From a virus, in the IMG/VR virus record IMGVR_UViG_3300010373_000106, positions 1 to 30,845 of that record: a stretch of DNA of 30,845 nt. One strand, written 5' to 3'. Each line of letters begins with the position of its first letter. Within the stretch, counting starts at the first letter, position 1. The notes beneath the pieces are model-generated. The model was not told the origin of the DNA. It worked only from the letters and a program-made list of their open reading frames with translations, and did no database searches. This document shows positions 1-30,845 of this stretch, one piece after another. The translations under genes and the position numbers were made by a program.

Positions 1-1292
1 GCTACTTTGTGGCGTCGCTGCACACGGCGACTCCGACGTACCCGACTGACCCGGGTCGCCCGCCGTCCAACTCGGTCGGACCTGGTGGCACCCCGCCCCC
101 GGTGGACAATCCGGCTAAGCCCCCGGGCCTGCTGGAAACGCTGCCGCCCAACCTGACACCGGACTTCCCGTCGCCCAACATCAACAGCCCGGCTCAAGAG
201 CTGTGGCCACAGATTCCTGGCATGCTGCCCGGTGGTGGCCCCATGGGGACCGGACTGATCCCGGGTCTGCTGCAGCCGCAGAACAACGTGCCCTCTCAGG
301 CACGGCCCGAGCCCAACCCGGCAGCCCCCACGGTGCCAGGACAAAGCACCCGGGTCGGGTCCTATGTGGCGAGCCTGCACACGGCAGTGCCCCAGGGCCA
401 GCGTTCCGACGACGACCCCTCCGATGGGGACGCCAACTTCGCCGGGATGTCCAACCCCAATTGGGCGGACGAGCCGTTTGCGGGCTCGGGGGCTGACCCC
501 AAGTTCTACATGAGCGATTCGGCGAGCTACGTCGATGACCACGAACGTCCCGACTTCAGCCCTGAGGACTGGTACAAGGACGACGGCAGCGACATCATCA
601 AGTTCAACGACTCGCGGTCGAGCCCGCAACAGGGGCCGCGCAACGCCTCGTTGCTGCACTACGCCCTGGACCCCAACGACGAATCGTCGGGCATGTTCAA
701 CCCGGCCAACCCCACCGGCAACGACTGGGAGCAGGCCTCGGGTGAGCCGTTCATGGATGAGGTGGGCAAGCAGGTCCACAACATGACCGGCCAGGGCGTG
801 CTCGATCAGGTGATGGGCAAGGGTGGCGGCGGTGCTGCCGGAGAAGCCGGTGAGGCTGGTCTGGCCGAAGAGGCTCCCGAGCTGATGGCCCTGGCGAGAG
901 TGCAGCGTCACGGTGGCCCGCGTCAGCAGGTTCGGGTGGACCGGCGCAACGGCTGGGAGAAGGAGCGCGTCGCAGCTGCCCTGCCCGAGGACTTCGGCTA
1001 CAACGGCGGCTCCTCGCTGGAGGACTTCTCGGTCGGTGACGAGATGGGCGGCGGGGGTGACATCCTGGCCAACTTCCAGCGCTCCGGTGCTGCTGCGGCC
1101 ATGATGGTCGGCTCTGGTGGTTCCAACCGGGGCAATGACGACATTGCCCAAGCCGCTCAGGCATTCCTGCGCACGGCGGGGCGTAAGTACACCCCCGAAG
1201 AACAGCGGATGTTGGAGGCCGAGGCGCACCCCATGGGAGCACGCAACCTGCCTACCGATGACGACCTCGCAGGCACGCACTACATCTTCTGA
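1..1292 (+). CDS. Pro/Gly-rich virion-associated protein, 5' end missing
   Basis: The reading frame is open at the left edge. A GTG at position 9 could start it, but the codons before it (Tyr-Phe) are in frame and the octapeptide YFVASLHTA recurs 120 residues later as YVASLHTA, so the gene probably begins upstream. The first 130 residues are Pro/Gly-rich, the middle is acidic, a glycine and alanine stretch lies near 820-880, and the C-terminus ends in GTHYIF. It sits directly before the head protease gene, a place used by portal or minor head proteins. I do not recognise a family and infer only a virion or head-assembly role. It stops 53 bases before the next start, with a promoter-like motif between. 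Confidence 0.75.
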   Translation, partial: YFVASLHTATPTYPTDPGRPPSNSVGPGGTPPPVDNPAKPPGLLETLPPNLTPDFPSPNINSPAQELWPQIPGMLPGGGPMGTGLIPGLLQPQNNVPSQARPEPNPAAPTVPGQSTRVGSYVASLHTAVPQGQRSDDDPSDGDANFAGMSNPNWADEPFAGSGADPKFYMSDSASYVDDHERPDFSPEDWYKDDGSDIIKFNDSRSSPQQGPRNASLLHYALDPNDESSGMFNPANPTGNDWEQASGEPFMDEVGKQVHNMTGQGVLDQVMGKGGGGAAGEAGEAGLAEEAPELMALARVQRHGGPRQQVRVDRRNGWEKERVAAALPEDFGYNGGSSLEDFSVGDEMGGGGDILANFQRSGAAAAMMVGSGGSNRGNDDIAQAAQAFLRTAGRKYTPEEQRMLEAEAHPMGARNLPTDDDLAGTHYIF

Positions 1293-1293
1293 G

Positions 1294-1330
1294 CCTGTAA
1301 ACCATCCCCCTTCGCACCGCAATAGCTAGA
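1294..1330 (+). promoter_or_regulatory. Recurrent intergenic motif copy 1
   Basis: CCTGTAAA at 1294-1301, then 19 bases rich in C, then AATAGCTAGA at 1321-1330. It is followed by the purine-rich ribosome-binding site and TTG start of the head protease gene. The same arrangement recurs at several other gaps in this window, so it is probably a phage control element such as a late promoter. The role is inferred. Confidence 0.5.
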
Positions 1331-1345
1331 GGGAAAGGGAAGCCG

Positions 1346-4300
1346 TTGGACGCCGCCTACGACTGGGGAGACCCGCACTACGTTGCGGCGTCTGACCCTG
1401 CGAACTATGAGCCGCAGCGCTCTGTTCGCACGGCGTCCTCCTATGACGGTGCCCGCCAGATGCTGGCGGGTTACCGGGGGCGTTACGCCAGCATCCAAGA
1501 GGGCTTCGAGTTCAAGCCGGGCTTCATCTACACCCAGGTGCGCGCCATCAGTGCGCGGATCAACCAGAACTACGACGGCTGGCCCTCGGGCGAGCTGAAG
1601 AAGTCCTACCGCACCTTCATCGGCAAGCCGGTGTTCGTCAACCACCAGAACTTCGACCCCTCCAAGGCGCGGGGCAAGGTGGTCGCGGCCAAGTACGTCG
1701 AGGCCGGGGACGACAAGTACATCGAGACCGTCATGGAGATCGACGCCCACCGCTTCCCCAAGCTGGCGCACGAGATTCGCACGGGTGGTCTGGACAGCGT
1801 CTCGATGGGTGTCGAGGCCGGATTCACCATCTGCTCCTACTGCGGCAACAAGGCCGTCGATGTCCCCGACTTCTGCAGCCACGTGCGCTACCACAAGGGC
1901 CAGGTGCTCCCGCGCATCAACGCTCGCACCGGGGCCAAAGAGGACGTGCTGGTCTACGAGAAGTGTTACAAGCTGGGCTTTTTTGAGCTGAGCTACGTCT
2001 TCGATCCTGCCGATGAGACCGCCGTGGTCTCGCGGGTGATCGCGGCAGGCAACCACAGCAGTGAGTACGCCTACGACTACGACGCGGAGCCTGACGACTT
2101 CGCCCCCTGGGTAGGTGACCCCGACAGCGAAGAGGGTGCAGGTGGCCACATCCACCAGCACTTCTACGAGGACGGCCCTCACTACGGAGCTGCCGCCCAG
2201 CAGCCGGTCTATCCCGACGAAATCGTGGAGGGCCAGATGCCTTACGGCCAGATGCCGACTGCTCGCCGTCGCCGCGCTTACGGGGAAGTCGAGGCCCCCG
2301 AAGACGTGGACACGCTGCGCAACGAAGACCAGGACGAAAACGACGAGTTCAAGCACTACGTCGAGAGCCCCAAGGAACTACAGGGGCCAGACCTGGACCA
2401 GACCAAGCGCCTGGACCGCGCGCAGGAACAAGAAGGTCTCGACTCTGGCCGTCGTGTCGAGGATGTCGAGGACGTAGGAGGAGCCCCCATGCCCCGAAAT
2501 GCACGACGCCGTCAGGCCTGGGGGGATGCCGTCATGCCCAACCCCAAGAGCAAGGGCAAAACGCATGACTCTCCTGATGCCTGGGACTACGACGACTACG
2601 GCAACGCCCTGGGCCAAAAGGTCCCCTCCCACCACGAGAACTATCCATCCCCTCCGCACCGGGGTGCTCCCGGTGACATCTACGCCCGAAGGAGCACTTC
2701 CATGGCTGATGTACTGGTTGACCCCCGCACGGGGCGTCGCTACTACGCCGCTTCCGATGACGACCTCATCTCTGAGGCCGAGGACGACCTGGAGAAGGCC
2801 GACAAGGCTTCCAGCGACGACTACTCCGATGACGCCGGTAGTGATGCCGGAGGTTCGGACGACGACTACTCGGACTCTGATGACGACTCCGACGATGACT
2901 CGGATGACGACGACGACGACTCCGATGACGACGACTCGGACAGCTCGTCCTCGTCCTCATCGAGCAAGTCGGACTCCAGTTCGGACTCCAAGCCGCCGTG
3001 GCTGGACAAGAAGTCTCGCCGTCGTCGCCAGGCCTTCGACAACCCCTACTACGAGGACCCGCGCTCTCGCGGCAAGCACGAGAACTACAACGACCCCTAC
3101 GTGGGCGAGGGCGAAGTCACGGGCGATTACATCCGCCCGACCCACGACGACCCGATGGGGCACATGCAGCGTGCCCACCCTGGCCCCGCGCCAGAACACG
3201 GTCGTCATGAAGGCCGCAATGGAAAACGGCGGTCTTCGACCCGCAATAAGAGAAGGGCAACCCGAGAAGGAGGGCCGGTGAGTCTCGCAGACCGCAACCG
3301 CGTCGCCAGTGCTGGCCGTCGTCGTCACTACGCCGATGACTCGGGCCACACCGATGGCGGGCCATACCACACCGATGACAACGACCAGGGCGTGCAGGAG
3401 GACGTGTTCATTTCGGACACGCCTTCGGCGGAGAGCTTCGATCCGCCCCAGCCTGGCGACAAGCCGATCTCCAACACGGAGAACAACTTGGTCGCCAGCC
3501 TGACCCAGCGCATCCAACAGCGCAACGCCCAACAGCGCCGCGACCTGATCGCCTACGAGCAGATCACCGGGCGTCGCCTGACCGCTGACAGTTCGGACAA
3601 CTGGCCGTCCCCGCCCGAGCAGTCGGTCAAGGGTGCGGACACTCCCGACACCGTCAACCCGACCGTCAACAGCGGCACGGACGGGGAGAAGCTGACCGGC
3701 GACGACTTCGACAACGTCGCGCTGGACAAGGTCACCACTCAGCCCAAGGACGCTTCGCTGCGTTACTTCAGGGCTTTCGACAACTGGCTGGCCCAGACCA
3801 CGGGTCGCACGGCCAACCAGCACACCTCGACGTTCCTGCGTCGCCAGGCTGCGCGGTACTGCTCGGCATCGGGTCTTCCGGTCGAGGCTCTGTTCCCCGC
3901 CCTGGGAAATGTGCTGCGAGAAGCCAAAAGGGTTGAGGGAGGCAATATGCGACGCCAAGCCGTGGACCTGGACACAGCAGCTCCACAAGAGCGCCAAGAC
4001 GTGCAGGCTCCGGTCAGCAACACGACCGACGCCGACGCACAGGCCTCGCAGTTCGACCTCAAAGACTTCGGCAACAACGCCGGGGACAACTTGGCCGACC
4101 CAGACACGAGCACAGACTCGCAGATTTGGGCACCGGACAAGGGCGACGCGATCAAGAACGCCAACCGGAAAGCAGATGGCATCACTGCGGTTCGCTATGC
4201 AGAAGCCTTCATCGAAGCCGGACTGGCCGACAACACTCCTGAAGAGAAGTGGAAGATCGCTGGCCTCGCCCAAACGATGCGCCACGGCACCATTGTGGAC

Positions 4301-4495
4301 CGCACTCGATTGCTGGATGCCGTCAACGCGATCAACTCGCGTCGGCAAGCTGCAGCACGCCGCACCGCTGGGATCAATCGCGGTGCCGCACGTGGCCTCC
4401 CGCCCGGCCTTGGCCAGCGTCAGCTGACCGCAGGCCAGCACTACAGCGCCACAAACGACATCGCAACCGACTCGGCCATGTTCTTCAAGGGCTAA
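1346..4495 (+). CDS. Prohead protease fused to long scaffold-like modules
   Basis: 1049 residues from a TTG preceded by GAGGGAAAGGGA. Residues about 55-190 look like a serine prohead protease: a candidate catalytic His100 in PVFVNHQ and Ser153 in DSVSMGVE match the H...S arrangement of HK97-type and herpes assemblin-type proteases. A Cys/His cluster follows (C163, C166, C177, H179, H183), unusual and possibly metal-binding. The remaining 850 residues are hydrophilic, with an Asp/Ser run at 489-547 and repeated Arg-Arg-Arg-Gln-Ala motifs, as expected of scaffold cleaved during maturation. Five internal in-frame starts each have a good ribosome-binding site (2237, 2489, 2702, GTG 3278, 3947), so shorter nested products are likely. 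Position before decoration and capsid genes supports the role. Protease call is good; functions of the later modules are unknown. Confidence 0.75.
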   Translation: MDAAYDWGDPHYVAASDPANYEPQRSVRTASSYDGARQMLAGYRGRYASIQEGFEFKPGFIYTQVRAISARINQNYDGWPSGELKKSYRTFIGKPVFVNHQNFDPSKARGKVVAAKYVEAGDDKYIETVMEIDAHRFPKLAHEIRTGGLDSVSMGVEAGFTICSYCGNKAVDVPDFCSHVRYHKGQVLPRINARTGAKEDVLVYEKCYKLGFFELSYVFDPADETAVVSRVIAAGNHSSEYAYDYDAEPDDFAPWVGDPDSEEGAGGHIHQHFYEDGPHYGAAAQQPVYPDEIVEGQMPYGQMPTARRRRAYGEVEAPEDVDTLRNEDQDENDEFKHYVESPKELQGPDLDQTKRLDRAQEQEGLDSGRRVEDVEDVGGAPMPRNARRRQAWGDAVMPNPKSKGKTHDSPDAWDYDDYGNALGQKVPSHHENYPSPPHRGAPGDIYARRSTSMADVLVDPRTGRRYYAASDDDLISEAEDDLEKADKASSDDYSDDAGSDAGGSDDDYSDSDDDSDDDSDDDDDDSDDDDSDSSSSSSSSKSDSSSDSKPPWLDKKSRRRRQAFDNPYYEDPRSRGKHENYNDPYVGEGEVTGDYIRPTHDDPMGHMQRAHPGPAPEHGRHEGRNGKRRSSTRNKRRATREGGPVSLADRNRVASAGRRRHYADDSGHTDGGPYHTDDNDQGVQEDVFISDTPSAESFDPPQPGDKPISNTENNLVASLTQRIQQRNAQQRRDLIAYEQITGRRLTADSSDNWPSPPEQSVKGADTPDTVNPTVNSGTDGEKLTGDDFDNVALDKVTTQPKDASLRYFRAFDNWLAQTTGRTANQHTSTFLRRQAARYCSASGLPVEALFPALGNVLREAKRVEGGNMRRQAVDLDTAAPQERQDVQAPVSNTTDADAQASQFDLKDFGNNAGDNLADPDTSTDSQIWAPDKGDAIKNANRKADGITAVRYAEAFIEAGLADNTPEEKWKIAGLAQTMRHGTIVDRTRLLDAVNAINSRRQAAARRTAGINRGAARGLPPGLGQRQLTAGQHYSATNDIATDSAMFFKG

Positions 4496-4530
4496 GCCGA
4501 GCCAATCACACCTGAAAGGAGGCGATCCCA

Positions 4531-5064
4531 GTGTTTTACGCACCAGCGAGTAACCCCGGGCTGAAGCGAACGATCCGACCGATCTACGCCCAGCACCAGG
4601 CCACTACTTATGGCGGGTTCTTGGACCCCAACTGGAATCGCTCTTTCGACATCCTGCCGGGTACGGTCATGTGCCGCCTGACCAAGGAAATCTTCACCCC
4701 GTTCACTGGGACGGGGAACCAGAAGCCCTTCGGTCTTGCTGCCCTTTTCGTAGCTCCGCAGCTGGGTGTCGATGAAGTCACTGCCACTGGCACCAACCTG
4801 TTCACGGTGTGGGTCGGTGGCGAGCAGGCCGTCTTCGAGGTCCTGGCCCCCGCGTTCGACGGGGCCGCTGACTGGACCGCAGCCAACGTCACCGATGGTG
4901 GCGAGCAGCTGTTGACGGCCACTAACACAGGTCTTCTCACGCCGACCGGAGCCAACAACGCGAACGCGATTGCTGAGCTGATCGACGTGGAAGACACCGG
5001 CAAAATTCTCATCCGCATGAAGCCGACGAACTTCGCCAGCTCCGTTGCGGTGGGCGCTGCATAA
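4531..5064 (+). CDS. Probable head decoration protein
   Basis: 177 residues from GTG, with AAAGGAGG upstream. The N-terminus has Pro, Tyr and Gly, and the body alternates short hydrophobic strands with Gly/Thr/Asn turns, ending in SVAVGAA. Size, beta-rich character and position immediately before the major capsid gene match capsid decoration or stabilisation proteins of tailed phages. Only 15 bases separate it from the capsid gene, so the two should be co-translated at high level. No family motif is visible, so the call rests on position and composition; a second minor capsid subunit is the alternative. Confidence 0.6.
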   Translation: MFYAPASNPGLKRTIRPIYAQHQATTYGGFLDPNWNRSFDILPGTVMCRLTKEIFTPFTGTGNQKPFGLAALFVAPQLGVDEVTATGTNLFTVWVGGEQAVFEVLAPAFDGAADWTAANVTDGGEQLLTATNTGLLTPTGANNANAIAELIDVEDTGKILIRMKPTNFASSVAVGAA

Positions 5065-5079
5065 GAAAGGGAGACGAAT

Positions 5080-6087
5080 ATGCCAACGGCAATTCCGCAG
5101 GCTATCGGCTCTGGCTTGCAGCGCGTGGCGCGCAACTCGGAGGACTACGTCGCCGACATCCAGCGCGTCATGGACCGCATGGGTGGGCGCAAGCTCTCCC
5201 ACCGCGAGAAGCAAGCCAAGCTGGCACACATCCTGGGCGACCGCCAAAACGGGATGATGCGACTCGGCCAGTCCATGATTGGACCGATTCAGCTGCAGCT
5301 CCGCTACCAAGGTATTCTCCGCAATGTTTTGCTGGAAGATACCTTGACCCCGGGCGTTCCGATTCAGTACGACGTGCTGGACGACCTCGGGCAGGCATAC
5401 ATGCTGCACGGCGACGAGGGTGAAATTAAGATCACCCCCTTCGAGGGCAAGCGCGTTGAGGTGCAGCTTTTCCGCATCGCCTCGTTCCCGAAGATCAAGA
5501 AAGAGGACCTGTACTACCTCCGCAGCAACATTGTGGAGTTCACACAGGACCAAACGAAGCAGGCCATCATGCGGCAGGAAGACTCCCGCCTGGTGACTTT
5601 GCTGGAGGTGGCGGCAGCTAACTACCGGCTGATCGACACCACTGCGGTTCCTGGGTCAGGTTCTCTGCCCAACGAAATCACCATCGCTGGGTCCACCCTG
5701 ATGCCGTCCGACCTGTACACGGCGGTGACCTTCACCGACCAGCGCATGTTGGACTCGTCTCGGCTCCTGTGCAACCCGCAGGAATACCGCGACTTCTACA
5801 GGTGGGACATCGCGACGACGGGCTGGGCCTTCAAGGACAGCGTCGTGGCTGGCGAGAAGATCGTCCAGTTCGGTGAGTTCCAGATCGGTAAGTCCATCAT
5901 CATCCCGCGTGGCACCGTCTACCTGACGCCGGAGCCGTCATTCCTGGGTGTATTCCCGGTGATGTACAGCTTGGACGTGGAGGAGAACAACCAGGTGGAG
6001 CAGTTCCACAAGGGCTGGGTTATGGACGAGCTGGTCGGCATGGTGGTCCTCAACCCCCGAGGCATCATCATCCTGCGCAAGAGCTAG
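5080..6087 (+). CDS. Major capsid protein
   Basis: 335 residues, ATG start with AAGAAAGGGAGA upstream. The N-terminal 70 residues are helical and charged (YVADIQRVMDRMGG onward), like a delta domain, then comes a mixed alpha/beta body with features expected of HK97-fold subunits: PGVPIQYDVLDD, a basic KRVEVQLFRIASFP segment, and an acidic/helical stretch around residue 150-180. The C-terminal part is beta-rich and ends in LNPRGIIILRKS. It follows protease and decoration genes and is ended by a strong terminator, the usual pattern for a highly expressed capsid gene. Family assignment is by position, length and general pattern; a structure prediction would settle it. Confidence 0.8.
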   Translation: MPTAIPQAIGSGLQRVARNSEDYVADIQRVMDRMGGRKLSHREKQAKLAHILGDRQNGMMRLGQSMIGPIQLQLRYQGILRNVLLEDTLTPGVPIQYDVLDDLGQAYMLHGDEGEIKITPFEGKRVEVQLFRIASFPKIKKEDLYYLRSNIVEFTQDQTKQAIMRQEDSRLVTLLEVAAANYRLIDTTAVPGSGSLPNEITIAGSTLMPSDLYTAVTFTDQRMLDSSRLLCNPQEYRDFYRWDIATTGWAFKDSVVAGEKIVQFGEFQIGKSIIIPRGTVYLTPEPSFLGVFPVMYSLDVEENNQVEQFHKGWVMDELVGMVVLNPRGIIILRKS

Positions 6088-6120
6088 TCTGGACGCGGTA
6101 TCAAGCCGTGCCCAACAGAG

Positions 6121-6152
6121 CCCCCTCCTTCGGGAGGGGGTTTTCTGTTTTC
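6121..6152 (+). terminator. Rho-independent terminator after capsid gene
   Basis: A perfect 8-bp GC stem (CCCCCTCC at 6121-6128 with GGAGGGGG at 6133-6140) closed by a TTCG tetraloop and followed by TTTTCTGTTTTCT. This is a textbook intrinsic terminator 33 bases after the capsid stop codon and should separate head from accessory transcription. Confidence 0.93.
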
Positions 6153-6166
6153 TCAGCCTGGTCGAG

Positions 6167-6199
6167 CCTGTAAAAGCCCCGAGATGGGCGGGCAATAAG
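6167..6199 (+). promoter_or_regulatory. Recurrent intergenic motif copy 2
   Basis: CCTGTAAA at 6167-6174, 19 bases, then AATAAG at 6194-6199. It lies just downstream of the capsid terminator, exactly where transcription of the next unit must restart, which is the best positional argument that this motif is a promoter. Confidence 0.55.
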
Positions 6200-6296
6200 T
6201 GTGGGAGAAGTTTTCGACGAGATCGTCGCAATCCTCACCGACCAGGACCGTCCACCTTGGTGGGTCCGTCGCCTTATTCACAATCAGGAGAAAATC

Positions 6297-7220
6297 ATGG
6301 CAGCACAGGACGACCTGCAGGCGACACTCGATGAGTTGAACGCCTCCCTGTCCACCCTCAACAGCACCATTTCCAATGCCACCTCGGACGCCACTGCGCT
6401 GCAGCAACAGGTCAGCGACCTGGAGAGCCAGCTGGCAGCCTCCGAGGCCAACTCGGTTGACCCGGCCACCGTCGCCGCGCTGAAGACCACCGCCGACAGC
6501 ATCGCCAGCGCCATCAACACCGCCGCTGGTCAGGTTCCGGCTCCGGTGACTGCCCCCGCTGGGGGCACGACCACCACGGGTGATGGAACTGCTGCTCCGG
6601 TCGTGGACCCGACCGCTCCGGCCCAGGGGACTCCGAGCCCGTCTGGCCCGACTCCGGTCAACCTCAACCCGCCTGTGGTCACCGCGCCTCCGGCTGACGC
6701 TCCGGTGCCACCGGATGCCACCATCCCGACTGCTGACGGTGGCGTGACCACTCCGGCAGAGCAGGGCACCACCGATGACGCGGGCAACCCGACCGGAGTC
6801 ATCCCGGCCACCCCGACTGGGCCTGGGGACGCTACCTCGGACGCTCCGGCTGCGGACTCCGGTGATGTTCCGGCTTCTGACGCTGGAGCAGTGACCCCGG
6901 GTGCCCAGCAGGACCAGACGGTACCGGCGACTGACAGTGGGGACACCACGCCCACGAGCACCGATGTCAACCAGACCGACGCCACGAGCACGGCGACGAC
7001 CACTGATGGCACCGACGCCACTGCCTCTGGTACTGACGCCTCGGCTCCGGTTCCGGTGGACCCGAATGCGGCTCCGGTCAATGCGGGCTCGCTGGACCCC
7101 GGCACCCCGGTGGTTGAGGTTCCTGCAGGTGTTACTCCTGTCACTGTCCCCGATGGGGCGACGACAACTACTGCCGGAGTTTTGCCGGGAGACGCCACGG
7201 TTACCCCAGTTCAGCAGTAG
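6297..7220 (+). CDS. Coiled-coil protein with long Pro/Ala/Thr-rich stalk
   Basis: 307 residues from ATG 6297, preceded by AGGAG at a 7-base spacing. The frame is open further up to a GTG at 6201, and the extra 32 residues (containing PPWWVRRLIHNQEKI) look protein-like, so the longer form cannot be excluded. Residues 1-80 of the short form form a heptad-like coiled coil; the remainder is low complexity, rich in Pro, Thr, Ala, Asp and Gly, with almost no Lys or Arg. This is the build of a trimeric fibre or spike with an extended stalk. The gene has its own upstream motif and a terminator-like hairpin downstream, so it may be a single-gene unit. No known family recognised. Confidence 0.7.
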   Translation: MAAQDDLQATLDELNASLSTLNSTISNATSDATALQQQVSDLESQLAASEANSVDPATVAALKTTADSIASAINTAAGQVPAPVTAPAGGTTTTGDGTAAPVVDPTAPAQGTPSPSGPTPVNLNPPVVTAPPADAPVPPDATIPTADGGVTTPAEQGTTDDAGNPTGVIPATPTGPGDATSDAPAADSGDVPASDAGAVTPGAQQDQTVPATDSGDTTPTSTDVNQTDATSTATTTDGTDATASGTDASAPVPVDPNAAPVNAGSLDPGTPVVEVPAGVTPVTVPDGATTTTAGVLPGDATVTPVQQ

Positions 7221-7253
7221 GGTAAGCGCTAGGGTATTCACAACAGCACCACG

Positions 7254-7293
7254 CGACACAGGACCTAGAGCCCCTTGGTCCTGTGTCGTTTGG
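7254..7293 (+). terminator. Hairpin terminator after stalk protein gene
   Basis: A perfect 12-bp inverted repeat, CGACACAGGACC (7254-7265) and GGTCCTGTGTCG (7277-7288), with an 11-base loop and a short T-containing tail (TTTGG). The stem is strong but the T tract is weak, so termination is probable rather than certain. Confidence 0.7.
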
Positions 7294-7313
7294 CGTGTTC
7301 CATTGCTGAGTGA

Positions 7314-7343
7314 TTAGAAAGGCTCTATAGTCAGCCGTATAGT
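7314..7343 (+). promoter_or_regulatory. Sigma70-type promoter candidate for small insert gene
   Basis: TTAGAA at 7314-7319 and TATAGT at 7338-7343 are separated by 18 bases; TATAGT matches five of six consensus -10 positions, while the -35 is weak. The region is AT-richer than its surroundings and lies between a terminator and a short gene. A host-type promoter here would make the next gene independently expressed. Confidence 0.5.
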
Positions 7344-7368
7344 GCCCTCTAGTGGGAAGGAGGAGGAG

Positions 7369-7653
7369 ATGACGACCTGCCACGAGTGCCCGTCTATCCC
7401 TTCACCCTCCGATAAGAAGAGTTACTTGCTGTACCTCTTTGATTCAGCAGATATGAAGTTGGGTTGGTGCGTTGTCCAGTCCGAGTGCCCGCACGGCATG
7501 CAGGAGTTCATCACTGATCTGGCCAAGAAGAACGGTGGCCTGATCGTGCACGACAACCACGGTCAGAAGTTCACTATGCACCACCCCGAAGTACTCAAGA
7601 TTGACGACAAGGCTGCAGCGCATCTGCCCATTGTCGATCCTGCCGCCTCCTAA
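7369..7653 (+). CDS. Small hypothetical protein, moron-like
   Basis: 94 residues from ATG 7369, with the very strong ribosome-binding site GGAAGGAGGAGGAG; an in-frame upstream ATG at 7342 lacks one. The protein begins MTTCHECPS, has Cys residues near positions 4, 7, 36 and 42, a hydrophobic YLLYLF segment, and His-rich stretches (VHDNHGQ, MHHPE). It has no resemblance to structural proteins, appears less GC-biased than its neighbours, carries its own promoter candidate and is enclosed by hairpins on both sides. That is the typical form of a moron, a gene added to a phage that can be expressed on its own. Function unknown. Confidence 0.7.
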   Translation: MTTCHECPSIPSPSDKKSYLLYLFDSADMKLGWCVVQSECPHGMQEFITDLAKKNGGLIVHDNHGQKFTMHHPEVLKIDDKAAAHLPIVDPAAS

Positions 7654-7709
7654 CCTGTAGAACCGCCCTTCACCCTCCCTAATAACTAGGGAGAGCGGAG
7701 GGCGGTTTT
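7654..7709 (+). terminator. Nested hairpin overlapping motif copy 3 and next start
   Basis: ACCGCCCT (7662-7669) pairs with AGGGCGGT (7699-7706), and inside it CTCCCTA (7675-7681) pairs with TAGGGAG (7687-7693) around the loop ATAAC; TTTTG follows. This is a good terminator for the small gene before it. The same bases hold motif copy 3 (CCTGTAGA 7654-7661, 19 bases, AATAAC 7681-7686) and the ribosome-binding site of the next gene, so termination and restart are packed into about 50 bases. Confidence 0.65.
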
Positions 7710-8796
7710 GGCGCGCAAGCAACTCGGTGTGGCCCCTTCGGGCAGCACTGACGCAGTCACCAAGGGTTTCGCCGATACCGGCACGGAGACCTTACAGAAC
7801 AAGACCATCAGTGGAGCTAACAACACCCTGACGGTGCGGCTGGCCAACGATGTCACAGGCAACTTGCCGGTGGGCAACCTCAATGGCGGCACGTCAGCCT
7901 CCTCCACCACCTTCTGGCGTGGTGACGGCACCTGGGCCACTCCCTCAGGGGGCAGCGGATCGCTCTCTGAGACGCGCACCGCAACCGCTGGCGGCACCAC
8001 CACCTTGACCTCGTCGTCCAACCAGGTCCAGGTCTTCACCGGCACGGCCAACCAGACCGTGGTCATGGGCAGCACCAGCGTCACCCAGGCCATGCAGTGG
8101 CTGATCATCAACGAGTCCACCGGCACGGTCACGGTTAACGCTTCTGGTGGAGCCACCGCCATCATCCTGGCCACCAACACCAGCGCGGTGCTCAGCGCGG
8201 CGGTCAACACACCGACTGCGGCCACCGACTGGGACGTGCAGTACGGCGGTGTCAACATCGTCAGCGGTAAGGCACTGTCGGTCTACAACTCGATGAGCCT
8301 GTCGGCGGTGGATGGGGCGACGTTCAACTTCGGCGGCACCCCCACGGTGCTCGCCAGCCCTGCCACCGCCACGACTGCCACGGCGGTGGTGGCCAGCTAC
8401 ACCATCCCGGCCAATACGCTCAGCGCTGGGCAGGCCTTCCAGTTCATGGCATTCGGCTCCAACGCCACCACCGCGAGCAACACCTATTACATCTGCATCG
8501 GTACGGCGGGGACCACCGCCGACTTCCAGGCGGCAACTGCAGCCGCCTCTAGCACCACTGCCCAGGCAGGAAATGCGATGGAGGGCCTGCTGACGGTGCG
8601 CGCTATCGGCTCGACAGGGAGCTGTATCGCCGGGTCTTCGGTGTTCGGTGCGGCCTTCAACGCGGCCAACGTCAATGTCGGCACTACGACCCACGCCATC
8701 GACACCACGGTGCAGAACTACCTCACCCTGCAGGCCAAAACGTCGGTAGGCACCCTCACCGTGCAGCAGGCCTTCATTTCGGTGGCGCAGGTCTGA
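7708..8796 (+). CDS. Fibre-like virion protein
   Basis: 362 residues from a TTG start with GCGGAGGGCGG upstream. The N-terminal 80 residues carry motifs common in phage tail fibres: [26 protein letters not shown], and [20 protein letters not shown]. The rest is Ala/Thr/Ser/Gly-rich, poor in charge and strongly beta, suggesting trimeric beta-structured repeats and a C-terminal globular head from about residue 200. It starts MARK, as does the fibre-like protein at 19251, and both carry STDAV-x-K. It may attach to the tail or to the capsid. A one-base overlap couples it to the glycosyltransferase gene that follows. Confidence 0.75.
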
Positions 8797-9467
8797 TGGG
8801 CAACAAGCTCATGGTGGCGTTCCCGCTCTATCACCTCATGTCCACGCAGTTCTTTGTGCGCTGGCTGGCGATGGAGAAGCAGCCGCTGCTCAACACCATC
8901 GTGGTGGACGGTGCCTACCTGATCACCAGCATGGAGATCATCGTGGACCGGGCCTTGAAGATGCCTGACTGGGACCGGCTGGTCGTTTTCGAGCACGACA
9001 TGATCCCTCCGGTCCATGCGTTCAATCGCATTGCCCAGTACACCCCCGAGCACGCGGTGGTGGGCTCGATGTATTTCTGCCACGACGAGCCCCATAACGC
9101 CAACGTCTTCGTGGAGCAGCCCAAGGACGAGTACTCACTGATCACCCCGCAAACGGTGGCCGACTGGTGTGCCAGCCCGGGGCTGTATCAGTGCGGTGGG
9201 GTCGGCTTCGGCTTTACCTCGATTGCCCGTCATGTCCTGGAGAGCTGGGACCCAGACATTCCGATGTTCGCCATGGACAAGCGGGTTGGCAGCCATGATC
9301 TGTGGTTCTGCGACCAGGCCCAAAAGCAGGGGCACAAGGTCTTTGTGGACTCCGGTGTGGTGTGCGACCACCTCACCACTGTCCCCATCGGCCTCTCCCA
9401 CAACCAGGCCTGCGCCCACATGATTGACGACGCAGAGGTCCTGGACTTCTCCTATGCGGGGTCCTGA
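8796..9467 (+). CDS. Glycosyltransferase, GT-A-like
   Basis: 223 residues; its ATG overlaps the preceding stop by one base. The N-terminal MVAFPLYHLMS, the acidic metal-site-like motif VVFEHDMIPP (Glu66, His67, Asp68), the acceptor-loop-like GVGFGF (135-140), and the downstream HDLWFCDQAQKQG (167-179) with DHL (191-193) are laid out as in GT-A fold, family 2-type transferases encoded by phages. The expected role is adding sugar to a virion protein, most plausibly the fibre or adhesin products encoded on either side. Sugar donor and target are unknown. A role in modifying a host surface sugar is the alternative. Confidence 0.75.
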   Translation: MGNKLMVAFPLYHLMSTQFFVRWLAMEKQPLLNTIVVDGAYLITSMEIIVDRALKMPDWDRLVVFEHDMIPPVHAFNRIAQYTPEHAVVGSMYFCHDEPHNANVFVEQPKDEYSLITPQTVADWCASPGLYQCGGVGFGFTSIARHVLESWDPDIPMFAMDKRVGSHDLWFCDQAQKQGHKVFVDSGVVCDHLTTVPIGLSHNQACAHMIDDAEVLDFSYAGS

Positions 9468-10117
9468 TGGCACAGCAAGCAATCCTCTTGCCGATGGGGG
9501 GCATCCTCGCCCCGAAGGTCCTTCTTGATTCGGCGGGGGCGGGAACCTGGGGTGCTCCGGCAAACAGTATCTCCTGGAATCACGTCATTTCGTCGCTGGC
9601 CTCCATGGCAGCGTGCTTTGTCTGCAGTAAGGCCACGGTGTCGTCGGTGACGATTGGGGCCACCGCCATGACGCAGAAAGCGTCAATAACCATTTCTGCT
9701 GGTACGCCGCTGTATCTATCCGCTTACACCCTGCTCTCCCCGCCCACGGGGTCGCAGACCGTCACTGCCACCTTGAGTTCGGGGCAGGTGGTGGTGGGCA
9801 ACAGCGTCTCTGTTCTCAACGGCAAGACGATAGGCACCGCGCTGACCAATAACAGCTCCTCGGGGACAGCCATGACGGTGTCGGCAACCTCGACCACCCT
9901 CAAGCAGATCGTGCTGCAGGCCTTTGCCTATGACAACGGGGGCAATGCCACGGACTTCAGCAACTACAACGGCACCCAGCTGTACGACCTGGGGGGCATC
10001 TTCAACACCAATGGGGACCTGCTGATGGGCTGGTCCTATGGAGGCCCCACCCTGACCTGCAGTGCCACTGCGGGCTCCGCCCCCTGGGGTGCTATCGCTA
10101 TTCCGGTGGGGACCTGA
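9467..10117 (+). CDS. Virion surface protein of unknown family
   Basis: 216 residues; ATG overlaps the preceding stop. The sequence is rich in Ser, Thr, Ala and Gly with few charges and alternating beta-strand character, and starts MAQQAILLPMGGILAPKV. The next protein starts with a related LFPAMGG pattern, so both may dock through the same N-terminal element. Sitting between a glycosyltransferase and a polyglycine adhesin, it is probably a surface-exposed structural protein and a possible sugar acceptor because of its many Ser/Thr residues. No family recognised. Confidence 0.7.
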   Translation: MAQQAILLPMGGILAPKVLLDSAGAGTWGAPANSISWNHVISSLASMAACFVCSKATVSSVTIGATAMTQKASITISAGTPLYLSAYTLLSPPTGSQTVTATLSSGQVVVGNSVSVLNGKTIGTALTNNSSSGTAMTVSATSTTLKQIVLQAFAYDNGGNATDFSNYNGTQLYDLGGIFNTNGDLLMGWSYGGPTLTCSATAGSAPWGAIAIPVGT

Positions 10118-11013
10118 TGCCGACGCTATTTCCTGCCATGGGAGGGCCTCGCGCCCTGGTCCCTGCGATTACCTTCACCGAGACCAGCACCGCCCAGACC
10201 AGCCAGCCACTCCCTACCGCTTATGGCCCGGTGGTGGGTTGCTGGGTCTCTCTCATTGGTGGTGGCGCTGGTGGTGGTGGTGGATCACCCAACGATGGCT
10301 GGGGAGGTGGTGCAGGTGGTGGTGGTAGCTGCATTGACCGCACGTGGATTCCTGTTGCCCTGCTGGGCTCCACTTACTCGGTGGGGGTAGGAGCAGGAGG
10401 CCCTGGTGGTGGCAGCGGCACGGGGGGTAGCGGGGTTGGTGTGACCGGCACGAACGGTGGTGATTCCACCTTTGCTTCGGGCAGCGTCACGCTCACCGCT
10501 GGCGGCGGGGTGGGTGGCCCTGGCGGTAACCAATCCTCTGGCACTGCTGGTGGGGCAGGCGGCACTGCCACGGCTTCGGGTGTCGCTGCAGTCACACACA
10601 ACGGCACTGCTGGTGGTGGCAGCCCCAACACTGGTGGTGCTGCCGGGACCAACGCCACGGCAAACACCGGCGCAGGTGGAGGTGGTGGTGGTGTTGACTT
10701 CTTCGGTGATACGGCTGGCGGTGCAGGTGGTAACTCGCTGACCGTGACGGGTGGCGCTGGCGGTACAGCGGGTGGCACCGCTACGACTGCTCCCGGCAAG
10801 ACCCCCTCCAATGCCGCTGCCGGTTTGGGTGGTGCAGGCGGTGGTGGTGGCGGTTCCACCACATCCACGACTGCTTTCCAAGTTGGTGGCAACGGTGGCC
10901 TCTACGGCGGTGGAGGAGGCGGTGGAGGCGGTAACGACACCTCTCCTTCCGGTGGCACCGGAGGTACCGGGGGTAACGGCTACACCCTGGTCGAGTGGGT
11001 GACCCGGGTATGA
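10117..11013 (+). CDS. Glycine-rich adhesin-like protein
   Basis: 298 residues; ATG overlaps the preceding stop. After about 45 ordinary residues it is built from glycine blocks such as GGGAGGGGG and GGGGGGGGG separated by short polar segments, and ends in GYTLVEWVTRV. Polyglycine-II sandwich adhesins of T4-like phages (S16 gp38 type) and glycine-rich tail proteins of mycobacteriophages have this composition, with variable loops contacting the host receptor. I infer receptor binding or a virion surface role. DNA repeats of GGTGGT could promote slippage and length variation. It precedes two GNAT-like genes with an ATGA overlap. Confidence 0.75.
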   Translation: MPTLFPAMGGPRALVPAITFTETSTAQTSQPLPTAYGPVVGCWVSLIGGGAGGGGGSPNDGWGGGAGGGGSCIDRTWIPVALLGSTYSVGVGAGGPGGGSGTGGSGVGVTGTNGGDSTFASGSVTLTAGGGVGGPGGNQSSGTAGGAGGTATASGVAAVTHNGTAGGGSPNTGGAAGTNATANTGAGGGGGGVDFFGDTAGGAGGNSLTVTGGAGGTAGGTATTAPGKTPSNAAAGLGGAGGGGGGSTTSTTAFQVGGNGGLYGGGGGGGGGNDTSPSGGTGGTGGNGYTLVEWVTRV

Positions 11014-11483
11014 CCCTGCCCAGGATGCGCACCGGCTGGGAAGACCAGGCTAGCCAGTACGCCCCCGTAGGCCCCCCGGGCATCACTCTGGTCTCTCAGA
11101 CCGTCGCCTTCGGTGGGAGCACGCTGACCACCATCATCGACTGCCTGCTCTATCGCAATGAGGACGGCCTGCTCCTGGGCATCCTCAATCACTTCACCGA
11201 GGGCAATCCCTTCCAGAAGCCGGGCAGTTGCAACCTCTGGGTCAAGCCCGGTCACCAGCGCCAGGGGATCGCCTCTGCTCTGCTGCGCGAGGCCTGGCAC
11301 CGCTGGCACCTCAAATACGAGGACCAGGACTGGACGACCCATGGCGATGCCTGGCTCCAGGGCCTGGTGGAGCGCGGCAAGATCAACCCCGAGCTGACCG
11401 ACGCGGTCAACGAGACCTTCGACTGGAAAATGCCCCCACCGGGGGTGCCGCAGAGCACTCCTGTTCTGAAGAGGACGCCATGA
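11010..11483 (+). CDS. GNAT-like acetyltransferase, copy 1
   Basis: 157 residues from ATG 11010, overlapping the previous stop as ATGA; an upstream in-frame start at 10995 is less likely. The segment LWVKPGHQRQGIASALLREA (residues 77-96) matches GNAT motif A, where Q-x-x-G-x-A binds the acetyl-CoA pyrophosphate. Preceding strands and a C-terminal helix fit a short GNAT fold. The next gene is a clear relative. Position after the adhesin suggests modification of virion proteins or of a small molecule attached to them; substrate unknown. Lysine or amine acetylation is the family norm but unproven here. Confidence 0.7.
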   Translation: MTLPRMRTGWEDQASQYAPVGPPGITLVSQTVAFGGSTLTTIIDCLLYRNEDGLLLGILNHFTEGNPFQKPGSCNLWVKPGHQRQGIASALLREAWHRWHLKYEDQDWTTHGDAWLQGLVERGKINPELTDAVNETFDWKMPPPGVPQSTPVLKRTP

Positions 11484-11938
11484 TCCCTCAGCTCATCCAC
11501 TCCTGGGAGTCCCAGGCCCGTCAGTTCCCGCCCAGCTGGGAGCCGGGCATTCACCTCATCTCTCCTGAAGTCACCGTCTGTGGCCGAGCGACCGTGGTGG
11601 ACTGCCTGCTCTACTACAACGACGAGAACAAGCTGGTCGGCATCTGGTACCACTACAACGAGGGCAACCCTCTGGAGCAGGCCGGGAGCTGCACCCTGTT
11701 CGTGCATCCTGACCACTATCGCCAGGGCATCGCCACCGCTCTGCTGCGCCGAGCCGATGAGCTGTGGGACCTCAAGGACCAGGACACCTATACCGACGCG
11801 GGCAACGCCTGGATTGAGGGTCTGGTGGCCAAGGGCAAGATCGACCCCACCCGCACCGGCTCGATGGAGCCCAACCCCCACTCCATCTCAGCTCGTAAGG
11901 TCCCACACCCTGTAAAAGAACCTACAGAAATCCTCTAA
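11480..11938 (+). CDS. GNAT-like acetyltransferase, copy 2
   Basis: 152 residues from ATG 11480, overlapping the previous stop as ATGA, with GAAGAGGA upstream. It aligns with copy 1 along its length: DCLLYYN, EGNPLEQAGSC, LFVHPDHYRQGIATALLRRA and GLVAKGKIDP correspond to matching segments of the first protein. Motif A is kept (RQGIATALL), although the first position is Tyr80 rather than Gln. This is a tandem duplication with considerable divergence, so the two enzymes may have different targets or act as a heterodimer. A promoter-like motif begins within its 3' end. Confidence 0.7.
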   Translation: MIPQLIHSWESQARQFPPSWEPGIHLISPEVTVCGRATVVDCLLYYNDENKLVGIWYHYNEGNPLEQAGSCTLFVHPDHYRQGIATALLRRADELWDLKDQDTYTDAGNAWIEGLVAKGKIDPTRTGSMEPNPHSISARKVPHPVKEPTEIL

Positions 11939-11950
11939 CAAATAGAGGAG
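11909..11950 (+). promoter_or_regulatory. Recurrent intergenic motif copy 4 with hairpin
   Basis: CCTGTAAA at 11909-11916 and AATAGAGGAG from 11941, here 24 bases apart. TCCTCTA (11931-11937) and TAGAGGA (11943-11949) form a perfect 7-bp stem around ACAAA, enclosing AATA and the ribosome-binding site of the secreted protein gene, so translation there could be controlled by RNA folding. Confidence 0.5.
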
Positions 11951-11955
11951 TCACC

Positions 11956-12501
11956 ATGCGGAATTGGCTAGCCCTGCTGGGTCTACTGGCAAGCATCTGT
12001 TCCGCTCCGTTGGCTCATGGTGACGTGGGCGGGGAGACCCCGGGGCCGGGCACCTGTGATTACCCCATGGTGGGTGAGCAGGGGATGGAGTTTTCGGTCT
12101 ACCACTACGAGTGCCACGGACCCACTGAGGAGAATGGTGCGCACTGGCAAGCCTTCTACGGCGGGGCCGCAGCTCAGGCCACCGTGGGTGCCACCATCAG
12201 TGCCCCCTTCTTTGGCGTTAACGCCTCCATCTCTCCCAATGTCGGTGTCCTAGAAGGACGCCAGTACTGGGCGTGTCCTGATCTGAGCGTGGCCGAGCAG
12301 CCTGATCCGGTCGGTGAGTGGAGCCATCGCAAGATCGGTCACCCCCAGTGCAAGACCATTGCGCCCAAGCCCGATTTTCTCAACCAGCCCCCACCGGAGC
12401 CCATCGGGCCACCCAACCCGTTCGCCCCACCACCTCCGCCACCCCCTCCTGGACCGGACGTGCCGACGCCCGACACTCCTGATCTTCCCAAGGCTCTGTA
12501 G
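11956..12501 (+). CDS. Secreted protein with signal peptide and proline-rich tail
   Basis: 181 residues, ATG after AGAGGAG. Residues 1-22 are a classical Sec signal peptide: Arg2, hydrophobic core LALLGLLASICS, and a likely cleavage near APLAHG. The mature part has Cys residues (C-D-Y-P, E-C-H-G, W-A-C-P, Q-C-K) that could form two disulfides, a glycine-rich centre, and a proline-rich C-terminus with runs of eight prolines. This layout resembles small exported proteins of mycobacteria, suggesting capture from a host. Cleaved export would place it in the cell envelope or outside the infected cell; possible jobs are envelope modification, superinfection exclusion or host interaction. Function not known. 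Confidence 0.75.
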   Translation: MRNWLALLGLLASICSAPLAHGDVGGETPGPGTCDYPMVGEQGMEFSVYHYECHGPTEENGAHWQAFYGGAAAQATVGATISAPFFGVNASISPNVGVLEGRQYWACPDLSVAEQPDPVGEWSHRKIGHPQCKTIAPKPDFLNQPPPEPIGPPNPFAPPPPPPPPGPDVPTPDTPDLPKAL

Positions 12502-12510
12502 CGCTCCGAC

Positions 12511-12552
12511 CCTGTATCTGCGCACTCACGCGCCAGGAATGAATAGAGGCGC
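12511..12552 (+). promoter_or_regulatory. Recurrent intergenic motif copy 5
   Basis: CCTGTATC at 12511-12518, 23 bases, then AATAG at 12542-12546, between short arms GCGCC (12530-12534) and GGCGC (12548-12552). It lies in the 88-base gap before the zinc-site protein gene, and is a weaker match than copies 1, 2 and 4. Confidence 0.4.
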
Positions 12553-12589
12553 TACCCCTTGAACGCGCCCTGACTGTAGGAGCTACACC

Positions 12590-13186
12590 GTGAGTGCTGC
12601 TGAGAAGAAAGAAATGACCCTGCCCGAGCTACGTCAGTTCGACGGGCAGCTGTTCATCATGAACAACACCGCCAACAAGATCACGTTCCGCGACAAGATC
12701 GGCGACAAGTCCGTCGATTTTGAGCTGGACCCGGCAGGCGAAGAGGACTCGATTGCCTTTTTGCCCAAGCTGGCCCTCGACATGCGGGGCCTGCAAAAGC
12801 TGTGGTTCAAGGGCGCGGTCACCATCTCGACCGATCCCAACATGGAGGAGCAGATCATGCTGCTCAATGCGCAGGCGGTGGGAGTCGGAGAGCAGCGCAT
12901 GGCCGAAATTCTCGGCAAGACCACCGAGAACGCCAACCACCGGGACCTGGAAGAAAAGCTCTGCCTGTCCTGCGGTCGGCGTAACTCCCAGACCCAGGTG
13001 ATCGAGCGGGGCCGCGTCCTGCAAAGCCGCCGCGAGGTCAAAGACGGTGTCCCTCCGCTGTGCCCCGAGCACAAAGAAGAGGGCTGGAAGTACACCCCGC
13101 GCCTGGTCAGCAACGAAAAGGGCGACACCCACTGGGAGTTCGACAGCCTCCAGATGGGCCAACAGACCATCTCCACCCTTCGCTAA
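12590..13186 (+). CDS. Hypothetical protein with zinc-ribbon-like site
   Basis: 198 residues from GTG, with TAGGAG upstream. The N-terminal 90 residues alternate strands and charged turns; residues 100-125 are helical; C125 and C128 (CLSC) and C158 and H161 (CPEH) form a probable four-ligand zinc site. The C-terminus is polar. Such zinc ribbons recur in this window (18010 and 20490 genes), perhaps to stabilise proteins in the virion. It opens a run of tightly packed forward genes, so it belongs to the structural operon. No family recognised; a structural or assembly role is inferred from context only. Confidence 0.7.
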   Translation: MSAAEKKEMTLPELRQFDGQLFIMNNTANKITFRDKIGDKSVDFELDPAGEEDSIAFLPKLALDMRGLQKLWFKGAVTISTDPNMEEQIMLLNAQAVGVGEQRMAEILGKTTENANHRDLEEKLCLSCGRRNSQTQVIERGRVLQSRREVKDGVPPLCPEHKEEGWKYTPRLVSNEKGDTHWEFDSLQMGQQTISTLR

Positions 13187-13195
13187 GGAGACGCT

Positions 13196-13417
13196 ATGAC
13201 TGCCCCACGTCCGGTAGCCGGGAGTAACCCCTACACCCTGGGCTACCAGAACGGCCAGTACGACACCACGATTCCGCCCAAGGAGTCGCCGCTGGACGCG
13301 CTGACCACCCCGCCGCAGTCGGGGATCAACGCTGAGACCAGCCCCGACAAGGTGTTCGCCGAGAACACTGACCCGCCCGTGGGCGCAGGCGGCAATGAGA
13401 GCGGTGGCATCTTCTAG
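13196..13417 (+). CDS. Small virion-type protein, YQN-x-QY family member 1
   Basis: 73 residues from ATG with AAGGAG upstream. It contains LGYQNGQYDT, then LTTPPQSGINAET, a pattern repeated in the next two genes. The protein is hydrophilic, Pro/Gly/Asn-rich, and probably extended. The stop overlaps the next GTG. Function unknown; likely a short linear attachment peptide or small decoration unit. Confidence 0.65.
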   Translation: MTAPRPVAGSNPYTLGYQNGQYDTTIPPKESPLDALTTPPQSGINAETSPDKVFAENTDPPVGAGGNESGGIF

Positions 13418-13623
13418 TGGCCGCTGACGTATGGGCCAACCTTGGCCCTGACTACGACCCAGACAGCTGGAGTCTGGGCTATCAGATTCGCCAGTTCGGC
13501 GTGGGGGCGGATGTCAATCCGCTCAATGCCGAAGTCCAGAACGCCATGGCCAACCCACCTGACGCGCTCACCACTGCGGTGGCCGTCGTCCCTGATACCA
13601 CCCACCACGAGCCCACCTCGTAA
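13417..13623 (+). CDS. Small virion-type protein, YQN-x-QY family member 2
   Basis: 68 residues from a GTG that overlaps the preceding TAG. SLGYQIRQFGVG and NPPDALTTAV correspond to YTLGYQNGQY and DALTTPP in the preceding protein, so the two look like diverged copies. No signal peptide or membrane segment. Function unknown. Confidence 0.6.
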   Translation: MAADVWANLGPDYDPDSWSLGYQIRQFGVGADVNPLNAEVQNAMANPPDALTTAVAVVPDTTHHEPTS

Positions 13624-13634
13624 AAGGAGTCACC

Positions 13635-14555
13635 ATGCAGCCGCTCGTTCCACCCTTCGCCGTGACGGCGAGTTACCAGAACAGCCAGTACGCCACGGGG
13701 ACCTATGTCCAGGGTGGCTCGCAGGTGTTCAGCCATCTGGTCACCCCGCCCAGCTCGGGTGTGGCGGCAGAGACGGCAGCCGACAGCGACGCACACGCCC
13801 TGGGCTTCTCGGCCTTCGATGCGGCCAACGCCGTCCAGGTCATCACCGTGACCGGCAGCCCGACCGGGGGTCACTTCACCCTGGAGTGGGGCGGGGACGT
13901 AACCACCTCGCTGGTCTACAACGCCACTGCCACTCAGGTGCAGTCGGCACTGCTGGCGCTGACCAATGTGCCGGATTCCACGGGTGGTACCAACGAGGTG
14001 CAAACCGTCACTGTGACGGGTGCCCCGACTGGCGGCACCTTCACGCTGACCTACTCGGGTCAGACCACGGCGGGCATCGCCTTCAACGCCAACGCCGCTG
14101 CGGTGCAAAGCGCCCTGGAAGCGCTGAGCAACATCGCCCCCGGCGACGTGGCCGTGACCGGCACTGGCCCCTACACGGTGACCTTCGAGGGCACCCTGGC
14201 CGACACCGACGTGGCCCAGATGACGGCTTCGGGAGCCTCCCTGACGGGTGGCACCACGCCGAGCGTCACGGTGACCACCGGCACCGCTGGTGTGGCCCAG
14301 ACGCCCAACATCACGGTGACTGGCTCCACGGGTGGCCCCTTCACGGTGACCTTCACCAACCTGCTCTCCGATGAGCCGATTGACGAGATCAGGCTGGCCG
14401 ATAACGCGCTGACGGGTGGCACTGATCCCGACGTGACGATCACCGTAACCAACCGGGGTAGCGGGGCCTTCGTCAACCAGGCGCTGAACAACGCTCACCA
14501 GCAGTACGACCAGATGCGCAACTTCTACGACGCAGCTTCAGGAAACCACTTCTGA
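13635..14555 (+). CDS. Repeat-containing beta-rich virion protein
   Basis: 306 residues, ATG after AAAAGGAG. Residues 10-50 carry the third copy of the YQN-x-QY pattern (SYQNSQYATG, LVTPPSSGVAAET). From about residue 70 there are three to four repeats of a roughly 60-residue unit: a VTVTG-x-PTGG start, a FTLTYSG-like strand, then a helix of the form A-x-x-VQSALxAL. This unit is common in phage surface proteins with Ig-like or similar small domains. The C-terminal 40 residues are helical and Asn/Gln-rich. Probably an elongated virion surface protein whose N-terminal motif sets its attachment point. Confidence 0.7.
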   Translation: MQPLVPPFAVTASYQNSQYATGTYVQGGSQVFSHLVTPPSSGVAAETAADSDAHALGFSAFDAANAVQVITVTGSPTGGHFTLEWGGDVTTSLVYNATATQVQSALLALTNVPDSTGGTNEVQTVTVTGAPTGGTFTLTYSGQTTAGIAFNANAAAVQSALEALSNIAPGDVAVTGTGPYTVTFEGTLADTDVAQMTASGASLTGGTTPSVTVTTGTAGVAQTPNITVTGSTGGPFTVTFTNLLSDEPIDEIRLADNALTGGTDPDVTITVTNRGSGAFVNQALNNAHQQYDQMRNFYDAASGNHF

Positions 14556-14680
14556 TGGTCGAGGTCACGGGCCAGCAGCTAGTCGAGATCAAGACTGCTG
14601 CTGAGCGCGTGCTCGCGGTCGGCGTCGTGGTCCGCGAGCGGCTCGACGGTGTGTTGGAGATTGTGCCCAAGGAGGACTAG
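14555..14680 (+). CDS. 41-residue hypothetical protein
   Basis: A short frame begins at ATG 14555, overlapping the previous TGA by one base, and ends in a TAG whose last base is the first base of the next GTG. The product is MVEVTGQQLVEIK onward, a compact strand-helix-strand pattern with heptad-like Val/Leu spacing, ending in KED. The double one-base overlap, typical of this operon, is the main evidence that it is translated. Its end also supplies the AAGGAGG ribosome-binding site of the next gene. Function unknown. Confidence 0.6.
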   Translation: MVEVTGQQLVEIKTAAERVLAVGVVVRERLDGVLEIVPKED

Positions 14681-16518
14681 TGGGGATCAACTACCCCGGC
14701 GATCCACCAGGCTCGGGTTTTGACTCGTTCACGGTCCCGACTGACCCTGAGGGCACCCCGCTTTCTGAAGCGGGCTCCTCGGATCGGGACCATCCCGAGA
14801 TGCACGCCGATGAGGGCGCAGCGATTGAGGCTCTGGAGTCCTGGGCAACGCTGCGCACTCACGATCACTCGGGTGATGGCACCGATGTCTCCACGGGTAA
14901 GAAGCTCAACCAGGCCAATACTCACCAGAGTCCCGACACCAACACCGCACCCACCTCACTGCACCACACGGTGGACCTCACCCAGTCCATCCCCAACGCG
15001 GCAGCGTCAGCGACTCACGTCCACGACTACACCAGCGACCGGATCATCAATAAGGCGGTGGAGGTCTGCACGTCGGACAACCGGCCTGCCAGCCCCTTCT
15101 TGGGCAAGCTCATCTGGGAGACCGACACCAACCGAATGCGGGTGTGGGCGCAGTTCTCCCCGTCCAATGTGGCCAACGTCGGGGTCTATGGCACTGATGA
15201 CTTTGGCCGCACCTCGACCACCAGCCTGGGGTCGAACTGGAACCAGATTTACTACCCCACCGATCCGAGCCTGAACCCAGACGGCAAGGTCGGTGGCGTC
15301 ATGGCCATCCCTGATGGCTCCAATGCCCAGTGGGTGATGGACTACACCCCCTATGGCACCAGCGGTAAGAACATCACCTGGCCTCCCAACGGCTGGCCGT
15401 GGCCTTACGTGCAGGGTCGCTGCATTGCTCAGCGCATCGCTGCTGCTGACCGCCACACCCTGACCGACGACCAGTCGCTGGTCTGGCAGGCCGGGCCGAC
15501 CACCACGCCATTCTTGAGCCCCTGGCCTCCGTCGCCCTCTTCCAACGACGTGTATCTGCGGATGAGCGACGACGCCCAGACCTATGTGAAGGTGACCTTC
15601 ACCCACGCCCCCAGCATCATCTACAAGAAATGGCTGGTGCTGGCCTTAGCGACGGTGCCGGTCTCCCCGCAGAGCGAGCTGGTCAGTGTCTACACCACCA
15701 CCTCTGGTCCTGCTGGGGAGACGCTGCTGGGTCAGATCACCATCAAGCACTTCGATCCCTTCTCCACCTACCAGGTGGACATCATCAGGGACACGCTGAA
15801 CTTCTACATCGACAACACCTTCGTGGGCAAGGTGGTGGACGGCTCTGGCCAGATCACCACCGGATCGAGCTTCCGAGGCTGGGGCATCGGCATGACAGTG
15901 GGCCGCGACCCCAGCTGGGGCGAGGAGTACGCGCACCCCACCCTGATGAATCAGGTCTGGATGAACGACGTGGTCTACTACACCGGGGCCGCGCAGTGGC
16001 AGATTCTCCCGGTGGGAGCCACCCCGGTGATCCACCTGCTGCAGTCCACCAAGCAGACGCTGCTGCACGCGGGCTCCGAGATCATCTGGGACACCATCGA
16101 AGAAGACAACTTCGGTTTCTTTCATCCCAACTCGTCCAAGACCGACATCGTGGTCACCGAGCCCGGCTACTACGACATCGACCTGACTCTGCAGTGGGGC
16201 ACCACCTACTACCCCGACCTGGGCTCCATCGTGGTGCTGGTCAACGGGGAAGAGACCCCGGTGCGCCAGAACGTCACGGCCTACAGCATCGGGGTCACCC
16301 CGACCATGGGCCACGGGGCCAAGGGGTCAGGCTCCAAGGGCGCGACCTACAGCATCTCGGTGCCATGCCGGGGCAAGTTGCGGCTGGCTGAGGGCGACGT
16401 GGTCTCGGTCAACGTCTACTACACCTCCTCGGCGAACACCCAGGACCTCATGGAGTCCTACGCCAACCCCGCTGCCAAGGTCCAGTCCAGTTTGGCCATG
16501 CACTTCATCACGCCCTAA
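14680..16518 (+). CDS. Large fibre or minor tail protein with lectin-like domains
   Basis: 612 residues from GTG with AAGGAGG upstream. Residues 1-140 are Asp/His/Thr-rich (HPEMHADEGAAIEALE, THDHSGDGT), a form seen at attachment ends of phage fibres. Residues about 170-440 are beta-rich, with a segment (KHFDPFSTYQVDIIRDTLNF, then a YIDNTFVGKV hairpin) resembling concanavalin/LamG-like sandwiches. Residues about 450-612 (VTEPGYYDIDLTLQW, VLVNGEETPV, LRLAEGDVVSVNVYY) resemble a C1q/TNF-like trimeric head. I infer a trimeric receptor-binding or appendage protein. Domain calls are by eye. Confidence 0.7.
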   Translation: MGINYPGDPPGSGFDSFTVPTDPEGTPLSEAGSSDRDHPEMHADEGAAIEALESWATLRTHDHSGDGTDVSTGKKLNQANTHQSPDTNTAPTSLHHTVDLTQSIPNAAASATHVHDYTSDRIINKAVEVCTSDNRPASPFLGKLIWETDTNRMRVWAQFSPSNVANVGVYGTDDFGRTSTTSLGSNWNQIYYPTDPSLNPDGKVGGVMAIPDGSNAQWVMDYTPYGTSGKNITWPPNGWPWPYVQGRCIAQRIAAADRHTLTDDQSLVWQAGPTTTPFLSPWPPSPSSNDVYLRMSDDAQTYVKVTFTHAPSIIYKKWLVLALATVPVSPQSELVSVYTTTSGPAGETLLGQITIKHFDPFSTYQVDIIRDTLNFYIDNTFVGKVVDGSGQITTGSSFRGWGIGMTVGRDPSWGEEYAHPTLMNQVWMNDVVYYTGAAQWQILPVGATPVIHLLQSTKQTLLHAGSEIIWDTIEEDNFGFFHPNSSKTDIVVTEPGYYDIDLTLQWGTTYYPDLGSIVVLVNGEETPVRQNVTAYSIGVTPTMGHGAKGSGSKGATYSISVPCRGKLRLAEGDVVSVNVYYTSSANTQDLMESYANPAAKVQSSLAMHFITP

Positions 16519-16529
16519 GGAGGTGACCC

Positions 16530-17645
16530 GTGCCCGCTGAACCCTCTGGCGTGAGCGTATGGACGCCCAAGATTGCCGACCAGGCGCTGGTGCGCAAGTT
16601 CGTCTCCTTGGGTGGGCAGGGCTACATTGGCATCTCCATCCAGAACGGGGCCACCGCAGTGGACCCCGACCCCGACACCCTGGCCATCGCGATCTGGTTC
16701 AACGATGTGCTGACCAACCCGGCCCCCAACTCTCAGAACACCAACCCGTATGGCACCCAGGTAGCCACCATCACTGCTGACTCCATCACCAAGGTGGACA
16801 CCGGCAAGTACTACTACGACCTGGGGCCGGGGCTCACGGCCAACCGGGGTCTGATCACCGCTGTGTGGACCTACCAGGTGGGGGGAGTGGCCTTCACCTT
16901 TACCGACCACCTGCAGGTCACCGACCCGATGCCGCTCTATGACAGCCTCTCGGATCAAGAGAAGTACGTGGTCGAGCAGGTCACCTGGATGTTCGGTGAC
17001 CTCTATGACAGCACGGAGGGTGGGCCGCACCTGATCGAGGAGTTCCAGACCCACTGGAACTACGAGCGCATCGCTCAGATGCAGCAGCTCGCCGTGCAGA
17101 AGATGAACTTCATCGGCAACTACGGCAACCCGCCAACGAGCTGGGGCATCGGGGCCGCATCGGGCACCACCTACGTCACCCCCAGCCAGCAGGTCACCGT
17201 CAGCCACACCATGCCCGATGGGTCGAACACCACGACCACCTATTACACCCACTCCTCTAGCTCCACCAACGCCTCGGCAGTCCCGGGCAACATGAGCGGG
17301 CTGGTCACCTGGGGCACCTATATCGAGTGCATGCGCCACTTCCGCGATTCCTACACCGAGATTCCGGCACGCCCCGGCATGGACGTGGCCTATGACGACC
17401 GGCGCGACTACTGGAGCCGCTGGACCCAGAACCTGCAGTCCGAGCAACAGCAGTGGACCCAAGCGGTGAAGAATGCCAAGCTCGCCATGCTCGGCCTGGG
17501 CCGGGGCTCGCTGCTGGTCTCGGGTGGCATCTACGGCGGCAACGCCACCGGGCCGTTCGTGGCGGGCACCTATGCCGCCCAGGTCCGCTCCTGGCGCTTC
17601 TACCCGGCAGCTCCGGCCATCATGTGGGGCGCAACAAGCCATTAA
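16530..17645 (+). CDS. Structural protein, unknown family
   Basis: 371 residues from GTG with a near-perfect AAGGAGGTGA. Residues 1-140 form a beta-rich domain (GYIGISIQNG, LAIAIWFND, GLITAVWTYQVGG). Residues 145-210 are helical (LSDQEKYVVEQVTWMFGDLYD onward), followed by a Ser/Thr/Asn-rich linker and another helical segment near 280-330 with YWSRWTQNLQ. The C-terminus is compact and ends in MWGATSH. Mixed beta sandwich plus helices and no enzymatic motif suggest a neck, whisker or baseplate-associated part. I do not recognise the family. Confidence 0.65.
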   Translation: MPAEPSGVSVWTPKIADQALVRKFVSLGGQGYIGISIQNGATAVDPDPDTLAIAIWFNDVLTNPAPNSQNTNPYGTQVATITADSITKVDTGKYYYDLGPGLTANRGLITAVWTYQVGGVAFTFTDHLQVTDPMPLYDSLSDQEKYVVEQVTWMFGDLYDSTEGGPHLIEEFQTHWNYERIAQMQQLAVQKMNFIGNYGNPPTSWGIGAASGTTYVTPSQQVTVSHTMPDGSNTTTTYYTHSSSSTNASAVPGNMSGLVTWGTYIECMRHFRDSYTEIPARPGMDVAYDDRRDYWSRWTQNLQSEQQQWTQAVKNAKLAMLGLGRGSLLVSGGIYGGNATGPFVAGTYAAQVRSWRFYPAAPAIMWGATSH

Positions 17646-17669
17646 GCACAACCTCCGAAAGGTGCCAAC

Positions 17670-17834
17670 ATGCTGATCCCGCTGAATTTTCCTACCACCC
17701 AGATCGCCGCCCAGGTGGCTCAGTTCATTGAGCCAACCCAGCCTGGTGGGCAGAATTCTCTGGACAACGTGGTCGCCACCGTGGCGCGCAGTGGTACAGG
17801 AGCACCCGGCTCGACGGTCGAGTTCATTGGGTAA
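17670..17834 (+). CDS. 54-residue hypothetical protein
   Basis: ATG 17670 follows CCGAAAGGTG. The product begins MLIPLNFPTTQIAAQV and ends STVEFIG, with one amphipathic helix and a Gly/Ser-rich end. It is coupled to the next gene by a TAATG overlap, which supports translation. Function unknown; probably a small virion or assembly factor. Confidence 0.6.
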   Translation: MLIPLNFPTTQIAAQVAQFIEPTQPGGQNSLDNVVATVARSGTGAPGSTVEFIG

Positions 17835-18010
17835 TGACCACACCCCGCCGCCCCGAATGGGCCTTCTACGCCACCGCGCTGGGACTGGCTGCCACCAGTC
17901 TCATCGACTGGCCGGTGGCTGTCTTGCTGATTGCGGGGCACTTCGTGGCCAAGCACTCCAGCAATGCGGCGCTGCAAGAGCTGGGCGAGGCCGCTGAGGC
18001 GGTGGGCTGA
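17834..18010 (+). CDS. Small membrane protein, 58 residues
   Basis: ATG overlaps the preceding TAA (TAATG) and the TGA overlaps the next ATG. After a basic start (MTTPRRPEW) residues 10-39 are nearly all hydrophobic with a central Asp-Trp-Pro (AFYATALGLAATSLIDWPVA), consistent with a transmembrane hairpin or one long segment, followed by a charged helix. A membrane protein in the middle of virion genes is unusual. Possibilities are a holin-like lysis factor, a superinfection-exclusion protein, or a membrane-interacting tail part; none is proven. Confidence 0.65.
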   Translation: MTTPRRPEWAFYATALGLAATSLIDWPVAVLLIAGHFVAKHSSNAALQELGEAAEAVG

Positions 18011-18891
18011 TGGCCGTCATCCAGCTTCCCCAGCCTTATGCCGTCGCGCAATTGCGCAAGGACGTGCGCGACTCGCTGATGACCAACGGCGAGCAAGTCA
18101 TCCTGCTGGCGCTGTGGCACCCGGGCGAAGAAGGAGCGGTGCCCTGCCCGCAGTGCGGTGACGACATGTACAAGAGCCCCGAGATGGATTGCACCAGCTG
18201 TTGGGGCACCATGTTCGACGGCGGGGTGCGCCGGGCCATGAAGGTCTGGGCGATGTTCTCGGACAAGACCTACTCCGAGGTGCATGGGCGACGCGGGGAA
18301 TTCCATCCTGACCAGCGCGAAATCCAGCTGGAGGCCTTCCCTGAGGTCATCGAGCACGACGTGGTGGTGCGCATCCGGCAGTGGAACGCAGATGGCACCC
18401 CCAATCTCGTGCACGCTTACTACGAGCTGAGTCAGGTGCAGCGGCGCTCGCTGCGCACCGGCAACCGCTTCGGCCAGTGGTCCTGGGATGTAGTGGCCCA
18501 AAAAGCCCAGCTCTCGCTGGTACCTGAGTCCGCCCGGGGCATCACCGGCTACCCCATCGTGGGCCAGCCCTTCGAGTCCTCTGTGCAGCTCACGCCCGCT
18601 ACCTCGACCACGCCAGCGGCACTGGTGGCAGAGCCGGATACCAAGGTGATCTTCTACGAAGCTGCTCCCGCTGCGCTGCCCCCTGCGGGGGCAGAACCCG
18701 AGGGGGTCTTGGTCTTCACCCAGACCAACCCTGCCTCGATCTGGACTGTGGTGCACAACTTCGGCTACTACCCCTCGGTCACGGTGCTGGTCGGTGGAGA
18801 AGAGGTGGACGCTGACGTGGCCTATCCCGACGACAACACGGTCACCATCACCTTCGGCACGCCGCAGGTCGGGGAAGCGCGGCTGACCTGA
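18010..18891 (+). CDS. Zinc-ribbon structural protein, neck candidate
   Basis: 293 residues; ATG overlaps the previous stop. C46, C49, C61 and C64 (CPQC...CTSC) form a zinc ribbon inserted in an alpha/beta domain of about 190 residues with long amphipathic strands (QIQLEAF-like, HDVVVRIRQW). After a Pro/Ala linker, residues about 235-293 form a compact beta domain (ASIWTVVHNFGYYPSVTV, then VTITFGTPQVGEARLT) that is repeated in the next gene. Such C-terminal domains occur in phage fibre and minor tail proteins. Position upstream of tail-completion genes makes a neck or head-tail connector possible, but this is inference. Confidence 0.65.
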   Translation: MAVIQLPQPYAVAQLRKDVRDSLMTNGEQVILLALWHPGEEGAVPCPQCGDDMYKSPEMDCTSCWGTMFDGGVRRAMKVWAMFSDKTYSEVHGRRGEFHPDQREIQLEAFPEVIEHDVVVRIRQWNADGTPNLVHAYYELSQVQRRSLRTGNRFGQWSWDVVAQKAQLSLVPESARGITGYPIVGQPFESSVQLTPATSTTPAALVAEPDTKVIFYEAAPAALPPAGAEPEGVLVFTQTNPASIWTVVHNFGYYPSVTVLVGGEEVDADVAYPDDNTVTITFGTPQVGEARLT

Positions 18892-19187
18892 TGCCTACTC
18901 GTGTGACGAACCCCAACGACGGGGAGACGACGCTCTACTACCCCTTCCAGCCTGCCCCGGGTGGGGTTGATCAGGTCCCCGTCACCACCCCGCCTCGACA
19001 GTCCTTCATCCATACCCAAGCCCGCCCGGCAGCCACCTGGATCATCACCCACCCCCTGGGCTACAAGCCCAGCGTGGCGGTCTTCATCGGGGATGAAGAG
19101 GTCGAGGCCGACGTAGAGGTCCCTGGCATCCAAGTTGTGAGCATCACCTTCTCCACCCCTCAGGCCGGGAAGGCACGTCTTACGTGA
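18891..19187 (+). CDS. Small protein repeating the C-terminal domain of its neighbour
   Basis: 98 residues; ATG overlaps the preceding TGA. Residues 45-98 (AATWIITHPLGYKPSVAVFIG, ending VSITFSTPQAGKARLT) align closely with the last 55 residues of the 18010-18891 product, so this is a detached or duplicated copy of that domain with a new N-terminus rich in Pro and polar residues. The domain is beta-rich and likely forms a virion surface module. Promoter-like motif copy 6 begins over its stop codon. Confidence 0.7.
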   Translation: MPTRVTNPNDGETTLYYPFQPAPGGVDQVPVTTPPRQSFIHTQARPAATWIITHPLGYKPSVAVFIGDEEVEADVEVPGIQVVSITFSTPQAGKARLT

Positions 19188-19231
19188 TGTGAAATCCGCC
19201 AGGGGCGACCCGAATAGATAGAAGACTCGCC
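19186..19231 (+). promoter_or_regulatory. Recurrent intergenic motif copy 6
   Basis: GATGTGAA (19186-19193), 19 bases, AATAGATAGAAG from 19213, a diverged copy with the same spacing as copies 1-3. Short arms GGCGA (19204-19208) and TCGCC (19227-19231) flank AATAG. It precedes the TTG start of the fibre-like gene at 19251. Confidence 0.45.
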
Positions 19232-19250
19232 GTTCTAAGGGGATGAGGCT

Positions 19251-20039
19251 TTGGCCCGCAAGTTTTACAACGGGATCGACCTGCAGAACACCAGGGCGAT
19301 CAACCTCGCCAGCCCTTCGTCATCCACGGACGCGGTCAACAAGAGCTACGTGGACAACCTGGTCAATGGTCTGACCTGGAAAACCGCAGTTCAGGCGGCT
19401 ACCACCACCAGTGGCACGCTGGCCAGCGCCTACGCGGCAGGCTCGGTGATCGACGGTTACACCCTGGTGCTCGGGGACCGCATTCTGATCAAGAACCAGG
19501 CCAGCGCCTCGGAAAACGGCATCTACACGGTCAACGCCACCGGGGCACCGAGCCGCTCGGCAGACGGTGCCACCGGAGAGCTGCTGACCAACGCCACAGT
19601 GCGGGTCAACAACGGCACGGTCAACGTCGATACTGCCTGGACCCTGACCACCACCGGCACCATCACGGTGGGCACCACCAACCAGACCTGGGTGCGCAGC
19701 GACTCCGGTACACCCTATAGCGCGGGCAATGGTCTGACCCTGACCGGCAACACCTTCGCGGTGAACCCGGGCCTGGGCATCATCGCTGATGGCGCATCTA
19801 CCCGTATTGACCCCGCCCACGGGGTGCTGAAGTACGCCACCGACGTGGGCGACGGGACCTCGACCACGATCACCGTGACCCACTCCCTGGGCACCCTGGA
19901 CGTGATCGTGTGGCTGTTCAACAAGTCCACCGGGGAAGTGGTGGAGACCGATGTCACCAACGCGACCACCACCACGGTGACCCTGGTCTTCGCCTCAGCA
20001 CCGGGCTCTGCGGCCTATCGGTGCGTTGTGCATGGCTAA
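19251..20039 (+). CDS. Tail-fibre-like protein
   Basis: 262 residues from TTG, with TAAGGGGA upstream. Its N-terminus carries the well-known fibre pattern: a G-x-DL start (NGIDLQNTRAINLASP), STDAVNKSYVD, then a domain with IDGYTLVLGDRILIKNQ, SENGIYTVN and a Trp-containing end (QTWVRSDSG). The C-terminal 70 residues (TSTTITVTHSLGTLDVIVW onward) resemble the small beta domain of the two preceding genes. Likely a trimeric fibre or appendage. The stop overlaps the next start by eight bases. Confidence 0.8.
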   Translation: MARKFYNGIDLQNTRAINLASPSSSTDAVNKSYVDNLVNGLTWKTAVQAATTTSGTLASAYAAGSVIDGYTLVLGDRILIKNQASASENGIYTVNATGAPSRSADGATGELLTNATVRVNNGTVNVDTAWTLTTTGTITVGTTNQTWVRSDSGTPYSAGNGLTLTGNTFAVNPGLGIIADGASTRIDPAHGVLKYATDVGDGTSTTITVTHSLGTLDVIVWLFNKSTGEVVETDVTNATTTTVTLVFASAPGSAAYRCVVHG

Positions 20040-20493
20040 GCAGCCCATTCCGGCTAAGCTCGCCGCCAAGATCAGCAACGATGCGGTCAAATTTGCCCGC
20101 AGCGAGATGCAGGGCTATGGCTGGTCCAACAAGTCGCTACAGGCGCTACAGCCCATGCCAGGCGAGGGTGTGGTGGGTATCCGCACCTCGCTGAAGTACC
20201 TGATGTACCAGGAGAAGGGCACCCATCCGTTCCTGATGTGGTGGGTGGCGGGGCGCAGCATCCCGCTGAGCTGCAAGCAAGGCGACGGCCCGCACTTTCG
20301 CCGGGGCTCACACGTCGGGGAGCCCGGCTACGTCAACATCCCCCACGTGGGCCAGGTCTGGCGCAACGAGCGCTGGAAGCACCCCGGCATCAAGGGCAAG
20401 AACTTCATGCGTAATGGCGTGCAGAAAGCTATCGAGACCAATCAGGGCGAGATCAAGGCCTGGGTGCGCTCCATTTTGGGCGGCGGGCAGTGA
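20032..20493 (+). CDS. Probable tail-completion / head-tail joining protein
   Basis: 153 residues from ATG 20032 within the end of the fibre gene; an in-frame start six bases earlier is less likely. The central segment YLMYQEKGTHPFLMWW resembles the E-x-GT-x-x-PF signature of HK97 gp10-type proteins, which join head and tail or complete tails. It is basic and ends in a helix (NGVQKAIETNQGEIKAW). The next gene but one and the sheath gene follow, which matches the order neck, terminator, sheath. Confidence is moderate; a minor capsid protein is possible. Confidence 0.6.
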   Translation: MAKQPIPAKLAAKISNDAVKFARSEMQGYGWSNKSLQALQPMPGEGVVGIRTSLKYLMYQEKGTHPFLMWWVAGRSIPLSCKQGDGPHFRRGSHVGEPGYVNIPHVGQVWRNERWKHPGIKGKNFMRNGVQKAIETNQGEIKAWVRSILGGGQ

Positions 20494-20612
20494 TCGTGAT
20501 CGTGGATCGCTGCCAGCAATGCGGGGCGGTGCTCGGAGACGAAGAGTACGAGGGCACTGATGAGCCCGGCCTGTGCGGGGTGTGCTCACTGGACAAGCAG
20601 GAGAAGCCATGA
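20490..20612 (+). CDS. 40-residue zinc-ribbon protein
   Basis: A short frame starts at GTG 20490 overlapping the preceding TGA (GTGA) and ends at a TGA inside the next ATGA. It encodes MIVIVDRCQQCGAVLGD, then an acidic stretch and CGVC, giving two CxxC pairs about 20 residues apart. Both overlaps and the clear metal site support a real gene. An alternative GTG lies six bases downstream. Possible role: a small structural zinc knuckle or regulator; unknown. Confidence 0.7.
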   Translation: MIVIVDRCQQCGAVLGDEEYEGTDEPGLCGVCSLDKQEKP

Positions 20613-21424
20613 CCAGCGGCGTGAACATCACCCCCGAATCAGATTCCAGCGGCAACCTCTACGGGCCGGATATGTTCTACTCCGACCTGACCTTGCCCGA
20701 CCCCACCACGGTGGTCAACGAGCCCCTGCCCCGGGCCTGGAGCCAGGGCGGGGTGATCGAGAGCGTCAAGCGTGCGGTGGTCACCGGCCTGCGCCAAGGC
20801 TTCGCCAATGCCACCTTGGGCCTGTCCAGTGACGACTCCAAGTTCTACATCGAGATCGAATATCCCACCGACGTGGAGAAGTACCCGGGCATCTGGGTGC
20901 AGTTCCAGATCGAGGACATGAAGCGCGCCGGGCTGGGCATGGAGACCTGGGTCAAAGACGACAACCAGGACTGGGTGGCTATCCAGGCATGGATGTTCAC
21001 CGGGCGCATCTCTTGCACCATTGCGGCTCTCTCGGCCAAAGATCGCGACCGGCTAGCCGATGCCGTCATTGCCCAGCTGGCCTTCTCCCGGCCACCAGAC
21101 CTGGTGATCCGCGACCCCCGCAAGGACTCCAAGCAGTTCCGAGGGCTGATCACCGCCATCGACAACAACCCCTATGTGCAGATGACGCTGAACAACGACA
21201 TCATCCACCCGGGCGGGGCACAGGTGACCAACTCGGTGCCCTGGGCGCAAAACGTGCTGCTCTATGAAGACACCTACGCCATCGAGTGCGTGGGCCAGTT
21301 CAACCTGCGCTACGCCCCCGATGGGACCTATACCCTGGCCGAGATTCGGGGAGACCCGCACATGCTGGCCGACAACGTGGCCTACGACCCTACTCAGTGG
21401 CGAGGGGTAATGCCTTCTCGCTAG
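20609..21424 (+). CDS. Probable tail terminator or neck protein
   Basis: 271 residues from ATG 20609, preceded by CAGGAG; an upstream in-frame start at 20573 would cover the zinc-ribbon gene. The centre contains SCTIAALSAKDRDRLADAVI, recalling the strand plus helix of tail terminator proteins (order: strand, sequence of Arg/Asp, long helix). It also has ten or more aromatic residues in strands typical of virion proteins. Its place immediately before the sheath gene fits a terminator that caps the tube. Its 3' end overlaps a minus-strand HNH gene by 35 bases. Inferred from position and one motif. Confidence 0.55.
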   Translation: MTSGVNITPESDSSGNLYGPDMFYSDLTLPDPTTVVNEPLPRAWSQGGVIESVKRAVVTGLRQGFANATLGLSSDDSKFYIEIEYPTDVEKYPGIWVQFQIEDMKRAGLGMETWVKDDNQDWVAIQAWMFTGRISCTIAALSAKDRDRLADAVIAQLAFSRPPDLVIRDPRKDSKQFRGLITAIDNNPYVQMTLNNDIIHPGGAQVTNSVPWAQNVLLYEDTYAIECVGQFNLRYAPDGTYTLAEIRGDPHMLADNVAYDPTQWRGVMPSR

Positions 21425-21878
21425 CCGCTCTCTTTTTGGCCCGCCACTTCGCGATGGCGGCATTTGTGCAGATGGCACATTGGCGAAAAGTACTGCCGTT
21501 GCTCCGACGACTAATCCTGGTGTTCTCGGCGGTGTACTCATGCCCACGGGGGCAATGGGTTTTAGCAGTTTGCCAGTGATAGCCGTTTCGCACTTCATCC
21601 AGCACATTTTCAGTGTGGGTGTCATAGCGGAGGTTGACGACTCGATTGTCGGTTGGCCCGCCAGGACCATGGCAGACTTCCAGCCCCTCAGGTCTTGGCC
21701 CAAGAAAGGCCTCGGCCACCAGCTTATGCACGCGCACACGACGACCAGCTAGGCACACAACTAGATAGCCGCCACTGCCTATTGTGGCCTTGAGCAGGCC
21801 TCCCTTGATGCCTCGCACTTGCCCTTCATCAGAGACAGAGAACCTTTCGTCCTCTACGACAGCGCGCCATTCGATCAC
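21390..21878 (-). CDS. HNH homing endonuclease, NUMOD4-type
   Basis: 162 residues from a GTG on the minus strand, coupled to the preceding minus-strand HNH gene by GTGA. Residues 11-50 form the DNA-binding NUMOD4-like region (RFSVSDEGQVRG). The HNH core is intact: VHKLVAEAFLG, His70 in EVCH, Asn78 in TDNR and Asn82 in VNLRYDT. A C-terminal finger (C109, H113, C134, C137) and basic tail (KWRAKKRA) follow. It should cut an allele lacking the insertion and copy itself by repair. Antisense to the structural operon and convergent with its neighbour. Confidence 0.88.
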   Translation of the reverse strand: MIEWRAVVEDERFSVSDEGQVRGIKGGLLKATIGSGGYLVVCLAGRRVRVHKLVAEAFLGPRPEGLEVCHGPGGPTDNRVVNLRYDTHTENVLDEVRNGYHWQTAKTHCPRGHEYTAENTRISRRSNGSTFRQCAICTNAAIAKWRAKKRAASEKALPLATE

Positions 21879-22330
21879 ACCAAACCAGCCCTCTTGCGGG
21901 CGCGGTAGCGAGCTGTGGCGAGCCTATGGCATTCGCGGCACTTACGGATGTCCCCATGGGTACCCCTACGCCGCATGGTGTTCTCCGGCGTGAACGGGTG
22001 CCCCTGGTCGCAGCGTGTGCGTCGAGCCTCAGGATGACCACCACGAGGGGCCTGACCCCAGCGCAGATTGCCGACATAGCAGTTGCGGGGGTCCCCGTCA
22101 ACGAAAATGACCTCTTGCCCTACAGGTTGAGACCCCAAGAAGGTTATAGCCATCAGGTCGGCAACACGGCAGGTAATGCGTTCATTTTTGCGGCGCAGCT
22201 GAACGACTGGATGTCCCTGTAGGTCAGGGACCTGGGCTAATACCTGAGGCTCACTGAGAAACAGGGACATGACCTCGCCCTCAAAGGACGCTCTATAGCC
22301 CGGCCAGCCCGGGATTTCCTGCCAGATCAA
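21875..22330 (-). CDS. HNH endonuclease-like protein, degenerate active site
   Basis: 151 residues from TTG, with GAGGTGATTTACA as the leader. Residues 3-25 (WQEIPGWPGYRASFEGEV) are a NUMOD4-type start. The HNH part aligns with its neighbour, but the catalytic His is Phe76 (VIFVDGD) and one Asn is Cys84; Asn83 and Asn88 remain. The C-terminal finger (C107, H111, C131, C134) and basic end (RYRARKRAG) are intact. It probably binds DNA without cutting, or is decaying. First gene of the two-gene minus-strand operon, diverging from the sheath gene. Confidence 0.85.
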   Translation of the reverse strand: MIWQEIPGWPGYRASFEGEVMSLFLSEPQVLAQVPDLQGHPVVQLRRKNERITCRVADLMAITFLGSQPVGQEVIFVDGDPRNCYVGNLRWGQAPRGGHPEARRTRCDQGHPFTPENTMRRRGTHGDIRKCRECHRLATARYRARKRAGLV

Positions 22331-22431
22331 TGTAAATCACCTCGCCCCACGCAGAAGAAGTGAGAGAACCACTTCTCGCGTATACACAGCGAGCCTATCG
22401 CGTGTACACCGACCGGGCAAGGAGTTTGCTG
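22331..22431. promoter_or_regulatory. Divergent control region between HNH genes and tail sheath
   Basis: About 100 bases without a confident gene (an in-frame extension of the sheath ORF to 22360 is unlikely). It has an inverted repeat AGAAGTG (22356-22362) / CACTTCT (22370-22376), and two 12-base direct copies TCGCGTRTACAC (22376-22387 and 22398-22409), 22 bases apart, i.e. about two helical turns. A partial match to the recurring motif (AATGTAAA) starts at 22330. The ribosome-binding site AAGGAG for the sheath follows. Confidence 0.5.
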
Positions 22432-24003
22432 ATGACCGCTCCAACCAATGCTACGGACTTCTCGCACTATCTTCCGCCAGGCGTCTACATGAACCCCCAG
22501 CCGGGGCCGCAGTTAGCTGTGAACCCGTCTCAGCCTACCGCTGTGGGCATCATCGGGCAGACCCTGGGCTACCGGACCTACATCCAGACCATCCAGATCA
22601 ACCCCGACACCGACGACACGCACCCCAGCCTGACCCAGACGCTGGCCCAGCAGGGCATCAACACCGCCTCGCTGACGGTGACCAACCCCAACTCGGGGCA
22701 GGTGTACGTGCTCAACACCGACTACACCATCGTCAACGTCGGAGGCACCAACGGCACGGCCAATGCGCTCTATGCCATCTCCCGGGTGATCGACGGTGGC
22801 CACATTGATGAGGGCGATTACATCCAGGTCGCCTACCAGTACACCGACACCACCTACTACGACCCGTACATCTTCTACGACTACGCCGATATTCAGCAGG
22901 CCTATGGGCTCCCCTACAACCTGCAGACCGGGGCGATTCAGTCGGGGCTGACCCTGATGGCCAAGTTCGCCTTCTTGAACGGCGCGCACCAAGTGGTGGC
23001 CTGTGCGGTGAAGTCCTCGACCACCCCGGGCAACGCCACGGTCGGTGACTACGGGGACGCTCTGGACAAGCTGTCCAACCAGCAACTGATTGCGGTGGTA
23101 GTGGCCGACACCGGCACCCAGCCGCTGCACCAGCTCATCCAGGAGCACGTGGATCAGCAAAGTGCCGCCCGCATGGAGCGCCGGGCCATTGTGGCGGTCG
23201 ATGGCACCGTGACTCCGGTCGCTAGCTCCCAGCGGGTCACCGACGCTCAGTCGATCACCGACTCGCGGGTGCTGATGGTCTGCCCGGCCACCTTCAACTA
23301 CTTCAGCCCCGAGATCAACCAGGCCACCGTGCTGGGTGGCCAGTTCATGGCTGCCGCCCTGGCCGGGCTGACGGTAGCCCAGTCCTTCGCCATGCCGCTC
23401 ACGCGCAAGGTGATCGCGGGCTTCACCGGGGTGGCTGAGCTAGAGCCTGAGGGCCAGAAGTCCTTGGAGTCCCAGAACGGGCTGTGCGTGATCGAGAAGA
23501 CGCGCACCAACCTCATCCAGGTTCGCCACGGGGTGACCACCAATCCGACCGACTTGCTCAGTCGGGAGTGGTCGATCATCGGCCAGCAGGACGCCATGGT
23601 GTACCGGCTGCGGGACTACCTGGAGTCCGACAACCTCATCGGCCAGCCGATCTACCCGTTCACCTTGACCAACGTCAAGGGGTCCGCAGATGCCGCGTTG
23701 CAGTCGCTGATTCGTGACGGGCTGATCGTGGACTACACCGGCCTGAAGGTGCGTCAGCTGCTCACCAACCCTGACGTGCTCGAAGTCAGCTTCGGATGGC
23801 TCCCGGCCTTCCCGCTGAACTACATCGTGTGCACCTTCTCGGTGTCCCTGAGCACCGGAAACGTGACCTCCAACTCGGGTACCGGCTCCAACTCGGCCAA
23901 CGTCACCTCGACTTCGGCCACCTCGACGGTCGGCATTGGTGTGCCGGACAGCTCGACCATCAACGACTTCGGCGGACCCAGCAACACGCTGCAGAGCGTC
24001 TAA
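22432..24003 (+). CDS. Contractile tail sheath protein
   Basis: 523 residues from ATG 22432, with GGCAAGGAG seven bases upstream; a longer in-frame start at 22360 has no such site. The N-terminus has LPPGVYM, typical of sheath proteins. A central insertion domain (residues about 90-330) is followed by the conserved C-terminal domain: TRTNLIQVRHGVTTN (near 359), LSREWSIIGQQDAMVYRLRDY, and the strand-rich FPLNYIVCTFSVSL (near 460) used for inter-subunit linking. The sheath contracts to drive the tube into the cell. Immediately upstream of a tube-size gene, which makes the call secure. Confidence 0.92.
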   Translation: MTAPTNATDFSHYLPPGVYMNPQPGPQLAVNPSQPTAVGIIGQTLGYRTYIQTIQINPDTDDTHPSLTQTLAQQGINTASLTVTNPNSGQVYVLNTDYTIVNVGGTNGTANALYAISRVIDGGHIDEGDYIQVAYQYTDTTYYDPYIFYDYADIQQAYGLPYNLQTGAIQSGLTLMAKFAFLNGAHQVVACAVKSSTTPGNATVGDYGDALDKLSNQQLIAVVVADTGTQPLHQLIQEHVDQQSAARMERRAIVAVDGTVTPVASSQRVTDAQSITDSRVLMVCPATFNYFSPEINQATVLGGQFMAAALAGLTVAQSFAMPLTRKVIAGFTGVAELEPEGQKSLESQNGLCVIEKTRTNLIQVRHGVTTNPTDLLSREWSIIGQQDAMVYRLRDYLESDNLIGQPIYPFTLTNVKGSADAALQSLIRDGLIVDYTGLKVRQLLTNPDVLEVSFGWLPAFPLNYIVCTFSVSLSTGNVTSNSGTGSNSANVTSTSATSTVGIGVPDSSTINDFGGPSNTLQSV

Positions 24004-24019
24004 GAGGAGGTGACCACCC

Positions 24020-24487
24020 ATGGAGTCGCAGACCCGTATTGGTGGTTCTGGATTTACCACCATGTTGTTTCAGAACCAGCGGCTGGCGTACCTGCAGATC
24101 GTGCAGGACACCCCGCCGACTCCGGTGGCGAGTGCTCAGGCTGTCCAGCCTATTGACGAGTCGGTCCCCCTGGAGATCGTCACGGCGATGGCCGTGGGCG
24201 TGGGAACCCTGCGCTGCACCTTCTATGAGCTGTGGAATTACCCAGTCTGGTCGATGCTGCCCGGTCTGCAGGGAACCTACAGTCTTATCGACGTGCTCAA
24301 GGCACAGGTGGCTATGGGTGCCATCACGATGCAGAAGATCATCAAGAGCCCGTCTGGGATCATGCGTGCCCGGGTCTACCACAACGTGGTGATCGTGGAC
24401 ATTGACGAGGGCGAGCAGATCAACATCGGCACCATGACGCTGCCCAAGACGCTGACCTTCCAGTACTGCTACACCACTCCGGTCTAA
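24020..24487 (+). CDS. Tail tube protein
   Basis: 155 residues, ATG after AAGAGGAGGTGA. The length, beta-rich pattern and position directly after the sheath match myovirus tube proteins. Distinct features are SQTRIGGSGF near the start, an amphipathic LRCTFYELWNYP strand, a helix LIDVLKAQVAMGAI, and the final strand LPKTLTFQYCYTTPV. It polymerises into hexameric rings inside the sheath through which DNA passes. Strong leader sequence implies high expression. Confidence 0.88.
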   Translation: MESQTRIGGSGFTTMLFQNQRLAYLQIVQDTPPTPVASAQAVQPIDESVPLEIVTAMAVGVGTLRCTFYELWNYPVWSMLPGLQGTYSLIDVLKAQVAMGAITMQKIIKSPSGIMRARVYHNVVIVDIDEGEQINIGTMTLPKTLTFQYCYTTPV

Positions 24488-24498
24488 GGAGCACCACC

Positions 24499-24630
24499 AT
24501 GGCGAATTTTCTACAGAGTGAGCTAGACGCCCTGGCCGTCAAGGTCGCAGAGCACGTGCTGGCTGAGCTGGAGCCCAAGCTGGCTGCGCTGGTCGAAAGT
24601 GAGATCGCCAAGCTCGCTGGCAAGCTCTAA
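24499..24630 (+). CDS. 43-residue helical protein
   Basis: A short frame starts with ATG 24499 after TAAGGAGCACC. It encodes MANFLQSELDALAVKVAE followed by a Leu/Ala/Glu-rich amphipathic helix and ends AGKL. Clear leader site, spacing of 11 bases after the tube stop and direct abutment with the next ATG support translation. It could form a coiled coil, as a small assembly chaperone or oligomerisation factor. Function unknown. Confidence 0.65.
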   Translation: MANFLQSELDALAVKVAEHVLAELEPKLAALVESEIAKLAGKL

Positions 24631-24993
24631 ATGGAGTCGGTCTGCATCTGCGGCCCTTCTCCCTGGCGGATAGCCGGATGGAACATCGTGGGCAGGTTCA
24701 TGCCTAGCCAGACTTTCCGCATGACCAACGCCGAGACGGGCCAGGTGATTGAGGGCCTGGGGGCACGGGCGCTGATGCGCTATCTACATGAGACCGGGTG
24801 GCCGGTGGAGACCCTTGATCGGCGGACCTGGGTGTGGAGCGTCTACCAGGACCTCTGGGGCAAGATGACCAAGGTTGCTAGCTATCCTGACCCCCGGCCC
24901 TATCCCTATCCTGAGTCGGCACGTCGTCGGGCCAGGGATGCCGGGGCTCGTTCAGCCACGGCTTCAGAGCAGGATTCGGCACCCGCAAAGTAG
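24631..24993 (+). CDS. Hypothetical protein, start uncertain
   Basis: Up to 120 residues from ATG 24631, which touches the preceding TAA. The leader there is weak; an internal ATG at 24700 would give 97 residues beginning MPSQTFRMTNAETGQ. The core GARALMRYLHETGWPVETL is helical and protein-like with several Trp. The last 38 residues are Pro/Arg-rich and lie opposite a minus-strand gene, so the C-terminus may be a late extension created when that cassette arrived. Tail assembly context; function unknown. Confidence 0.55.
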   Translation: MESVCICGPSPWRIAGWNIVGRFMPSQTFRMTNAETGQVIEGLGARALMRYLHETGWPVETLDRRTWVWSVYQDLWGKMTKVASYPDPRPYPYPESARRRARDAGARSATASEQDSAPAK

Positions 24994-25057
24994 GCGAGTA
25001 GTACCAGTAGGGCTCGGTGGGGTGCTCGGCGAAGAACTTCTTAGCGTTGGGGTTCAT
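24878..25057 (-). CDS. 59-residue protein, last gene of antisense cassette
   Basis: Starts at ATG 25057 on the minus strand, overlapping the upstream TGA by ATGA, and stops at TAG 24880-24878. The product begins MNPNAKKFFAEHPTEPYWYY and continues with Pro, Trp and acidic residues, ending GGQDS. Four-base coupling to its neighbour is good evidence for translation. It overlaps the 3' end of a plus-strand gene by 116 bases. Hydrophilic with a Tyr/Trp cluster and no known family. Confidence 0.6.
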   Translation of the reverse strand: MNPNAKKFFAEHPTEPYWYYSPTLRVPNPALKPWLNEPRHPWPDDVPTQDRDRAGGQDS

Positions 25058-25353
25058 TGCTGTACCTCGGCAAAGTGTTCTTCCCAGGACTTCTTGTGTG
25101 TCCAGGGGTCAAAGGTGCACGCGCACACCACGTCCTTGGCGGGCGTGAGAATCTCGTAGTGCAGTGGGGCCTGGCGAGAGCAGCCACACTGATGGCGGTC
25201 TCCGGCCCAGTGACTGCCTTTGATCCCGACGCAGTAGTCCTGGGTGAAGCGCTCCGAGTGCCATCCAGGCTGAGCGTCAGGGTGCTGGCGATGGTATTGC
25301 CAGCCATCGCCACAGTCCTTGCACCAGGCGCGCTCAGCGGGGTCAAGAGTCAT
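25054..25353 (-). CDS. Cys/His-rich protein of antisense cassette
   Basis: 99 residues from ATG 25353, overlapping the end of the preceding minus-strand gene by 11 bases. Cys and His are abundant and paired: C11/C14, H21/H24, C41, H54/C56/C58 and C77/C79, which suggests one or two zinc sites, with several Trp. I do not recognise the family. In a cassette led by a DNA-binding protein it could be a regulator or an effector acting on nucleic acid; both are guesses. Coupled by ATGA to the 59-residue gene. Confidence 0.65.
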   Translation of the reverse strand: MTLDPAERAWCKDCGDGWQYHRQHPDAQPGWHSERFTQDYCVGIKGSHWAGDRHQCGCSRQAPLHYEILTPAKDVVCACTFDPWTHKKSWEEHFAEVQQ

Positions 25354-25666
25354 CGAGGTGTCTTTCGATCAGCTCTGCGATGACGCGCTCTACCTGCTCG
25401 TGCAGGGTATTGGACTCTTCGTCGGTGACCTGGCCCAAGGGGTTAGTCAGGTCGAAGGAGAAACCGCCGTCCTGGAAGTTCCGGCGTAGCAGCAGGAAAT
25501 CAGAGCGCCCCCGCTGCTCGTCTTGGTGCAGGATTCGGAAGCCTGCGATGGGCTCGGTCTCTTTGCGCATCCCGTAGAGCTTCATGTCGAGTTGGTCTTG
25601 GATGAACAGCTGGTCGTGGTCGGTGAGTTCCCGCATGTTCAGACCCTGCCGCCACACGAGGTTCAT
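25343..25666 (-). CDS. 107-residue protein of antisense cassette
   Basis: Starts at ATG 25666, six bases after AAGAAGG; the frame stays open further upstream, but that part reads as a shadow of the HTH gene. The sequence is mixed alpha/beta: MNLVWRQGLNMREL, a beta hairpin FRILHQDEQRGRSDFLLLRRN, then FSFDLTNPLG and an acidic/helical C-terminus (HEQVERVIAELIERHLDDS). It overlaps the HTH reading frame at its start and the Cys/His gene at its end. No family recognised; could be a partner of either neighbour. Confidence 0.65.
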   Translation of the reverse strand: MNLVWRQGLNMRELTDHDQLFIQDQLDMKLYGMRKETEPIAGFRILHQDEQRGRSDFLLLRRNFQDGGFSFDLTNPLGQVTDEESNTLHEQVERVIAELIERHLDDS

Positions 25667-25850
25667 GCCAGACCTTCTTTCCCCGCCATTTGCGGATTGT
25701 CTGCCGGTCAACGCCGAGTCGGCGGGCCGCTTCTGTCTCGGGCATGCCGTTGTCACACGCGACAATGGCTGCGAGTCGGGCCAGCTCAAAGGCCTTCTCC
25801 TGGTTGGATCGGGCGATTCTGAGGTTCTGGCCGAGCTGGTCTAGTTGCAC
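25500..25850 (-). CDS. Helix-turn-helix DNA-binding protein, cassette leader
   Basis: 116 residues from GTG 25850. Residues 15-60 form a clear HTH: EKAFELARLAAIVACDNG, then MPETEAARRLGVDRQTIRKW, where ARRLGVDRQTIRKW is the recognition part. After residue 60 the sequence becomes Arg/Pro/His-rich and runs antisense-like over the start of the next gene for 167 bases, a pattern typical of an unused reading frame. A slippery GGGAAAG at 25683-25677 would, after a -1 shift, end the protein at 62 residues at the TGA of an ATGA shared with the next gene. It probably regulates its own divergent region. Confidence 0.7.
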   Translation of the reverse strand: MQLDQLGQNLRIARSNQEKAFELARLAAIVACDNGMPETEAARRLGVDRQTIRKWRGKKVWHEPRVAAGSEHAGTHRPRPAVHPRPTRHEALRDAQRDRAHRRLPNPAPRRAAGAL

Positions 25851-25958
25851 ACTTCAGTTCTACCAGTCCAACCTTGATTTTTTCTATAGGTTCATCGGAT
25901 AAGTGTTCTGCACTCCCTGTCCCAGAAATAGGTGAAACGCCTATTTCGGAGGTGCACC
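25851..25958. promoter_or_regulatory. Divergent intergenic control region with palindrome
   Basis: AT-rich 108-base gap between the antisense cassette and forward genes. Forward promoter candidate: TTGATT (25874-25879), 18 bases, GATAAG (25898-25903). A perfect 8-bp inverted repeat GAAATAGG (25925-25932) / CCTATTTC (25940-25947) lies just downstream, with loop TGAAACG, immediately before the ribosome-binding site. It could be an operator for the cassette HTH protein or an RNA hairpin. Confidence 0.55.
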
Positions 25959-26165
25959 GTGGAGATCACGCGACAGGCCGACTACTACGGCCTCCCAGAA
26001 CGCCCGGCCCAGGAGCTGCCCAGTCAGGAGAAGATCGCTGATCTGCTGCAGCCAGCTGCGCTGTGGGAGTCCCCGCTCAAGGCCGACAAGCCTCATCACC
26101 ACCACCATGACGATGTCACGGGCGACAACCCGGTAGGTGGGCACCACTTCCAGGGGGACATGTGA
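25959..26165 (+). CDS. 68-residue protein with pentahistidine
   Basis: GTG start with CGGAGGTG seven bases upstream; the longer frame to 25932 overlaps the hairpin and is unlikely. The product runs from VEITRQADYYG through a helical QEKIADLLQPAALWE to KADKPHHHHHDDVTGD and a His-rich end. Stop overlaps the next GTG. Likely a small tail assembly factor or metal-binding peptide; unknown. Confidence 0.65.
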   Translation: MEITRQADYYGLPERPAQELPSQEKIADLLQPAALWESPLKADKPHHHHHDDVTGDNPVGGHHFQGDM

Positions 26166-26767
26166 GCGGGCGTCGCCGTACTGCTGAGCCGCACGCTGCA
26201 GCCTCTGGTCAGGTCGATCCCCGGCTAGACCCACCGGAGCCCTTCAACCCCTCTCAGGTTCTGCAGAGCACCGACCCCACTGAGGTCACGGGCTTTCAGC
26301 AGGTAGCCACCGAGGATCATCACCTGGTGGGTGACCCCATCAGCGCACCACCGGCTGAGGAGCAGGTGGAGCTGAGTCCTGAGGAGCAGGTGACCTTCGC
26401 ATCCCTGCTGACCTGTGGGCGGCGCTCCAAGACCATCACCGTGCTCGATCACACCGTGGTCGTGGAGACGCTCTGTGGCGACGACGACCTGCGCATCGCG
26501 CTCTACGTCAAGGACTACCAGGGCACCTTGGGTGAGACCCGGGCCTACCAGATCGGTGTGGCCGCAGCGGGCATTCGCACCATCGACGGCTTCCCGCTGG
26601 TCCAGTCGCTCTACGAGAAGGCCACCAACGACGCCCTGTTTGACCAGAAGGTCAAAAAGGTGAGCGAGATGTACCCCACCGTCATCAACCGCATCTATCG
26701 CGCCGTGATGGACGCCGAGAAGGAATTCGTGGAGCTAGCCGTGAAGCTGGGAAAATTAGACGGCTAG
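26162..26767 (+). CDS. Tail assembly chaperone (G frame)
   Basis: 201 residues from GTG 26162, overlapping the previous stop. The N-terminal 75 residues are Pro/Gln-rich and disordered-looking; the remainder is compact and helical, with strand KTITVLDHTVVVETL and helix VINRIYRAVMDAEKEFVELAV at the end, as in gpG-type chaperones that coat the tape measure protein during tail assembly. Just before the stop (KLGKLDG) lies the slippery GGGAAAA that leads into the longer GT product. Position between tube and tape measure genes confirms the role. Confidence 0.85.
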   Translation: MSGRRRTAEPHAAASGQVDPRLDPPEPFNPSQVLQSTDPTEVTGFQQVATEDHHLVGDPISAPPAEEQVELSPEEQVTFASLLTCGRRSKTITVLDHTVVVETLCGDDDLRIALYVKDYQGTLGETRAYQIGVAAAGIRTIDGFPLVQSLYEKATNDALFDQKVKKVSEMYPTVINRIYRAVMDAEKEFVELAVKLGKLDG

Positions 26768-27162
26768 ACGACTACAGCGAGACCCAGGTCGCGCTAGCCC
26801 ATGAGCAGGGTCTGCTTTCGCACCCATCCCTAAACCCGATTCAGGAGTGGGCGCTGCAGTACTGGCTGTACATGACCCGGCGCATCCAGATTGACGACAA
26901 GCAGGCCGAGCTGGAGCTGCAGACCTGGACGCTCTCTGGCTACGAGCGCTGGAAGCAGTGCTGGGACCGCGACAACAGCGGGGACTACGGCCACGCCTTC
27001 GAGGGCGAGCGCGAGCTGCCCGTCACCGATCCCGAAGAACTGAACGACTGGTTCAACAACCTCGCCAACTCCCACGGGATGAGTGGAGCTGACGCAGAGC
27101 GAGCTATCCGTTCTGGAGACCATCTGCTGGGCTTCGCCCAAGGTGAGGGGGTGCGGGTATGA
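26162..27162 (+). CDS. Tail assembly chaperone GT product by -1 frameshift
   Basis: Ribosomes slipping at 26749-26755 leave the G frame after Lys198 and continue in the -1 frame from 26755 (reading IRRLDDYSETQ) to TGA 27162, adding 135 residues for a total of about 333. The added part is acidic with Trp/Tyr (WALQYWLYMTRR, NDWFNNLANSHG). No good independent start explains the upstream part of that frame, although an ATG exists at 26872. GT brings the chaperone to tape measure and tube. The arrangement is a hallmark of tailed phages. Confidence 0.85.
26749..26755 (+). other. Programmed -1 ribosomal frameshift site
   Basis: GGGAAAA in the frame ctG GGA AAA, i.e. the X XXY YYZ pattern, so both tRNAs can re-pair one base back (GGG AAA). 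It lies five codons before the G-frame stop; the -1 frame is open through 27162. This type of heptamer is used at many phage tail chaperone genes. Confidence 0.9.
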
Positions 27163-29369
27163 CCGGCCCAGGAGGCTCTGGCATCACCTCAGGTGAGGAC
27201 TACGTTGCCGCACGCCTATCGGTAGATATCCCTGAGGGGTCGTCTCAGGGCATTCGCGAGATTCGCGAAGAGGTCGAGAAGTTCCGCATCGCGATGGAGG
27301 CCACCACCCGGGCTGAAGCCGACATGACGCGCTACCTGGAGCAGATGAACGACGCCTCCAAGAAGGCCGTCGAGATGCAGAAGAATCTGACCCAGTCGCT
27401 GCAGACCTACCTGTCCTTGCAGGGCCGCGTGACCGGGCAGAACTACGGCGGGGGTCCAAGCGGAGTGGCCGGAGGTGCCACCCTGACCCCCTTCGCTGAG
27501 GGTGCACCCGGCATGGGGATGTCTTCTAGTGGCTATCGGCCACCCAACCCCTCTGACGTGGCCTATCAGGTGGGTCAGTACCCCCAGCGCAGCCCTGGCT
27601 CTCACGTCAACATGCAGCAGGTGCGGGGCAACGTGGCGGACGCCGACCTGGTGGCTCTGACTCCCCAGACCGTGGCAGACCTCTCCAACAAGCTGGCCAG
27701 CCGAGAGAATGCGCTGAAGACCCAGCACGAGCAGACCGATGGCAACCGGCCCCACCCTCCTGCTCCGCGTCCCCATGAAGAAGGCAGTCCCATCGAGGAT
27801 GCTGCCTCCAAGATCAGGGGCGGAGCGGGTCTGGCTGGTCAGGTCCTGCACGAAATGGGTCCTGCCGGGGAGAACATGGCCATGGGCGAGATGATGGTCC
27901 AGGGTCTGCAGTGGGCGCGCAAGCGCTTCTCCCCGCAAGCTCCTGGCCGTGGTTCTGAGCCGGTCACCACAGGAACCCGCCCAGACGGGATGCCCCCACC
28001 GGGGGCACCGGGCATGGGCTCATCGCCGAGTGCAGCTGGTCCTGAAGGAGAAGCAGCCGAGTCTGGCGCAGAAGACCTGACCAAGGGGGCCATGGGCCTT
28101 TCTGGGGTGGCCAAGATGCTGGGACCCATCGCCGGAGCCGCTACTGCAGCGCTGTCCATCTTCGGGCTGATCCAAAAGGGTGGCGAAGAGATTCAGGGCA
28201 TGCGCAACGTGGCCTCGCTGCGCGGTGGTGCTGCTGGTGAGGGCTTCCAGGCCGAAGGCCGGGAACGCATGATGGCCGCGATGAACCCGTTCATCAGCCG
28301 TGACCAGGCACGATCCATCTTCCAAGCCGCGATGAGCGAGGGCTATGCCGACGCCTCTGGGGGTGGGGCCGACAACGTCATCGAGTTCATGAAGCAGAAC
28401 CTCACCACCATGAACATCTCGGTGGCCGACTCGATGAAGATGCTGCGCTCCACCATCGTCGGCAACCAGAAGGGTGATCCCGACTCGGTCAACGGTGCGG
28501 TGAGCATGCTGCGCGAGGAGCTGGACTCCATCCGCACTATGAGCCGGGGCTCAGCGATGTCCACCCCCGACATGACCCGCAATGTCATGGACCTGCAGAA
28601 CAAGCTGATCGCCCAGGGCGCTTCCCCAGATCAGGCCCGCAATGCCGCCATGATGGCTGAGGGTGTGGGGGCGAACGACCACGTGCTGGCCAATCAGTTC
28701 GCCTCGGGCATGGGGGACATGTCCAGCGACGTGCAGGGTGAGGCGTGGCTGCGCATGTATGGCGGCTACCAGCTCCCGGCTGACCTGGACCCCGAGAACA
28801 TCAGTGGCTACCTCGCGGACAAGGGCGAGCTGCCCCAGGCCTCGTGGAACGCCATGCGCCGGATGGCCCAGATGGCTCAGCAGCAGCGTGGTCGCGGTCC
28901 CAACGGAGAGCGCAACGCCGTGCGCATGTTCATGCGGATGTTGCGCAACACCCCGATGGCACACGAGGCCTTCGCCACCAATTACGGCGAGGCAGCCTCG
29001 ATGTACAAGAAGCTGCTGGGCAGCTCGACCCTGCCCCAGGACGTGGCGGTTCCCACCATGTCGGCAGACAGCGGAAGCGAAGGAGAGCGCCCCGATTCTG
29101 GTGCCTCCAGCCAGTCGCTGCCCACTCCTCAGCCTGACCCCAGCTCGGCCACTGCCCCCAGTGGGGGCGGCGCTCCGATCTTCTCCTACGCCGGAGGCGG
29201 GGGAGGGGGCGGTGGTGGAGGCGGCACCGGAGCGGTCACCTTGGACCTCACTCCGGCAGCCTCGAAGTTGTTGCAGGTCGTAGGCCCTAACCCCACTCCC
29301 CTAACCCCTACTCAGCGGGGAGCCAATGCGGGCCGGGGCGGCTACCAACTGAATGACCCGAGCGCATGA
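27159..29369 (+). CDS. Tail tape measure protein
   Basis: 736 residues; ATG overlaps the GT stop. Residues 25-95 are a coiled coil (EEVEKFRIAMEATTRAEA onward); the middle is Pro/Gly/Met-rich; residues about 312-337 form a hydrophobic stretch (GVAKMLGPIAGAATAALSIF) common in tape measures; then long helices to about 620 and a polyglycine run near 685 before the C-terminus. Length sets tail length; at about 1.5 angstrom per residue this predicts roughly 110 nm. Location after the chaperones is decisive. It may also help membrane passage. Confidence 0.88.
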   Translation: MTGPGGSGITSGEDYVAARLSVDIPEGSSQGIREIREEVEKFRIAMEATTRAEADMTRYLEQMNDASKKAVEMQKNLTQSLQTYLSLQGRVTGQNYGGGPSGVAGGATLTPFAEGAPGMGMSSSGYRPPNPSDVAYQVGQYPQRSPGSHVNMQQVRGNVADADLVALTPQTVADLSNKLASRENALKTQHEQTDGNRPHPPAPRPHEEGSPIEDAASKIRGGAGLAGQVLHEMGPAGENMAMGEMMVQGLQWARKRFSPQAPGRGSEPVTTGTRPDGMPPPGAPGMGSSPSAAGPEGEAAESGAEDLTKGAMGLSGVAKMLGPIAGAATAALSIFGLIQKGGEEIQGMRNVASLRGGAAGEGFQAEGRERMMAAMNPFISRDQARSIFQAAMSEGYADASGGGADNVIEFMKQNLTTMNISVADSMKMLRSTIVGNQKGDPDSVNGAVSMLREELDSIRTMSRGSAMSTPDMTRNVMDLQNKLIAQGASPDQARNAAMMAEGVGANDHVLANQFASGMGDMSSDVQGEAWLRMYGGYQLPADLDPENISGYLADKGELPQASWNAMRRMAQMAQQQRGRGPNGERNAVRMFMRMLRNTPMAHEAFATNYGEAASMYKKLLGSSTLPQDVAVPTMSADSGSEGERPDSGASSQSLPTPQPDPSSATAPSGGGAPIFSYAGGGGGGGGGGGTGAVTLDLTPAASKLLQVVGPNPTPLTPTQRGANAGRGGYQLNDPSA

Positions 29370-30154
29370 CCAGCGCCGTCTTCACCCCCCGCCCCTTGCC
29401 TTCGCTGCAGACCGATGGCACGGGTGGCCAGAGCATGAACCTGGGTGCGGTCTCTCCGAAGACCAACAGCCCAGGTGGCCCCCACAGCGGCCTGTGCACC
29501 TTGAGCTTTCAGGACCGGGTCTTTCGCTTCCGCACCAACCCCAACGAGATCAACTGGACCTACGAGATGATCTCCAACGTCGAGCAGACCTACGGCGGGC
29601 AGGTCGTGCAGCTGCTGGGCACTCGGCTAGGAGACCTGCAGGTCAAGGTAGAGATCGGCAACGCCGGGTGGCCCTACCTCATGCAGGTGGTGCTCTACCT
29701 GCGCGACCTGCTCTCTGATCAGCGCAACGGCAACGTGGCCACCTTCACCTACACCACGCGCAACTGGGTGCTCAACCTCTACGCGATGAGCATCCCGTTC
29801 CAGGACTCCTTTGACGAGACGGTGCGCGAGATCGAGCTGAATTTCAAGATTCAGGAGGACGTGACCGGGGTCCTGCAGCAGACGACCCTGGACGCCGAGC
29901 TGATGAGGCTGCAAGACGGTGTCTACGGCATCGGGCAGTTCCCGCACAACCAGTTCAACGACATCAATGGTGGTCCTGCTGGCCTGCTCAACATGGCGCT
30001 GGACTACATGAGCCCTGGTGGCCCGACCTACTCCCCGCCCAACATCACCAACACCGTGGACTCCACCCCGCAGGGCTCTAACCCGCTGGGTGCTGACCCC
30101 ACTGGCCTGCTGGGCGGGCTGCTGGGTGGTCTTGGCGGAATCTTCGGTCTGTAA
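29366..30154 (+). CDS. Baseplate / tail-hub protein
   Basis: 262 residues; ATG overlaps the tape measure stop. Residues 40-170 are a beta-rich domain of a type seen next to tape measure genes: FRFRTNPNEINWTYEM, LGDLQVKVEIGNAGWPYLMQ, TYTTRNWVLNLYAMSIPFQD and ELNFKIQED. The C-terminus ends in a glycine/leucine hydrophobic tail (LLGGLLGGLGGIFGL), unusual for a soluble protein and possibly membrane-active or a packing element. Probably an early baseplate or tube-initiation component. Call by position and pattern. Confidence 0.7.
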   Translation: MTSAVFTPRPLPSLQTDGTGGQSMNLGAVSPKTNSPGGPHSGLCTLSFQDRVFRFRTNPNEINWTYEMISNVEQTYGGQVVQLLGTRLGDLQVKVEIGNAGWPYLMQVVLYLRDLLSDQRNGNVATFTYTTRNWVLNLYAMSIPFQDSFDETVREIELNFKIQEDVTGVLQQTTLDAELMRLQDGVYGIGQFPHNQFNDINGGPAGLLNMALDYMSPGGPTYSPPNITNTVDSTPQGSNPLGADPTGLLGGLLGGLGGIFGL

Positions 30155-30167
30155 AGGAGCAGCTCAC

Positions 30168-30356
30168 ATGGCTAATTACTACGCCAACGGTCCCATCTCG
30201 GTGCCGCTCAATGTCGCGGGGCTCAAGCCTGACGTGGACCTGGGCGGGCTGAAGTTCTCCTATGACCACGGGGTGTTCTTCGACCCGGTCATCGAGACGT
30301 TCCCGCTGCAGCTGCCTCCGATGTGGCCTGGTGGGCGGATTTGGACGGGCCAGTGA
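30168..30356 (+). CDS. 62-residue tail/baseplate protein
   Basis: ATG 30168 after AAAGGAGCAG. It encodes MANYYANGPISVPLNVAG, continues VDLGGLKFSYDHG and ends GGRIWTGQ. Compact and Pro/Gly-rich. The stop overlaps the next GTG. Likely a small baseplate component; no family recognised. Confidence 0.65.
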   Translation: MANYYANGPISVPLNVAGLKPDVDLGGLKFSYDHGVFFDPVIETFPLQLPPMWPGGRIWTGQ

Positions 30357-30845
30357 GCCAACTGCTGCTGTTGACCAACTCTGGTCAGTTCAACTTGAAC
30401 GTCTTGTCGTTCAAGTCCCCGATCTATCAGCAGATCGAGACCGCCCAGACCAAGACGATGGCGGTGCACTTCCCGATCAAGCTGGTCCAGCCCAACGTGG
30501 AGTTCCAGGTTGTCTTCGCCTCGGAGAACGAATGGGAGACCTTCCAGCGAGCGATCCGCAACCACCAGCAGCAGGCGGTGCAGACGGCCTCGCTGGTGAC
30601 GATGAACTGGCCGGAGCGCAACATCCACAACTGGACCGGCTACATCCGCCGTGTCGAGGCAGGTGGACGGCGGTACAACTTCGCCCCGCAGACCACCTTC
30701 GCGGTGGACCTGGTGGACTCCTTCGTTTCCCAGCGCACCGACTACGGCTCGCTGGCCGCAAACTGGACCTCCATCTTCGGCCTGGGCATCCCTGGCCTGT
30801 CGGTGCTCAGTCCTCCCACTGCTGCTGAGCGCCAGTTCGACACGA
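30353..30845 (+). CDS. Baseplate-type protein, 3' end missing
   Basis: GTG 30353 overlaps the previous TGA; the frame is open to the end of the window (at least 164 residues). It starts MSQLLLLTNSGQFNLNVLSF and has strand-rich segments (MAVHFPIKLVQPNVEFQVVF, NIHNWTGYIRRVEAGGRRYN, FAVDLVDSF) resembling the beta domain of the 29366-30154 product, so it may be another member of the baseplate beta-domain group. Full length unknown. Confidence 0.75.
   Translation, partial: MSQLLLLTNSGQFNLNVLSFKSPIYQQIETAQTKTMAVHFPIKLVQPNVEFQVVFASENEWETFQRAIRNHQQQAVQTASLVTMNWPERNIHNWTGYIRRVEAGGRRYNFAPQTTFAVDLVDSFVSQRTDYGSLAANWTSIFGLGIPGLSVLSPPTAAERQFDT

Follow-up and report, generated by a model that had tools for sequence, protein, structure and literature searches.

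The open reading frame (ORF) at positions 1346 to 4495 of the window, the 30,845-nt (30.8-kb) IMG/VR virus record analyzed here, encodes a head-maturation protease that continues into a conserved module, then an acidic one, and ends in a scaffold-like region at the C terminus. It is probably a nested gene stack, in which internal initiation yields C-coterminal products that share one tail, are made in amounts suited to head assembly, and are cleaved by the protease. Kin of the window are found in the Bixzunavirus (Mycobacterium Bxz1) group, the Gordonia phages Skog, Pupper and Stormageddon, Mycobacterium phage Phrappuccino, and the Rhodococcus phages Finch and E3 (E3 record HM114277). The ORF matches phrog_2774 (E 1.8e-232) and, toward its N terminus, also phrog_18299, 'head maturation protease' (E 9.7e-19). 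A LysM-type gene ends 5' of it, and the cement and major capsid protein (MCP) genes lie 3'; the order protease, cement, MCP (1346-4495, 4531 and 5080) matches that of relatives and is also the lambda C/Nu3- and Mu-type order (protease, decoration/cement, major capsid protein). Members of the PHROG 2774 / Bixzunavirus family are annotated 'hypothetical protein', as most of them are, or 'capsid maturation protease', and none of the records examined carries an internal start annotation. In Gordonia phage Skog, the protease-scaffold gene (NC_054725 gene 158) is labelled 'LysM-like endolysin', a label probably shifted from the neighboring gene.

Table 1. Features of the protease-scaffold ORF and its 3' neighbors in the window. 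Values in kcal/mol are predicted anti-Shine-Dalgarno (anti-SD) energies.
Feature	Position	Strand	Details
Head protease / scaffold fusion ORF	1346-4495	+	1049 aa, TTG start
Protease domain	1484-2050	+	AlphaFold pLDDT 91.8; VZV protease Z 11.1, T4 gp21 Z 10.6
Internal ATG	2237-2239	+	leader GTGGAGGGCCAG (GGAGGG just upstream); -9.8 kcal/mol; product 752 aa; lineage-specific
[RK][TQRH]A motif, one of ten in the ORF	2270-2278	+	candidate maturation cleavage site
'AYGE..VDTLR..HYVESPKEL' conserved module	2276-2476	+	present in fused relatives
Internal ATG	2489-2491	+	leader TAGGAGGAGCCCCC (AGGAGGAG); -10.2 kcal/mol; product 668 aa
Internal ATG (site C)	2702-2704	+	leader GAAGGAGCACTTCC (AAGGAG); -8.5 kcal/mol; opens acidic module; product 597 aa
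Acidic Asp/Ser-rich module	2702-3017	+	opened by site C
Internal GTG (site A)	3278-3280	+	leader GAGAAGGAGGGCCG (GAAGGAGGG); -12.7 kcal/mol; opens scaffold-like region; product 405 aa
Scaffold-like C-terminal region	3278-4492	+	AlphaFold; conserved in relatives
Helical bundle 1 of scaffold-like region	3743-3943	+	AlphaFold
Internal ATG (site B)	3947-3949	+	leader GAGGGAGGCAAT (GAGGGAGG); -11.8 kcal/mol; between two helical bundles predicted by AlphaFold; product 182 aa
Helical bundle 2	4163-4372	+	AlphaFold; in part aligned by profile comparisons with distant clades
Conserved C-terminal tail, xAANDPxxDSxLF type	4460-4492	+	common to all products; similar tails in distant clades
Nine other [RK][TQRH]A motifs	1427, 2510, 3026, 3251, 3806, 3842, 3953, 4343, 4361	+	candidate cleavage sites
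Cement protein	4531-5064	+	PF23968, E 9.6e-82
Major capsid protein	5080-6087	+	phrog_2522, E 4.2e-141

The protease domain, modeled as residues 47-235, is predicted to adopt the herpesvirus assemblin/T4 gp21 fold, an assignment made by VIA-align comparison only: the closest structures are varicella-zoster protease (Z 11.1), T4 gp21 (PDB ID: 5jbl, Z 10.6) and pseudorabies protease (Z 10.4), many herpes proteases score Z 7-10, and unrelated structures begin at Z 6.1. Searched against the PDB with a sequence profile, the protease gave no significant match, and Foldseek alone returned nothing with E below 0.001 for the model. No ClpP/SppA-like chain of the lambda gpC type appears among the structure matches listed, although such an absence does not exclude one. 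The domain carries a conserved His (VNH, H100) and an SVSMG serine motif; S151, S153 and H100 are invariant in 8 sequences and the corresponding His and SM serine in 35, and these Ser and His residues are the putative catalytic ones. Past the serine motif, the domain also contains a conserved, zinc-ribbon-like insertion (C-x2-C...C-x-H). In two relatives, Eggerthella phage LE2-3 (L018, 5890-9003; gene annotated 'tRNA synthetase') and L084 (5812-9084), an intein-like stretch that begins CFVPGTHI... or CFVAGALI... and ends VHNC directly follows the VSMG active-site motif, and a further relative (L063) shows a long gap within the domain.

The scaffold-like region shares its reading frame and its C terminus with the protease ORF, and its 405 residues are predicted to form one long helix, two helical bundles set in disordered linkers and a short C-terminal helix. 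Its position, its disorder and helix content, and profile matches between clades, rather than a link to a known scaffold family, suggest that it is a scaffold. The conserved tail at its end is a candidate capsid-binding element.

The original prediction had placed five ribosome-binding-site (RBS)/start pairs inside this ORF and, on rechecking the sequence, all five are in frame where it had put them, with predicted products that are C-coterminal (Table 1). For comparison, the energies at the MCP start, the cement start and the ORF's own TTG are -8.6, -11.9 and -7.0 kcal/mol. A sixth in-frame ATG, absent from that list, lies at 2534 (aa 397) behind a G-rich leader (-9.3 kcal/mol). When the protein was held fixed and synonymous codons were shuffled (3000 shuffles, threshold -8 kcal/mol), 1.31 ATGs at or better than the threshold were expected against the 5 present (0/3000 shuffles); with ATG, GTG and TTG counted together the figures were 6 against 2.43 (P = 0.017). 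Synonymous shuffling revealed no such excess in any of nine further long window ORFs. It had also been claimed that each start marks a module boundary, which holds for 2702, 3278 and 3947 and roughly for 2237 and 2489, the two that flank the AYGE module.

Fused relatives were drawn from annotated phages and from the IMG/VR loci of a profile scan (69 loci, against 2 from a single-protein scan), and about 50 have the protease, AYGE module and scaffold region in one frame. The 3278- and 3947-type sites were anchored on protein features. For the 3278 type, the start was placed from the protein alone and the SD looked for afterwards; an SD 5-mer at proper spacing was present in 31/33 distinct sequence contexts versus 8.8 expected under synonymous randomization, these contexts being counts among phylogenetically linked relatives and not independent origins, whereas control in-frame ATGs carried an SD in 28/501 cases. 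This start lies just 5' of the scaffold region in all cultured lineages examined (Bxz1-type, Tonenili, Skog/Pupper, Phrappuccino, Stormageddon, Finch and E3). Conservation of an internal start with its RBS before the scaffold extends to distant clades: more distant fused relatives (L065-L068, L084 and L088) have an AAGGA-type leader and ATG at a seemingly comparable place, and two others (L062 and L064) have GGAAGGAGG leaders ahead of an in-frame ATG or GTG.

The window's clade has the 3947-type start, as do ORFs of the Bxz1 type, the Skog type and Phrappuccino, with 13/26 contexts passing versus 2.2 expected and many of the others carrying AAGGGAG-type leaders. The closest relative (L009) has GAAGGAGGTCGGGCT-ATG at this site and carries AAGGAGGT despite changed bases. 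Finch and E3, like several other lineages, lack the ATG, and that of Stormageddon is off register and lacks an SD. The 2702-type start is limited to relatives with the acidic module, and 13 other lineages have it in the corresponding position, behind an SD-like leader; under a protein-only criterion, for a site definition set partly after inspection, 16/37 pass versus 2.7 expected, and 11/136 do so among other ATGs of the region. The 3947 and 2702 starts are conserved in the window's own clade, and the 3278 start is near universal in fused relatives. The four nearest relatives (L021, L022, L025 and L023), in which the peptide is conserved too, retain the leader at 2489, and that at 2237 is essentially unconserved, only L023 having anything comparable. 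Lack of conservation in relatives had been named as grounds for giving up the internal leaders; three sites (2702, 3278 and 3947) survive this comparison, 2489 fares weakly and 2237 fails it.

At the 3278-type site the SD occurs in each of the three codon phases and is encoded through different peptides (KG, RKD, TRS and EGG, as in KGTAN, RKDST, TRSSA and EGGP), with AAA used for 21/32 Lys (background 13%) and GGA for 29/35 Gly (background 14%). This use of all three phases, different amino acids and rare codons indicates that selection acts on the RNA. Upstream of 3947-type starts, AGG or AGA makes up 17/20 Arg codons versus 11% in the ORFs. All three site types are predicted to lie in less structured RNA than the remaining in-frame ATGs (P 1e-11, 4e-8 and 4e-5), a difference that goes with lower GC (0.57-0.59 versus 0.64); at the window's own 2702 site structure is not reduced (-14.1).

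Related phages in which the modules are separate genes, which the original prediction had proposed to look for, do exist. In one clade (L070-L081) a stand-alone gene encodes the protease (220-225 aa), and downstream of it lie genes of 213-249 aa and 424-516 aa and then cement and MCP, so that protease, middle module and scaffold stand apart; in two members of the same clade (L082 and L083) the middle and last genes form one 911-aa ORF, inside which the ATG of the last gene (MSRFDDEL) is retained with CAGGAG upstream. The C-terminal part of the last gene is linked to the fused scaffolds through L065-type scaffolds (hhalign E 1.8e-7 and 1.5e-7), the direct match to window-type scaffolds being weak (E 5e-4, probability 31), and no homology was found between the middle gene and the AYGE module (hhalign probability 0.8). 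The jumbo phages Bacillus G and Tunturi_5 have short, separate proteases. The modules therefore appear to be genes in some phages and to be fused, with starts kept, in others. The proposal that the ORF is a set of fused genes gains from this clade, and from the scaffold RBS and ATG kept in L082 and L083, and is compatible with a lambda-type reading; the split and fused arrangements make the two alternatives one history, whether of fusion or of fission.

Could a single functional internal start of the 3278 type suffice, giving one scaffold as in lambda C/Nu3 and Mu, with the other starts as by-products of linkers rich in Arg, Gly and Glu? The 3278 start is by far the most widely conserved, those at 3947 and 2702 are absent from whole lineages, and RR/GG/EE-rich linkers can spell SD-like DNA. 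Against this stand the rare Arg codons 5' of 3947-type starts, the SD excess over synonymous randomization at 3947- and 2702-type sites and the reduced RNA structure at both, which together point to RNA-level selection there too, and we regard the single-start explanation as unlikely. Chance production of SD-start pairs by a long GC-rich, Arg/Gly-rich ORF would fit the fact that whole-ORF excess at -8 kcal/mol is not general, being missing from the Bxz1-type, Skog, Stormageddon, Finch and E3 ORFs, and that a codon-randomization energy test was not significant at most single loci. The missing excess in those ORFs is explained by their modest 3278-type SD (mostly AAAGGA, about -5.9). Given the shuffling result in the window, the 0/9 control ORFs and the positional conservation in relatives, chance is disfavored for 3278 and 3947, may still account for 2237, and as a general account has a negligible probability.

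That the leaders are relics, left unused after genes were fused through loss of stop codons, agrees with the split and partly fused arrangements and with the L5 gp82-family module, which is separate in phage Acolyte and in Bxz1-type ORFs sits just after AAAGGAGG-ATG. Unused leaders should decay, whereas the 3278-type SD is kept across changed amino acids, codon phases and some 30 distinct contexts, which makes this explanation highly improbable. Slighter still is the likelihood that the SD-like stretches pause ribosomes at module boundaries for folding, with the start codons incidental: the SDs do lie at module boundaries, mostly in disordered linkers, but pausing requires neither a start codon at SD spacing nor weak RNA structure, and SDs are rare at other in-frame ATGs.

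In phage lambda, the Nu3 scaffold arises from an internal in-frame start of the protease gene C, and the C protease is of the ClpP/SppA-like class. The window shares with lambda a protease-scaffold ORF 5' of the decoration and major capsid genes and, by prediction, an internal start that gives a C-coterminal scaffold; it differs in its predicted assemblin/gp21 fold, in having at least three conserved starts rather than one, and in its extra acidic and variable modules. The view that the ORF is an extended version of lambda C/Nu3 is partly supported: it holds for three or more starts in series (2702, 3278 and 3947), and not clearly for five. Herpesvirus UL26/UL26.5 is also a C-coterminal nested scaffold gene with an assemblin-fold protease, but there the short form comes from its own transcript, whereas bacterial-type RBSs are seen here and several nested forms are predicted. 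The T4 gp21 prohead protease is alike in fold but is separate, shorter and without a fused scaffold; the PHROG 2774 / Bixzunavirus proteins are of the same family and have the fused architecture in common. For lambda, a complex of C, Nu3 and portal is on record (PMC3224144). In phage Mu and Pseudomonas Mu-like phages, an in-frame scaffold start lies within the protease gene with an SD 8-9 bases upstream, and one internal start has been described (PMC4378225) where the window has several; the likeness drawn here is one of arrangement. Our literature search found nothing usable on the virion proteomes of Bxz1-type phages or of E3, or on internal starts in PHROG 2774-type ORFs.

In the nested-stack reading that we favor, full-length translation would give a 1049-aa head-maturation protease with its own acidic and scaffold regions, and initiation at 2702, 3278, 3947 and possibly 2489 would give shorter proteins with the same C terminus: the acidic module plus scaffold (597 aa), the scaffold (405 aa) and the C-terminal part of the scaffold (182 aa). 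The likely purpose is stoichiometry, scaffold being made in many copies, the acidic form in smaller number and the protease in few, and the common scaffold tail may act as a packaging handle that brings all products into the prohead. As in lambda and Mu (PMC3224144, PMC4378225), scaffold would be in excess and the protease would enter the prohead via its own scaffold region.

The protease would then cleave these products, possibly at Arg/Lys-x-Ala sites following each internal start. Motifs of the form [RK][TQRH]A number 10 in the ORF versus 2.5 expected (P 0.001), and they are also enriched in the protease and LysM proteins of E3 and in two small E3 genes, with no enrichment in most neighbors tested. 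An RRxA motif lies at most 14 residues after each of the five window starts, with a chance of about 5e-4 by a simple estimate for a motif picked post hoc, and R-x-A is present in the MCP N termini listed. These candidate sites are suggestive of a protease that cuts scaffold and capsid proteins. They end in Ala, unlike the T4 site, as T4 gp21 cuts after Glu; herpes proteases likewise cut after Ala. The upstream LysM-type gene (window 3-1292; 36599-38410 in L017) has R-T-A type motifs in common between the two and a conserved C-terminal end, LRTAGRxY...GTHY, and its protein may be another substrate of the head protease.

Inserts between protease and scaffold vary among relatives: Bxz1-type and Skog ORFs have an L5 gp82-family domain (PF25735), Bigswole has a methyltransferase-like domain (weak match), and other inserts resemble parts of an endolysin or a tape-measure peptidase. 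In-frame enzyme-like inserts were seen in L001 (6004-10116), L016 (5004-9539), L007 (5004-8969) and L003 (4929-8177). In L001, which is Bxz1-type, the L5 gp82 module begins directly behind the start noted above, and the free-standing gene of this type is in the 52-kb phage Acolyte. A short FEAxVLxAxG-type motif precedes successive inserted modules in Bxz1-type ORFs (L034, L001, L007 and L016), possibly as a head-targeting or spacer element. The pattern suggests that the protease-scaffold junction may be an insertion site for cargo. We tentatively raise the further possibility, which we hold to be doubtful, that the ORF is a cargo-loading polyprotein, whose inserted modules would be packaged into the head by the scaffold tail and freed at Arg/Lys-x-Ala, with the RBSs setting copy number per layer and the enzyme-like modules of relatives (L5 gp82 family, methyltransferase-like and peptidase-like) lying at an insertion hot spot. 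If so, enzyme-like modules would enter the host with the ejected DNA.

Current annotation hides a putative scaffold within a mostly 'hypothetical' protein. Cultured members (Bxz1-type, Skog, Phrappuccino and E3) make the nested-start reading directly testable, Phrappuccino carrying 2702-, 3278- and 3947-type starts, and the fusion can be traced through natural relatives in which the modules are separate genes. Phages need scaffold far in excess of protease, with both in one shell, and a single internal start is the textbook answer; the family of the window ORF seems to rely on a series of conserved starts and a common tail.
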